Shown here piece by piece: positions 1 through 64,000 of a DNA stretch of 64,000 nt. Below the pieces are notes generated by a model, which made no database searches, was not told where the DNA came from, and saw nothing but the letters and a program-made list of their open reading frames with translations. Source of the stretch: an uncultured Alphaproteobacteria bacterium (GTDB lineage: Bacteria; Pseudomonadota; Alphaproteobacteria; Rhodobacterales; Rhodobacteraceae); assembly GCA_902524845.1 (NCBI GenBank), contig CABZEW010000004.1:19785-83784 (forward strand), read 5' to 3'. Each line of letters starts with the position of its first letter. Within the stretch, counting starts at the first letter, position 1. The position numbers and the translations under genes are program-made.

Positions 1-1
1 T

Positions 2-775
2 AATAAACTGGAAACCGCAAAGATCGAGGTTTTAAATAATCAGTTAACTAAAAATTTTGAAGGCTTCAGATCTGCAATATCAAATCTTGTGGGGGGCAAT
101 AAAAGTTCACAAATTAATGCGATGAAACATATAAATTTGATGACCGATACCTTAGTTGGAGATTCAAAAAGTGCGAAAAAATTTATGGAGATTGAGAAAG
201 TTATTGATGAATCAATAAATGCATTAATAGGCGGCATTAACTCCGCAGATGATTTATCTCAGTTAGTCCAAATCTACAATTTTTTACCCAATAAAAAAGA
301 GTTGGCAACTGTATTGAGCCGTATTACAGATTATCAGCTGAAAGCTGTTGAAAGAATCGAATATGTGAAAGGTGCTTTATTGGAAAATGATGTTGAGGTG
401 CAGCTCTCTGAAATTCTTGCCGAACTCGCTGAAAATAGCGCTGCGGGCTTTATTTCAGCAAATGTCGCAGATGTTTTACAGGAAAGGGGGGTTGACTTTC
501 ACATCGCAGGCCTGGTCACAAAAGAGGCTCTCGAAAATTTAAGCGACGAACAACTTAAAAGCAATATTCTTGTTATGCTAAATTTTAGCGAGGATGTATT
601 TACAACCAATCCAGAGTTTTTAGATGCAATCCAGTCTGATACCTACGTATTAACGAGTACTTCCGGCATAGACCAAGATACTTTTGATATGCTGCTTCTC
701 TTAAAAGATGGATCAAGGGGGGATATCTTCGAAAAATATCCAGTGAAGGTCAAAGAATATCAGGTGTATAAATGA
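2..775 (+). CDS. hypothetical protein, 5'-truncated by window edge
   Basis: Frame open from base 2 (NKLETAKIEVLNNQLTKNFEG...) into the listed ORF at 89; its stop overlaps the start of the next CDS (translational coupling). Confidence 0.6.
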   Translation, partial: NKLETAKIEVLNNQLTKNFEGFRSAISNLVGGNKSSQINAMKHINLMTDTLVGDSKSAKKFMEIEKVIDESINALIGGINSADDLSQLVQIYNFLPNKKELATVLSRITDYQLKAVERIEYVKGALLENDVEVQLSEILAELAENSAAGFISANVADVLQERGVDFHIAGLVTKEALENLSDEQLKSNILVMLNFSEDVFTTNPEFLDAIQSDTYVLTSTSGIDQDTFDMLLLLKDGSRGDIFEKYPVKVKEYQVYK

Positions 776-1101
776 GTGGATCAATTGAACCGATAGTCCC
801 TGGGCAAGTTATATTTGAAATAGGACAAGAAATCGAAAAGTGTTTTATACTGCAGAAGGGCTCGGTCCATTTCTTTAATGGTAGAGAAGAAAAAGTTAGT
901 GGGATCGCTCCAAATACTATGTTTGGATTTACTGAACTTGTAAAAGGTAAATCAACCCACAGCACAAAAGCCGTTTGCGTTACACCTGGAACCGTTGTTT
1001 CATTTTCATCTGAAGTTATTAAAACGAAACTATCAGCATATGGCGAGGATAATAAATTACTTTTAGAAAGTTTAGCTGATCAACTTCTTAACAAAATCTA
1101 G
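772..1101 (+). CDS. cyclic-nucleotide-binding-like (cNMP/CRP fold) small protein
   Basis: PGQVIFEIGQEIEKCFILQKGSVHFF...GFTELVKGKSTHSTKAVCVTPGTVVSF resembles the cNMP-binding beta-roll; no HTH seen. Confidence 0.5.
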   Translation: MSGSIEPIVPGQVIFEIGQEIEKCFILQKGSVHFFNGREEKVSGIAPNTMFGFTELVKGKSTHSTKAVCVTPGTVVSFSSEVIKTKLSAYGEDNKLLLESLADQLLNKI

Positions 1102-1172
1102 CTAGATACAAATTTATTTGTATCCATATAAATTATGCCCTTGGGACATAACAGAGATAAAGAGGTAAAATC

Positions 1173-1207
1173 ACCAACCCCCTTATTGAGAGGGTTGGTC
1201 GATTTTT
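1173..1207. terminator. bidirectional intrinsic terminator between convergent genes
   Basis: ACCAACCC...GGGTTGGT stem followed by cgattttt on + and gatttta on -. Confidence 0.65.
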
Positions 1208-1210
1208 CGT

Positions 1211-2182
1211 TTAGAAGCATTTGGCTAGGTTGGTTGCCAAGTTTCGAATCAGGTTTTCGTAAAGATTTGGCCCAGACTCTAATTTAACTCCTAGGGGGTC
1301 AATCACAGCAGTGTTGGCATTGGTGCCTTCTACAACCGCCATAACAAGGCCCTGCTTATATTGTGGCTCTGCTAGAACACACTCTACAGCTTCGTCCACC
1401 ACTCTTTTCCTAATTTCAGCAAGTCGGGCGGGGCTTGGATCAGAAGCATCGCCCAATGAAATTGCGCCAGAAGCACTGATGCCAAAATCCTTCTCAAAAT
1501 ACTGATACGCATCATGAAAAACGACAAACTTCTTGTCTCTTATTGGATCTAATATTGAATTTACCTCTGATACTAGCGAGTCCACATTATCTCTGGCCAA
1601 TTTCGCGTTAGAGAAATACTTTCCAGCATTATCGGGATCAGCTTCAGATAACTTAGCTGCAATAACATTTAACCAGACCTTGGCAATTTGTGGCGACAGC
1701 CAGGCATGTGGATCATGGTCTCCGTGAGCATGTTCGTCGTGGTCATCATGATCATCGTGGTCATCATGTTTCTTCTTACCATGGTCATCATGATCATCGT
1801 GGTCATCATGGTCATGCGCCTCAAACAACGCTCCCTCCCGGAAACTAAGAAGCTCTATTCCATCAACACCTAATAGTGAAATTATAGAAGAATCTTGTGC
1901 TAGGCTCGAAAGTCCCTTTTCAAGCCACGGTGTAAGATCCTCACCTATCCAAAATACAATATCTGCATCTTCCAATGATTTTGCATTGGAAGGTTTAAGT
2001 TGATATTCGTGTGGTGACGCTCCTGCTGGAATAATCAAGTCTGGTTTACCAACACCGTTCATTATTTTTGAAACCAAAGAATGAACTGGTGCAATATCCA
2101 CCGTCACCTTAGGGACGTCTGCAACCAACATACTTGTGCTTAAAAGAAATGCTGATGTAGTTGAAAGGAATTTATTGGACAT
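1211..2182 (-). CDS. znuA: zinc ABC transporter substrate-binding protein ZnuA
   Basis: Signal peptide, His/Asp-rich loop (HDHDDHDDHDDHGKKKHDDHDDHDDHDEHAHGDHDPHAWLSP), cluster A-I SBP motifs; next to znuCB and zur. Confidence 0.93.
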   Translation of the reverse strand: MSNKFLSTTSAFLLSTSMLVADVPKVTVDIAPVHSLVSKIMNGVGKPDLIIPAGASPHEYQLKPSNAKSLEDADIVFWIGEDLTPWLEKGLSSLAQDSSIISLLGVDGIELLSFREGALFEAHDHDDHDDHDDHGKKKHDDHDDHDDHDEHAHGDHDPHAWLSPQIAKVWLNVIAAKLSEADPDNAGKYFSNAKLARDNVDSLVSEVNSILDPIRDKKFVVFHDAYQYFEKDFGISASGAISLGDASDPSPARLAEIRKRVVDEAVECVLAEPQYKQGLVMAVVEGTNANTAVIDPLGVKLESGPNLYENLIRNLATNLAKCF

Positions 2183-2212
2183 TTGGCTCTCCGTAAGGTA
2201 AAAACTGTATTA

Positions 2213-2242
2213 TGTTATGTTGTAACATGTTATGCTATAACT
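2213..2242. promoter_or_regulatory. two adjacent Zur-box-like palindromes
   Basis: TGTTATGTTGTAACA (2213-2227) and TGTTATGCTATAACT (2228-2242) in the znuA/zur divergent intergenic region; resemble TGTTATNNTATAACA-type Zur sites. Confidence 0.7.
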
Positions 2243-2282
2243 TAACAAATCTTTAAAGTAAAGTTGAAAAGAGAAAAAATCT

Positions 2283-2789
2283 GTGGCGAAGCAAAAACAG
2301 CAAAGTGAAGTTGAATCAAAAATTTTTGGAAATCATGATCATGGAAATTGCTTTGACGACGCAATAAAGCAGATTGAAATTTATTTCATCAAAAAAAAAC
2401 TTCAATTTACGCCCTTGAGAAGAAAAGTTTTCGAAATTCTACTACGAGATCATAAGCCTCTAGGAGCTTATGAGATTCTAGATACGTTGGGTAAAGAAGG
2501 TCATTCGTCCTCTCCACCAATTGCTTACAGAGTATTAGATTTCTTAATAGAGCACGGTTTTGTTCACAAAATACAAGGTTTAAATGCTTTTATTGCTTGT
2601 TCAAATCCTAATCACATTCATTCCCCAGCATTTGTAATTTGCCGAAAATGTGAGAAAGTTGCGGAGATCGATGAGAAAAAGAGTGGCGTTAGCTTTCAAA
2701 CTCCTGGAATAGAGAATTTTAAGGTTGAAAAAACAACTGTCGAGCTGATTGGAATTTGCAGATCATGCTCTGATACGGCAAACTGGTAA
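2283..2789 (+). CDS. zur: Fur-family zinc uptake regulator Zur
   Basis: Fur-family HTH and metal sites (SNPNHIHSPAFVICRKCEKVAEID...ICRSC); divergent from znuA, operonic with znuCB; GTG start. Confidence 0.88.
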   Translation: MAKQKQQSEVESKIFGNHDHGNCFDDAIKQIEIYFIKKKLQFTPLRRKVFEILLRDHKPLGAYEILDTLGKEGHSSSPPIAYRVLDFLIEHGFVHKIQGLNAFIACSNPNHIHSPAFVICRKCEKVAEIDEKKSGVSFQTPGIENFKVEKTTVELIGICRSCSDTANW

Positions 2790-3508
2790 TGCTTATTGAA
2801 GTTCAAAATCTTTGCGTGGGATATGGTAATAAAAATGTACTTCAAGATATAAACCTGTCTCTTAGAAAAAATGAAATTGTTACCATAGTTGGTCCAAATG
2901 GATCTGGAAAAACAACTCTCTTCAAATCAATTATTGGCTCAGCACCTATTTCGTCAGGCAAAGTGGTCATTAGTCCAGATTTAAAAATAGGCTATGTGCC
3001 TCAAGTACTCAATATAGATCGATCCCTCCCACTGACGGTAAAGCGATTTCTTAGCCTTGCAAATAATCAAAACAAAAAAGAGAGTTTAAGCGCAGAAAAG
3101 GTTTTAGAGTCAGATGAATTATTATTTAAACAGATCAGTACTTTGTCTGGTGGTCAATTGCAAAGAGTGCTTTTAGCGCGCGCTTTAGTGAATAATCCTG
3201 ATGTTTTATTACTTGATGAAGCCACTCAAGGTTTGGACCAACCGGGATCAGCGTCTTTTTATAGAAAAATAGAAGAAATTCGAAATGACACCGGTTGCGC
3301 AATATTAATGATAAGCCATGACTTGCACGTAGTTATGAGCGCTTCTAACAGAGTAATTTGTCTCAATGGTCATATATGTTGTCAGGGTGAACCACGAACA
3401 GTAGCTTCATCACCTGAATACAAAGCCCTGTTTGGTCCCAATGTTGATGGTACTCTCGCACTTTATCAACATAACTATAACAATAACCATAATCAGATAG
3501 AGCGCTAA
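2789..3508 (+). CDS. znuC: zinc ABC transporter ATP-binding protein ZnuC
   Basis: Walker A GPNGSGKTT, LSGGQLQRVLLARAL, Walker B VLLLDEA. Confidence 0.92.
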   Translation: MLIEVQNLCVGYGNKNVLQDINLSLRKNEIVTIVGPNGSGKTTLFKSIIGSAPISSGKVVISPDLKIGYVPQVLNIDRSLPLTVKRFLSLANNQNKKESLSAEKVLESDELLFKQISTLSGGQLQRVLLARALVNNPDVLLLDEATQGLDQPGSASFYRKIEEIRNDTGCAILMISHDLHVVMSASNRVICLNGHICCQGEPRTVASSPEYKALFGPNVDGTLALYQHNYNNNHNQIER

Positions 3509-3510
3509 AA

Positions 3511-4347
3511 ATGCTGGATGACTTCATGGTAAGAGCCAGCCTCGCCGGTATTGGCGTTGCTCTAGCAGCAGCGCCGTTAGGTTGTTTCGTGGTATGGCGA
3601 AGAATGGCTTACTTTGGAGAAGCAACCGCTCATGCCGCACTTTTAGGAATATCATTATCTCTACTGTTTGAATTTTCAATATTTGCTGGAGCTTTGTTAG
3701 TCTCACTTTCAATGGCGTCGCTGGTAACATTTGGCCAAGGTCGTTCACTTTTTTTGGATACCCTGTTAGGAGTTGCGGGGCATATGTCAATGGCAGCGGG
3801 ATTAATAATTGTTTCTTTTATTTCCGGCGTTCGTATTGAGCTAATGGCCTATCTAATTGGTGATATTCTGGCGGTATCAAAAACAGATATTTTATTAATA
3901 TGGTTAGGATTAGGCCTGGTGTTGCTTCTCTTAATTTGGCGATGGTCAGCACTTTTATTGTGTACCCTTAACGAAGATTTAGCTGCTGCGAGTGGGCTAA
4001 AACCAAAGAGAGAAAGTTTTGTGCTTACAATAGCACTAGCAGTGGTAGTTGCTGTGGGCATAAAGGTAGTCGGGGTATTACTTATAATTTCCATGTTAAT
4101 CATTCCTGCTGCATCTGCACGTTCACTTGGATCAACACCTGAGAAAATGGCTTTATTCGCCTGTTTAATAGGAGTGTTATCAGCAATATTCGGCCTAAAT
4201 GCCTCATATGTTTTTGATACTCCAACGGGTCCTTCAATCGTAAGTGTGGCATCTTTAATTTTCCTAGCCACACTAATCTTCACTTTTATCAAAAATCGCT
4301 TTTTGATAAATAGAGGTAATAAAAGTAGAGATAGCAACTATGGATAA
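3511..4347 (+). CDS. znuB: zinc ABC transporter permease ZnuB
   Basis: ABC-3 family polytopic membrane protein following znuC. Confidence 0.92.
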   Translation: MLDDFMVRASLAGIGVALAAAPLGCFVVWRRMAYFGEATAHAALLGISLSLLFEFSIFAGALLVSLSMASLVTFGQGRSLFLDTLLGVAGHMSMAAGLIIVSFISGVRIELMAYLIGDILAVSKTDILLIWLGLGLVLLLLIWRWSALLLCTLNEDLAAASGLKPKRESFVLTIALAVVVAVGIKVVGVLLIISMLIIPAASARSLGSTPEKMALFACLIGVLSAIFGLNASYVFDTPTGPSIVSVASLIFLATLIFTFIKNRFLINRGNKSRDSNYG

Positions 4348-5407
4348 GTTTGCGCCTAAACCAGTGACAGTAATTACAGGCTTTCTTGGAAGTGGCAAGA
4401 CAACTTTGCTCTCTGCTTTACTTAAAAAAGAAGAAATAAAGAATGTAGCGGTAATTATAAATGAATTTGGTGAGATCGGACTAGACCATGCCTTAGTAGA
4501 ACACAGCGATGAGAATATTATTGAATTACAAAATGGATGTATTTGCTGCACTATTCAAGGTGATCTCCAGAAAACAATGCTGGATTTAATAGATAAAATG
4601 ACAAAAGGAGAAGTATCTTATTTTGATAAAGTTATAATCGAAACCACAGGGCTTGCTGACCCAGTTCCCATTATTCACACTTTGATTAGCTCTATGGATT
4701 TGCAAAGAGTTTACACTTTAGACGGTGTAATCACAGTTGTAGACGCAACAAATGGAGAAAAAACATTAGATCTACAGCCAGAGGCAGTCAAACAAGCTGC
4801 CTTAGCCGAGCGGATTATTATAAGTAAAATTGATCTAGTAGAAAAAGATAAAAAACTGTCACTGAAAGGCAGATTAAGAACGATAAATCCATCAATAAAA
4901 ATTATCGAAAGTAGCTTCGGTGATGTTTCAATTTCAGACTTAATTGATTTGGGTGCGTATGATCCCTTTAACAAATCCAGAGATGTAAAGGAATGGCTTG
5001 AAGCAGAAAGTATGGACTCCCATCATGACCACGACCACCACCATATTAATGTGAATCGGCATGATGAAAATATTGAAGCATTTTCTATGACTAGCGAAAA
5101 ACCTGTCAACATGATGGCATTTGGTCTCTTTAAGGACTTGCTTATGGCTCAGATGGGACCTGATTTGCTCAGGTTAAAAGGAATAATAAATATTGAAGGC
5201 AAAGATCGCCCAGCAGTTATTCACGGCGTGCAACATATTTTTCACCCTGTTCACTGGTTGGAAAAATGGCCTGACAGCGATAGACAGACAAAGCTGGTGT
5301 TCATTACAAGGAATGTAAAGAAAGAACAAATAGAGGGTTTTTTTAATGCATTAATGGGGCTTGTCGGAGATAAAAGTATGCCTAAGGAGATCAATGATTT
5401 GCTGTAA
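4340..5407 (+). CDS. CobW/G3E-family GTPase metallochaperone
   Basis: GFLGSGKTT, GCICCTI (CxCC), SKIDL, His-rich HHDHDHHHI segment; overlaps znuB in a Zur-linked operon. Confidence 0.9.
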   Translation: MDKFAPKPVTVITGFLGSGKTTLLSALLKKEEIKNVAVIINEFGEIGLDHALVEHSDENIIELQNGCICCTIQGDLQKTMLDLIDKMTKGEVSYFDKVIIETTGLADPVPIIHTLISSMDLQRVYTLDGVITVVDATNGEKTLDLQPEAVKQAALAERIIISKIDLVEKDKKLSLKGRLRTINPSIKIIESSFGDVSISDLIDLGAYDPFNKSRDVKEWLEAESMDSHHDHDHHHINVNRHDENIEAFSMTSEKPVNMMAFGLFKDLLMAQMGPDLLRLKGIINIEGKDRPAVIHGVQHIFHPVHWLEKWPDSDRQTKLVFITRNVKKEQIEGFFNALMGLVGDKSMPKEINDLL

Positions 5408-5422
5408 TCTTTATAAATTAAA

Positions 5423-6079
5423 TTAAGGTTTTTGAGTTATAAAAGCCAAGTTATTCGCAGGCATTTTCTCAGTTCTTAAATGGACTAAACCTGCTTCATT
5501 AAATATATTCAACATATCTACATCATTTTTGTATCCCAAATCAGGATCAGTATCAATTAAGCTATGGTGAAACTCCATATCACTTTTACTGATCAGCTTA
5601 TCGTTACGCATAAACGGTCCATAAATAATAGAGAGCCCCTGAGGGACTAGCGCCTTAGACATTTCATTGACCAAGATTTTTGTTTCCTCAATGCTAATCA
5701 AATGCAGCAAGTTTACCAAGAGAATGAGGTCTTGACCATGATGCTCTGCAGCCCAACCTTCCTTAGTTGCATCTAACAGGCATGGAGGCTTAAGGTTTGT
5801 TAAATGATGGTCATTACTCCAGCATCGAATACTTTTAATACGGGTTTCATCAACATCAGAGGGTTGCCAATTTAGAAGTGGCAAAGCGGCGGCAAGTTTT
5901 ACGACATGCTGTCCAGTACCACTCGCTATCTCCAGCGCGTTGCCTGATTTGATCGCAATTTCTCTTACTAATTCGACAATAGGTTTAGCATTCCTAACTG
6001 CGGACAGTGAATTAAGGCGTCCGTTGCCTTCCAATTTTGCGACGCAGGCTGTTGCAGGAAGTTTTTCTCGATGAGCCAT
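5423..6079 (-). CDS. DUF938-like SAM-dependent methyltransferase
   Basis: ALEIASGTGQHVVKLAAALP motif and overall DUF938-like sequence; start chosen at MAHREKLPA. Confidence 0.7.
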   Translation of the reverse strand: MAHREKLPATACVAKLEGNGRLNSLSAVRNAKPIVELVREIAIKSGNALEIASGTGQHVVKLAAALPLLNWQPSDVDETRIKSIRCWSNDHHLTNLKPPCLLDATKEGWAAEHHGQDLILLVNLLHLISIEETKILVNEMSKALVPQGLSIIYGPFMRNDKLISKSDMEFHHSLIDTDPDLGYKNDVDMLNIFNEAGLVHLRTEKMPANNLAFITQKP

Positions 6080-6416
6080 ATTTAAATAATATATATATAC
6101 ATAAAAAATCAACTTTTAATAGAGAGCGGGCTATTTCGGAAACCGAATTCGTCCGGTATACACCAAGAAACGGTGTTCTTTATAGTTTCATTACGTGATG
6201 TGTGTATACTTTTCGACTATGCTTAATTAATGGAAAAAGTATACGTGCAATTTGATCTATCATGCGAATACCGATAAGTTATAAAACAGAAAAATGAACA
6301 CGGGCTCTATTGTAGTTAATTAATTTGTGGCAATTCAGCAAGACGTTCCAAGAACACTTACAGGTGGTGATTAATCTTTATTAAAATAAAACTTTAGACT
6401 AAACTATTCCAATTTA

Positions 6417-8453
6417 TTATCTTAGTGACGCTTCAATGTTACCACCATCAACGCTAATTACATGACCAGTAGTTCGTTCTAATAGACAAAGATCAATAAA
6501 AGCTTTAGCAACATGGCGAGCCTCCACTTCTTCATTGAGCAGATTTCCACTCATATACTGCTCGGCACTCATACCTCTTGATTTGGCCCGCTCAGCTATG
6601 AACTCTTCGGTCAGCATACCAGAGCGAATTCTATCTGCATTTATGCCATTGACACGTATACCGTAACTTCCAAGCTCCAAAGCCAGCTGTTTGACCAAAA
6701 ACATCAATGTTGATTTTGGCAACCCGTATGCCCCAAAATTATACCCTGGGTTTACAGCTTGTTTAGATATATTAAAAAGCATCTGACCCTTATTACCTTG
6801 TTCAATAAACAGTTGCCCTATAAGCTTTGCCAATCTGAAGTGTGAAAAGAAATTAATCTCAAAGCTTCTTCGCAAATCATCCATCTCTATTTCAATCAGA
6901 GGTGACTGGAAAGCGGCTCCCACATTGGATACAAGAATATCAATGCCACCAAAATCATGAACTAGGTCTTCAATAAAATTTTCTACTGTTTTTTCATCAG
7001 TAACATCAAAATTTCTTTTTTGAACATTCGCTCCAAAACCACTTTGTTCTAGCTTTCTCTTATTAATGTCCACAGCAATTACTTCAGCACCAGCTTCGGT
7101 AAAAGAGTTAACAATAGCGGTACCAATCGCGCCCGCCGCACCTGTCACTAACGTAATTTTTCCTTTTAAGGGTAGCGAGATGCTTTTTTTGAGTTTTGAT
7201 TGCTCAAGTGACCAGTACTCCATATCAAACAAATCTTGATTTTTAACAGGATGGAACCCGCCTGCACTTTCAGAAGCAGTAATAACTGAAACATTTTGGA
7301 TGGCTATATCCATAATTATTTTAGCTTCTTTTATCGATCCTCCAATGCCTATTAGCCCAAACCCTTCAACCCATATGACCTTTGGCTTGGGATCTAACAT
7401 GATTTTAGATTCATCAGCCTTAGCACTCCATTTGTTAAAGTAATTCTTGTAATCACTGATGTACGACTTAAGAGAATCATTTATAGCTTTTTGTCCCGCT
7501 CGTTGAGTAGATTTGGTTAAAACCCAAGGCTTGGGCTTTATTCTTATTACATGGTCAGGAGTAGCGACACCTCTGTCCGTTATACCGTTGACTATATGTT
7601 TATCTATCTGAGCTGAAATCCCGTCATCTATGCAAGTTTTAATAACAACTGTTGGAGCAGGCTCCTCAGAAAGGTCGAAAAAGCTTTTTTTTATCCTGCT
7701 TATCAGTAAACGATAATTTGATTTAAGACCTTTCTTACTACGACGACCTATTTTTCTCCTACGATCCGAGAACCATTTCTCAACAAGATTAGTTTGCTCT
7801 ATCAAACGCGAATATGATTCTTTTGCACTTTTCCCCCATGTGAAATGACCATGCTTAAGAAGTACTAGTCCTTTAGCTTGGGGGTTGTTTTCTGCTATTT
7901 CGGCAGCTATTTTTGCTAATGAAAATCCTGGCATTATATAGGGCACTAAGGCTAGACTATCTCCAAAAATCTCATGTAAAATTGCTTTTGGCTCGGGAAT
8001 ATTGGCCAATGAGAGAATTGCTGTTGCGTGGGTATGATCCACTACCTTATGCGGCAAAAACGCATGTAACAAAGTCTCGATAGAGGGATTTGGCGAAGCC
8101 TGGTTAATTAAATTCATCCTTTGAACATTTACCATATCTTTATCACTTAACATTTCTAATTTTCTTAGGTTTAGTAATGGTTCAAGTTTCAATGCAGGAA
8201 ATCCTGGCAATTCTATCGTAGCAAGATCCCAGCCGGAGCCTTTTACGCAGATAACTTTTTGTTTATCTCCAAAAAGGTCCTCTACCTCAGTTTTACAAGA
8301 AGTATTACCGCCTCCATGCATTACAAGGTCAGGGTCTGACCCTATTAACCTTGATGTGTAGACACGCAACGCCAAGTCTGAACTGATTCCTTTTTCTTGG
8401 TAACGTTTAACAAAATCATTAGCGTCTTTATCTACCCAACGATCTTCAATCAT
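6417..8453 (-). CDS. fused class II aldolase / short-chain dehydrogenase (RhaD/YuxG-like architecture)
   Basis: N-term class II aldolase motifs (HGGGNTSCK, DHTHATAIL, LLKHGHFTWG); C-term SDR (TGAAGAIGTAIV, NISKQA, YGLPK); downstream of mtnP-apt. Confidence 0.88.
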   Translation of the reverse strand: MIEDRWVDKDANDFVKRYQEKGISSDLALRVYTSRLIGSDPDLVMHGGGNTSCKTEVEDLFGDKQKVICVKGSGWDLATIELPGFPALKLEPLLNLRKLEMLSDKDMVNVQRMNLINQASPNPSIETLLHAFLPHKVVDHTHATAILSLANIPEPKAILHEIFGDSLALVPYIMPGFSLAKIAAEIAENNPQAKGLVLLKHGHFTWGKSAKESYSRLIEQTNLVEKWFSDRRRKIGRRSKKGLKSNYRLLISRIKKSFFDLSEEPAPTVVIKTCIDDGISAQIDKHIVNGITDRGVATPDHVIRIKPKPWVLTKSTQRAGQKAINDSLKSYISDYKNYFNKWSAKADESKIMLDPKPKVIWVEGFGLIGIGGSIKEAKIIMDIAIQNVSVITASESAGGFHPVKNQDLFDMEYWSLEQSKLKKSISLPLKGKITLVTGAAGAIGTAIVNSFTEAGAEVIAVDINKRKLEQSGFGANVQKRNFDVTDEKTVENFIEDLVHDFGGIDILVSNVGAAFQSPLIEIEMDDLRRSFEINFFSHFRLAKLIGQLFIEQGNKGQMLFNISKQAVNPGYNFGAYGLPKSTLMFLVKQLALELGSYGIRVNGINADRIRSGMLTEEFIAERAKSRGMSAEQYMSGNLLNEEVEARHVAKAFIDLCLLERTTGHVISVDGGNIEASLR

Positions 8454-8478
8454 TTAGAACCCAAAATAAACAAGCAGT

Positions 8479-9006
8479 TTATTCCCCACTGTAAGATATT
8501 AGTGATTTAACTTTTACCCCTAAATCTTCTAATTTTTTTGCTCCACCGAGATCTGGAAGATCGATTATAAATCCACAACCGACAATATTTCCTCCTAGAG
8601 CTTTGATCAGATTTACTCCTGCAATTGCTGTACCCCCAGTGGCAATTAGATCATCAACAATCAACACAGAGTCTCCATTTTGAATTGCGTCAGTGTGTAT
8701 TTCAAGACTTGCCTTACCGTATTCTAGATCATACTCTTCTGAAATAGTCTTGTAAGGTAATTTACCCTTTTTTCGCAGAGCTATGAAAGGCATATCCAAT
8801 TTTGTAGCAAGCGCACCACCAATTATAAATCCTCTAGCGTCAATTCCTGCGATAGCTTCAAATTTGTCTTCTCGCCATAAATCTTTGAACTGACTGACAG
8901 TTTTTTTAAAAGCACCGGCATGATTGAAAAGTGTTGTTACATCTCTAAACATAATTCCATCATTTGGGAAATTGGGTACAGTTCTTATATATTTTTTGAG
9001 GTCCAT
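8479..9006 (-). CDS. apt: adenine phosphoribosyltransferase
   Basis: PRPP motif VLIVDDLIATGGTA; IRTVPNFPNDGIMFRDVTTLF N-term; start chosen at MDLKKYIRT. Confidence 0.93.
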   Translation of the reverse strand: MDLKKYIRTVPNFPNDGIMFRDVTTLFNHAGAFKKTVSQFKDLWREDKFEAIAGIDARGFIIGGALATKLDMPFIALRKKGKLPYKTISEEYDLEYGKASLEIHTDAIQNGDSVLIVDDLIATGGTAIAGVNLIKALGGNIVGCGFIIDLPDLGGAKKLEDLGVKVKSLISYSGE

Positions 9007-9016
9007 TGAATTTACT

Positions 9017-9901
9017 TTATGTATCAAAAAATCTTTTTGCAATTACACCGAGTCGCTTTTTCTCAGCAATTGTAATCTTATCAGAGTGAGATATGATGGC
9101 GTGTTCCAAAGCAGTGTCACATCCTTGGCTACATGTTTTCTTTAGTGAGCTCAAAACACATGTGACTTTCTTTATTAAATCTTTCGCTGATGAAGCATTT
9201 GATGTAAGGGTCGTGATTATATCAGATACTTCGACATTATTATGATCAGGGTGCCAACAATCAAAGTCAGTTACCATAGCGATAGAGGCGTAACAAATTT
9301 CAGCTTCACGGGCAAGCTTTGCCTCTGGCATGTTAGTCATACCAATGACATCGCAGCCCCAACCATTTTTATAAAGAAGCGATTCCGCTTTGGTTGAAAA
9401 TTGAGGTCCTTCCATAGTGATGTAAGTTCCCTTTATATGATGCTTTATTCCTAAAGCAGACATTGCCTCTCTTGCAATACTACCCAACTTACTGCAGACA
9501 GGTTCCGCAACGCTCACATGCGCAACGCATTTTCCGTCGAAAAAAGTTTTCTTGCGCATGAAAGTTCTGTCTATAAATTGATCAATAACTACAAAATCTC
9601 CAGGTTTAAAGTCTTCTCTTAAGCTACCACAAGCAGATATTGCTAGCATATCAGTGACGCCTAAAAACTTCATGGCGTACAAATTAGCCTGATAAGGAAC
9701 TGTACTGGGTGAATACAGATGACCACGTCCGTGCCTTGGTAAAAAAGCCACTTTTATATTATTCAAAGTTCCTGTGTATATCTCATCAGAGGGATCACCA
9801 TAAGGTGTAGGTATTTTAATCCATCTACCGTTTTCTACTCCCTCAATTTCATAGATACCCGAACCACCAATAATACCTAACATAAGCTCTTTTCGATCCA
9901 T
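9017..9901 (-). CDS. mtnP: S-methyl-5'-thioadenosine phosphorylase
   Basis: GIIGGSGIYEIEG, PRHGRGH, TMEGPQFST, IGMTNMPEAKLAREAE. Confidence 0.93.
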   Translation of the reverse strand: MDRKELMLGIIGGSGIYEIEGVENGRWIKIPTPYGDPSDEIYTGTLNNIKVAFLPRHGRGHLYSPSTVPYQANLYAMKFLGVTDMLAISACGSLREDFKPGDFVVIDQFIDRTFMRKKTFFDGKCVAHVSVAEPVCSKLGSIAREAMSALGIKHHIKGTYITMEGPQFSTKAESLLYKNGWGCDVIGMTNMPEAKLAREAEICYASIAMVTDFDCWHPDHNNVEVSDIITTLTSNASSAKDLIKKVTCVLSSLKKTCSQGCDTALEHAIISHSDKITIAEKKRLGVIAKRFFDT

Positions 9902-9977
9902 TCTTTTACCCTTTACTAATTTGCAGTAGAGATCCTAGCCCTTGTAACGGGCAAAGTAAATCAGGTATATTAAAAAC

Positions 9978-11060
9978 ATGCTTATTTCTGGAAAACAATA
10001 TCGTTCGATTTGGGTCGACCAAAAAGGTAATCAAATTAAATTAATAGATCAGCGAAAACTTCCCCATGCTGTAGAAATCATTACTTTAAATAGTCTTCAA
10101 GAAGCAGTGAAAGCTATAAGTGATATGTATGTAAGGGGTGCCCCCTTGATTGGAGTTACCGCTGCCTTCGGTTTTTTCCTTGCAATGAAGCAAGACAGCT
10201 CGGTGAAATCGATCAATAGAGCTTATGAACAACTTATAAATGCAAGACCGACTGCTATTAATCTCGCGTGGGCATGTCAAAGAGTTTCCAAAAAGTTAAA
10301 AGAAGTTCCTGATAGTGATAGAAAAGACTTTTCGTTAACATTAGCGAATGAAATGGCAAATGAAGATGTTGAAACGAACCGCAAAATTGGTCATAACGGC
10401 TTTAATTTAATCAAAAAAATAGCAAATAATAAAACAGATGCGTCTCCAGTCCGTATTCTCACTCACTGCAATGCAGGTTGGCTTGCAACAGTCGATCGAG
10501 GGACGGCAACAGCTCCAATTTATGAAGCAAATGAGTTTGGCATTGATTTATTTGTTTGGGTCGATGAAACTCGTCCACGGAACCAAGGTGCTTCACTAAC
10601 CGCCTGGGAACTATACCATAATAAGATTAATAGTAAGCTGATTGTAGACAATGCAGGTGGGCATTTAATGCAAAAAGGTTTGGTAGATGCCGTAATTGTA
10701 GGATCTGACAGAACAACCCTTAATGGAGATGTATGCAATAAAATCGGAACTTATTTAAAAGCTTTAGCAGCATGGGATAATAATATTCCCTTTTATGCGG
10801 CTCTACCAACAACTACCATTGACTTTGATTTAGAAAACGGTTCTGAAATTCCTATAGAAGAACGTGATGAAGAAGAAGTTTTAACTATAACTGGAAAAAC
10901 AGATTTAGGGAACCCCGAGAAGGTAAAGGTCACACTGGATGGTATAAATGCTTCTAACCCAGCGTTTGATGTCACTCCCTCTAAATACGTTACCGGGTTA
11001 ATTACTGACAAAGGAGTAATAAGTGCAAACCGACATAGTATACTTACACTGAAAAATTAA
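9978..11060 (+). CDS. mtnA: S-methyl-5-thioribose-1-phosphate isomerase
   Basis: eIF2B-like MtnA: RGAPLIGVTAAFG, ILTHCNAGWLATVDRGTATAPIYEA, VWVDETRPRNQGASLTAWEL, VGSDRTTLNGDVCNKIGTY. Confidence 0.94.
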   Translation: MLISGKQYRSIWVDQKGNQIKLIDQRKLPHAVEIITLNSLQEAVKAISDMYVRGAPLIGVTAAFGFFLAMKQDSSVKSINRAYEQLINARPTAINLAWACQRVSKKLKEVPDSDRKDFSLTLANEMANEDVETNRKIGHNGFNLIKKIANNKTDASPVRILTHCNAGWLATVDRGTATAPIYEANEFGIDLFVWVDETRPRNQGASLTAWELYHNKINSKLIVDNAGGHLMQKGLVDAVIVGSDRTTLNGDVCNKIGTYLKALAAWDNNIPFYAALPTTTIDFDLENGSEIPIEERDEEEVLTITGKTDLGNPEKVKVTLDGINASNPAFDVTPSKYVTGLITDKGVISANRHSILTLKN

Positions 11061-11069
11061 CCGAGATTT

Positions 11070-11118
11070 CAATGGTGAGCCCGACAGGGTTCGAACCTGT
11101 GACCCACTGATTAAAAGT
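11070..11118 (-). repeat. att direct repeat (displaced tRNA-Lys 3' half)
   Basis: caatggtgagcccgacagggttcgaacctgtgacccactgattaaaagt, identical to 18081-18129; homology continues with 2 mismatches to 11127 then stops. Confidence 0.95.
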
Positions 11119-11243
11119 TAGTCGCTCATATGTTATCATAGATCATTATGCCTTTCATATGTATTTTAAAATATTGTTATTTTATTGGTATATTTGTATA
11201 ATATGAAAAATACGTTATCACTAAATAAAATGCAATATTACAA

Positions 11244-11266
11244 TAAATGTTTCCCCAGAGTTTCCC
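11244..11266 (+). repeat. subterminal repeat, candidate integrase arm site (left copy)
   Basis: TAAATGTTTCCCCAGAGTTTCCC; 21/23 match to 18013-18035, with two GTTTCCC units spaced 11 nt. Confidence 0.6.
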
Positions 11267-11269
11267 TAT

Positions 11270-12430
11270 ATGTCCAAAGAAGTAAACTTTACTGAAATAT
11301 GGTTGAAGAAAATAAAAGCACCCAAAATTGGTCGAGAAGAATACAAAGATAAGGGATGTAAAGGGCTTATTCTGCGTGTTACAGCAAATGATGTTAAAAC
11401 ATTTTCTTATCCCTTTCGCTTGGGGGGAAAGACTGGAAGAGTGACGCTTGGAAGATATCCAGACTATGGGTTGCGTACCGCACGTTTAAAAACAGAGGAG
11501 CTTCGAGGACAAATTGCAAGTGGCGTAAATCCTCTAACAATCAAAAAAAATTCAAGAAGGGCAGAAGAATTAACTGTTCAAAGAATGGCGAATGAGTTCA
11601 TTGAACTCTACTCGAAGCCTAGGAATAAAAGCTGGAAGCAAGCCGACAGTAACCTAAAACTTTATTTGATTTCTGTTCTTGGCAACAGACCTATTCATGA
11701 GGTGAGAAGACGAGATATCCATTCAATTCTGGATGATTTAACGGCGGAAAAAAAATTTACAACCTGTAATCGTGCATTAGCCCACATGAAGAGATTCTTT
11801 GGGTGGCTTGTCGAAAGAGAGTATTTAGAGCACTCTCCTGTAGATCGTATCAAGCCTAGACACGTGGAACAGCCCAGAGAAAGGGTGCTGTCAGATGACG
11901 AAATCAAAGCTATCTGGGAGTCATTAGATAATATGAGTGCACCCTATAGACATTGGATTAAACTCCTATTTCTTTGCGGTCAAAGAGAGGAAGAAACCGC
12001 TGGATTAAGAAGAGGGCAATTGGAAAAAGATATCTGGTTATTAGGTTCAGAGGATACAAAGAATAAGACACAAAGCACAGTGCCGCTTACTAGCCAGTCA
12101 AAGGCTATAATTGATTCCTTAAGCAGCTGTAATCAGAATTTTTTGCTAAGCACGGGCAGGATTGGAGATAGACCTATAAACGGGTTTTCCAGAGCAAAAA
12201 GAAAGATTGATCGACTGAGTGGAATTGAAGGCTGGAGGTGGCATGACATAAGACGAACAGTCAGTACTAATCTTGCAAAACTAGGGTATGATATTTCCCT
12301 CATTAAAAGAATAATTAATCACAAAGATACCGGTGTAACAGCTGTCTATAATAGATACTCCTACCTTGAAGAAAAGCGAAGTGCACTACAAGCTTGGGCA
12401 AATAAGTTAGATGACATCACAAAACAATAA
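11270..12430 (+). CDS. tyrosine-type (P4-like) site-specific integrase
   Basis: DUF4102-like N-term; catalytic block RWHDIRRTVSTNLAKLGYD...INHKDTGVTAVYNRY; adjacent to tRNA att repeat. Confidence 0.93.
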   Translation: MSKEVNFTEIWLKKIKAPKIGREEYKDKGCKGLILRVTANDVKTFSYPFRLGGKTGRVTLGRYPDYGLRTARLKTEELRGQIASGVNPLTIKKNSRRAEELTVQRMANEFIELYSKPRNKSWKQADSNLKLYLISVLGNRPIHEVRRRDIHSILDDLTAEKKFTTCNRALAHMKRFFGWLVEREYLEHSPVDRIKPRHVEQPRERVLSDDEIKAIWESLDNMSAPYRHWIKLLFLCGQREEETAGLRRGQLEKDIWLLGSEDTKNKTQSTVPLTSQSKAIIDSLSSCNQNFLLSTGRIGDRPINGFSRAKRKIDRLSGIEGWRWHDIRRTVSTNLAKLGYDISLIKRIINHKDTGVTAVYNRYSYLEEKRSALQAWANKLDDITKQ

Positions 12431-12950
12431 CGACATAAAAATATTAGCTTCCAAATTAGATGAAGCTCAGAAACAGATAAATCTCAATACTGAAGAAGGC
12501 CGGTTTGAAGGAGTTTTTAATACGATTACCGAGATAATAAATTTTCTAAAATCTACTGAACCCAATTTAAATACAAAGACACTACACCTATTGCTTGCTG
12601 AAATAACAAACATTTACAATGGTGCTAAACCCTCTCTACTTAAAAGAACCGAAGAGCTCGGTCCGGGTAGACCCATTTCTACACCTGATAACTCTTACAA
12701 AGCTCTGAAAATTGCTGCCATCGAATTGATGATTGATAGTGGCATTAAACCAAACGAGGCTATAAAGAAAGCAGCCAGCATAACTAAAGAGTCTGCGAAC
12801 TCATTAAGGTCCCAGAGAAAAGAATTGAAGTCGAATAAATTCGATCCCGAAATTACTAAGCTTATGTATCGTTTTAAGAAAAAGTACGCAGGTCAAGATG
12901 GGATAAACCTATTAAAGATTTATAAAGCTTTTCCAAAAATAGTTGGTTAA
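12411..12950 (+). CDS. hypothetical protein of the integrative element
   Basis: ORF overlapping the integrase 3' end by 20 bp; no family recognised. Confidence 0.55.
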   Translation: MTSQNNNDIKILASKLDEAQKQINLNTEEGRFEGVFNTITEIINFLKSTEPNLNTKTLHLLLAEITNIYNGAKPSLLKRTEELGPGRPISTPDNSYKALKIAAIELMIDSGIKPNEAIKKAASITKESANSLRSQRKELKSNKFDPEITKLMYRFKKKYAGQDGINLLKIYKAFPKIVG

Positions 12951-12967
12951 TCCCCCTATTAACCAAC
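12942..12967. terminator. stem-loop at the end of the int operon
   Basis: GTTGGTTAAT-CCCCCT-ATTAACCAAC, 10-bp perfect inverted repeat. Confidence 0.5.
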
Positions 12968-12984
12968 CAAAATAAAAGTGACGC

Positions 12985-13001
12985 TTATGTTTGAAACATA
13001 A
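12985..13001. promoter_or_regulatory. 17-bp palindrome upstream of alpA, candidate operator
   Basis: TTATGTTT-G-AAACATAA perfect inverted repeat 20 bp upstream of the AlpA start. Confidence 0.5.
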
Positions 13002-13020
13002 CAGACATAGGAGTTAAAAA

Positions 13021-13224
13021 ATGAAATTACTTAAAGCTAAAGAAGTTGCAGCCAGAACAAGCTTCTCAATCCCACACATACATAGGCTTGCAAGAGATGG
13101 CAAATTTCCAAAACCTGTAAAGATTAGCGAAAGTCGAAATGGTTGGCTGGAAGATGATGTAAATAATTGGATTCAAAAATGTGTTCGTTCCCATTCAGCA
13201 ATCAGAGAAGAAAAAGATGTTTGA
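13021..13224 (+). CDS. AlpA-family excisionase/transcriptional regulator
   Basis: 67 aa; LLKAKEVAARTSFSIPHIHRLARDGKFPKPVKISESRNGWLEDDVNNWI, MerR-like wHTH typical of AlpA. Confidence 0.85.
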   Translation: MKLLKAKEVAARTSFSIPHIHRLARDGKFPKPVKISESRNGWLEDDVNNWIQKCVRSHSAIREEKDV

Positions 13225-14131
13225 TAATGACGATAGCAACTTCAAGAGAGAGTTTCCTAATATAAAGACCTTATCTGAAATACTCTCTTTAGACTTACCT
13301 CCTCAAGAGTGGCTCATTAAAGACTTTCTTCCGGTTGGAACGACGTTATTGGTTGGCCCACCTAAAATTGGAAAGTCTTATTTTGTTTTGTATTTGATGA
13401 GTAGGATATTAGAGCAGGATAAAGGAGCGTTTTATTATGCAGGAGAAGACGATGCTAGAAGACTTAAACTACGACTTACTCAATTAGGGCTTGAAAACGG
13501 AGAGGCTCTTTTTCATCCAGGTAGAACCGCACCATTAGGAACTAATCCTATTGCTACAATAAGAAGTATTTTGTCACAAAAAAATAACGTCAAGGCAGCA
13601 TTTATAGATACCATGCATCACATTTTACCTAGGTTAAATAAAAGTAGAGATTATGAAAGCTATGTTCATGATTTGAAGCCTTGGTCTGAACTAGCCGTTT
13701 CTTTGAATAAAAGTATTCTTATGGTTCATCATACTCGAAAAGAGAACAATGAAGCAGAAAATAATCCATACAATTCAATCCTCGGAAGCCAAGGGATAAT
13801 GGCTAGCTTTGATAATATAATGATTATGAAAAAGTCATCTGATGCCAAAGGCACTGTACTGAATGTAATAGGTAAGGACGTAGAGGAAAAAGAGTATAGG
13901 TTGAAGAAGATGCATGTAGGTTGGGAAATAGAGGGGTTGGAAAGTGAAGCGTCCCTGGGCAATACTCAAACAAAAGTATTTGCGTTGATAAAATCTAGTC
14001 CCGGATTATGTCGGTCTCGAATAAACGATAAGCTAACACTAGACGGAAGTTATCTAACCAAAATAATAAAGAAGTTGCTCTACAAGAACTTGATAGAAGA
14101 GGTTGAGGACAGGTTTTATCCTATCAAATAA
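13217..14131 (+). CDS. RepA-like AAA ATPase (AAA_25, hexameric replicative helicase-like)
   Basis: PPQEWLIKDFLPVGTTLLVGPPKIGKSYFVLYLMSRIL (Walker A), YYAGEDDARRLKLRL, AAFIDTMHHILP, LMVHHTRKE; start chosen at MFDNDD overlapping alpA. Confidence 0.82.
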   Translation: MFDNDDSNFKREFPNIKTLSEILSLDLPPQEWLIKDFLPVGTTLLVGPPKIGKSYFVLYLMSRILEQDKGAFYYAGEDDARRLKLRLTQLGLENGEALFHPGRTAPLGTNPIATIRSILSQKNNVKAAFIDTMHHILPRLNKSRDYESYVHDLKPWSELAVSLNKSILMVHHTRKENNEAENNPYNSILGSQGIMASFDNIMIMKKSSDAKGTVLNVIGKDVEEKEYRLKKMHVGWEIEGLESEASLGNTQTKVFALIKSSPGLCRSRINDKLTLDGSYLTKIIKKLLYKNLIEEVEDRFYPIK

Positions 14132-14134
14132 TAC

Positions 14135-14200
14135 CCTGTCCACATTATCCAATCTGTCCATATCATACAAATAGTGGACACTATGGATAGCATGGACAGG
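14135..14200. repeat. iteron-like inverted array: three 9-bp direct repeats facing three inverted copies
   Basis: TGTCCAcat TATCCAatc TGTCCA | 14-nt spacer | TGGACActa TGGATAgca TGGACA; 26-bp arms at 14135-14160 and 14175-14200. Confidence 0.8.
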
Positions 14201-14370
14201 AGTCAATTCGAGAGTTTATCCGAATAAGAAATGTAGCAAACTCAAGTTTCAGATACCTCACTATAAAACTTTATTAAAACTTATAAATTATTTAAAATGC
14301 TATGAACGTAGTAATTTTTGAGTCAATTTTTGTCAAATTTGTTTTAATATGTTCCTGAAGGATAGAACTT

Positions 14371-17274
14371 ATGACTTTGTTAAAGAAAAGATTGTTAAAA
14401 ATTACCCCACTTCTTATAGCTTTTTTGTCTCTTTGGAGTACCGGATTTGCTCAGCTTACGGACGGTGAAGATAAGCTTTATGGGGTAAAATCAACAGGAG
14501 GTTCAACACAAGATTGGGGAACAATAGCCCCCTCGTCCGGAACATTTACGCGCATAACGCATATATCTCCAACTGGTTTAGGTTGGCCATTAGGGGACAT
14601 TGGCTCTGAGCCTGATCCAATAAGTGGTATGGTTTACACTCGTCAAACCAACAACAGCAGTGGCCAAGTTGATATTTTATCGATTAAAAAAAGTGATGGT
14701 TCAACAAGCTGGTTAGGCCTTGGCGTAAACGATTTGGTAGTAGGATTCGATAGTAAGGGCAATAAACTCATTTATAGAACGAGCGAAAGTTCTACAAATA
14801 CGTTGAAGTCTTATGATCCTGCGTATTCTTGTGAAATTGGAACACAATATTGTAGTGGGGCTACAGCGACAATAGGAACGTTTGGTGGTTCAAGTACTAG
14901 CTGGCAAGCAGGAGGAATAGGAGCAGTTGACAGCTATGGAAGAACGGCTTTTCAGCTTCGGCCGAATACAACATCAACGCTTTACAAAATCAATCTAGAC
15001 GATGGTACAGAAACTACAGTTTCAATATCAGCCTACATAACAACAATTGCTTGGGATAGCAAAGGACAAAAATTGTATGGATTATATGATTCCAATAGCA
15101 ATGGAGCGTACAGAGTAGCGGAAATAAATACGTCTGATGGTTCCCTTACCAATGTGGGTAATGCTGATACGGTGGCAGGGATGTCCAACTATGTACAATT
15201 AATAGCGCCAAATGACCAAAGATATTATATACAAGAGAGCTCTTCTACAATAAGGGCAATATCTTTAACTGATGGTTCTAACTTAGGGTCTTTTTCTTCT
15301 ATATTACGCATAATGCCTGTAGGAGCTGTTGTGATGGGAGCGGCATCCTCTGCCGAAAGTGTGACTTTCGATATAGCTGACCCAGATAGTAAAATTGTAA
15401 AAATGGGCGCTAATACGGTTACATATACTGGAACGAATAGTTCATCGGGGGGTGTTGATATTGAAGCTGGAACGTTAAAAGTTGCTGGTTCAACAAACCT
15501 TGGCACCGGAGCAGTTTCGTTAGAAGGAGGAGAGCTAGAGCTATCAGCAGCGTCCACCATCACTAATGCGATATCGTCTTCGGATAATGACAGTGCGATA
15601 GACACGGGCAGCAACGCAGTAACAATATCGGGAACAATAACGGGAGCGTCAGAGATAAATAAGACTGGTCTCGGTACTCTCACCCTAACGGGTAGTCACA
15701 GCAATACCGGTGGCTTAGACATAAACAATGGTATTTTAGTTGCTAATGGGACAGGCACGACACCGGTCACTGTTACGTCCGGCACTCTCCAAGGAACAGG
15801 AACTATTGGTAACTTAACATCCAATTCAACGGTTAACCCTGGTAATTCAATTGGTACTTTAAATGTCTCGGGTGCTGTTACATTAAATTCTGGGTCGGTT
15901 TTAGTAATTGAGGTTGATACAGCAGGAAACAACGATAAAATTACAGCAACTGGAGCTATCACAGCTGGAGGAACGTTAAGAGTAAGTCCAGCAAGTGGAA
16001 CGTACACAAACGGACAGACCTTTACAATTATAACGGGTTCCAGCGTCTCGGGTACATTCTCAACTATCTCTGTTTTAAGCTGTAGTGGAACCGCTAGTGC
16101 AACCTATGGGTCAACATCTATAACCTTCGCTTTATCAAACTGTGGTGTGAACAAAAACGAGAATAGAGATACGCTTGTAAGCTATGTGAATGATGTAAGC
16201 GGAAGTGCAACGGGCGATTTAAGTACCGTACTTACGGCGCTTAATGCTCTAACAGGTGATACCTACAATGCGGCAGTAGAGAGCCTTGATTTTAATGCCG
16301 GTAATAGTATTGCGTTCTCCAATCAGCAACAAATTGCGTCGGTTAACAATATTGTTAGACAAAACCTCGTCTCTTCAAAAGGAGAGGGTGATACGGAAAT
16401 ATCTGATGATGAGCGCTCATGGATAAGTCTAGGTGCCTCGGGCTGGTGGGTTCGTGGATATGGAGGAAGTGGTGAACAAAAAAAACTAGATAGCTTAGGT
16501 ATTAATGGGTCAGATTATAGCTACTTTGGAACCACAGTAGGGTACGACTTCGGCGGTGGCATTGGAACCCAAGGGGTAGCATTAACTGTTCAGGGAGGAA
16601 CAAATACAAGTAAAAATTCAGAGGGTAAGAGTACATATACCTCTATGGGTATCTCCCGGTTTAAATCCGAACAGGAAGATAATGGGAACAGATTTACCTC
16701 CAATATCTCATTAATATTCAATCTGATTGACTCACAAAGAGATATAAGCATCGGTGCCATCTCTAGAACGGCTAAAGCAAGCTACAATGCTTACTCTTTG
16801 GATTACAGTGCAGATTATGATTACCAGCCAACCGAAGTTTATGGAGCATCAAACGCCTTGTCTTTGCATTCTGGTATAACCGCAGGCTACCAAGATGGAT
16901 TTACAGAAACTGGGGCTAATTCGCTTAACTTAACAGTTAAGGGGGCATCTAACCTAGTTGCTAGAGCAGGAGTAAGCAACACTATTTCCTGGGGTGATAA
17001 GAACGACAACCTAAATTCAGTTATACCTTTTGTATCTGCGGGTATCCATACATCCTATAATATTATTAAACCGGAGGTAGAGCAAAGTCTGTCAGGACAA
17101 GCCACAACCTTTAAGACAAATGCTGACCGTAGATTGAATGGATATGCGGAGCTAGGGTTTGGTTTGACATATAAAAGCTCCTACAGCTCTGAGATTGCTT
17201 TTTTAACCAAGGGCAAAGCCTCAGACAGAGGTTCAGAGTATTCAGCAACGCTGGAATATAAGAGGTTATTTTAG
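14371..17274 (+). CDS. autotransporter with repeat-rich beta passenger and C-terminal beta-barrel
   Basis: Signal peptide; GTGTLTLTGS/NTGGLDINNG-type passenger-associated repeats; barrel ending ...SEYSATLEYKRLF with terminal Phe. Confidence 0.87.
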   Translation: MTLLKKRLLKITPLLIAFLSLWSTGFAQLTDGEDKLYGVKSTGGSTQDWGTIAPSSGTFTRITHISPTGLGWPLGDIGSEPDPISGMVYTRQTNNSSGQVDILSIKKSDGSTSWLGLGVNDLVVGFDSKGNKLIYRTSESSTNTLKSYDPAYSCEIGTQYCSGATATIGTFGGSSTSWQAGGIGAVDSYGRTAFQLRPNTTSTLYKINLDDGTETTVSISAYITTIAWDSKGQKLYGLYDSNSNGAYRVAEINTSDGSLTNVGNADTVAGMSNYVQLIAPNDQRYYIQESSSTIRAISLTDGSNLGSFSSILRIMPVGAVVMGAASSAESVTFDIADPDSKIVKMGANTVTYTGTNSSSGGVDIEAGTLKVAGSTNLGTGAVSLEGGELELSAASTITNAISSSDNDSAIDTGSNAVTISGTITGASEINKTGLGTLTLTGSHSNTGGLDINNGILVANGTGTTPVTVTSGTLQGTGTIGNLTSNSTVNPGNSIGTLNVSGAVTLNSGSVLVIEVDTAGNNDKITATGAITAGGTLRVSPASGTYTNGQTFTIITGSSVSGTFSTISVLSCSGTASATYGSTSITFALSNCGVNKNENRDTLVSYVNDVSGSATGDLSTVLTALNALTGDTYNAAVESLDFNAGNSIAFSNQQQIASVNNIVRQNLVSSKGEGDTEISDDERSWISLGASGWWVRGYGGSGEQKKLDSLGINGSDYSYFGTTVGYDFGGGIGTQGVALTVQGGTNTSKNSEGKSTYTSMGISRFKSEQEDNGNRFTSNISLIFNLIDSQRDISIGAISRTAKASYNAYSLDYSADYDYQPTEVYGASNALSLHSGITAGYQDGFTETGANSLNLTVKGASNLVARAGVSNTISWGDKNDNLNSVIPFVSAGIHTSYNIIKPEVEQSLSGQATTFKTNADRRLNGYAELGFGLTYKSSYSSEIAFLTKGKASDRGSEYSATLEYKRLF

Positions 17275-17570
17275 TTATAGGTACTCTTTAAAGTATTGGC
17301 TTAGATAATTTTATCTGAGGAGGTTACTACTAATCGATGACTCCAAAGAGCATGGTAATAAAAAGGAGAAATTTAAGCCAAATGGTACCGTCGATTGATT
17401 GGTTTATGGGAGAATACCTCTGATAATTCTAGATGCTGGGGAAAAGTAAATTTTACTTTTTTAAAAAAAAATGTGAGACCACTATCCCTTGCATTAACAA
17501 GGGTAGGACTTTTGACCCACCCCCTTTATCTCTGGGGAATATTATATCTTTTTAGGTCTGAATTCATACT

Positions 17571-17594
17571 GATTGGGGGATGGATTGGGGGATA
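17571..17594 (+). repeat. 12-bp tandem duplication
   Basis: GATTGGGGGATG GATTGGGGGATA just left of the tRNA-Ser fragment. Confidence 0.7.
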
Positions 17595-17648
17595 GATTAT
17601 CTTACCAAAACGTAAGTAATTGAATAATATAAGGTTTATTGGTTGATA

Positions 17649-17708
17649 TGGCGGAGGTGGTGGGATTCGAACCCACGGTAGACTTTCACCTACGTCGGTT
17701 TTCAAAAC
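17649..17708 (-). pseudogene. tRNA-Ser(TGA) 3'-half fragment (att-like)
   Basis: Reverse strand ggttttgaaaaccgacgtaggtgaaagtctaccgtgggttcgaatcccaccacctccgCCA: anticodon loop TTTGAAA, variable arm, T-loop, G73, CCA; 5' half absent. Confidence 0.85.
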
Positions 17709-17709
17709 C

Positions 17710-18005
17710 TTAGAAAAAATGGTCCGGTAGATAAAGATGGCTTTGAACTATTATTGCGTGAGTGTATTAGCGGTGCATTTGGAGAGGTATTTACTGCAAC
17801 AAAGATAGATATTTCTTTCCCAAAAATTGAAGGAAAAGAAATCTGTTTGGTTAGTGTACGGCCAGTATCAACTCCAAAAGACTTACTTATAGTCAAGAAA
17901 AACAAGAATGGCCAAGAGCACCAGCTTATATATTTAAGAAGTGGTAATAGCTCTCGTACTATTCCGCCCGAAGAATACAGTAGCTTCATTGAAACGAGGT
18001 TTTAA
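17710..18005 (+). pseudogene. C-terminal fragment of AlbA_2/Schlafen-like (putative DNA-binding) protein
   Basis: NGPVDKDGFELLLRECISGAFGEVFTATKIDISFPKIEGKEICLVSVRPVSTP...YLRSGNSSRTIPPEEYSSFIETRF; reading frame runs back into the tRNA-Ser fragment with no native N-terminus. Confidence 0.65.
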
Positions 18006-18012
18006 TTTTGTG

Positions 18013-18035
18013 TAAATGTTTCCCCGGCGTTTCCC
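18013..18035 (+). repeat. subterminal repeat, candidate integrase arm site (right copy)
   Basis: TAAATGTTTCCCCGGCGTTTCCC; same orientation as 11244-11266. Confidence 0.6.
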
Positions 18036-18080
18036 CAGACCCAAACAAGCTTTAGGACAATAACGCTAAGCCTTTGTTTA

Positions 18081-18129
18081 CAATGGTGAGCCCGACAGGG
18101 TTCGAACCTGTGACCCACTGATTAAAAGT
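18081..18129 (-). repeat. att direct repeat inside intact tRNA-Lys
   Basis: Identical to 11070-11118 (offset 7011 bp). Confidence 0.95.
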
Positions 18130-18159
18130 CAGTTGCTCTACCAACTGAGCTACGGGCCC
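18084..18159 (-). tRNA. tRNA-Lys(TTT)
   Basis: GGGCCCGTAGCTCAGTTGGTAGAGCAACTGACTTTTAATCAGTGGGTCACAGGTTCGAACCCTGTCGGGCTCACCA; full cloverleaf, anticodon TTT, encoded CCA. Confidence 0.97.
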
Positions 18160-18270
18160 ACACAATGAGTTTTATTATTTACTTACTATTTGGTCAAGTC
18201 TTCAATTATATTAAATGACGTTAAAATAAAATTAAGTTACTTATAGTTTTAGAAAATATTGGGGGAATGA

Positions 18271-19083
18271 TTGGAACTACTATTTACCAAAATGCATGGT
18301 TGCGGAAATGACTTTGTTGTTATTGATAATCGCAGTCAACAATTGGAACTAGATAAAGGTGAAATTAAAATGATCTGCGATCGACATTATGGTATTGGTT
18401 GTGATCAGCTCGTCATTATAAACAGCAACAATAAAAATGATGTCTCAGCGTACGCTCTTTTTTGGAATTCAGACGGATCCGTTTCTGCTACTTGTGGTAA
18501 TGCGACAAGATGTATAGCAAGCATTCTTTTTGCGGAAACCGAATTAGAAACACTCAACATAGAAACACCAAATGGCGTTATTGAATGTCACAAGAAAAAT
18601 AATGACTTAATAGCAGTAAATATTGGCAAGCCAAAAATTGAATGGCATGAAATACCCCTAAATATGGATGTCTCAACTTTAAGACTTCCACTCGAGGGAG
18701 AACCAACTGCAACCAATTTTGGCAACCCCCATTGCACGTTTTTTGTAGATGACTTGAATCAAGTAGATGTTCAAACTCAGGGTCCTATTATCGAGAATGA
18801 TGTATTATTTCCTCAAAAGACTAATGTTCAATTTGTTAAAATCTTAGACAGAACTCATATTAAAATACAGGTCTGGGAGCGAGGGTCTGGAATAACATTA
18901 GCATCTGGGTCTTCTTCTTGTGCAGCAGTCGATGCAGGTATAAGGAGGGGCCTACTTGACAATAAAGTTGAGGTTGAACTTGAAGGAGGGGCCGTAGAGG
19001 TAGAAAAAAAAGTTACAGGAGTGTGGTTGACTGGGCCTACTAAGCATGTATTTTCAGGCATCTACAATTTGATTCGAAACTGA
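18271..19083 (+). CDS. dapF: diaminopimelate epimerase
   Basis: FTKMHGCGNDFVVIDNR, ATCGNATRCIA, WERGSGITLASGSSSCAA; TTG start. Confidence 0.93.
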   Translation: MELLFTKMHGCGNDFVVIDNRSQQLELDKGEIKMICDRHYGIGCDQLVIINSNNKNDVSAYALFWNSDGSVSATCGNATRCIASILFAETELETLNIETPNGVIECHKKNNDLIAVNIGKPKIEWHEIPLNMDVSTLRLPLEGEPTATNFGNPHCTFFVDDLNQVDVQTQGPIIENDVLFPQKTNVQFVKILDRTHIKIQVWERGSGITLASGSSSCAAVDAGIRRGLLDNKVEVELEGGAVEVEKKVTGVWLTGPTKHVFSGIYNLIRN

Positions 19084-19089
19084 GTAACA

Positions 19090-20331
19090 ATGAAATTTAA
19101 AACACTAGGATGCCGACTAAATACCTTCGAGACTGAAACGATAAAGTCAATAACAGAGAAATTAGATTATAAAAATATAACCTTCGTTAATACATGCTCC
19201 GTTACCAAAGAAGCCGCTAAAAATAGTAAAAAATATATTCGACAACTTAAAAAATCATCCCCCAACAATAGAGTTATCGTTTCAGGATGTGATGCGCATA
19301 TTGAGAAAGAGAGATACATGCAAATGCCTGAAGTTGATGTGGTTCTTGGAAACGATGTTAAACTTGATGAGACCATTTGGAAAGACATTGCGAAGAGTGA
19401 GAGGTCAGGTTTTTTTGGGGGAACGGATGTAAAATTAAAGAATGAGAAAACAAGAATCCTTCCCAATTTTACAAAAAGATCCAGAGCCTATTTAGAAATC
19501 CAGAATGGTTGCGACCACTCTTGCACCTTTTGTATAATCCCACAAGGAAGAGGTCTTTCAAAATCTGTCACCATGGATACGATTTTAGAGAAAATCAACA
19601 ATCTGGTTGATAAGGGATTCAAAGAAATTGTATTAACGGGCGTTGATATTACATGTTGGGGCTCAGACCTATCTGGCAACGATAAACTTGGTGATTTAGT
19701 TTTCAAGATCTTAGATAATACGCCTGATCTACCTCGCTTAAGACTTTCATCTGTAGATGTAAGCGAAATGGACGAGAGGCTCCTACACGTTTTTAAAACC
19801 AATAAACGGATGATGCCGCATCTTCATCTTTCTATGCAATCAGGGAATAACCTAATACTTAAAAGGATGAAAAGAAGGCATTCTCGCGACCAAGCGATTG
19901 ATCTATGCAAAAATCTAAAAGCTGCCAGACCGGAATTGACATTTGGTGCCGACTTAATAGCAGGCTTTCCTACAGAAAGTGATGCAATGTTTTCAGATAC
20001 CGTAAGCCTCGTGAACGAGTGCGACATTAGCTGGCTGCACATCTTTCCATATTCAGGACGCCCAAATACCCCGGCGAGTCGTATGCCACAAATTAACCAA
20101 CTTGAAATATCAAAACGCTCAAAAGTACTGAGAGAACTTGCGCAGCAAAAAAAAATTCAACACTTTGCCAAACTAAAAGACAGGACACTATCGGTACTCA
20201 TGGAGTCTGAATTTAGGGGGCGCGCTGAAGATTTTACTGAAATTACAACGAGTACTCCGCTAAAAACAGGTGAAATTTATCCACTTGAAGTTTGTGATTT
20301 TAGTTCTGAATTCCTTGTTGCAAAGGATTAA
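19090..20331 (+). CDS. mtaB: tRNA t6A37 methylthiotransferase MtaB (radical SAM)
   Basis: TLGCRLNTFETE, QNGCDHSCTFCIIPQGRG (CxxxCxxC), LTGVDITCWG. Confidence 0.93.
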   Translation: MKFKTLGCRLNTFETETIKSITEKLDYKNITFVNTCSVTKEAAKNSKKYIRQLKKSSPNNRVIVSGCDAHIEKERYMQMPEVDVVLGNDVKLDETIWKDIAKSERSGFFGGTDVKLKNEKTRILPNFTKRSRAYLEIQNGCDHSCTFCIIPQGRGLSKSVTMDTILEKINNLVDKGFKEIVLTGVDITCWGSDLSGNDKLGDLVFKILDNTPDLPRLRLSSVDVSEMDERLLHVFKTNKRMMPHLHLSMQSGNNLILKRMKRRHSRDQAIDLCKNLKAARPELTFGADLIAGFPTESDAMFSDTVSLVNECDISWLHIFPYSGRPNTPASRMPQINQLEISKRSKVLRELAQQKKIQHFAKLKDRTLSVLMESEFRGRAEDFTEITTSTPLKTGEIYPLEVCDFSSEFLVAKD

Positions 20332-21803
20332 AGCGACAAGCACAAGTATTTCAATTCCAAATACTCATCGATTCCATGGTGAGATCCTTCACGACCAAGT
20401 CCAGATTGTTTCACTCCTCCGAACGGAGCTACCTCTGTTGAAATTAACCCCGTGTTTATTCCTACCATACCATACTCCAGAGCTTCTGCTACTTTCCAAA
20501 CACGCTTTAGGTCGGAGGCATAGAAATAGGAAGCCAAACCGAAGATAGTATTATTTGCTTGTTCTATGACGTCGTCTTCATCCTTAAATCGGAACAAAGG
20601 TGCAACGGGACCAAAAGTTTCTTCTTCCGCAATTAACATCGACTTATCAACGTTAGTTAGTACGGTAGGTTCAAAAAAAGTTCCGCCAATACTATGCCTT
20701 TTCCCCCCGCATTGGGCTTTGGCGCCTTTACTCACAGCATCGTTAATATGCTCCTCAACTTTTTTAAGGGCATCATTCGTGATTAGGGGACCGAGAGTAC
20801 TCGAAGTTGCAAAACCATCTCCTACCACCATTTTTGAGACAGCTTCTTCAAGCCTTTTGGCAAATGTATCATACACTCCATCTTGGACATAAATTCGATT
20901 TGCGCACACACATGTCTGACCATTATTTCTGAATTTGGAAATTATTGCTCCTTCAACCGCCTTATCAATATCCGCGTCATCAAACACTATAAATGGGGCG
21001 TTACCCCCTAGCTCCATGGACATCTTAAGAACTTGATCTGCTCCCTGTTTCAGTAGTTTTTTTCCTACTTCTGTTGATCCAGTAAATGTAAGTTTTCTAA
21101 TTTTATCATTTGAGCACAGTTCTTTACCTATTTCGACTGGATCAGATGTTGTTAATACAGAGAAAACTCCTTTTGGAATTCCTGCCTTCTCTGCCAATTC
21201 GCAAAGAGCTAAAGCAGATAATGGAGTGTCTTCTGGAGCCTTCGCTACAAAACAGCAACCGGCAGCAAGTGCTGGGCCTAGTTTTCTGGTAATCATAGCA
21301 TTAGGAAAATTCCAAGGAGTTATCGCAGCAACCACACCCACCGGCTGCTTCAATACTATTATCCTCTTATCTTCTTGGTGCCCAGGTATTGTTTCTCCAT
21401 AAACTCTTTTTCCTTCTTCAGCAAACCATTCAATAAAGCTTGCTCCATAGGCAATTTCCCCCTTTGCCTCTGCTAATGGTTTTCCCATTTCTGCCGTTAG
21501 GATCGCAGCTAGGTCATCTGCATTCTCTAGCATTAGTTTGCAGAACTTATTTAGAATTATACTTCGTTCTTTCGCAGTCTTTTTACTCCAGTAGGGAAAA
21601 GCCTGATGGGCTGCATCAATAGCCTTTCTAGCATCATTAACGTCTAAATCGGGGACACTAACTATTACATCTCCATTAGAGGGATTAACCACCTCAAAAC
21701 TTTTTCCACTTCTCGTGTCTACCCAAGCACCGTTAATGTATGCTTTGTTTTTAAGAAGGTTTTTGTTCTTCAGCATAATGCTGAGATTTGTTTGATCTAA
21801 CAT
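20328..21803 (-). CDS. gabD: NAD(P)-dependent succinate-semialdehyde dehydrogenase
   Basis: ALDH signatures MELGGNAPFIVFDDAD, RNNGQTCVCANRIYVQ; GabD-like. Confidence 0.87.
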   Translation of the reverse strand: MLDQTNLSIMLKNKNLLKNKAYINGAWVDTRSGKSFEVVNPSNGDVIVSVPDLDVNDARKAIDAAHQAFPYWSKKTAKERSIILNKFCKLMLENADDLAAILTAEMGKPLAEAKGEIAYGASFIEWFAEEGKRVYGETIPGHQEDKRIIVLKQPVGVVAAITPWNFPNAMITRKLGPALAAGCCFVAKAPEDTPLSALALCELAEKAGIPKGVFSVLTTSDPVEIGKELCSNDKIRKLTFTGSTEVGKKLLKQGADQVLKMSMELGGNAPFIVFDDADIDKAVEGAIISKFRNNGQTCVCANRIYVQDGVYDTFAKRLEEAVSKMVVGDGFATSSTLGPLITNDALKKVEEHINDAVSKGAKAQCGGKRHSIGGTFFEPTVLTNVDKSMLIAEEETFGPVAPLFRFKDEDDVIEQANNTIFGLASYFYASDLKRVWKVAEALEYGMVGINTGLISTEVAPFGGVKQSGLGREGSHHGIDEYLELKYLCLSL

Positions 21804-21862
21804 TTTTGCGATTCCATTTTCTAATTATTCTTATTATCATTTAATCATTAAGTAATAGCATA

Positions 21863-22327
21863 TTACAAGCCTCTAGTTTGTCTCATAGCCTCTGATAAAA
21901 CCATCACGCAACTGACGACAACATTTAAAGATCGTCCTTTTCCCGGCATTTCTATAGTTACAGAATCATCTACCGATTCGTGGACATATTTAGGTACTCC
22001 AGCACTTTCTCTACCTAATAGTAATCTATCATTTTTCTGAAATTTAAAATCCAAGTAATTTTTTTCACCCTTTGTCGTCAGGAGAATTACCCTTGAATTT
22101 GGTTTCTCTTTTTGTGTTTGATCTCTAAATTCTTGATAATCAATAAAAGTCCTAAATTTTGCATGGCTGATATAGTCCATTGCCGTCCTTTTCAATTTTT
22201 TTTCAGAATAAGGAAACCCACATGGCTCGATTATATCCAAGGAAACATTAAGGCACGCAGAAACCCTAAGAAGTGCCCCCAAATTTTGGGGTATGTCCGG
22301 TTGAAAAATAGCAATTCTCATTAGCAC
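21863..22327 (-). CDS. trmL: tRNA (cytidine(34)-2'-O)-methyltransferase (SPOUT)
   Basis: IAIFQPDIPQNLGALLRVSACL, LLGRESAGVPKYVHESVDDSVTIEMPGKGRSLNVVVS. Confidence 0.9.
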   Translation of the reverse strand: MLMRIAIFQPDIPQNLGALLRVSACLNVSLDIIEPCGFPYSEKKLKRTAMDYISHAKFRTFIDYQEFRDQTQKEKPNSRVILLTTKGEKNYLDFKFQKNDRLLLGRESAGVPKYVHESVDDSVTIEMPGKGRSLNVVVSCVMVLSEAMRQTRGL

Positions 22328-22446
22328 AATATATACCAGTTTTTAAAATTTAGTGCGTCTTATAGTCCGATAGACAACCTATTGAAAAATAATATATAAC
22401 GTTATATAAGCTGTATGATTGATTGGGTATTTAAAACGGAAGTTAG

Positions 22447-23007
22447 ATGGAAGATAAAAACGATAACGAGAAAAGCAACAGGCGAGACTTTTTATATATT
22501 TCAACGGCCGCGGTGGGAGCGGTAACTGTTGGAGCTGCAGTGTGGCCTCTAGTGAACCAAATGAATCCCTCAGCTGACGTAGCGGCCTTATCATCGATAG
22601 AAGTGGATCTCAATGATTTGGAGCCAGGATCGCAATTAACAGTAAAGTGGTTAGGAAAACCAGTTTTCATCAGAAGACGAACAGATGAAGAGATTTCAGC
22701 TGCAAGAGAGGTGAAGTTGGAAGACTTGCCTGATAAGAAAGCACAAAATGCAAACCTTAAGGACGGAGATGCATCGGATAAATTCAGGACATTAGATGAA
22801 AAAGGTGAATGGCTCGTAATGATGGGAGTGTGTACGCATCTGGGATGCGTTCCACTTGGCGATGCGGGGGACTTTGGGGGATGGTTTTGTCCTTGTCATG
22901 GATCCCATTATGATACTGCTGGTAGAATTAGAAGAGGGCCAGCTCCGACGAATTTACCCGTTCCCGTTGCGTTTTTGTCTGACAACGGAATATTGAAACT
23001 AGGTTAA
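22447..23007 (+). CDS. petA: ubiquinol-cytochrome c reductase Rieske iron-sulfur subunit
   Basis: [10 protein letters not shown]...[11 protein letters not shown]; Tat-like RRDFLYIST. Confidence 0.96.
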
Positions 23008-23025
23008 GATATAAAGGAAAGAAAT

Positions 23026-24399
23026 ATGGGCGGCATACCACACGATAAATATGAACCAAAAAAAGGATTTGAAACTTGGTTAGACAGAAGACTACCCATC
23101 GGAAGACTTGTTTATGACACATTGATGATCCCTACTCCAAAGAATTTAAATTGGATGTGGATTTGGGGTATAGTATTAACTTTTTGTCTTTTCCTTCAAA
23201 TAATTACCGGAATTATTCTAGTAATGCATTACACACCTCATGTAGATCATGCATTTGATAGTGTCGAACATATAATGCGTGATGTGAACGGAGGTTGGGC
23301 TATTAGATATATCCATGCAAATGGCGCTTCTTTGTTTTTTATCGCAGTATATATGCATATTTTTAGGGGTCTGTATTATGGATCCTACAAAGAGCCTCGC
23401 GAGATAACTTGGATAATAGGCATGTTAATTTATTTGGCAATGATGGCTACTGCCTTCATGGGCTATGTGCTTCCTTGGGGCCAAATGTCTTTCTGGGGGG
23501 CGACTGTCATAACAGGTCTTTTCGGAGCTGTTCCATTTGTGGGTGAATCTCTGCAAACTTGGTTGCTTGGAGGTCCGGCGGTAGATAATGCGACGCTTAC
23601 TCGATTTTTCAGCCTTCATTATTTGCTACCATTTGTTATATTAGGGTTAGTTGTAACACACATTTGGGCTTTTCATACCACTGGGAATAATAATCCAACA
23701 GGCGTAGAAGTTAGGCGTACTTCACAAGAAGATGCAGAAAAAGATACGCTGCCGTTTTTTCCTTATTTTGTTATCAAAGATCTCGTAGCGCTAGCGATCA
23801 TCTTGGCTATATTCGCCGCTATTGTAGGCTTTATTCCGAATTATCTGGGACACCCAGATAACTATATCGAAGCCGATCCTCTGGTAACACCTGCCCACAT
23901 TGTACCAGAATGGTATTTTTTACCGTTCTATGCAATTCTTCGTGCTTTCACCGCCGATGTATGGGTTGTTCAATTTGCCTCTTTTGTCTCAGGCGGAATA
24001 ATCGATGCGAAGTTTTTCGGTGTGCTTGCCATGTTTGGTGCTATTGCAGTAATGGCACTCGCGCCGTGGCTTGACACATCTTCGGTTCGTTCAGGAAGAT
24101 ACAGACCACAATTTAAGTGGTGGTTTGCTTTATTAGTTTTAGACTTTTTTGTTCTCACTTGGGTTGGAGCAAAACCGGCTGAACAGCCCTATTCCACAAT
24201 ATCACTTATCGGTTCTACATACTGGTTTGCCTACTTTTTAGTCATACTTCCACTGTTGGGAATAACTGAGACCCCAAATGAGACACCAAAAACAATCGAA
24301 GAAGATTGGAATAAAAAAGTTAGGGAAAGTGAAGTGAAGGAAAGCTCGTCCAAAGGAGGCGTGCCGTCTAACGGAGGAATATATGAACCTGCAGAGTAA
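23026..24399 (+). CDS. petB: cytochrome b
   Basis: [48 protein letters not shown]. Confidence 0.96.
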
Positions 24400-25141
24400 G
24401 ACTTTTTTGAAAGCTGCTATTTGCAATTTTGTTTTTATTATCCAGCTTATTTTTATAAATCAAGCGAATTCAGCTGGACCGGTCGGAAAGATCGACGATG
24501 TCGACTTTTCATTTGAGGGAGTTTTTGGAACATATGATAAAAAACAATTGCAACGTGGGCTACAAGTTTTTACCGAGGTGTGCGCTGGTTGTCATGGACT
24601 GAAACACGTAGCTTACCGTAACCTTGGTGATAAAGGAGGACCTGAGTTACCTCCAGAGCAGGTAAAAGCGTATGCCGCTCAGTTCGACGTCTATGACCCT
24701 GACATTGACGACGATAGAAGTGCAGTGCCGTCTGATTATTTCAGTGGATCTATGGTAGAAAATGCTCCCAATCTGAGCCTAATGGCGAAAGCTCGGGTGG
24801 GTGGTGCGGAATATATAGTGTCTCTTTTGAAAAGTTACAGCGAAGAGGAAAAGGAACAAGCAGGATCTGTCTTATATGGCAATAAGCTTTATCCAGGTGG
24901 ATGGATAGCTATGGCTCAACCTCTTTGGGGTGATGATGTAGAATATATGGATGGGACAGAGGCTACCCTGGAACAAGAGGCCGAAGATGTGGCGGCATTT
25001 TTGATGTGGGCAGCAGAACCGAAGTTAAACGTGAGAAAAGAAACAGGTTTCAGAGCAGTGTTGCTCCTACTACTTCTTTCTGTATTGCTTTACTTTACTA
25101 ATAAAAAGCTTTGGGCGCCATTTAAAAACAAAAAAGTATAA
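24383..25141 (+). CDS. petC: cytochrome c1
   Basis: [17 protein letters not shown] heme-binding motif; C-terminal TM anchor. Confidence 0.95.
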
Positions 25142-25220
25142 TTTAGTAGGTAGAAGCCCTTTTTCATTTATTATAGATGTACTGAAGGACATCCAGTCAT
25201 AAATAGAAAGAATGTTTTAA

Positions 25221-26321
25221 ATGTCGATTAATTCGTTTGGCCACTTGTTTAGAGTAACGACCTGGGGAGAAAGTCATGGGAACGCCATTGGTGCTACTGT
25301 TGACGGATGCCCTCCCGGAATAAAATTAAGTGAAACTGATATCCAACCTTGGTTAGATAGACGAAAGCCAGGCCTTAATAAATACACTACTCAGAGAAAG
25401 GAATTGGATAGAGTAAGGATACTTTCTGGAACATTTGAGGGATTAACAACAGGGACTCCAATTCAACTATTCATTGAAAATCAGGATCATAGATCAAAAG
25501 ATTATAGTGATATTGAAAATACTTTCAGGCCTGGGCACGCTGATCTTACATATCATCTTAAATATGGGATTAGGGACTATAGAGGAGGTGGCAGATCGTC
25601 TGCGAGAGAAACAGCATCAAGAGTAGCAGCAGGAGGGGTCGCTAGAAAAATTTTGGCAGATATAGCTCCAGATATACAGATTAATGGTTATCTGGTCCGC
25701 ATTGGCAAAATGGGAATTGATAGAAAAAATTTTTCTGCGGCTTCAATTCAAGAAAATGACTTTTGGTGTCCTGATAAGGCAATGGTCCCAAATTGGGAAA
25801 GATATGTAAAAGAATTAAGAAAGAACGGTAATTCTGCTGGCGCAACGGTCGAGATAATTGCCGAGGGCGTGCCGGCAGGACTAGGCGCACCTATATATGC
25901 GAAGATGGATGCGGATCTCGCTAGTAGTTTGATGTCTATAAATGCAGTTAAAGGTGTTGAAATAGGCATAGGCATGCAAGCTGCGGAGATCGAGGGAATA
26001 GAAAATGCTGATGAAATTTTTTTAGAGGAAGATAAAATATCTTTCACATCCAATAATGCAGGAGGAGTTTTAGGCGGGATAACCTCTGGTCAAGATATCA
26101 TAACAAGATTTGCCGTTAAACCGACATCATCAATCTTGAGCGAGAGAAAATCCATCTCTAAAATGGGATCAGCAACTATGGTTTCAACAAAGGGAAGGCA
26201 TGATCCTTGTGTAGGAATACGAGCCGTTCCAGTTGGAGAAGCTATGGTAGCGTGCGTTATTTTGGATCATTTTTTACTTCACAGGGGGCAGGTAGGACAA
26301 AGATCTGGAAAAATCGGTTAA
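25221..26321 (+). CDS. aroC: chorismate synthase
   Basis: [46 protein letters not shown]. Confidence 0.96.
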
Positions 26322-26325
26322 ATGC

Positions 26326-27051
26326 TTATCGTCTTATAAGATGAATAAAAATTTCCTGGTTTCCTCTTTTTCCCTTTATACATGCCTCTTTGCTCTGAAC
26401 AAAATATAAACTTGAATAATCTAAAGTATTCAAAAAATTACTCAGCATTTTTTGTACGTCAGTTTCCTTCTTAACCAAGCCATTTTTTGAAATATTTTTT
26501 TTTCCTGCTTCGAATTGGGGTTTATATAACACGACAATATGTCCCCCTTTTTTTGCAGTTACTTCAATATCTTTAATTACTTTCTTTATTGAGATAAATG
26601 CAACATCTACAACAACCAAGTCAAAAAAATCTACAAATTTTGATGATATATCCCTAATGTCAGTTTGTTCTAGTATAGAAATACTAGGCACATTTCTCAG
26701 ACTCGCATGGAGCTGATTTGTTCCGACATCAACTGCTACAATTTTTGTTGCTCCCTCTTGTAACAAAACCTGGGTAAATCCTCCAGTGGACGATCCAACA
26801 TCCAAAGCAATTTTTTTCTCCACATCAATGTCAAAGCTTTTTAGTGCATCGAATAATTTTTTTCCACCCCGACTTACCCATTGTCGTTTTTTAACAATAG
26901 AAACTCTTGCTCCTTTTTGTATGTCTTTTGCAGGCTTATTGCAAATCTCTTGATTAAGTGAAACTGATCCTTCCTTTATTAGTTCCCGTGCCATGTTTCT
27001 TGACGCAGCCAAACCTAATTCCACAATATATTGATCCAGTCTCATTTTCAT
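26326..27051 (-). CDS. tlyA: TlyA-family rRNA 2'-O-methyltransferase (S4 + FtsJ domains)
   Basis: RLDQYIVELGLAASRNMARELIKEG; ALDVGSSTGGFTQVLLQEGA. Confidence 0.9.
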   Translation of the reverse strand: MKMRLDQYIVELGLAASRNMARELIKEGSVSLNQEICNKPAKDIQKGARVSIVKKRQWVSRGGKKLFDALKSFDIDVEKKIALDVGSSTGGFTQVLLQEGATKIVAVDVGTNQLHASLRNVPSISILEQTDIRDISSKFVDFFDLVVVDVAFISIKKVIKDIEVTAKKGGHIVVLYKPQFEAGKKNISKNGLVKKETDVQKMLSNFLNTLDYSSLYFVQSKEACIKGKRGNQEIFIHLIRR

Positions 27052-27124
27052 TTATCTTAAAGAAATTCGTATGCTATCCTCAAAATAGCATTATCTTTTG
27101 AAGAATTAAGAAAATATTAGGAAA

Positions 27125-28018
27125 ATGATGGTAGGACAGCAGCAAAAAGATCAAGCAGAGAAATGGTTCAAGGATTTAAGGGATAGGATTTGTAAGGAAT
27201 TTGAAACATTAGAAACCGATCACTTAAAGTTATTTCCTATCAATGATATGGCTCCCAAGAGATTTGAAAAAAAAAGTAGCACAAGAGAAACTGGAGACAA
27301 AAGAGATGGCGGTGGTGGCGTCATGGCCACGCTTAAAGGTGGTCGAATATTTGAGAAGGTAGGTGTTAATGTATCCGCTGTGTATGGAGACCTAGCCCCA
27401 GAAGCACAAAAGAGTATTACAGCAAGAAAATCTATCCCAGAGTTAAAAGATGATCCAAGATTCTGGGCCTCTGGTATTAGCCTTGTAGCCCATATGAGAA
27501 ACCCACTCACGCCTGCAATACACTTGAACACCAGGATGTTTTGGACACCTCATGCATGGTGGTTTGGAGGAGGTACTGACTTAAATCCATCGATAGAAAA
27601 TGACGAAGACACTACTTTCTTTCATCAAACACTTAAGAAAAAATGTGATGACCATAATCAAAATTACTATGAAAAATTTAAGAGCTGGGCTGATGAATAT
27701 TTCTTTATTCCGCATAGAAAAGTTGCTAGAGGGGTAGGTGGAATATTCTTTGATGACCTATGCACAGGTAACTGGGAGAAAGATTTTTCTTTCACTAAGG
27801 ATGTTGGTGAAGCATTTCTCGAGGCTTATATACCCATAGTTAAAAAACATTATTCTAAAGACTGGACACCAGAGCATAAAAAAATTCAGGAACAAAAGAG
27901 AGGGCTTTATGCTGAATTTAACTTGGTTTATGACAGGGGTACTAAGTTTGGTTTGCAGACAGGGCACAATATAGATGCAGTATTAATGAGCTTACCTCCA
28001 ACTGCTGAGTGGTTTTAA
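27125..28018 (+). CDS. hemF: oxygen-dependent coproporphyrinogen III oxidase
   Basis: FWTPHAWWFGGGTDLNP, GVGGIFFDDL, YAEFNLVYDRGTKFGLQTG. Confidence 0.95.
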   Translation: MMVGQQQKDQAEKWFKDLRDRICKEFETLETDHLKLFPINDMAPKRFEKKSSTRETGDKRDGGGGVMATLKGGRIFEKVGVNVSAVYGDLAPEAQKSITARKSIPELKDDPRFWASGISLVAHMRNPLTPAIHLNTRMFWTPHAWWFGGGTDLNPSIENDEDTTFFHQTLKKKCDDHNQNYYEKFKSWADEYFFIPHRKVARGVGGIFFDDLCTGNWEKDFSFTKDVGEAFLEAYIPIVKKHYSKDWTPEHKKIQEQKRGLYAEFNLVYDRGTKFGLQTGHNIDAVLMSLPPTAEWF

Positions 28019-29175
28019 TTAATCAAACCTAATAATTTTCCTTTAGATGCCTTAAACCCAGATTTAATCCAGAAAGACTCCATTAATTTTATTTTTTCTT
28101 TTGTAATATTTAGATTTTTTGAAAAAGAATGAACGTCTGAAAATTTTATTGGAAAGACTTTGTTAGATGCTTTTTTAATTTTCTCAATATCTTTGGCCTT
28201 CACAGTAGATCTGTCTTTAATTGCTCTGATTACCAGAAGGTCTAGGCTAGGTTTTTCACCCACTTTGTACCCTAAGTAATCAGGGTTGTGATCGAAATTC
28301 ATTAAATCATTCAACAGGTTAAAATATTTTTTTTCTTTTTTAGACATCAGGGGAATTTGGGGGTGGATTTGGAGAGCTAGTACCCTTCTAACCAAACACG
28401 GGGTCAAATTATATCTACTCTCTAACTTTTCTAATTTTAGATTTGATACTTCGGAATAAGTTCCCAAAACTTTTTCATAGAGTTTCACTTTATCCATAAG
28501 CTTCAAAGCAAATGAAGGGAAAGCGGAAAGGAGTATTTTTCTAATCTCTGCAGCCACCCTTTCATTACTTAAGTCATTTATACGATCTATATGCTTTTCG
28601 ATAATCGGTAAATATTTTGGATTTATATTTTTGTATTTTAAACCTAAAACCGCGACAAAACGAAAAAACCTCAAGATTCTAAGGTGATCTTCAATTATTC
28701 TGGCTTCTGGATCACCAATAAATTTTAATTCTTTATTGTTTAAATCTTCTAAATTTCCTAGTGGATCAATTATCTCACCGTTGAAGGAGCAATAAAAAGC
28801 GTTAATTGTAAAATCGCGTCGCTTTGCATCCTCTTCAATATTTTCAATAAGCTCTACATCTGCTGTCCTACCAAAAGTTCGAATGTCTTTCCTAAATGAG
28901 GTAATTTGGAGGCTTCTTTTTTGAATGCTTACTGTTAGGCAGTTATACCTGATTGCTCTATCATCGCAATCTATTTTGTTTTTCTTAAAAATTTTTATCA
29001 ATTGGTCAACACTCAGCGCAGTTGTTAGATCAATGTCTATAAAATTTTTATGCTTGAGCAAAAAGTCTCTGACCGCTCCTCCAACGATGTAGCATTCCTT
29101 ACCAGAAGATCTGATTAGGCCCATTAGCTCTTTTATTTCCGAACCGAAAAGCTTCGCTATATTAATTTTTTCCAT
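28015..29175 (-). CDS. CCA tRNA nucleotidyltransferase / poly(A) polymerase family
   Basis: CYIVGGAVRDFLL, DIDLTTAL, RRDFTINAFYCS, RILRFFRF. Confidence 0.9.
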   Translation of the reverse strand: MEKINIAKLFGSEIKELMGLIRSSGKECYIVGGAVRDFLLKHKNFIDIDLTTALSVDQLIKIFKKNKIDCDDRAIRYNCLTVSIQKRSLQITSFRKDIRTFGRTADVELIENIEEDAKRRDFTINAFYCSFNGEIIDPLGNLEDLNNKELKFIGDPEARIIEDHLRILRFFRFVAVLGLKYKNINPKYLPIIEKHIDRINDLSNERVAAEIRKILLSAFPSFALKLMDKVKLYEKVLGTYSEVSNLKLEKLESRYNLTPCLVRRVLALQIHPQIPLMSKKEKKYFNLLNDLMNFDHNPDYLGYKVGEKPSLDLLVIRAIKDRSTVKAKDIEKIKKASNKVFPIKFSDVHSFSKNLNITKEKIKLMESFWIKSGFKASKGKLLGLIN

Positions 29176-29184
29176 TTGAGGGTT

Positions 29185-29820
29185 CTACCTCGAAAATTTT
29201 TCTGAGAAATTGTAGAGAATTCGTGCTGTTGCTCCCCAAATATAGTATGGCCCATACGGAACAGCCAAATATGATCTTTTTTCTCCATTCCAAGTAACAG
29301 AGTGCTTCGAATAACTTTTCCCATTAAGCAAAAACTCAAGCGGCACTTTAAATACTTCAGACACTTCCGCTGCGCTATTTATCTGAATTTCATATCCATT
29401 TACAACTCCAATAAACGGATACACCCTGAAACCGGTCACTGTTTCATGTGAAGGTAAGGACCCCCATAAACATACATTTTTTGAACTTAAACCGATCTCC
29501 TCAAAGGCTTCTCTTAGAGCTGTTGCATAGAGGGTTTTATCTTCATCCTCAAACTTGCCTCCGGGAAAAGAAATTTGTCCAGAGTGCTTTTTCATATTCA
29601 TTGAGCGACGAGTAAGGATTACTTGCCACATGGAATCTTCATATTGTAAAGGGACAAGGACAGAAGCCGGGTGAAAGCTTATTTTTGTGCTACTTTGATT
29701 AAGGTCTAGGTCAAAAGTAGTATCCACTTTTCTCAAAAAATTATCATGATAGTCAGTGGGGTGAATAACACTTATTATTTTTTTACTCACCTCTTCTTTT
29801 TTTGAAAAATTAACCTTCAT
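29185..29820 (-). CDS. NUDIX hydrolase (CoA pyrophosphatase-like)
   Basis: GGKFEDEDKTLYATALREAFEEIG Nudix box; start chosen at MKVNFSKKEEV. Confidence 0.85.
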   Translation of the reverse strand: MKVNFSKKEEVSKKIISVIHPTDYHDNFLRKVDTTFDLDLNQSSTKISFHPASVLVPLQYEDSMWQVILTRRSMNMKKHSGQISFPGGKFEDEDKTLYATALREAFEEIGLSSKNVCLWGSLPSHETVTGFRVYPFIGVVNGYEIQINSAAEVSEVFKVPLEFLLNGKSYSKHSVTWNGEKRSYLAVPYGPYYIWGATARILYNFSEKFSR

Positions 29821-30706
29821 GGTAATCAAGTATTTCTTGAAGAAAAAACTGAAATTTTTTACTACAGAACTGACAGTTTGCATCAATTTTTTTATGGTCA
29901 TCACACATTTGTTCCAACTGCTCTTTTGGATATTTAGCAAGAGTGTAAAGGAGTGTCTTTCGTTTGCAAGAGCATCCAAATTTTAGTTTGGTCTCTTTAA
30001 ATACAGTTAAGTTTCTGGTTTGAAAAATATTGTATAGAAACCTATATTGATCAAACTCTGCACTAGTTGAATAATATTTCGTTTGTTTAATTATTCTTTC
30101 CTTTAATGCGCCCCAGCTTTGAGCATCAATAAATTCATTACCATTATTTGCGGGTAATGCTTGTAACATAAATCCGGAAGCACTCCAGCTTTTTCCATTT
30201 TTTGCACTATGTTTTTTGGCAATGTTTATGTCAAAAAAAGTTTTAATTTGCTCTGATTGAAAAAAATAATTTTCGGCAGACTTACTTAAACTGCCTTCGA
30301 CAATCGGAGTGATGCCTTGATATGGCTCCATTTTTTTTCCTTGATCGATAGTAATTGCAAATAAGCCTGAAACGAGGTTAAAGTGCGTAGCATTTTTCTC
30401 GTAATCTGCGTATGCTCTTATGCATGCAGGCTTTCCTTCCTCATTTGGCGCATAATAATCTGTTGCTAGTAATTTGATAGATCCATTACCTCTTACCTGT
30501 AAAGACAGTCTCCATCTTATTTTAATCATCTCTCCTATTAATACAGTCAAGAGTAGTGCTTCAATTAAGAGTGTACAAACTTCATGAGGAAAATGATGAT
30601 TTTTTAAAGTATCAGTGGCAGATTTCTCTACGCGCGCAAAACGTCCTCTAAGGTTATTATCATCTATCTGAAAAGGTAAAATTGAATCTAGAAACTTATT
30701 TTCCAT
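29810..30706 (-). CDS. hslO: Hsp33 redox-regulated chaperone
   Basis: C-terminal CSC...CQFC zinc switch; GSIKLLATDYYAP. Confidence 0.87.
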   Translation of the reverse strand: MENKFLDSILPFQIDDNNLRGRFARVEKSATDTLKNHHFPHEVCTLLIEALLLTVLIGEMIKIRWRLSLQVRGNGSIKLLATDYYAPNEEGKPACIRAYADYEKNATHFNLVSGLFAITIDQGKKMEPYQGITPIVEGSLSKSAENYFFQSEQIKTFFDINIAKKHSAKNGKSWSASGFMLQALPANNGNEFIDAQSWGALKERIIKQTKYYSTSAEFDQYRFLYNIFQTRNLTVFKETKLKFGCSCKRKTLLYTLAKYPKEQLEQMCDDHKKIDANCQFCSKKFQFFLQEILDYHEG

Positions 30707-30722
30707 TACTTTCTTTTTTATT

Positions 30723-31223
30723 TTGGTGTTTATTGATTTTTATTTAATATTAAATGCGAAAACAACAACAATTCGGAAGAAGTCTGTGAAGTTATTCGGT
30801 GAAAGAATTAATTGCAAGATAAGATATCAGGAGAGAGTAGGCGCTTATGGGATCATTTTTCATAAGGATAAATTACTTTTAACAGAACAGATAAATTCGG
30901 AGGATAACATTGAGATTCAGTTACCTGGAGGAGGATGTAATAAGAATGAATCACTTATTCATGCCCTTTATCGAGAGGTTTTAGAAGAAACAGGTTGGGG
31001 CATTAAAGTGCTTAAAAAAGAGGGAGTATTCCAACGCTTTACGTTCATGCCCGAGTATAACATATGGGCCCATAAGGTTTGCCATATCTACAGATGTGCC
31101 GCAACAATGCAAAAAACGAAACAACTAGAGAAAAATCATCGTTTTATAGTAATGAATAAAAAAAAAGCTTTGAAAACGCTTGTGGATACAGGGTTTAAAT
31201 ATTTCACTGCAAACGTATATTGA
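30723..31223 (+). CDS. NUDIX hydrolase
   Basis: GGGCNKNESLIHALYREVLEETGW Nudix box. Confidence 0.82.
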   Translation: MVFIDFYLILNAKTTTIRKKSVKLFGERINCKIRYQERVGAYGIIFHKDKLLLTEQINSEDNIEIQLPGGGCNKNESLIHALYREVLEETGWGIKVLKKEGVFQRFTFMPEYNIWAHKVCHIYRCAATMQKTKQLEKNHRFIVMNKKKALKTLVDTGFKYFTANVY

Positions 31224-31224
31224 T

Positions 31225-32427
31225 TCATTGAAGCTTGCTAAGAAGCTCGTTCGTTGGCCAACTGTCTGCTGATAGACCCAATTCTAGCTGGGCCAGTCTT
31301 ACAGCTTGTCTAGTCTTTGCACCTAAAATACCGTCTACTTTTCCAACATCGTAACCGATTGATTTAAGTAGATTTTGTAATTTTATCATCGACTCAATAT
31401 TTAAAATATCTGAGGGATTTTTATGTACATACTTTTTTGCCCCCTCAAGCCTTTTCGCTAAGTGAGCCGCTGTCACAGTATAGATGAAGCTATCGTTCCA
31501 TTTTAAATACACTTTATAGTTTTTAAAAGCCAAAAATGCAGGACCTTTTTTTCCCTGTGGTAATAAAAGCGTTGAATAGAGCCTTTCATCCATTCTCAAT
31601 TTCTCTTTTCTAAACTTTACCCCGACAGCTTTCCAATCTTTGAGAGATCTTTCCCTTCCAAATCCCGCTAGTTGCCAGTAAAAACCGTCAGGTAATATCA
31701 CTTCCTCCAACCAAGGAGCACCTTTAACCCAACCCATATGATTTATCAAATTAGCAGCTGTTAAAATGGCATCCTCGGGTGTTTCCTTTAGAGAAATCTG
31801 ACCGTCCTTATTACCATCAATACCAAATTCTAATATATCCTTTGGCAACATCTGGACTTGCCCAATTTCTCCTGCCCAAGCTCCTGTCGTTTTATAATCG
31901 ATATCACCACGGTCAATCAATTGCATCGCAGCAATGAACTCGGGTTGGAAAATCTCAGGTCTTCTACAATCAAATGCCAGAGAAGCAAGAGCGTTAAGTG
32001 TATTGAAATCTCCTTGAACAGCTCCAAAATCAGTTTCCATAGCCCAGAAGGCTGTAATTACTTCTTTTGGAACTCCATATAAGGCAAAAGCTTTATCAAA
32101 AACAGCTTGGTGCTTTTTGAATTTTTTCTTCCCGTTCACGAGCCTATAATCATTTATTGCTCTTTTGGAGAAATCAAGAAAGCTCAGTTTGAAACTTCCT
32201 TGTTTTCTATCTAGCTCAATAATCTTTGGATTAAATTTTGTCTGTCGAATGATCTTTCTTAGTACTTCACTACTTACACCAAGTTCAGTTGCATGCTCTT
32301 CTGCCACTTTCAAAAAGACACTAAAATTTCCTCCACAATTTGTAAAAGTTTTACCTAATACAATTGATGGAAAAACTAAAATAAGAAAGAAAACAAAGTT
32401 TTTAAAAAACAATTTCATGCGGTTCAA
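31225..32427 (-). CDS. lytic murein transglycosylase (MltB-like) with peptidoglycan-binding domain
   Basis: YGVPKEVITAFWAMETDFG, GAWAGEIGQVQMLPKD; C-term IGYDVGKVDGILGAKTRQAVRLAQ. Confidence 0.88.
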   Translation of the reverse strand: MNRMKLFFKNFVFFLILVFPSIVLGKTFTNCGGNFSVFLKVAEEHATELGVSSEVLRKIIRQTKFNPKIIELDRKQGSFKLSFLDFSKRAINDYRLVNGKKKFKKHQAVFDKAFALYGVPKEVITAFWAMETDFGAVQGDFNTLNALASLAFDCRRPEIFQPEFIAAMQLIDRGDIDYKTTGAWAGEIGQVQMLPKDILEFGIDGNKDGQISLKETPEDAILTAANLINHMGWVKGAPWLEEVILPDGFYWQLAGFGRERSLKDWKAVGVKFRKEKLRMDERLYSTLLLPQGKKGPAFLAFKNYKVYLKWNDSFIYTVTAAHLAKRLEGAKKYVHKNPSDILNIESMIKLQNLLKSIGYDVGKVDGILGAKTRQAVRLAQLELGLSADSWPTNELLSKLQ

Positions 32428-33240
32428 CTAACTCAAGTTTAGAACATCTAGCATATCATAGAGTCCGGGCTTCTTTTCTTTTGACCACATAGCAGCTTTT
32501 AGTGCCCCGTTTACAAAAATATCCCTGGAAAACGCTTCATGCTTTATAGATATTCTTTCAGAGTCAGATGTAAAAGAGACTTCGTGCTCACCCACGACAC
32601 CACCACCTCGGAGAGAAGCAAACCCTATAGCACCTTCATCTCGACTTCCAAATCTGCCCTCACGTACGGTCCCTCTTAAATCTGACAGACTTTTTCCTTT
32701 GCCCTTAGCTGCTGCTTCACCCAGCATTAAGGCAGTTCCAGACGGAGCATCGATTTTATTTCTGTGGTGCATTTCCAAAATCTCTATATCAAAGTCTAGG
32801 TCTAGAGAAGATGAAATCTTTTCAACTAAACTGGTTAATATATTTATTCCTAAGCTCATATTTCCAGCCTTTACAACAACCACCTTTTCTGCATACCCAT
32901 TAATCTTACTTGCTTGCATTGAGTCAAAACCAGTTGTTCCAATTACATGAGCCGTGTTGGTTTGTGCACAAATTTTTAGACACTCTAATGAGGTATCCGG
33001 TGTACTAAAATCAATGACAGCATCAGCCGAGCTTAGAGCCACATTTAAATCATCAGTTACGATAACATTATTCTCTCTGCCTAGTAGCTTTTCCCCACAG
33101 TCTTGTCCTATCCAATTGTGCCCCTTTTGCTCGACAACATAGTGTAAATCCATAGCGGCGGATTTACTGACTGACTTTATTATTTGAGATCCCATCCGCC
33201 CTGATGCTCCTAAAACGCTTACCTTAAAATGATTTTTCAT
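32428..33240 (-). CDS. dapB: 4-hydroxy-tetrahydrodipicolinate reductase
   Basis: VSVLGASGRMGSQII, IGTTGF, EMHHRNKIDAPSGTALMLGE. Confidence 0.94.
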   Translation of the reverse strand: MKNHFKVSVLGASGRMGSQIIKSVSKSAAMDLHYVVEQKGHNWIGQDCGEKLLGRENNVIVTDDLNVALSSADAVIDFSTPDTSLECLKICAQTNTAHVIGTTGFDSMQASKINGYAEKVVVVKAGNMSLGINILTSLVEKISSSLDLDFDIEILEMHHRNKIDAPSGTALMLGEAAAKGKGKSLSDLRGTVREGRFGSRDEGAIGFASLRGGGVVGEHEVSFTSDSERISIKHEAFSRDIFVNGALKAAMWSKEKKPGLYDMLDVLNLS

Positions 33241-33325
33241 TTTTTTCCTCAACAAACAATTGAATAATCTCAAATTTAATTTTAGTAATTAGTATAGACC
33301 AATCGTCGTACTGGATGAAGTTAAT

Positions 33326-33712
33326 ATGCAAAAGAGAAAAAATAAAGGTAAGTTTGGAGACGAGGCTTCTCAAAGACAACTGAGAGTTTCAGAGCTAATA
33401 AAGAGAAATATCTCCAAAATACTATTTGACTCGAATTTTTATGATCATAATAGAAAAAACTATTCAGCATCCGTAAGTGAGGTGCGTTGCTCTGCCGATC
33501 TTAAGATCGCAACGGTATATGTTCTTCCTTTCAATAAAATAGAGCCACAAGAGCTAACTTCTTTTTTAGGTAAAAACAAAAATGCCATCAGGCATGCTCT
33601 TGGAAAAGAGTTGTCTTTAAAATATTTACCCGACTTAAGGTTTAAAGAAGATACGCTTTTCAAACAGATAGAAAAAACCAACCAGATATTTAGAGCTCTT
33701 GAAAAAGATTAG
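33326..33712 (+). CDS. rbfA: 30S ribosome-binding factor
   Basis: SQRQLRVSELIKRNISKIL; VSEVRCSADLKIATVYVLPF; upstream of truB. Confidence 0.9.
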   Translation: MQKRKNKGKFGDEASQRQLRVSELIKRNISKILFDSNFYDHNRKNYSASVSEVRCSADLKIATVYVLPFNKIEPQELTSFLGKNKNAIRHALGKELSLKYLPDLRFKEDTLFKQIEKTNQIFRALEKD

Positions 33713-33719
33713 ATAGGCA

Positions 33720-34619
33720 GTGCAAAGGAATATATTTAACGGGTGGCTTTTAGTGAACAAACCAGCTGGCATTACATCAGCGGAAGTAGTCAGGCTATTT
33801 AAAAAAAAAATGAACCCTACAAAGATCGGTCATGCTGGAACATTGGATCCTGACGCTACGGGATTGTTACCGTTGGCGTTAGGGGAAGCAACTAAAGCAA
33901 TTCCATATCTCCTTAAATCAAAAAAAAAGTATGAAGCAACATTTTTGTATGGATTGAAAACTGCCACAGATGATGCAACAGGAAAAACTCTAAAAGCCTC
34001 ATCCTACGTGCCAAAAAAAAGTGACATATTGGAAGCCTTGAAATATTATTCGGAGGTCATCTTTCAAATTCCTCCTAAAGTCTCTGCTGTGAAAGTAAAG
34101 GGAAAAAGAGCTTACGAGCGCTTTAAAGCTAACGAGAATTTCCAACTTACAGCGAGGTATATAAATGTATATAAACTTTCATTACGCTCTTATATAGAAG
34201 GAGGAGAAACACTCATACATTTTGAGTGTGGTAAGGGTGGCTACGTAAGATCCATAGCAAGAGATATTGGAGATTATCTTGGGTGCTTTGGATACGTACA
34301 AAACCTCAACCGTATAGAGTATGGTCCTTTCAGAGCTCAAGAAGCAAATGATTTGTCTAACCTACTAGGCCTATCTACAGAAAATCTGAAGTCAAATATA
34401 AAGGCTATTGAAATTGGTATTCCTGGACTTAAAATTTTTGAATGTCATTTGGATGATTTAAAAGACTTGGAAAATGGTCGACCAATAAAATGCCCAAGTA
34501 CCTTAGATTTTTGCGAGGGTGAAGAGCTCATCGCAAAGTGCAAAGGAAGATTAGTTGGGGTTCTCTTTAGGGAAGGGGTTTTTCTGAAGGTTAAGAGAAA
34601 GTTTAATACTGAAAATTAA
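33720..34619 (+). CDS. truB: tRNA pseudouridine(55) synthase
   Basis: GWLLVNKPAGITSAEVV, KIGHAGTLDPDATGLLPLALGEATK. Confidence 0.94.
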   Translation: MQRNIFNGWLLVNKPAGITSAEVVRLFKKKMNPTKIGHAGTLDPDATGLLPLALGEATKAIPYLLKSKKKYEATFLYGLKTATDDATGKTLKASSYVPKKSDILEALKYYSEVIFQIPPKVSAVKVKGKRAYERFKANENFQLTARYINVYKLSLRSYIEGGETLIHFECGKGGYVRSIARDIGDYLGCFGYVQNLNRIEYGPFRAQEANDLSNLLGLSTENLKSNIKAIEIGIPGLKIFECHLDDLKDLENGRPIKCPSTLDFCEGEELIAKCKGRLVGVLFREGVFLKVKRKFNTEN

Positions 34620-34753
34620 ATATAAATGTCACAAAGGGATCAGTATTATTTATTTTTCTCTTTATTTTTCTATAAAACCACACTAATAGGTATACTTAGT
34701 AATTAAGCCTAACTGGACGACATCCTGGTAGGTGCCAACAAAGGAGAATATAG

Positions 34754-35023
34754 ATGTCGATTACTCGAGAAGATAAAAACACTTTAATCAAAGACTATGG
34801 GACCAAAGAAGGGGATACTGGCTCACCTGAGGTTCAGGTAGCTATATTGACCAAGAGAATTTCGAATTTAACAGAGCATTTCAAAACTCATAAAAAAGAT
34901 AATCATTCTAGAAGAGGCCTTTTGAAAATGGTTTCTTTAAGACGAAAACTTTTGGACTATGTGCGAGAAAAAGATGAGAATCGCTACAAGGAACTAATTA
35001 AAAGACTAGAAATAAGAAGATAA
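34754..35023 (+). CDS. rpsO: 30S ribosomal protein S15
   Basis: [52 protein letters not shown]. Confidence 0.97.
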
Positions 35024-35040
35024 AATAATCTGGTTATTTT
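35022..35040 (+). terminator. rpsO-pnp intercistronic hairpin
   Basis: AAAATAA-TCTGG-TTATTTT stem overlapping the rpsO stop. Confidence 0.5.
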
Positions 35041-35072
35041 GTTCGTAAAATTTACCAAAACAAAGGCAAGAC

Positions 35073-37205
35073 ATGTTTAATGAAATAAAGAAGACTATTG
35101 AGTGGGGACACGATAAATTAACGTTGGAAACAGGCAAGATTGCTCGACAAGCAGACTCGACAGTAATAGCAACATATGGTGAAACAGTGGTTATGGCTGC
35201 TGTTGTTTTTGCAAAAGAGTCAAAGACTGACCAAGATTTCTTTCCACTAACTGTAAATTATCAAGAAAAGTATTACGCAGCTGGGAAAATTCCTGGGGGG
35301 TTTTTCAAAAGAGAAGCGCGACCTACAGAAAAAGAAACATTAACTAGTCGCCTAATCGATAGGCCTATTAGGCCGTTGTTCGTTGATGGATTCAAAAATG
35401 AAGTACAGGTAACATGTACCGTTTTAAGTCATGACCTAGAAAATGACCCCGATATAATAGCTTTGATAGCAGCCTCCGCAGCTTTAACACTGTCTGGGGC
35501 TCCTTTTCTTGGGCCAATTGGAGCCGCTAGAGTAGGTTTTGTTAATGACTCATATGTTCTCAATCCATCAGTAGAAGACATGGATAACCTGAAAGAAAAG
35601 AGTGAGCAAAGACTTGATCTGGTTGTCGCTGGAACTAAAGATGCAGTAATGATGGTAGAGTCCGAAGCGTATGAATTATCAGAAAAGGAAATGTTGGGAG
35701 CAGTGAAGTTCGGACATGAACAGATGGCATTGGTTATTGACATGATAATCGACCTAGCAAAAGAGACTGCGAAAGAGCCCTATTCTTTTGATTATCAGCA
35801 TAACGACGACTTATATAAGAAGATATCTAAAGCAGGTAATAAAGACCTTAAAAAAGCGTTCGAAATATCCGACAAAAAAGAAAGGCAAGCTTCAGTAGCT
35901 TCCGCGATAGAGAAAATAAAAGGCTCTCTGTCAGATGAAGAAAATGAAGGTAGTGAAGTTAAAGAACTAATAAAAAAGCTCGAGTCTGAAGTTGTTAGAA
36001 ACAACATTTTAGATAATGGTACTCGTATAGATGGTAGAGACTTAACAACTGTAAGACAAATAGAGACTGAGACCCGTTTATTGCCTCGCGCACACGGATC
36101 CTCTTTGTTTACTAGGGGTGAGACGCAAGGTTTAGTTGTTACAACTCTGGGGTCTGGAGATTCTGAGCAAATTATAGATGCTCTACACAAAGACGGCAGA
36201 ATAAATTTTATGCTTCACTATAACTTTCCACCGTACTCAGTCGGAGAAACTGGTAGAATGATGGGGCCTGGCCGTCGCGAAATCGGGCATGGAAAACTAG
36301 CTTGGAGAGCCTTACAAGCGGTTTTACCCTCGGCTGAGGAGTTTCCATATACTGTACGAGTTGTTTCTGAGATTACAGAATCCAATGGATCATCTTCAAT
36401 GGCAACGGTTTGTGGATCATCTTTATCAATGATGGATGCAGGGGTACCCCTGAAAGCGCCTGTGGCTGGTGTTGCTATGGGATTGATATTAGAGGGAAAA
36501 AAGTTTGCTGTTCTAACTGACATCCTTGGAGATGAAGACCATCTTGGAGATATGGATTTTAAGGTGGCTGGAACAGAATCAGGAATAACATCTTTGCAAA
36601 TGGATATAAAAGTTGCAGGGATTACTCCTCAAATTATGGAAAAAGCACTTGACCAAGCAAAGGAGGCAAGACTACACATATTAGGCGAAATGGCCAAATC
36701 TTTGTCTGCTCCATCTGAGTTTTCACAATATGCCCCTAAAATAGAGTCTATTACTGTACCAAGTGATAAGATTAGAGAGGTTATCGGAAGCGGAGGGAAA
36801 GTGATTAAAGAAATCGTCGAAGTTTCAGGAGCGAAAGTCGATATAAACGATGACGGATTAGTAAGAATAGCATCTCAAAATAAAGAGAGCTTAGATATAG
36901 CTAGAAAAATGATTAAAGAGATTGTCGAAGACCCTATTGTCGGACAAGTTTACGAAGGTAAAGTAGTGAAATTGATGGATTTTGGTGCTTTTGTAAATTT
37001 CTACGGAAAACGGGACGGCCTTGTTCATGTTAGCCAAATAGCTGAGGAGCGCGTAAATCATCCAAAAGATGTTTTGAATGAAGGAGAAAGTGTCAAAGTT
37101 AAATTAGTGGGTATCGATGACAGAGGTAAGAGTAAACTATCGATGAAAGTTATAGACCAAAGTACAGGAAAAGAAAAAGAAAAAGAAAAAGAAAAAGAAA
37201 GTTAA
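35073..37205 (+). CDS. pnp: polyribonucleotide nucleotidyltransferase
   Basis: Two RNase PH domains, KH ([20 protein letters not shown]), S1 ([20 protein letters not shown]). Confidence 0.97.
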
Positions 37206-37206
37206 G

Positions 37207-38259
37207 TTAAACCCACCCCGATAGCTCTTTTTTCAACATATTAAAAAACATATCGATTTGAATTTTGTCATCGTTAAGACATGGAATATATAAAAAGTTT
37301 TTTCCTCCGGCTTCAATAAAACTTTCTGATATTTCCCCACATATTTCTTCCAATGTTTCAACACAATCAGAAGAAAATGCTGGGGCTATAACTGCAATGT
37401 TATGCTTACCAGACTTTGCTAAATCTGCTACTAGATCAACTGTGGCAGGCCCTACCCATTTTTCGGGTCCAAACTTTGATTGAAATGATGTCGTCAATTC
37501 ACTATCTTTCCACTTAAGCTTTTCTTTGATTAGCCTAGTTGTTTTTTGGCATTGACAATGATAAGGATCCCCGTTCAGAAGGTATCGTTCAGGCACACCG
37601 TGATAGGACATTACCAAATGCTGTGGCTTAAATTTTGATCTTTGATAAGCGGTCTCTATGGATTTTGAAATCGAACTGATAAAATCTGGGTTATCAAAGT
37701 ATGGGGGTACTGTTCTTATAGCTGGCTGCCAGTTTAACTGCATCAGAGACCTGAAGATCTGATCATTGGCAGTGGCAGTTGTTGGAGCTGCATATTGCGG
37801 ATAAAGAGGAAAAAACAGTATTTTTGTACATCCCTGAGATACCATTTTTCTTACTACACTTTCTGTTGAAGGATTGCCATATCTCATACAAAAATCTACT
37901 AAGACTTGGTCGCCATAATCTTTGTTAAACCTGCCTTTCAACTTTTTTGTTTGAGCTTTTGTTATAGTCAACAATGGACTTTCATCTTCTTTTGTATTCC
38001 AAATCTCTTTGTACGCTTCACCAGAAGAGAAGGGTCTTCTCAGTAGAATTAAGTTCAATATTGGCTTCCAAACCCAGGGAGAATAATCAATTACCCTCCT
38101 GTCTGAAAGAAACTCTTTAAGATATCTCCTCATGGACCAGTAGTCTGTCGCATCTGGAGTACCAAGGTTGCCAATTATGACACCCACTCTTTGTTTTAAA
38201 ATTTTAGGATGATCTTCTGGAGTAGTGCGGTGTTTGGCATTCATTTTGGTTTCTTTCAA
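37207..38259 (-). CDS. hemH: ferrochelatase
   Basis: GVIIGNLGTPDATDYWSMRRYLKEFLSDRRVID; MSYHGVPERYLLNGDPYHCQCQKTTRL. Confidence 0.94.
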   Translation of the reverse strand: MKETKMNAKHRTTPEDHPKILKQRVGVIIGNLGTPDATDYWSMRRYLKEFLSDRRVIDYSPWVWKPILNLILLRRPFSSGEAYKEIWNTKEDESPLLTITKAQTKKLKGRFNKDYGDQVLVDFCMRYGNPSTESVVRKMVSQGCTKILFFPLYPQYAAPTTATANDQIFRSLMQLNWQPAIRTVPPYFDNPDFISSISKSIETAYQRSKFKPQHLVMSYHGVPERYLLNGDPYHCQCQKTTRLIKEKLKWKDSELTTSFQSKFGPEKWVGPATVDLVADLAKSGKHNIAVIAPAFSSDCVETLEEICGEISESFIEAGGKNFLYIPCLNDDKIQIDMFFNMLKKELSGWV

Positions 38260-38316
38260 TACGATTCAACTAAGCTATACCGACAAAATATCAAATAATT
38301 TTCTTTCTTTTTTCGT

Positions 38317-39051
38317 CTATTTCAAACCATATAAAAAGATAACTTCAAAAGTAGCCCTTATAAATTCAGCGTCTTCTTCTTGTCTTTTCTCTAAGAAATT
38401 TTTTAAATAATATTTTTCAACCTCATGAATGAGCTTTTTGGGCATTAGGGTTTTACGACGCCCGATAATCGCGTTTGTCTCTCCCATATTTTTAATATCC
38501 AAAAACAAATCTAATATCTTTTTATAGTCGACCATTATTATATCTCTATCGACCACACAGTTATTTAGGCCAACCTTAGCAGCCAAATTACCAACATCTC
38601 TTATTTCCGGCAATGGAGAAATCCTCGGACTAACTGCACCAAATAGTTTCATCTCGGCTTTAGCGAAAGAGTCCCTGAGCTCATTCAACGTCTCTGCTCC
38701 AAATAGGCAACATAAAAATTGACCTTTGGGTTTTAAAAGTTTCACTTTTTGAGAAAAATCACTGAACGGATCGTTAGACCAATGTAGCTGCATTAAATTT
38801 GCGTATAGGTCAATTGATGACGTTTTATCAGAATTGTTAAAAAATTCTAAAAATGTTAGTTTATCGTTTTTTTTTAACTCTTTTAAGTCACGCCTTCTAC
38901 AGCCTTCAATAAGGCCATACTCCCAGGCATTCGGTAAATCTAAAATACGTTTCTCTATATCGTTGAATATTCTTTTAAAGAGAAAATTTCTTGGCCTTGT
39001 TTCTCTTGATCTAATTTTATTTTCCTTAACTCTTTTTATGTCAAATAACAT
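38317..39051 (-). CDS. degenerate BioC/NDUFAF5-like methyltransferase homologue
   Basis: N-term MLFDIKRVKENKIRSRE...FLFKRI and NLMQLHWSNDPFSDFSQKVKLLKPKGQFLCCLFGAETLNELRDSF resemble this family; expected SAM motif I not visible. Confidence 0.6.
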   Translation of the reverse strand: MLFDIKRVKENKIRSRETRPRNFLFKRIFNDIEKRILDLPNAWEYGLIEGCRRRDLKELKKNDKLTFLEFFNNSDKTSSIDLYANLMQLHWSNDPFSDFSQKVKLLKPKGQFLCCLFGAETLNELRDSFAKAEMKLFGAVSPRISPLPEIRDVGNLAAKVGLNNCVVDRDIIMVDYKKILDLFLDIKNMGETNAIIGRRKTLMPKKLIHEVEKYYLKNFLEKRQEEDAEFIRATFEVIFLYGLK

Positions 39052-39121
39052 TGGTTGTTGATCCAAAAATATTTTATGATTGTAAGGTCTACCCTTTGTA
39101 AACAATAATTAGCGTGTTTTT

Positions 39122-39574
39122 ATGCTAGAATTCAATAATAAAGATATGAATTTACTAATTCTTCTTAGCGAGATAGCTACTATAGAACAATTGGCTAGAA
39201 GCAAACTTGATAACGCCCTTCCCAGGAATTTAAATATATCAAGTTTCTCTGTTTTAAATCACTTTTCTGGCTCGAAAGCAGAAAAGACGCCATTACAACT
39301 AGCAAGAAGTTTTCATGTAACTAAAGGAGCTATGACTAATACTGTGAACAAATTGGAAAAGCTAGGATACATACACGTTCGCCCAGACTGGGATGATGCC
39401 AGGAAAAAACTCATTTCAATAAGTCAAAGTGGTATAGATGCAAGAAATTATGCTATCAAGTCCATAAAGCCTATCTTAGATGAAATAATTCAGAAAACTG
39501 ATCACTTAACCAAAAAAAGTTTGTTAGGAGATTTAAGAAGTTTTCGTGAATCAATGGAAAAAAATAAGGTTTAA
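39122..39574 (+). CDS. MarR-family transcriptional regulator
   Basis: LARSFHVTKGAMTNTVNKLEKLGYIHVRPDWDDARKKLISIS winged-helix. Confidence 0.85.
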   Translation: MLEFNNKDMNLLILLSEIATIEQLARSKLDNALPRNLNISSFSVLNHFSGSKAEKTPLQLARSFHVTKGAMTNTVNKLEKLGYIHVRPDWDDARKKLISISQSGIDARNYAIKSIKPILDEIIQKTDHLTKKSLLGDLRSFRESMEKNKV

Positions 39575-39585
39575 GAGATACTATT

Positions 39586-40290
39586 TTGTTTATCCTAATC
39601 ATTGGAAGCGCACCGGATGCATTAGAGGCTAAAAGTTTTAAGAGAGAGCTTTTTCAGGGCGTCGTAACTATAAACAACGCTTGGAACGTAAGAAAAGATT
39701 GGGACTATTGTATATTTCCTGATGACTTTCCAAAAGATAGGAGGCCTAGAAAAAACAAAGACCAAAAGTTGATCGGTTCAGAGCAGTATGTTCTAGTTCA
39801 AAATAAATATGGGGGGTTCGCTTATGCTGGAGGAACAATGGCTTTTACTGCGGGATACTGGGCACTTGGACATTTCAAACCCAAAGCCATAGCATATATC
39901 GGTTGTGATATGGTTTATGATGGGGAAAATACACATTTTTATGGAAGAGGCAGCCCAGATCCTCTAAGGAAAGATCCTACTTTAAAAAATTTAAAGGCTA
40001 AGTCTGCTCGCCTCGAAGCTATTGCTGCATGTCAAAATTGCTCAGTCTTTAACCTCTCAAAAAGACCTAAAAGTAACTTAGTTTTTAGACGCACCAGCTT
40101 AGAAAAAATACCTAAAGAATGTACTCCAAGAAAAGTAAATAGTGACTTATTGAAGATTGCACTGCAGAAGGAGAAAAATTTAGGTTACTTTTTCGAGGAC
40201 GGTAAATACTGGAAACATTTAGCTAAGTTTGACCAAGAAAAAATAGATACTTTGGACAAGCTTTGGGATCAAGTTGTTGGGCTAGATTGA
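39586..40290 (+). CDS. conserved hypothetical protein, Rossmann-like
   Basis: MFILIIGSAPDALEAKSF...YGGFAYAGGTMAFTAGYWALGHFKPKAIAYIGCDMVYDGENTHFYG; follows marR. Confidence 0.5.
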   Translation: MFILIIGSAPDALEAKSFKRELFQGVVTINNAWNVRKDWDYCIFPDDFPKDRRPRKNKDQKLIGSEQYVLVQNKYGGFAYAGGTMAFTAGYWALGHFKPKAIAYIGCDMVYDGENTHFYGRGSPDPLRKDPTLKNLKAKSARLEAIAACQNCSVFNLSKRPKSNLVFRRTSLEKIPKECTPRKVNSDLLKIALQKEKNLGYFFEDGKYWKHLAKFDQEKIDTLDKLWDQVVGLD

Positions 40291-40294
40291 AGCG

Positions 40295-41035
40295 TCATCT
40301 TGTGGCACAAACCGCGTAGTTTACTGTAAAGTCCATTTTTGATAGCTCCCATCCCCAGGATAGTGGGTTAAATACAAATCCCTTTGTGTCCTTGACTGTG
40401 AGACCAGAATTAGAAATTAATTTTTTGAGTTCGTTCGGCTTTATGAATTTATTCCAATCATGTGTTCCCTTTGGTAACCACTGCATCACATACTCAGCAC
40501 CCAAAATAGCATATATGTAGCTCTTTAAATTCTTATTTATTGTTGAACAAAACATGAGACCTTTGCGCTTAAGTAGGTGGGAGCATTTATCTATAAAAAA
40601 TCCAGGGTTTTCTACATGCTCGACAACTTCCATGTTAAGTACTACATCGAATGTCGCCTTTTCTTTCAAAAGATCTTCCGCCGAAATATGGCGATATTTT
40701 ATATCGAGGTTCATTTTTTTTGCATGTAACGAAGCAACTTTAATATTTTTTTCCACTACATCGATGCCTAAGACTTCAGCTCCCATTCTAGCCATTGGTT
40801 CACATAACAACCCACCTCCGCAACCAATATCTAAAACTTTAATTCCTTTTAAAGGCTTCTTATCGAATACCATTTCTTTTTTAAAATGAAGAGATATGTG
40901 ATCTGTTATAAACTCTAACCTACAGGGGTTCAACATATGAAGTGGCTTGAACTTCCCTTCAGCATCCCACCACTCGGTTGCTAACTTTTCGAACTTCATT
41001 ACCTCTTCCGCGTTTATGGACGACATTGTTTTCAT
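40295..41035 (-). CDS. ubiG: ubiquinone biosynthesis O-methyltransferase
   Basis: LATEWWDAEGKFKPLHMLNPCRLEFI, VLDIGCGGGLLCEPMARMGA. Confidence 0.94.
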   Translation of the reverse strand: MKTMSSINAEEVMKFEKLATEWWDAEGKFKPLHMLNPCRLEFITDHISLHFKKEMVFDKKPLKGIKVLDIGCGGGLLCEPMARMGAEVLGIDVVEKNIKVASLHAKKMNLDIKYRHISAEDLLKEKATFDVVLNMEVVEHVENPGFFIDKCSHLLKRKGLMFCSTINKNLKSYIYAILGAEYVMQWLPKGTHDWNKFIKPNELKKLISNSGLTVKDTKGFVFNPLSWGWELSKMDFTVNYAVCATR

Positions 41036-41096
41036 TGAATTGTTCCTATACTCATGACATAATATACATATATATACATATTTTTTATTCTCAAGA

Positions 41097-42074
41097 ATGC
41101 CTGAACAAAATATCTCCCCAGCGAATAGACCGAGGACTACATTATTTCCTGAAATTGAACCATTTAGGAAAAATGTTATCGATCGTGGTGATGGGCACCA
41201 AATATATTACGAAGAATGTGGTAACCCTAGCGGAATACCTGTTGTAGTCGTGCATGGCGGACCAGGTGGAGGATGTAGTCCAACAATGCGCAGGTTTTTT
41301 GATCCTGATGCTTACTACATCATTCTTTTTGATCAAAGGGGCTGTGGAAGGTCTAAACCTTATGCCTCAGTCCAAAACAACACTACCTGGCATCTTGTAT
41401 CAGACATTGAGGCTATAAGGAAAAAGCTTAGCATAAAAAAAGTAGTTTTGTTTGGAGGAAGCTGGGGGGCTGCCCTTTCTTTGATATATGCCCAGTCATA
41501 TCCTGAAATGGTCAGTAAAATAATCCTTAGAGGTGTATTTACAATGACTCAGTCGGAGTTAGACTGGTTTTATAAAGAAGGTGGAGCTAGTATGTTTTGG
41601 CCTGAAGCGTGGCGAGCTTTTAAAAACATGCTTCCACTTGGAGAGCAGAAAGATATTATAGGAGGGTATCACTCAAGATTGTTTGGATCATCCCCTACCG
41701 AACAAGGCCGATTTGCTAGAGCTTGGACGGCTTGGGAAAATGCTTTAGCAAACCTCGAAAGTCCCGGATTTGGTTCTAGCCCCTCCACCGATTATGCAAG
41801 GGCTTTCGCGAGAATTGAAAACCATTACTTCAAGAACCTCGGATTCTTAAGTAACTCTCAGCAAATTAAGGATAACATGCATAAGATATTGGATATACCG
41901 TCAATAATAGTTCAGGGAAGATATGACATGATTTGTCCGCCTGGAACAGCAGACCTAATTCACAGATTATGGCCAAACTCAAATTTAGTTATGGTATCGA
42001 AAGCAGGTCATGCAATGTCTGAGTCGGGTATTACTGCGGCACTAGTTAAAGCAACTGAGCAATTTAAGAACTAG
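41097..42074 (+). CDS. pip: proline iminopeptidase
   Basis: VHGGPGGGCSPTMRRFFDP, LFGGSWGAALSLIYAQSYP. Confidence 0.93.
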   Translation: MPEQNISPANRPRTTLFPEIEPFRKNVIDRGDGHQIYYEECGNPSGIPVVVVHGGPGGGCSPTMRRFFDPDAYYIILFDQRGCGRSKPYASVQNNTTWHLVSDIEAIRKKLSIKKVVLFGGSWGAALSLIYAQSYPEMVSKIILRGVFTMTQSELDWFYKEGGASMFWPEAWRAFKNMLPLGEQKDIIGGYHSRLFGSSPTEQGRFARAWTAWENALANLESPGFGSSPSTDYARAFARIENHYFKNLGFLSNSQQIKDNMHKILDIPSIIVQGRYDMICPPGTADLIHRLWPNSNLVMVSKAGHAMSESGITAALVKATEQFKN

Positions 42075-42711
42075 CTTCATTTATTTTTATAATAAAACTC
42101 TCAAAGGCGCTATATGTATTTTTTCTAGGCTTTTGGAAAGATAAAATTGTCATAACAACCATTTTATTGTCGACTATGAAAAAGTATTTTCTGACAAATT
42201 CTATACGCTCTGAAGAATTGATCATTTGAAAGTTCACATGGAAAAATTTCTTTAGTAATTTCTTTTCGCCAAAGACTATCTTTTTATCACTGGTGACTGC
42301 TAGAAATTTTTTCAACTCCACATTTTTAGCGATGGTCGATAAGTATTTTTGCTGAGAAATATTATTTGGAACAATTAATTTTGTAAATGTGATATGAACA
42401 ATCGTATCAACTGGTCTACGGCTAAAATAGAAATTATTTCCGTTACTAACAGCAAGACAATTTGTTACAACCATGGTTTCTTGAAAAGCTGTGGAGCTAT
42501 AAGCGTTTTTATCCGAACAAAAACCGCTTGGAAGTTGCTGCCTTATATAAAATTGACCTGATGGTATAGAGATTGAATTGATTAGCGGCCCAGATCCAAT
42601 TGATAAACAGCCACTTAAGAATAGCAAGAAATGGATTGCTACAAATATTTTCGTTAAATTAGCCACAATTAAAGCTCCAATTTTATAAATAGAGTTTATC
42701 CACAATGCCAC
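42064..42711 (-). CDS. hypothetical, possible lipoprotein (LSGC lipobox-like)
   Basis: Hydrophobic N-term AIHFLLFLSGCLSIGSG; no family recognised. Confidence 0.45.
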   Translation of the reverse strand: MALWINSIYKIGALIVANLTKIFVAIHFLLFLSGCLSIGSGPLINSISIPSGQFYIRQQLPSGFCSDKNAYSSTAFQETMVVTNCLAVSNGNNFYFSRRPVDTIVHITFTKLIVPNNISQQKYLSTIAKNVELKKFLAVTSDKKIVFGEKKLLKKFFHVNFQMINSSERIEFVRKYFFIVDNKMVVMTILSFQKPRKNTYSAFESFIIKINEASS

Positions 42712-42802
42712 TTGGAAAAAACAGTTGGTTTATTTTTATTTTGTATAATGTTATTTTTTAGTTTAGCAATAAAGATTATATAATATTCGACTGGTATCTA
42801 AA

Positions 42803-43708
42803 ATGAATTGGATCTCTAACTTCGTTAGGCCAAAAATCAATGCAATGTTTTCACGGAAAGGTAACTCTGAGACGCTATGGGTTAAATGTCAAAGCTGTGA
42901 CTCTATGATATTTCATAAAGAGTTTGCCCAGAGTTTGAATGTGTGCCCAAATTGTAACTATCACATGTACATGTCTCCAAAGGAACGTTTTTTATCTTTA
43001 TTTGACAACGGAGTCTACTCCACGATTGATTACGAATTTCCTATACAGGATCCCCTGAATTTTAAAGACACAAAAAAATATACTGACAGAATAAAAGATG
43101 CTCAAAAAAGTACTGGCCAAAAAGAGGCAATTTTAGTGTCTGAGGGTCACTTAGGAGGAATGAATACTATTATAGCCTGCCAAGACTTTAAGTTCATGGG
43201 TGGTTCTATGGGGATGGCAGTAGGAAACGCAATTTTGGAGGGAGTAAAGAAAGCAGTCAAAAATAAGTCGCCTTTTATTTTGTTTGCTGCTGCAGGTGGT
43301 GCAAGAATGCAAGAAAGTGTTTTGTCATTAATCCAAATGCCGAGAACAACTGTGGCGATTGAGATGCTAAGAGATGCTGCGCTTCCCTATATAGTTGTGT
43401 TGACAAATCCTACAACTGGTGGAGTTACGGCGTCTTATGCAATGCTTGGTGATGTACAAATAGCCGAACCGAATGCTCTTATTTGCTTTGCAGGACCTAG
43501 AGTGATAGAACAAACCATTAGGGAAAAGCTACCGGAAGGCTTTCAAAGATCAGAGTATTTGTTTGATCATGGAATGCTTGACAAAGTGGTGTCAAGAAAG
43601 TTTTTAAGAGAAGAGCTAATAAGATTGATCTATCTATTAAAAAATCAACCTCCACCTATTAGAGGAAAAATTACAGAAGTTGATGGATCTAATGGACGAG
43701 ATACTTAA
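42803..43708 (+). CDS. accD: acetyl-CoA carboxylase carboxyltransferase beta subunit
   Basis: Zn ribbon CQSC...CPNCNYHMYMSPKER; AAAGGARMQESVLSLIQMPRT. Confidence 0.95.
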   Translation: MNWISNFVRPKINAMFSRKGNSETLWVKCQSCDSMIFHKEFAQSLNVCPNCNYHMYMSPKERFLSLFDNGVYSTIDYEFPIQDPLNFKDTKKYTDRIKDAQKSTGQKEAILVSEGHLGGMNTIIACQDFKFMGGSMGMAVGNAILEGVKKAVKNKSPFILFAAAGGARMQESVLSLIQMPRTTVAIEMLRDAALPYIVVLTNPTTGGVTASYAMLGDVQIAEPNALICFAGPRVIEQTIREKLPEGFQRSEYLFDHGMLDKVVSRKFLREELIRLIYLLKNQPPPIRGKITEVDGSNGRDT

Positions 43709-44987
43709 AAGGCTTGAATCTTTACACCCTAAAATAATTGATCTTAAGTTAGACAGAGTAAAAAGACTTTTGCGACGACTAGGAAACCCTGAAAGATCAT
43801 TAGCTCCCATAATCCATGTCGCTGGCACAAATGGAAAAGGTTCGACTATTGCTATGATTAAAGCCGGATTACAAAGTAGTGGACTTAAAACACACGTCTA
43901 TACCTCTCCACATTTGGTGCACTTCAATGAAAGAATAGAGATAGCAGGCAAAAGAATAAGTGAAGACAAATTAAAAAAAGTTCTCATTGAGTGCGAAAAT
44001 ATAAATAATTCTGAGCCAATAACATTTTTTGAAATGGTTACTTGTGCAGCTTTTCTTGCGTTTTCGAGGGAGACTGCTGACTATACGCTTTTGGAAGTTG
44101 GACTTGGCGGGGAGTTTGATGCTACAAATGTTGTTCAAAACCCAGTAGTCACGGTTATCACTCCAATATCCTTCGATCATAAGGAGTATTTAGGTAAAAC
44201 AATAAAAAAGATTGCAATGGCTAAAGCTGGCATAATTAAGAAAAACACTCCCACTATCATTTCAGATCAGTCTGCAAAAGTAAAAAAAATATTGGAAGAA
44301 AAATGTATGGCTAACAGAAGTGACATTATTTGGTCAGCTGACCTTTTCACTTTATCTTGCTCTAAAAAATCCATTATTCCAAGAAAGGGAAGTAAGAGTA
44401 TTGAATTTCCATTCCCTTCCCTGACAGGCACACACCAAATCAGCAACGCAATGACTGCTATTGCTACGCTTAAGCATTTAAAAATCCCTGAAGATCACAT
44501 AAGTGAGGGCTTAAGATCGACTTACTGGCCTGCAAGGCTTCAGAAAATCGAGAAGGGAAATCTATTCGACTTTATTAAAAAATATAATATTAATAATCAG
44601 TTATGGCTTGACGGAGGTCATAATGAAGCTGCTAGTATTCGGCTAAGGGAAAGCATGAGCTCTATAAACAAAAAAAATCTTCATATCATTTATGGCTCTC
44701 TTAGAAATAAAGATCACATTTCTTATTTGACAAACTTAATGACTATCTCCTCATCACTTTGTCTAGTTGAAATCGAAAATCAGCCTGCTTCACTGCAAAA
44801 AAAAGTAGCTGTTTCTGATGCTAAAGGAATAGGCTGGGAACAAGTCTATGCGGCAGATGACATTCGAGACGCTATTGAATACACTTGCAGTAAAAACAAT
44901 ATAGGTGACTCACATATTTCGATTTTAATTTGTGGTTCCTTATACTTAGCGGGGCAAGCTTTGAAAGAGAACGGGATTTCAATCTAA
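43680..44987 (+). CDS. folC: folylpolyglutamate/dihydrofolate synthase
   Basis: [49 protein letters not shown]. Confidence 0.93.
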
Positions 44988-45304
44988 GTGCTTTCGTCAA
45001 TCCAGTTTTTTAAATCAGTTTTAGGTGCCGCGCCAATTTTAGATGAAACCATCTCACCATTTTTAAATATGAAAAGAGCAGGGATACCCCTAACTCCTAG
45101 TTTGCTAGGGCTATCTGGATTTTCATCAACGTTTATTTTCGCAATTTTAATTTTTGCTCCATATTCCTCTGACAACTCCTCTAGGGCTGGCCCTATTTGC
45201 TTACATGGCCCGCACCACTCTGCCCAAAAATCAATTACCACAGGAACTGAACTCCTCATTACCTGCTCGTCAAAAGTCTCATCTGTTACATTAAACGTTG
45301 CCAT
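44984..45304 (-). CDS. trxA: thioredoxin
   Basis: [22 protein letters not shown]. Confidence 0.96.
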
Positions 45305-45332
45305 GATTTACTCCTAGTTTTTTGATACTTTT

Positions 45333-46745
45333 TTATTTATAAATTCCTTCGAAATATCTTCTGATATCTTTCAGTTCAAAGACGAAATCTCCAGTATTAG
45401 TATTAGAGTCGTTTTCAATAATTTCAATCTCTTTGTCAAAATCGCTGCAAGTTTTCCATTTTTCTTTGTTAAGGCTTGTTAATTGGTTTGCAACTGAACG
45501 CTCAATTTTATCTCTAACACTTAATGGCAAAACTTCAGGACATTCTTCATAGATAAGCCTTAATCCAAAATAAGAATAACGTTTGTCGAAAAACTTCTGA
45601 CATAGATTATATCTATTTGACCAACTTTCTTCGCGAAACAGTTGCTTCAATTTTTGATCTTTATTATTTGGGAAACCTCCAGTATACAAGGTTTCCTCAG
45701 CCATAATGTCTTCCTGTGAACCAATCAATTCTTTCTCTCGTTGATTCTCCTCTGCAATATCTAAAAGCATGGATGCAATATTTTTCTTGAAGGAGGTTGC
45801 ACATTCTAAGATGCCAGCACGCCTTTGAAATTCATTAATGTTTATTGAATTCGTAAACCAACTGCCTTCGATTTGGTTTTTTTTCAATAATATTGGACCC
45901 TTATTTGATTTCACAAATTTAATAAATTTTTGACCGCTAGCATAAAGATCTTTTAAATCCTTTATATCTAATTCTACTAGTTCTTGAGGATCGTAATTGA
46001 GATCAAAGAGAACTGGAAAATTATAAACGGGGTGAGTTAACAGTAAACTTCCTGAAATTGCAGTAGTTTTGCCATAAAAAGTTTGGCACAGAAATAGCAT
46101 TTTCTCTTCAGAAAGGAGTTTGTAAGCAATCGATTTATTTGTCCCTTCTAAGAATGATTGCCATAAGCTTGGTTTTCGTTTGGATATAAGTTGTGCCAGT
46201 TTTTTCGTGGCCATTACATCACCAAAGGCGTCGTGAGCAAGATGACCAATATAGTTTGCTGGTGCTATTTTTTCGAGCTTGAACGTCTTCTTGTTTTTTT
46301 TATTAAGTGGTACATTAATAGTACCGGGAAAAAAAAATTCAACCGTTCTTAGTAGCTCCAATAGATCTCCCCTGTTATTATTATTTCTACTGGTTAAGTA
46401 GGGATCAAGAAGTGTCCTGAACAACGAGTTTCTCAAGAATTCCTCGTCAAAATTAATACTATTATAACCAATAAATGTAGAAGGCGACCATTTAACAAAT
46501 TTTTCTTCTAATTGATGAATCATCTCATAATGTGAACAATCCGTTTTTATGAGTCTAGCATAATCAGTATTGTTTACGGCAAGAGCGAAAGGGCTTGGAA
46601 TTAAGCCCGGCTTTAATCTACATCTGAGTTCAAATGATTCTATCTCGTCAAATTCTCTTGAGACTTTTGTTGCTCCTACTTGGAGAATTTGGTCCCAATG
46701 TGGATCTCTACCTGTAGTCTCAAAGTCATAAAAAATTAAATCCAT
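45333..46745 (-). CDS. sbcB: exodeoxyribonuclease I
   Basis: DEDDh nuclease: IFYDFETTGRDPHWDQILQVGA, FIGYNSINFDEEFLRNSLF, LAHDAFGDVMATKKLAQLI; full ExoI length. Confidence 0.88.
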   Translation of the reverse strand: MDLIFYDFETTGRDPHWDQILQVGATKVSREFDEIESFELRCRLKPGLIPSPFALAVNNTDYARLIKTDCSHYEMIHQLEEKFVKWSPSTFIGYNSINFDEEFLRNSLFRTLLDPYLTSRNNNNRGDLLELLRTVEFFFPGTINVPLNKKNKKTFKLEKIAPANYIGHLAHDAFGDVMATKKLAQLISKRKPSLWQSFLEGTNKSIAYKLLSEEKMLFLCQTFYGKTTAISGSLLLTHPVYNFPVLFDLNYDPQELVELDIKDLKDLYASGQKFIKFVKSNKGPILLKKNQIEGSWFTNSININEFQRRAGILECATSFKKNIASMLLDIAEENQREKELIGSQEDIMAEETLYTGGFPNNKDQKLKQLFREESWSNRYNLCQKFFDKRYSYFGLRLIYEECPEVLPLSVRDKIERSVANQLTSLNKEKWKTCSDFDKEIEIIENDSNTNTGDFVFELKDIRRYFEGIYK

Positions 46746-46756
46746 ATTTTGTTATC

Positions 46757-47281
46757 CTATACCTTTTCACTATTAAAATGTCCACACCCTAGTAAGGCTC
46801 TTGTCAAAGAGCCCCACCTATTGCCAAAAAATTCAATTTTTATATCTCTTGCCTCTTTCAGCTTTTTGGCTTCTTTGATCTTTACAAATACATATCGTGA
46901 GAGGCTTTTCGTATCTAGAATTTCGGGCCATTCTAGAAGTGTTATTTGACTGTCGAAAATATCTGGTATACCCAACTCGAATAGTTCCACCTCACCATTA
47001 ACTCTGTAGAGGTCAATATGGGAAATTTTACAATACTGAAAATCATAGCTTTGAATCAAAGCAAATGTCGGAGACGCGATTTCCTCAATATCAAAATTTT
47101 CTTTTTTCGCTTTACCTGTAATTATCAGCCTAGCAAACTCTGTCTTTCCAACGCCGACCTTTCCTGAAAGAAGAAGCAGGTCACTGTTTTCTGTATATTC
47201 TGCAAAAACATCACCTATTTCAGAAAGGTCAGGGATTCTTAAATCACGCGACTCTAAAACAATAAGAGGTTCAGCTAACAT
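46757..47281 (-). CDS. tsaE: tRNA threonylcarbamoyladenosine biosynthesis ATPase TsaE
   Basis: LLLSGKVGVGKTEFARLII, SPTFALIQSYDF, HIDLYRV, LLEWPEIL; start chosen at MLAEPLIV. Confidence 0.9.
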   Translation of the reverse strand: MLAEPLIVLESRDLRIPDLSEIGDVFAEYTENSDLLLLSGKVGVGKTEFARLIITGKAKKENFDIEEIASPTFALIQSYDFQYCKISHIDLYRVNGEVELFELGIPDIFDSQITLLEWPEILDTKSLSRYVFVKIKEAKKLKEARDIKIEFFGNRWGSLTRALLGCGHFNSEKV

Positions 47282-48680
47282 TCCTTGGATTTTCCTTAAC
47301 TTTAGATTTTTTGTCCCAATGCAAGACCTCAATTGAAGACCTTTCCCATGAAATTTCAACTTTTGCACCTGTTATTCGCTTTTTCCCATCATTTTCACTC
47401 CACTTCTCATTTGAGAATTTCAACTTTCCATTGGTTCGTTCTAATAAAATGTTTGCGATAAACAAACCTAGGCCCATTCCTTTTTCAGATGTTTCCATTT
47501 TTGCGTCGGTTGAATAGAAAGTACTTTTCTTTAGAAACGGTTCCCCAATCATTTTTGTAAAATCATAAGGAAATCCTTTTCCATCATCTATTATCTCAAG
47601 GATTAAATTTTTAGAGTACGTAATTAAATTTATATCCACTGTCGATTTTGCAAATTTTAGCGCATTGTGCACAATGTTTCTGATACCATGGATCAGTTCG
47701 GGCTCTCTTCTCACCATAGGTATCATTTTTTCTTTTATTGAAATGCCTTCGTGGCCCTGTCTCACCCCGTTAAGCCTGAAAATTATTTTCTTGTCTAGTT
47801 TTTTATAGGGCTGACTAGCTTCAATAATAAGTGTAAAGAAATTAATCGTTTTCACATATTGATCATCTTTGCCAAGTGACCCCATATCCGAAATAATTGC
47901 CTTACATCTTTGAATTTGATCAAATATTAATTTTATATCTTGATAAATGGGGCTGTCGCTATCAATTTCATTGAGAAGCTCAGATGAGGCTAATTTTATC
48001 GTCGCAAGAGGTGAACCCAATTCGTGACCCAAGGCAGCAACTACACCGGTCAACGCTGTTAGTTTTCTTTCTCTTTCCAGGGCAACTTGAGCAGCCTGAA
48101 GGGCTTTATTCATGTTCGAGTTATCTAGGAAAATGCGTCGAGCATAGCTGCCTAAAAATGTCACAGTAATTATCAAGGAAGCTGAGAAACCAACTAATAA
48201 AATTTCTGGCGACTTTAATACATCTCCCGATCTGTCAATTATTGGGAAGTATTTAACACTTAAAAGCACAATGCTTAAAAGTGTCATGAAACCAAGAGTA
48301 ATAAGATAAAAAATTGGTAAAGAAGATGCTGAGACAATAGCGGGTACAATTACAAGTATCGAAAAGGGGTTGCTTATGCCTCCAGAAAAAAAAAGTAGTA
48401 AGGAAATTTGCGTTAAGTCAAAGGCAAGGAACAAAAAAGTCTTAAAAGCTGACAATCTTTTTTCCGCTCTGAAATATATACTAGATGTAATATTGACTAA
48501 GCAAGAAAATAAAATTATTGTGAGACATGCCTCAAAATTAAAAGTGAAGTCCAGTATATAACCAGTCACTGCTATTGCAAAAACTTGCCCAGCTATCGCC
48601 AACCATCTGAGATTTATAAGTGTTTTAGGCTTTATCCAGCTCTCATTTAAATATATTTGACTTTTAATAAAATCGATCAT
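47271..48680 (-). CDS. regB: RegB/PrrB-type redox sensor histidine kinase
   Basis: GGISNPF quinone motif, HELGSPLATIKLASSEL H-box, QRCKAIISDM redox-Cys region, GKGFP/GMGLGLFIA ATP lids. Confidence 0.9.
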   Translation of the reverse strand: MIDFIKSQIYLNESWIKPKTLINLRWLAIAGQVFAIAVTGYILDFTFNFEACLTIILFSCLVNITSSIYFRAEKRLSAFKTFLFLAFDLTQISLLLFFSGGISNPFSILVIVPAIVSASSLPIFYLITLGFMTLLSIVLLSVKYFPIIDRSGDVLKSPEILLVGFSASLIITVTFLGSYARRIFLDNSNMNKALQAAQVALERERKLTALTGVVAALGHELGSPLATIKLASSELLNEIDSDSPIYQDIKLIFDQIQRCKAIISDMGSLGKDDQYVKTINFFTLIIEASQPYKKLDKKIIFRLNGVRQGHEGISIKEKMIPMVRREPELIHGIRNIVHNALKFAKSTVDINLITYSKNLILEIIDDGKGFPYDFTKMIGEPFLKKSTFYSTDAKMETSEKGMGLGLFIANILLERTNGKLKFSNEKWSENDGKKRITGAKVEISWERSSIEVLHWDKKSKVKENPRNVS

Positions 48681-48845
48681 TCTTATTATTGAAAATCTAA
48701 AATTGCAATTGTTTTAACTAACATACTTTTTGCAAAATGCCCTTAAAATTTATTTTCTTAATTAACCGCTTCTATGTATTGCACGGGAAAATATTTGACG
48801 CACAATGATTTTGGCACATATTGTTTCTACAAAAAAGAAACCTGA

Positions 48846-49400
48846 ATGTTAAATATGACGAAATTCAAGATAGATGAAGATAATTCGCTCCTCATTCTGG
48901 ATGATGATGAACCATTTTTGAAGAGATTGAGTATGGCAATGGAAAAGAGGGGTTTCAATGTTTTTCCTGCCAACTCTATGGCGGAATTTGAAAGAATTGT
49001 AAAAGAAATCTGCCCAAACTACGCAATAATTGATCTTAGGCTTAACGACGGCACCGGATTAGATGCTGTGGAGACCATAAGAAGTAAAAAACCTGATTCA
49101 AAAATAGTCGTACTCACCGGGTATGGCGCAATCACCACAGCCGTTGCAGCGGTTAAGATAGGTGCAATTGATTATTTGTCAAAGCCAGCAGACGCAAATG
49201 ATATTTTAAATGCGCTTGTTTTTAGCAACCAGAGTAAGCCTCCCCCACCAGTCAACCCGATGTCGGCAGATAGGGTAAAGTGGGAGCATATTCAAAGAGT
49301 ATTTGAACTATGCAATAGAAACGTTTCTGAGACCGCCAGGAGACTAAGCATGCATCGACGGACACTTCAAAGAATTTTAGCTAAGAGAAGTCCCAAATAA
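48846..49400 (+). CDS. regA: RegA/PrrA-type response regulator
   Basis: LLILDDDEPFLKRL receiver, YAIIDLRL, Fis-type HTH NRNVSETARRLSMHRRTLQRILAKRSPK. Confidence 0.93.
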   Translation: MLNMTKFKIDEDNSLLILDDDEPFLKRLSMAMEKRGFNVFPANSMAEFERIVKEICPNYAIIDLRLNDGTGLDAVETIRSKKPDSKIVVLTGYGAITTAVAAVKIGAIDYLSKPADANDILNALVFSNQSKPPPPVNPMSADRVKWEHIQRVFELCNRNVSETARRLSMHRRTLQRILAKRSPK

Positions 49401-49406
49401 ATCATT

Positions 49407-50627
49407 TTATTGTTTAAGTAGATCAGGCAAATTTCCATATTCGCCCGCCGCCTCTTTGATAAAAAAATCTTTTAATAATGGAGACCTATCAATAACACTC
49501 ATTCCAAACTCTCTTAAAGCTTTAAGATAAAAATTATTGTTTGAAAATAATGCGTTAATTAAGTCAGTATAGGTTGTAAGAGATATCCTATCAAAGGACC
49601 TCCATGTTTCATATCTTTTCAAAAGATCAACTCCCCCAAGATCTAGACCTAACTTTTTGCCATTCGAAAGAGTATCTACTAACGAAGCGACATCCCTAAG
49701 ACCTATATTAAGCCCTTGGCCGGCTAATGGGTGGATGGCTTGAGCAGAGTCCCCAATAAAAACTTTCCTATTATCAACAGAGTCTCTTAGAAACCGAAGA
49801 TATAGCGGGAACATTTTTTTTTCACCTATCACTGAAGGGTTAATTAAAATATCCCCAATATTCTCTTTCAAATGGTTTATGAATACTTCTCCTTTAGACT
49901 TACTCAGTTTGTTTCCCATTTCTATTGGTAGTGTCCAAACGAACGTCGATCGTTTCCCTTTCAAAGGAAGTATTGCTAATGGACCACCGGGCAAGAAAAT
50001 TTGATGAGCAGCAAAATTATGCATATTTTTATGGGATAAATTTCCAACAATTGCTACCTGATTATAGCTTTTCCTGAAAAATCTTTTGTTCAGTCGCTTT
50101 ACAAAGGCTGACTCTCTACCACCACTAATAATTAATATTTCAGTACTTATAGATGATTTATCAGAGAGTATGATTTTTGCCTCAAAACTATTTGTTTCAG
50201 CCTGAATTACCTCAGTAGAGTCAACTATTTCAATTTTGGTATTTCTATCAATCTCTGAGCTAAGCACTGCTCTCAAATATGCGTCCTCTATCATATAGCT
50301 TGATGGTCCAATCTTAGAGCTTTCTTTATTAAACTCTGCCAAATGACCTATTGTATTACTCGTTTCATTTCTCGTTGAAAGCACAATATTTTCTATAGGG
50401 CTTACGTGTAGTTTTTTTGGGTCCCACAGTCCAAGATTAGATAACAAATTCTTTGAAGCCCTAGATAGAGCATAGGTTCGTCCCTTATTTCTTTCTATTC
50501 GATCCTTTTTTTTTGCACCGTCAACTACGGTTACATCAAACCCTTTTGAGGCCAGAGCGATTGCCATAGTACTTCCAATTAAACCTGCACCAGCTATAAC
50601 AATTTGTTTTTTTTTTGACTTTTGCAT
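49407..50627 (-). CDS. UbiH/UbiF-family FAD-dependent monooxygenase
   Basis: VIAGAGLIGSTMAIALASKGFDVTVVD; VFIGDSAQAIHPLAGQGLNIGLRDVASL. Confidence 0.9.
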   Translation of the reverse strand: MQKSKKKQIVIAGAGLIGSTMAIALASKGFDVTVVDGAKKKDRIERNKGRTYALSRASKNLLSNLGLWDPKKLHVSPIENIVLSTRNETSNTIGHLAEFNKESSKIGPSSYMIEDAYLRAVLSSEIDRNTKIEIVDSTEVIQAETNSFEAKIILSDKSSISTEILIISGGRESAFVKRLNKRFFRKSYNQVAIVGNLSHKNMHNFAAHQIFLPGGPLAILPLKGKRSTFVWTLPIEMGNKLSKSKGEVFINHLKENIGDILINPSVIGEKKMFPLYLRFLRDSVDNRKVFIGDSAQAIHPLAGQGLNIGLRDVASLVDTLSNGKKLGLDLGGVDLLKRYETWRSFDRISLTTYTDLINALFSNNNFYLKALREFGMSVIDRSPLLKDFFIKEAAGEYGNLPDLLKQ

Positions 50628-50728
50628 AAATATAAGAGTATCAAACGGTTTTGCGAAATAATGTTTATAGTAAATATTCTATGTAGTTTAATATACCAAA
50701 AGGAAAATAAAACCAACAAACAAACAAA

Positions 50729-52060
50729 ATGGACTTTGAAAATTTAAAATATAAAAATATAAGGGAAGTTAGCAAATTAATAGATGCAGAGCAGATTTGT
50801 CCAGAAGAACTTACGTACTTTTACTTAGAAAAAATATCCCATGATCCCAAGGCCAAAGATGTTTTCACTAAAGTCCTTAGGCAATCCGCTCTAGCTTCTG
50901 CTAAAGAGTCAAAGAAAAGAACCAGCGCTGGGTTGAGAAAAGGTGTTCTTGATGGAATACCTATATCAGTAAAGGATTTAGCTGATATTAAGGGGCATCT
51001 TACACGTGGTGGATCTTTTCTAACGAGTACAAAGAAGGCAAAGGAAAATGCCCTTTTTATAGATAAGTTACAATCTCAGGGGGTAATTCTTCTAGGTAAA
51101 ACACACATGACTGAGCTCGCTTTTTCAGGCCTTGGTCTAAACCCAACCACCGCGACACCGCCGAACCCATTTAATGAAAAACTCGTGTCTGGGGGATCTT
51201 CTTCAGGGTCAGCAGTATCTGTTTCTAGAAATTATTGTCTCGCATCAATTGGATCGGATACTGGTGGGTCTGTCAGAATTCCTGCAGCCTGGAATAATTT
51301 AGTGGGGTTGAAAACAACGCATGGTGTTATTGATTTAACTGGTGTTTTGAAACTCTGTCCCAGTTTTGATACTCTGGGCCCCATATGTAAAACTGTTGAA
51401 GATGCTCATTTGGTTTTTGGTGCTATGAGTGACGGAAATTTTCAAAAACTAAGAAGGTTAGAGCCTAAAAACTTCAAGTTTTTAATCATAAAAAATATGT
51501 TCTTTGAAGACATAGACAGTGAAATAAAAGATAGCTTCAATATGGAAATCGAAAAGATAACTAGGAGTGGCGCAACTATCGAATATAAAAAGCTCTCAGA
51601 AATTGATAAAGTATTTGAAATTAGCAAAACTGTCTTCCCCGCAGAGGCTTACGGAATTTGGCAACAAGAAATTGAAGAGAATCCAGATAAAATGTTTGTT
51701 CCTATTAGGGAAAGATTTCGAAGCGGGCGGGAGATTTTAGCTCGTGATTATATATTTTCCCTTCACAAGCTTTTTGATTTGAGAACGAGTTTTCTTCAGA
51801 AAGTTATTGGTTTCGACGCTATATTGGCTCCAACCTCATCCATAAAACCACCATGTATTACTAGACTGCTAGATGATCATGAATTCTTTACTGAAAGAAA
51901 TTTGTTAGCTTTGCGAAATACGAGAATAGCAAACTCCCTTAACTTATGTGCGTTAACATTACCAACCGAAACAGATTTTTCAGGTTTAATGCTTATGGGG
52001 CGACCCAATAGTGAAATTGAACTAATGAGTATTGGCCTCAGCATAGAGAAATTAAATTAA
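50729..52060 (+). CDS. amidase signature-family protein
   Basis: GIPISVKDLADIKGHLTRGGS, VSGGSSSGSAVSVSRNYCLASIGSDTGGSVRIPAAWNNLVGLKTT. Confidence 0.9.
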   Translation: MDFENLKYKNIREVSKLIDAEQICPEELTYFYLEKISHDPKAKDVFTKVLRQSALASAKESKKRTSAGLRKGVLDGIPISVKDLADIKGHLTRGGSFLTSTKKAKENALFIDKLQSQGVILLGKTHMTELAFSGLGLNPTTATPPNPFNEKLVSGGSSSGSAVSVSRNYCLASIGSDTGGSVRIPAAWNNLVGLKTTHGVIDLTGVLKLCPSFDTLGPICKTVEDAHLVFGAMSDGNFQKLRRLEPKNFKFLIIKNMFFEDIDSEIKDSFNMEIEKITRSGATIEYKKLSEIDKVFEISKTVFPAEAYGIWQQEIEENPDKMFVPIRERFRSGREILARDYIFSLHKLFDLRTSFLQKVIGFDAILAPTSSIKPPCITRLLDDHEFFTERNLLALRNTRIANSLNLCALTLPTETDFSGLMLMGRPNSEIELMSIGLSIEKLN

Positions 52061-52154
52061 TCAATTAAAAGTCAAGCCTTTACCCAAAAGACAAAAAAAC
52101 GTATATTGTTAACAAATATATCTTGAAATAAGCAAGAAAAAACGAGCAGAAATA

Positions 52155-54608
52155 ATGTCTTTTTTAGAAAAAGTTGAATATCCAGAATCAGCTTCAAAAG
52201 AGTATTCAAAAAAGTTTTTACAGTTTATTTTTCTGAAAACTTTGGGGATTGTACTCTTTGTTTTTTCAATTTTTATTCTTCTATCTGCCATCACGTACTC
52301 AAAGAATGATCCTAGCTTCCGTAATGCTAGCGGTGGCGAAATCACTAATTTTATGGGAATATTTGGCTCTCATTTAGCAGACTCTCTTCATGTAGCAATT
52401 GGAATTACTATGTTTATATTACCCATGTTTTTATTAGCATGGTCCATTAGATTCCTCTTTACCAGTTCTCCCACTTATCTAATAAAAAGAATAATATTGT
52501 TACCTCTGTTTATTGCTTTTTTTTCAGTATTTTCATCAACTAACGTCCCCCCGTCCTACTGGTCTTTTGAGTATGGTCTTGGCGGAATATTTGGTGACAC
52601 TTTTTTGAAGAAGCTATTGATTTATCAACCAATCGAAATTAACCATTGGCTTCAATTGATTGCAGTGTTCTGTCTGACCTTTTCTATTTATTTGTTTTTT
52701 CTTGTTGCTGGTCTCCAGAGACAAGAAGTTCACGCATTAATGAAAAGTAGATTTAGCCATTTTATGATTTTGTTAAGGGGATTATATAAAGTTCTTGTAA
52801 TCTGTATAAAAATCATATCTCCATCTGGTAAAAAGAGCCTAAATAATGATGACTATCAGAATGTCTCAGTAACACTTAGCGACCTAACAGAAGAGAATCA
52901 AAGCCACACACATAACGAACAAAATTTTTCAACTACCATGGAAAATGGAAATGATGCTTTCGGAGGTATTAATAGAAGACCTTCTATTAGTATTTTTGGT
53001 AATGGGAGGATAAAAACGAGATCAAACAAAATTAAGAGTAGTAGTAGGGCTGTTTCGGAGGCACAGCCTTCACTTGATTTATCGTTAAATAAAGAAAAAT
53101 ACAGTTATCCCCCTTTAGCTCTTCTTAGTGATTATAGTCATCAATCAGTAAGCTCTTTTAGTTCCGTTTCATTAAATGAAAATGCAAAAATGCTTGAAGC
53201 TGTATTAGAAGATTATGGCGTTAAAGGGAACATTATTTCGGTTAAACCGGGTCCTGTAGTAACTCTTTACGAGCTAGAACCAGCAGCGGGTTTGAAAGCT
53301 AGCCGAGTAATTTCATTGTCTGAAGATATAGCGAGATCAATGTCTGCTTTGGCGACAAGAGTCTCAACAATACCAGGTCGCTCTGTAATCGGTATTGAAC
53401 TTCCTAATTCAAGCAGAGAAAAAGTTTTTTTAAAAGAACTTTTGTCATCAAAAAGTTATGAAGATTGTCGTTTCCAACTACCGCTGGCCTTAGGTAAGGA
53501 TATAGGTGGTGAGCCGGTCATTGCTAATTTGGCAAAAATGCCACATCTCTTAATAGCAGGAACAACAGGGTCAGGGAAATCCGTTGGAATCAACACGATG
53601 ATTCTATCCCTATTATATAGGCTAACCCCAGAGCAGTGTAGATTGATAATGATTGATCCTAAAATGTTGGAACTCTCGGTGTATGATGGCATACCTCATC
53701 TTCTGAGCCCGGTGGTAACTGACCCTAAGAAAGCGGTGGTGGCCCTCAAATGGGCAGTACTAGAAATGGAAGATAGGTATAAAAAGATGTCAAGGATGGG
53801 AGTTCGAAACATAGAAAGCTTTAACTCCAAGGTAAATGAAGCTATCCAAAATGGAGAAACTTTCTCAAGAAATGTTCAAGTGGGCTTTGATCAAAATACT
53901 GGTGAACCAGTTTATGAAGAACAGAAGGAAGAGCCCAAACCTTTACCGTTCATAGTTATTATAGTTGATGAAATGGCGGACTTAATGATGGTTGCAGGAA
54001 AAGAAATAGAAGGCTGTATCCAAAGATTGGCACAAATGGCCAGAGCAGCAGGTATACACCTTATAATGGCTACCCAGAGGCCCTCAGTGGATGTAATCAC
54101 GGGGACTATAAAGGCAAACTTTCCTACTAGAATTTCTTTCCAAGTGACATCAAAGATAGATAGTAGAACGATTTTAGGAGAAATGGGCGCTGAACAACTG
54201 CTGGGAATGGGCGATATGCTTTTTATGGCTAATGGGGGTAAAGTTACCCGCGTTCATGGTCCTTTTGTATCCGATGCAGAGGTTGAAGAAATAGTTTCTC
54301 ATTTAAAGAGGCAGGGCGTACCTCAGTATCGAGAAGAAATACTGGACTCAAAAATTATTGAAAATAATGATAGTTTTTATGATCCATCTAAGGCAAACGC
54401 TAATAACGATGAGGAAGATCTTCTTGAAGCCGCCTTAGAAATCATAAGAAGAGATAGGAAGTGCTCAACATCATATATTCAACGAAAGTTATCCATTGGA
54501 TACAACAGAGCAGCTAAAATAGTGGAGGCCTTGGAAGGAAAAGGGTTCGTGTCTCCTGCAAACCATGTCGGAAAACGTGACGTCTTAATTCCTGAAGCCA
54601 ATACATAA
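52155..54608 (+). CDS. ftsK: DNA translocase FtsK
   Basis: 4-TM N-term; LLIAGTTGSGKSVGINTMILSLLY, VDEMADLMMVAGKEIEG; C-term gamma winged helix. Confidence 0.95.
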   Translation: MSFLEKVEYPESASKEYSKKFLQFIFLKTLGIVLFVFSIFILLSAITYSKNDPSFRNASGGEITNFMGIFGSHLADSLHVAIGITMFILPMFLLAWSIRFLFTSSPTYLIKRIILLPLFIAFFSVFSSTNVPPSYWSFEYGLGGIFGDTFLKKLLIYQPIEINHWLQLIAVFCLTFSIYLFFLVAGLQRQEVHALMKSRFSHFMILLRGLYKVLVICIKIISPSGKKSLNNDDYQNVSVTLSDLTEENQSHTHNEQNFSTTMENGNDAFGGINRRPSISIFGNGRIKTRSNKIKSSSRAVSEAQPSLDLSLNKEKYSYPPLALLSDYSHQSVSSFSSVSLNENAKMLEAVLEDYGVKGNIISVKPGPVVTLYELEPAAGLKASRVISLSEDIARSMSALATRVSTIPGRSVIGIELPNSSREKVFLKELLSSKSYEDCRFQLPLALGKDIGGEPVIANLAKMPHLLIAGTTGSGKSVGINTMILSLLYRLTPEQCRLIMIDPKMLELSVYDGIPHLLSPVVTDPKKAVVALKWAVLEMEDRYKKMSRMGVRNIESFNSKVNEAIQNGETFSRNVQVGFDQNTGEPVYEEQKEEPKPLPFIVIIVDEMADLMMVAGKEIEGCIQRLAQMARAAGIHLIMATQRPSVDVITGTIKANFPTRISFQVTSKIDSRTILGEMGAEQLLGMGDMLFMANGGKVTRVHGPFVSDAEVEEIVSHLKRQGVPQYREEILDSKIIENNDSFYDPSKANANNDEEDLLEAALEIIRRDRKCSTSYIQRKLSIGYNRAAKIVEALEGKGFVSPANHVGKRDVLIPEANT

Positions 54609-55222
54609 TGCCGGTATGGATTGATAGAAAGAAATTAATTAAGGCTATTTCCAGTACCTTTATTTTTGTTATTTTTTTAACTGAAGTAGCGTTTTCTAAA
54701 GACCAAGCATTGACACGGGTCCAACAGTACCTTTTGGATATGAATACCCTTGAAGCGAATTTCTCTCAAATTAACGATACGGGAGATCTCATGACAGGGA
54801 AATTTTACTTGAAAAAACCGGGGAAAATTCGTTTTTCCTATGATCATCCACACAATGTACAAATTGTTTCAAAGCAAGAAGCTCTATTGATATTTGACCC
54901 CAAAAGTAGCGGTAGTGGACCTCTGACATTCCCCTTGTCTTCTACACCCTTGGGCTTCCTAATTAAAAACAAGTTTAGTGCGATGACAAACGAAAATAGC
55001 GTTAGCGTCGAACTGGATAACAAGATATTTATAAAAATTCACAACTCACAATACCGCCTTAGTATTGAGTTTAAAAAAAACCCTATATCATTAGTCGGAT
55101 GGGAGTTTGAAAATAAAATGGGAGAGATAATTAGCATCTCGTTAAATAATGTCAAAACAAATGATTTTCTATCGAATGAAATTTTTAAAACTGAGAAGGA
55201 TTATGAAAGACTCAAAAAATAG
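54608..55222 (+). CDS. lolA: outer membrane lipoprotein carrier LolA
   Basis: Signal peptide; MNTLEANFSQIND...GKFYLKKPGKIRFSYDHPHNVQIVSKQEALLIFDP. Confidence 0.88.
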   Translation: MPVWIDRKKLIKAISSTFIFVIFLTEVAFSKDQALTRVQQYLLDMNTLEANFSQINDTGDLMTGKFYLKKPGKIRFSYDHPHNVQIVSKQEALLIFDPKSSGSGPLTFPLSSTPLGFLIKNKFSAMTNENSVSVELDNKIFIKIHNSQYRLSIEFKKNPISLVGWEFENKMGEIISISLNNVKTNDFLSNEIFKTEKDYERLKK

Positions 55223-55997
55223 CTTGTATGGGAACATGATCAGAAGGTCTTTCCCAGCCTCTAGCTTCTGAAAAAATTTGGACTTTTCTTAAATTAGGTT
55301 TAAGATCTTGGCTTGCCCATATATGATCTAAACGTCTTCCGCGATTTGAAACTTTCCAATCTCGCGCTCTGTATGACCACCAACTGTATAGTTTTCCTGA
55401 TGGATTAATTTCTCTAAATGTATCAATCCACTTTCCTCTTTTTTTTATCTCTGATAATAGATCTGTTTCTATTTTTGTATGTGATACGACATTTATAAGC
55501 GCTTTGTGACTCCAAACATCGTCTGGCAGAGGAGCTACATTGAAGTCTCCTACCATGATAGTTTTCTTAGTCTCACTCTTAAAAAGTTTATCCCTGATTT
55601 CGGAAAGAAAACTGACTTTGTGCTCAAACTTTGAATTTAATTTTGTATCCGGCACATCTCCCCCTGCTGGAATGTAGAGGTTATGCACCTTTATCCCGTC
55701 CTCAAGCTCGATACCGATGTGCCGAGCATCGTCTTTGCCACAGAAATTAAATTTTTCAACGTGTACTATTTTTCGTTTTGACAAAGTCAAAACACCGTTG
55801 TAAGACTTTTCTCCTTTAGATGCAGCAAATTTATAGCCCAACTTTTTAAAGTTTTCCAAAGGGAGTTGTTCATCAATACACTTTGTCTCTTGAAGACAAA
55901 TTATGTCTGGATTGGCAAGCTTCATGAACTTCTCAACTAATCCAACTCTCAATCTTACTGAATTTATATTCCACGAAGCGATTGCAAGTGATTTCAA
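55212..55997 (-). CDS. xthA: exodeoxyribonuclease III
   Basis: IASWNINSVRLRV, DIICLQETKCID, MVGDFNVAPLPDDVWSHK, GRRLDHIWAS. Confidence 0.93.
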   Translation of the reverse strand: MKSLAIASWNINSVRLRVGLVEKFMKLANPDIICLQETKCIDEQLPLENFKKLGYKFAASKGEKSYNGVLTLSKRKIVHVEKFNFCGKDDARHIGIELEDGIKVHNLYIPAGGDVPDTKLNSKFEHKVSFLSEIRDKLFKSETKKTIMVGDFNVAPLPDDVWSHKALINVVSHTKIETDLLSEIKKRGKWIDTFREINPSGKLYSWWSYRARDWKVSNRGRRLDHIWASQDLKPNLRKVQIFSEARGWERPSDHVPIQAIF

Positions 55998-56668
55998 TTT
56001 TTCTGTCCTGTGAGCTCACGATTCAAATAGTACCTACCTCCCTTATTCATGATTAAATTTTTGAGGAAAAGATTTTCTTTTATTTTTTTTCTTAATCTGT
56101 AGAGGTGTGTTTCGAAAGTGTGCGTTTCCATATTTGTATTTAACATCCAGACTTTTGACATAACGTCCTCCTTTGTAATTCCTCGGTATGAAGAACTAAG
56201 CAAGGATAAAATTATATCGCTTTCTTTTTCTGTTAACTCAACAGACTGATCATTATTGTAAATTAATTTCCTATCAGGTATTATGAAGCTTATATCTCCA
56301 AGAACTCTCTTATTGTCTCTTTTGTTTTTCAGTCTCTCAAATACTAGATGCAGCGCTTCAACTAGCTCAGAAAACCTAAATGGCCGATTTAGATAAATAT
56401 TATTAATAGGCAATGAATATGATCGTTTATCACTAATTAATATTTTCTCTATATCCTTAAGTTTGCCTTTTTGGATTTTTGCGTCTAGTAAAATATCTTT
56501 AAGTTTGCTTAATTTGTAATCACTAATTATTACATCAAGATGCTCAATGTTTTTGGAGGTAACGTCTTTAAAAGTTATATATCTCTCCTTTGTGGAACCG
56601 TAACTTTCTATTAAACTCTTCAAGCTCTCTCCAAAAAATATATTTGGTGTTATAACTCCTAGTTTCAT
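55994..56668 (-). CDS. OmpR-type winged-helix protein with degenerate receiver
   Basis: C-term ELTEKESDIILSLLSSSYRGITKEDVMSKVWMLNTNMETHTFETHLYRLRKKI; N-term lacks clear receiver DD and K signatures. Confidence 0.75.
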   Translation of the reverse strand: MKLGVITPNIFFGESLKSLIESYGSTKERYITFKDVTSKNIEHLDVIISDYKLSKLKDILLDAKIQKGKLKDIEKILISDKRSYSLPINNIYLNRPFRFSELVEALHLVFERLKNKRDNKRVLGDISFIIPDRKLIYNNDQSVELTEKESDIILSLLSSSYRGITKEDVMSKVWMLNTNMETHTFETHLYRLRKKIKENLFLKNLIMNKGGRYYLNRELTGQKN

Positions 56669-56778
56669 GTCTTTTACCATAAACTTAATAAAAATTATAA
56701 GATATACATCCAGAAAAAATTTCCTTAGCATCAATCTAACATGAAAACTGAAAATCTAAACCATTTGACAAAATAAAA

Positions 56779-57873
56779 ATGCTTTTAAGCTCATCCGAAA
56801 TATCATCGAGATTGGTATCAGATTTAAGATTGGGCGTACCTATCATCTTGTTTGATAAAAAACAATCAGTATTAGCCGCAGCAATAGAAACGTTATCTTC
56901 CGAAAAACTAGAGAAGATAAATCAGATTACAAAAAGTAAAAAATTTGAGATAGCTATAACTAATAGAAGAGCAAAGGTACTAAACGTCAGAATTTATAAT
57001 GAAGAGGTTACCAGACTTTCCATTGAAGAAAAAATAGACCTACACCTTCTTCACGCCATTGCAGATCCTTCAAAGGACTTAGATTACCCACTAAAAGGCC
57101 CATTTAAGAGCGAGAGAGACGGGGATTTTGACATTGCTAGTCTATCCCTGTCTCTTTGTAAGAAGGCTCGGCTTTTACCAGCTTTAATACTTGTAGATAT
57201 TTCAAGCCGGATAAAAAAAGAATTAGTATCTGCCCAAATTTCTGAGTGTAACATAAAAAACTTAAAAATTAAAAATGAAGAGACAGCCTTTTTGTCAGCT
57301 TTGAGCTCTGCGCAGCTACCAATAAGAGGGCACCAAAATATAAGTCTCACCGTTTTTAGAGAATTAACAGAGCTAACAGAACACTACGCTATAGTATTTG
57401 GAAACCCAAAAAAAATTCAGCCCGTTTTAACCCGTGTGCATTCTGCCTGCTTCACAGGTGATTTACTTGGTTCGGAAAAATGTGACTGTGGGGAGCAATT
57501 TAGTGTCGCAATGTCAAAAATGAGAAATGAGGGAAATGGGGTTTTGTTGTATTTAAATCAAGAAGGCAGAGGGATTGGCTTAGCTAATAAGATGAGAGCC
57601 TACCATCTGCAAAATCTAGGGTTTGATACGGTCGATGCTAATCATCGACTTGGTTTTGAAGATGACGAAAGGGATCTAGAGATTGCAGCAAAAATTTTGA
57701 AATCATTAGGTATAACTGATATAAAACTAATGACAAATAATCCAAAAAAAATTGAATTATTAACAGTTAACGGTATTACAGTAAAAGAAAGAGTCCCTTT
57801 GATAGTAAGCATAAACCCTAATAATGAAACCTATCTGAAAACGAAAGCCAAAAAAAGCGGTCACCTTTTCTGA
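56779..57873 (+). CDS. ribA: GTP cyclohydrolase II (with N-terminal extension)
   Basis: RVHSACFTGDLLGSEKCDCGEQF, GVLLYLNQEGRGIGLANKMRAY. Confidence 0.93.
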   Translation: MLLSSSEISSRLVSDLRLGVPIILFDKKQSVLAAAIETLSSEKLEKINQITKSKKFEIAITNRRAKVLNVRIYNEEVTRLSIEEKIDLHLLHAIADPSKDLDYPLKGPFKSERDGDFDIASLSLSLCKKARLLPALILVDISSRIKKELVSAQISECNIKNLKIKNEETAFLSALSSAQLPIRGHQNISLTVFRELTELTEHYAIVFGNPKKIQPVLTRVHSACFTGDLLGSEKCDCGEQFSVAMSKMRNEGNGVLLYLNQEGRGIGLANKMRAYHLQNLGFDTVDANHRLGFEDDERDLEIAAKILKSLGITDIKLMTNNPKKIELLTVNGITVKERVPLIVSINPNNETYLKTKAKKSGHLF

Positions 57874-57875
57874 AC

Positions 57876-58553
57876 TTAGTGCCTTAAACCGAAAATAGCT
57901 GTGCCAACTCTTACATATGTTGCCCCACACTTTATCGCCGCTACGTAATCTGAACTCATACCCATCGAGAGTTCCAGAAGACCATTTTCATCCGCTAACT
58001 TCTTTAAAAACTTAAAATGTGTTTCAGCCGCGTCATTGATAGGTGGGATACACATTAATCCTACAATGTTTAAATCCAAAGACTTCCTTATGGATTTTAT
58101 AAAATCATTGAGCTTTTCAGGCTCTATACCTGCTTTCTGTTCCTCTAAACCCGTATTGACTTGGATAAAAATTTTTGGACAAAAACCTTTTTTTTGAGCC
58201 TCGTCTGATATCTTTTCAGCTAAAGAGTTTCTATCTAAGCTATGAATATAATCAAATAAACCAAATACCTTTTTAACTTTGTTCGACTGTAATGGGCCTA
58301 GAAGGTGTAGGTCTATGGTTTTATTTTTCTTCTTAAACTCTTGCCACTTTAATGCTGCCTCTTGAACCTTATTTTCTCCAAAGTGAGATTGACCTTCTTC
58401 TATGACGGGCTCTATTTGGTTCATTGGTTTTGTTTTTGATACAGCAATGAGTTTAACAGAACCTTTTTTTTGACCTGCTCTAATTTCCTGTTCCGATATT
58501 TGGTTTTTTATTATTTCTAATTTACTTATTGTTTTTTGTGAATTCATCTTCAT
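57876..58553 (-). CDS. YggS/PLPBP-family PLP homeostasis protein
   Basis: KLIAVSKTKP, GENKVQEAALKW, HLLGPLQSNK, SMGMSSDYVAAIKCGATYVRVGTAIFG. Confidence 0.93.
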   Translation of the reverse strand: MKMNSQKTISKLEIIKNQISEQEIRAGQKKGSVKLIAVSKTKPMNQIEPVIEEGQSHFGENKVQEAALKWQEFKKKNKTIDLHLLGPLQSNKVKKVFGLFDYIHSLDRNSLAEKISDEAQKKGFCPKIFIQVNTGLEEQKAGIEPEKLNDFIKSIRKSLDLNIVGLMCIPPINDAAETHFKFLKKLADENGLLELSMGMSSDYVAAIKCGATYVRVGTAIFGLRH

Positions 58554-60045
58554 ACATGTCTCTTAATACATTTTTTTGTACTTTTCCCATTGTGTTTCTT
58601 GGTAATTCTTTGATTATGTGTATTTTTTTTGGCAATTTGAAAGTCGCAAGATTTTTTTGCAGAGTCGCATGAAGAACTTTATGGTCTATATTATGCCCCT
58701 TTTTCTCAACTATTATAGCAACAATGCCTTCACCGAAATCTGGATGTGACACCCCTATCACAGCAGACTCCTCCACTTTACTATCTGTGTCAATAACAGT
58801 CTCGATCTCTTTTGGATAAACGTTTAAACCTCCTGTGATTATCAGATCCTTATTTCGTCCTACAATTGTAAGATAGCTATCCTTATCTAGGAAGCCCATA
58901 TCTCCGGTAATAAAATATCCGTCATCTCTAAATTCACTCTTTGTTTTTCCAGATTGTTTCCAGTACCCCTTAAAGACGTTAGGGCCTCTTACCTCCACAA
59001 CCCCTATTCCTCCATTTTTGGAAACTTCCTTTTCACTCTCTAAGGCTACTACTCTTACTTTTACATCTTCTAAAGCCAGTCCGACAGTTCCAGCTTTTCT
59101 TTCACCGTTATAAGGATTTGAAGTTATCATATTGGTTTCTGTCATTCCGTACCGTTCTAAGATTTTATGCCCAGTAAGATACTGAAATTTTTCGTGTGTT
59201 TCTTTCAATAAAGGTGCACTTCCAGAAATAAACAATCGCATGTTTTTCGTTATCTCTTTATTAAATTTTCTGTTTGCTAACAACCTAGTGTAGAAAGTTG
59301 GAACTCCCATCATAACTGTTGAATAGGGTAGGTTCGCTATTATGTCGTCTTCATCAAATTTCTTAAGAAATCGGATTTGGCTACCTGAAGCAAGAGCAAT
59401 ATTTGTTGCAACAAAGAGGCCATGCGTATGGTAAATGGGCAACGCATGTAGCAATACATCAGAAGCAGTAAACCCCCAAGACTCTGATAAAGTTAAAGCA
59501 TTTGATAGTAGGTTTTTTTGAGATAGCATAGCTCCCTTTGACCGACCTGTTGTTCCTGAAGTATAAAGAATTGCTGCTATATCATCTTCATTTTGTTTCT
59601 CAATAATCTCTAAAGGCTCATTTTCATCAAAACCAGAAAAAAAACTTCCAGTATAATCGGCATCTATCGTTTCTATCTTGCAGCTCACTTTTTTATCTTG
59701 TGACGCTAAGTTTTTCAGCATTTTGGTAGTAGTTATAAAACTCTTACATTCGCTGTCCTTAATAAAGTACTCCACTTCAACTGCTGTATAATTCGTATTT
59801 AAAGGTATAAATATTATACCTAACTGAACACACGCACCATAAATTGTAAAAACGTGATGAGATTTTGCTATTTGCAAAACTAACCTGTCTCCCCTCTTTA
59901 ATCCAAGGGTCTTTAGACGGCTTGCCATACATTTTATTTCCTGTAAAAATTTATCGTATGTAAGAGGCTTTTTTTTGTCTAAAAAACTAAGGAAAGTTTT
60001 TGAACCTTGATTACTTGTAAACAGCCTATCGAAAAGTAGGTTCAT
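58522..60045 (-). CDS. malonyl-CoA synthetase-like acyl-CoA ligase
   Basis: ILYTSGTTGRSKGAMLSQKNL, GDMGFLDKDSYLTIVGRNKDLIITGGLNVYPKEIE, PRNTMGKVQKNVLR; MatB-like. Confidence 0.85.
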   Translation of the reverse strand: MNLLFDRLFTSNQGSKTFLSFLDKKKPLTYDKFLQEIKCMASRLKTLGLKRGDRLVLQIAKSHHVFTIYGACVQLGIIFIPLNTNYTAVEVEYFIKDSECKSFITTTKMLKNLASQDKKVSCKIETIDADYTGSFFSGFDENEPLEIIEKQNEDDIAAILYTSGTTGRSKGAMLSQKNLLSNALTLSESWGFTASDVLLHALPIYHTHGLFVATNIALASGSQIRFLKKFDEDDIIANLPYSTVMMGVPTFYTRLLANRKFNKEITKNMRLFISGSAPLLKETHEKFQYLTGHKILERYGMTETNMITSNPYNGERKAGTVGLALEDVKVRVVALESEKEVSKNGGIGVVEVRGPNVFKGYWKQSGKTKSEFRDDGYFITGDMGFLDKDSYLTIVGRNKDLIITGGLNVYPKEIETVIDTDSKVEESAVIGVSHPDFGEGIVAIIVEKKGHNIDHKVLHATLQKNLATFKLPKKIHIIKELPRNTMGKVQKNVLRDMYEDEFTKNNK

Positions 60046-60048
60046 TGC

Positions 60049-61188
60049 TTAGGGCTTCTCATTTATATCGTCCAATGCTGACTTCCACTTACTTAACCAC
60101 CAGCGATATTGCTGAGGCCATTCCTCAAAATCCTGATTTTTATTTGCAAGTTCTCTTGCCTGGTTGGTCCAAAATGGGTTAAAAAGATGCTGTCTTCCCA
60201 ATGCTATCAAATCTGCTTGTTTTTCTTCTAAAATAGAATTTGCAAAATCAAAAGTTCTAATCAACCCTACAGCTTGCGTTTTAATGCCAACCTCATTTTT
60301 AATTTTTTCTGCAAAGGGAACTTGAAATCCAGACTTTCTTTTTTGCCCAGAAGCCGTAGCTCCTTTAGATGAGTTTCCACCCGAAGAGCAATCGATAACA
60401 TCTACACCCGCCTCTTTTAAGATATGACAAAGTTGTACGCTATCTTTTATAGTCCAGCCTCCATCTAATCCATCTTCAGCTGATATTCTTACGAAAAGAG
60501 GAACTTTCTCTCCTATTATTTCTCTAACTTTTTTAACGATTTCCACAGGAAAACGCATTCTGTTCTCTATTGTGCCTCCGTATTCATCATCTCTAAAATT
60601 AGATAATGGTGACAAAAAGCTGTGAAGAAGGTAACCATGCGCCATATGTACTTCTACGACCTCAAATCCAGCCTCTATTGACCTCTGAGCAGCTTTAACA
60701 AATGCGTTTTTGACTTCATCTAACTCTATTCTTTCCATTCTTTTTGGCTTTAACCACCCTTCATCTAGGGGCCGGTCCATGGGCGCGATTGGCTCCCAAA
60801 TTATATCTCCCCTATCGGTGTCAATTCTTGTTTGCGGACCGTTGCCGTGCCATGGTCTTTGCATGCTTGCTTTTTGTCCCGCATGACCCAACTGGATTGC
60901 TGGGATTGATCCTAATACCTTAACCGATTGTGTAATTTCTCTTAGTCCATCTATTTGCTTATCATCCCAAATGCCTAAGCAACCATTTGTTATTCGTCCT
61001 TGTGGCGTAACCCCAGTTGCTTCAATAAAAACTAAGCCTGCCCCTCCCATAGCAAGTTGCCCATAATGAGTTCTATGGTGAGTTTGAACATATCCATCTT
61101 TAGCCGAATATTGGCACATGGGAGACACAACCACGCGGTTTTTAAGATTTACATCACGAATTTTTAAATTTTCAAAAAGCATTAACAC
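60049..61188 (-). CDS. old yellow enzyme family NADH:flavin oxidoreductase (YqjM-like)
   Basis: LKNRVVVSPMCQYSAKDGYV, VHMAHGYLLHSFLSPLSNFRDDEYGG, LIALGRQHLFNP. Confidence 0.9.
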   Translation of the reverse strand: MLMLFENLKIRDVNLKNRVVVSPMCQYSAKDGYVQTHHRTHYGQLAMGGAGLVFIEATGVTPQGRITNGCLGIWDDKQIDGLREITQSVKVLGSIPAIQLGHAGQKASMQRPWHGNGPQTRIDTDRGDIIWEPIAPMDRPLDEGWLKPKRMERIELDEVKNAFVKAAQRSIEAGFEVVEVHMAHGYLLHSFLSPLSNFRDDEYGGTIENRMRFPVEIVKKVREIIGEKVPLFVRISAEDGLDGGWTIKDSVQLCHILKEAGVDVIDCSSGGNSSKGATASGQKRKSGFQVPFAEKIKNEVGIKTQAVGLIRTFDFANSILEEKQADLIALGRQHLFNPFWTNQARELANKNQDFEEWPQQYRWWLSKWKSALDDINEKP

Positions 61189-61207
61189 TCCCTTTCCACT
61201 TGTAAAT

Positions 61208-62083
61208 TTATTCTCTTTTTAAGACAACTAATAAGATTCCTGGCGTAATCAAAATTAGGCTTAGCCATCCATATATTCCCAGAAGCTCACCGAGCATAAG
61301 AAAACCCAAAACTGAACCAATTGGTGGAACAGAAGATAATATGGCTGATATTGAAGCAGATCCAATTTTTTGTGAAGCATAGGTTATAAAAAATATCCCT
61401 ATAAGATTGGGCACAAAACCTTGGTACATCATTTGTAATAGTAAACTTCCGTTTGGTGCTTCAGTGATACCTTTAGGAAGAAATAAAAAGTAGATAGGAA
61501 GATATATGACCGCATTTATCACCGATCCACAAAGCAGCAATTGGGTCATTGTAATATTCCATAACCTACTTAATACCACGTAAATGGAGAAAAATATTGC
61601 TCCTATTACAAAGAATACGTCCCCAATCCAGGCATCTGAAAAACTTAGTTCCAACCCATCGTATACCGCTAGACACCCTCCAAACAAAATCGTTACTGCT
61701 CCCAATGATTGTTGAAAGAATATTTTCTGTCTCAGTAGAAAAAATCCAAAAATTAGAGTGAAAAATGGCATTAGACCGTTCATAAATATACCTCCGTGCG
61801 AAGCTGGTGCGTATATGAACCCACTAAAGACGCAAAGGATGTAAACAGGACCAAGCAAAAAAGTTATTATTACAACTCTAAAAGATTTGATGGTTTTCCA
61901 GGGCTTAAAATATAAAACAATAGGCAATGCTATTAATGAGGATAAGCCATAACGAAACGCTGCAAAATCATAAATGGTTAAAGTGGAGGCCACACCAGAC
62001 CGTGTAACTACCAACCAGAATGACCAAATAAAAACGACCGAAATACCGGCCATCAACCCCAAAAAATATTTGCTTTTTAACAT
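61208..62083 (-). CDS. EamA/DMT-family transporter
   Basis: ~10 TM, two EamA repeats. Confidence 0.82.
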   Translation of the reverse strand: MLKSKYFLGLMAGISVVFIWSFWLVVTRSGVASTLTIYDFAAFRYGLSSLIALPIVLYFKPWKTIKSFRVVIITFLLGPVYILCVFSGFIYAPASHGGIFMNGLMPFFTLIFGFFLLRQKIFFQQSLGAVTILFGGCLAVYDGLELSFSDAWIGDVFFVIGAIFFSIYVVLSRLWNITMTQLLLCGSVINAVIYLPIYFLFLPKGITEAPNGSLLLQMMYQGFVPNLIGIFFITYASQKIGSASISAILSSVPPIGSVLGFLMLGELLGIYGWLSLILITPGILLVVLKRE

Positions 62084-62269
62084 GCCCGAGAATTCACTTA
62101 ACCTTTAAATTTTTCTTTTAAATAAAATTTTATTACATCTATGTGACTGTCTTAATTTCCGCTGAAAAGCAATAAAAAATTATTATTTTAAAAGAAAAGC
62201 AATTTGCCTATACTCTGGTCTTGTAAAGATTCTTTTTTATTTAAGGAAGAACAAATTTGGGAGAAAGAA

Positions 62270-63445
62270 ATGAAAAAATTAATAACTACACTCCTAGCAT
62301 TATGCCTTACTACGACAGCGTCTTTCTCTGACGTGAAATTAGGTATAATAATAGGTTTTACGGGACCAATAGAAAGTCTTACACCAGACATGGCTGCTGG
62401 AGCTGAACTGGCAATTGATGAAGTTAATAAATCTGGTAGTTTTTCTATGGGAAAGGTATCAGGCATTAGAGCTGATTCAACTTGCATAGACTCTTCAGCG
62501 GCAACCGCAGCTGCAGAAAGGTTGATTACCTCAGATAAAGTTAATGGTATAATGGGTGCTGACTGTTCTGGCGTTACAACCGCGATATTGCAACAAGTTG
62601 CGTTGGCCAACGGGATGGTAATGGTGTCACCTTCAGCAACATCTCCGGCTTTATCTACTGTTGAAGACAACAATCTTTTTTTTAGAACTGCACCATCAGA
62701 TGCAAGACAGGGCCAGGTTATTGCGGATATTCTGCAGGAAAAGGGAATGAGTAGTGTTGCAATATCTTATGTTAATAACGATTACGGTAAGGGCCTTGCT
62801 GCGAGTATTGAAGCGAACCATAAGGCAGCAGGTGGTACGGTAACGATAAGTGCACCACACGAAGATGACAAAGGCGACTACAGTGCGGAAGTGGGAGCAT
62901 TGGCTCAGGCAGGGGGAGACATTCTTATAGTTGCGGGTTACCTTAATTCTGGAGGTAAAGGAATTATCCAAGCGTCTCTAGATGCAGGTGCTTTTGACAT
63001 GTTTTTTCTACCTGATGGCATGATAGGCGAGTCCCTACCTAATGACATTGGATCAGGGCTAAATGGATCTATCGGGACTGTTCCGGGGACTGATAGTCCT
63101 GGCGCCGCTACATTCGGTGATCTGGCAACAGCCGCTGGATTCAAAAACGGGCCATTTGCTATGGAGTCTTATGATGCAGCTGCTCTAATGCTTCTTGCGA
63201 TGGAAGCTGCAAAATCATCAGATAGTCAGGTTTACAAGTTTGCTATAGATGAGATTGCTAACGCACCAGGTGAGAAAATCTATCCTGGCGAATTAGGAAA
63301 AGCATTAGACCTTGTGAAAGCTGGAAAAGACATTGACTACGTTGGCGCTTCAGCCGTTGAACTAGTTGGTGGTGGCGAAAGCGCTGGAAACTACGCTCAA
63401 ATCGAAGTTCAGAGCGGAAAGAATGAGACCGTAGCTTACAGATAG
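62270..63445 (+). CDS. branched-chain amino acid ABC transporter substrate-binding protein (LivJ/K-like)
   Basis: Signal peptide; VKLGIIIGFTGPIESLTPDMAAGAELAIDEVN; upstream of LivG-like gene; start chosen at ATG 62270. Confidence 0.9.
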   Translation: MKKLITTLLALCLTTTASFSDVKLGIIIGFTGPIESLTPDMAAGAELAIDEVNKSGSFSMGKVSGIRADSTCIDSSAATAAAERLITSDKVNGIMGADCSGVTTAILQQVALANGMVMVSPSATSPALSTVEDNNLFFRTAPSDARQGQVIADILQEKGMSSVAISYVNNDYGKGLAASIEANHKAAGGTVTISAPHEDDKGDYSAEVGALAQAGGDILIVAGYLNSGGKGIIQASLDAGAFDMFFLPDGMIGESLPNDIGSGLNGSIGTVPGTDSPGAATFGDLATAAGFKNGPFAMESYDAAALMLLAMEAAKSSDSQVYKFAIDEIANAPGEKIYPGELGKALDLVKAGKDIDYVGASAVELVGGGESAGNYAQIEVQSGKNETVAYR

Positions 63446-63460
63446 TTTAATTTAGTTTGG

Positions 63461-63494
63461 AGAATGCCTCGGTTAACTAAAACCGAGGCATTCT
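63461..63494. other. 14-bp perfect stem-loop between SBP and LivG-like genes
   Basis: AGAATGCCTCGGTT-aactaa-AACCGAGGCATTCT, no strong poly-T tail. Confidence 0.75.
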
Positions 63495-63503
63495 ACTCTT
63501 ATC

Positions 63504-64000
63504 ATGATTGAAATAAAAAACGTTTCAAAGCATTTTGGTGGCATTAAGGCCGTCGAGAACGTCTCCCTCAATATAAATAAAGGATCTATTACTGGGCTTA
63601 TAGGACCAAACGGGGCTGGAAAAACCACATTATTCAATATTATTGCTGGATTTTATTCTGCAGATTTTGGAGAAATACTATTTGAAGGAGAGAATATATC
63701 TAGCTTACGATCGGACGAACTATTTAAAAAAGGAATACTTAGAACCTTTCAGATAGCGCATGAATTTGAAAATCTTTCTGTAAGGGAAAATTTGATGATG
63801 GTTCCTGGAAATCAAATAGGAGAAACAATTTTTCATTCTTGGATTTCTAGAAGCAAAATAAGAAGTGAAGAAAGAAAAAACTCTAAAAAAGCGTTAGAGG
63901 TTATGGAGTTTTTAAACCTTGATCACCTTGCGGACGAGCGAGCTGGTAGCCTTTCAGGAGGTCAAAAGAAATTATTAGAATTGGGTAGAACAATGATGGT
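63504..64000 (+). CDS. branched-chain amino acid ABC transporter ATP-binding protein (LivG-like), truncated by window end
   Basis: MIEIKNVSKHFGGIKAVENVSLNINKGSITGLIGPNGAGKTTLFNIIAGFY...LSGGQKKLLELGRTMM; not in ORF track because no stop in window. Confidence 0.92.
   Translation, partial: MIEIKNVSKHFGGIKAVENVSLNINKGSITGLIGPNGAGKTTLFNIIAGFYSADFGEILFEGENISSLRSDELFKKGILRTFQIAHEFENLSVRENLMMVPGNQIGETIFHSWISRSKIRSEERKNSKKALEVMEFLNLDHLADERAGSLSGGQKKLLELGRTMM

Follow-up and report, generated by a model that had tools for sequence, protein, structure and literature searches.

How a small chromosomal element without capsid or transfer genes is replicated and spread, and how such an element comes to carry a large surface protein, are the questions raised by the locus described here. 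It lies in a window of 64,000 nucleotides (the whole stretch of DNA that was analysed) from an uncultured bacterium of the Rhodobacteraceae, known from a draft assembly that is incomplete, comprises 89 contigs and was possibly obtained by single-cell amplification; the comparisons drew on 22 genomes of its genus. The element is 7.0 kb long and bounded by exact 49-bp repeats at a tRNA-Lys gene (Table 1), with similarity reaching beyond the exact 49 bp (58/61 bases). The repeated stretch runs from the 3' end of the tRNA to just past its anticodon loop, and the left copy consists of the 3' part only. Within the 64 kb the octamer GTTTCCCC is present at only three places (11249, 18018 and 18029), in every case at one of the two element ends, a distribution that fits integrase arm sites.

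Table 1. Positions of the element's features in the window.
Feature	Position	Strand	Evidence
Left attachment repeat, 3' part of tRNA-Lys	11070..11118	.	Identical to 18081-18129; empty site in G003
Left integrase-arm-like site TAAATGTTTCCCCAGAGTTTCCC	11244..11266	+	Direct repeat of 18013-18035
Tyrosine integrase (int) with arm-binding domain	11270..12430	+	Pfam 7.5e-18 and 3.8e-14; phrog_1 4e-57
ORF2, 179 aa, overlapping int by 20 nt	12411..12950	+	Position like PICMI iolg
AlpA-type regulator/excisionase (alpA)	13021..13224	+	Pfam 9.8e-11; PHROG excisionase 1.4e-11
RepA-like AAA_25 ATPase (repA) with C-terminal winged helix	13217..14131	+	Pfam 1.7e-15; weak MarR match 0.0012; alignment
Iteron array of 9-bp units, three on each side of a 14-bp spacer and inverted on the second side; proposed origin	14134..14201	.	
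Autotransporter, 967 aa, with beta-propeller-like passenger; cargo	14371..17274	+	Pfam 6e-14; relative in G006; low-confidence fold
tRNA-Ser(UGA) 3' half, ending at anticodon loop; putatively what is left of a second element's attachment site	17649..17705	-	97% to G000:C27 tRNA-Ser
GmrSD-Schlafen gene, 3' remnant (gene intact in L024)	17699..18005	+	97.6% identity
Right integrase-arm-like site TAAATGTTTCCCCGGCGTTTCCC	18013..18035	+	Direct repeat of 11244-11266; also in L024
Right attachment repeat, within intact tRNA-Lys gene	18081..18129	.	
tRNA-Lys(UUU), target gene	18084..18159	-	ARAGORN; Rfam 2.4e-15

Matches in Pfam and PHROGs bear out the order of integrase, AlpA, RepA-like AAA protein and autotransporter given by an earlier sequence-only reading of this DNA, and both coordinates of the identical 49-bp repeats that it had placed over the 3' half of tRNA-Lys are correct. 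Its further claim that capsid, terminase and relaxase genes are missing also holds among the element's genes, where the same two databases revealed no capsid, terminase, relaxase or conjugation gene and, specifically, no terminase small subunit (TerS) or capsid-remodelling gene. A conjugative or mobilizable element was rejected on the lack of relaxase and conjugation genes. ORF2 has no family match in Pfam or PHROGs, and its structure model, with a pLDDT of 56, is of too low quality for interpretation. The alpA and repA genes overlap, with no RepB-type primase gene between them, and RepA returned only weak RadA and winged-helix matches in a sequence search of the PDB.

The target tRNA-Lys is flanked by mtnA and dapF, and in a congener, G003, the genes mtnA, tRNA-Lys and dapF are contiguous, forming an uninterrupted site. 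When the two flanks of the window element are joined, they align with G003 across the junction without a gap (383/418 identical). The locus thus combines tRNA-derived direct repeats, a tyrosine integrase and an empty site in a relative, as a tRNA-integrated mobile element should, and the same segment is not carried by all relatives at this position. No integrase similar to any of the five tested was found within the 4 to 15 kb upstream of the tRNA in the other relatives examined. At the same tRNA-Lys, G010 holds an unrelated 8.8-kb element (L023:2918-11819; integrase 23% identical), which has a repeat of 47-53 bp and whose genes are mostly unknown. A multi-copy element was considered and rejected, as the attachment sequence is present only twice in the genome draft.

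A twin of the window element was found in G004 (single cell AG-911-I18), where the same int-ORF-alpA-repA core is inserted at the same tRNA-Lys. The two cores share 96.5% nucleotide identity over 3.2 kb, whereas the stretch with the right-end flank is about 84-85% identical, and we conclude from this difference that the core moved recently. Synonymous divergence in the core (dS 0.03-0.25) is likewise far below that of dapF (0.83), with a core dN/dS of about 0.08-0.16. Homology between the two elements ends at ~14302 and resumes at 17699 within a Schlafen gene. What lies behind repA is therefore exchangeable: the G004 slot encodes a type I methyltransferase (4e-150), specificity subunit (6e-73) and restriction subunit (1.5e-134), together with a PD-(D/E)XK protein and a fusion of GmrSD and Schlafen parts (717 aa, GmrSD_N/SLFN_AlbA_2), and the window slot encodes a surface protein. 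The empty site of the sister species and this recently shared core with other cargo substantiate the mobile integrative element that had been suspected from the letters of the sequence. A single chromosomal site thus offers a natural series, from empty, to core with defence system, to core with surface protein.

The right part of the window element proved to be a composite, in which the 3' end of the Schlafen gene is fused to the 3' half of a tRNA-Ser within a 7-bp core at the anticodon loop. The Schlafen remnant (83 aa, 97.6% identical) makes up the last 0.3 kb of the element. The tRNA-Ser(UGA) fragment, bounded exactly by CCA end and anticodon loop, lies just before the point where Schlafen homology resumes, and the 7-bp sequence TTTTCAA at this junction is common to tRNA-Ser(UGA), the window and L024, where the Schlafen gene is intact. 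Seven bases at the anticodon loop are a usual overlap for a tyrosine integrase. The simplest reading, including the order of events, is that a tRNA-Ser element used the Schlafen gene as a secondary integration site and that a deletion followed, which would make the junction the trace of one mobile element inside another's defence gene, at a tRNA look-alike. The tRNA-Ser fragment, the GmrSD-Schlafen remnant and the integrase-arm-like sites had all escaped the sequence-only reading.

The junction between tRNA-Ser, Schlafen gene and autotransporter might instead be an artefact of amplification or assembly, the real element then carrying defence or other cargo. The draft is incomplete and spread over 89 contigs, and amplification chimeras use short homologies, of which 7 bp is an example. 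Against this, the fragment has precisely the extent, CCA end to anticodon loop, that an attachment site should have; it is 97% identical to the host's own tRNA-Ser and, since it differs from that gene, was not copied from it; and the autotransporter adjoins a tRNA-Ser in G006 as well. We therefore regard an artefact as very improbable and retain secondary integration followed by deletion as the preferred account.

The only relative of the autotransporter in the genus is this G006 gene, which is 79% identical in the C-terminal half and about 41% identical over most of the passenger. The element that carries it is 5.9 kb long, lies at tRNA-Ser(GCU) and also encodes TerS (phrog_51 5.9e-18, Pfam 2.3e-11), an integrase, a DnaD-like loader and an ORF that overlaps int. 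A second integrase and a TerS-like ORF stand directly past the distal repeat of this element, as if two elements were in tandem (L045:8474-15837). Related TerS genes were found in 9/22 genomes of the genus, and a tRNA-Ser precedes them by a few hundred bases at the six loci that were read. These genes follow tRNA-Ser with UGA, GGA or GCU anticodons (L126, L127, L128, L130, L132 and L045), mostly with no integrase detected nearby, and may represent decayed satellites or a recurring satellite family of tRNA-Ser. Behind the host's own tRNA-Ser(UGA), too, stand an integrase and a TerS-like ORF (L053:14537-16478), making this a second integrated element in the same genome. Because its G006 relative resides in a TerS element, and because TerS adjoins tRNA-Ser in this genus, the autotransporter probably arrived from an element of the TerS type.

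The surface protein had been described as cargo from the outset, and cargo it is, but it appears to have come secondarily into a slot that holds defence genes in relatives. Its passenger model is of low confidence, and only the beta-propeller class was taken from it. Speculatively, a conserved barrel whose exposed domain varies would fit a role in adhesion or in the masking of phage receptors.

Directly 3' of repA lie the iterons that had been announced for this element, as two inverted arms of three units each. In 13/13 RepA loci tested, the array right after the stop codon scored 39 to 50, higher than any of the 83 control windows at that locus (best control 31 to 36), by a score that was devised after the pattern had been noticed; two further loci show a 3+3 array, giving 15 in total. 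Similar RepA proteins are not independent, and the 15 arrays represent about seven unit types. The array is found within about 10 bp of repA. Other measurable AAA_25 or fused proteins had no standout array score, with one borderline exception (L120). A period of 9 is the best in most arrays, with 9-then-8 spacing in some, and the units differ between elements (TGTCCA, GATAAC, GATCAC, ATCAAC, CTCAAC, TTCACA, TTAAGT). Similarity between units tracks similarity between winged helices when the ATPase domain is corrected for (partial r 0.26, permutation p 0.012, n=14), a modest covariation obtained with a rough unit metric.

We propose from these patterns that the array is the replication origin. 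RepA is probably a hexameric helicase and, given the six units, one unit may serve each subunit of the hexamer. Replication of its own, as had been suggested for the element, is thus supported by RepA and the conserved six-iteron array, if indirectly. A transcription terminator or an autoregulatory operator would also account for a position just after a stop codon and for inverted arms that could form a hairpin. Regular 9-bp direct repeats within each arm would, however, be unexpected in a terminator, the array is not at a promoter, and its unit follows the winged helix of RepA, so that we consider either function unlikely. Returning to the proposed origin, a broader rule may tentatively be put forward, although we lean somewhat against its holding in full: the 3+3 array would be the origin of widespread, unnamed, defence-carrying integrative elements of alphaproteobacteria, with one iteron per subunit of the RepA hexamer, and iteron and winged helix would change together so that co-resident elements avoid cross-replication. 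Such a rule, six iterons directly behind the gene of a likely hexameric helicase and a unit that varies between elements, is testable, and could be used to find and classify these elements and to predict which of them can share a cell.

Homologues of RepA, about 20 to 33% identical, are scattered through the same family and class. In most of the neighbourhoods examined int lies upstream, many have alpA in between in the same order, and an int-overlapping ORF is often present. In L061 a RepB-type primase gene (PF16793 7e-10) stands between alpA and repA, with an ORF of similar size in several others, and in L062 RepA is fused to what was judged by eye to be a primase-like N terminus; both associations support a role for RepA in replication. 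Near tRNA-Met in L061 (4362-14132), int, overlapping ORF, AlpA, RepB primase, RepA and iterons are accompanied by a pair of DRT3 reverse transcriptases. In related elements the cargo, assigned by its position behind the array rather than by mapped element ends, is type I restriction (L084, L085), Gabija (L088) or DRT3 (L061). The window copy is unusual within this group in having a surface protein in the cargo position. Behind the array of one related element are a 1534-aa ORF and an RTX-like ORF (L083:975-5579), which may be a further case of a secreted or surface protein carried as cargo. As to the undescribed family suggested by the sequence-only reading, our literature searches, which were narrow and left many journals uncovered, found no paper that names these RepA/iteron cores or describes the array.

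Taken together, we consider it likely that the element works as follows. It would target the anticodon loop of tRNA-Lys, where Int would excise a circle at the 49-bp repeats by way of the arm sites at the ends, with the aid of AlpA and perhaps of the gene that overlaps int. The C-terminal winged helices of RepA would bind the six iterons just behind repA, and replication would start there. The cargo slot would lie beyond this proposed origin, and is occupied in the closest relative by type I restriction and GmrSD-Schlafen genes. A tRNA-Ser-type element with the autotransporter would have integrated by mistake into the Schlafen gene at the 7-bp anticodon-loop match, and the defence genes would later have been lost by deletion, along with the second integrase. 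Spread would probably occur with a helper, most likely a phage, and this is the weakest step.

Two other views of the transfer route deserve weight. The element could be a strict phage satellite, induced and packaged by a helper in the manner of PICMI and lacking a packaging gene of its own. PICMI have the same order of int, overlapping gene, alpA, replication gene and accessory gene, and no capsid genes, and TerS elements, which are typical of satellites, are common at tRNA-Ser in this genus. These TerS elements are, however, separate tRNA-Ser elements, the window element has neither a PICMI-type primase nor TerS, and neither viral contigs nor phages yielded a close relative: a search of viral contigs with int, ORF2, repA, TerS and the autotransporter recovered one distant integrase only. 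We give a strict satellite close to an even chance. A second view, possible but in our opinion more doubtful than probable, is an integrative plasmid-like or defence island that moves by general means only (generalised transduction, natural uptake or gene transfer agents) and uses RepA for maintenance after excision. The element has no packaging or transfer gene, RepA and iterons would suffice for replication, and RepA has relatives on small plasmids, at below 30% identity; in phage and plasmid records generally, RepA matches stay below 30% identity, and ORF2 and the core DNA are absent. The site-specific sharing of a 96.5% identical core between flanks of about 84% nevertheless implies efficient transfer.

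Among known systems, tycheposons and VEIME are mobile islands that use tRNA sites and carry variable cargo, and the window element is likewise a mobile island of marine bacteria, a likeness at the level of general description. P4 and the SaPIs combine a helicase-type initiator with short iterons, and the origin of the SaPIs, located 3' of rep, has two sets of iterons. The RepA described here differs in being an AAA_25 protein without a fused primase, and the 3+3 array of 9-bp iterons has a short spacer, where the others have a long AT-rich region. Once induced, P4 and SaPI replicate autonomously, with replication proteins that have primase and helicase activity (PMC7145576). A PICI of the TerS type was rejected, TerS and capsid-remodelling genes being absent here and TerS belonging to the tRNA-Ser element of G006. 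In Pseudomonas, the defence islands I23, I44 and I55 are integrated at tmRNA, and one of them was moved by a jumbo phage (PMC12595487). They resemble the window element in their tyrosine integrase and AlpA, RNA-gene target, swappable defence cargo and lack of transfer genes, and differ in target gene, size (7-13 kb here), gene order and replication genes. A paper on Agrobacterium (PMC6630229) was dropped as a parallel, as it concerns ordinary phages.

The nearest likeness in layout is to the PICMI of Vibrionaceae, which are small, are flanked by direct repeats, lack capsid genes and are built of int, an int-overlapping gene (in most members, though not all), alpA, a primase gene and an accessory defence gene (PMC10803314). 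The search model in that paper, which also names tycheposons and VEIME of marine bacteria, treats the fis site as mandatory in its final version and as optional in its first (PMC10803314). The window element shares with PICMI a co-located integrase and AlpA and the 20-nt overlap between int and ORF2. We do not file it as a PICMI because the primase and fis site required of members are both lacking: there is no DUF3987/DUF5906 primase match in the element, which has an AAA_25 RepA with iterons instead, and the site is tRNA-Lys. Its cargo is also larger and exchangeable, and packaging by a helper, a trait of PICMI, is only conjectural for it. By analogy of layout, it may nonetheless work like a PICMI.
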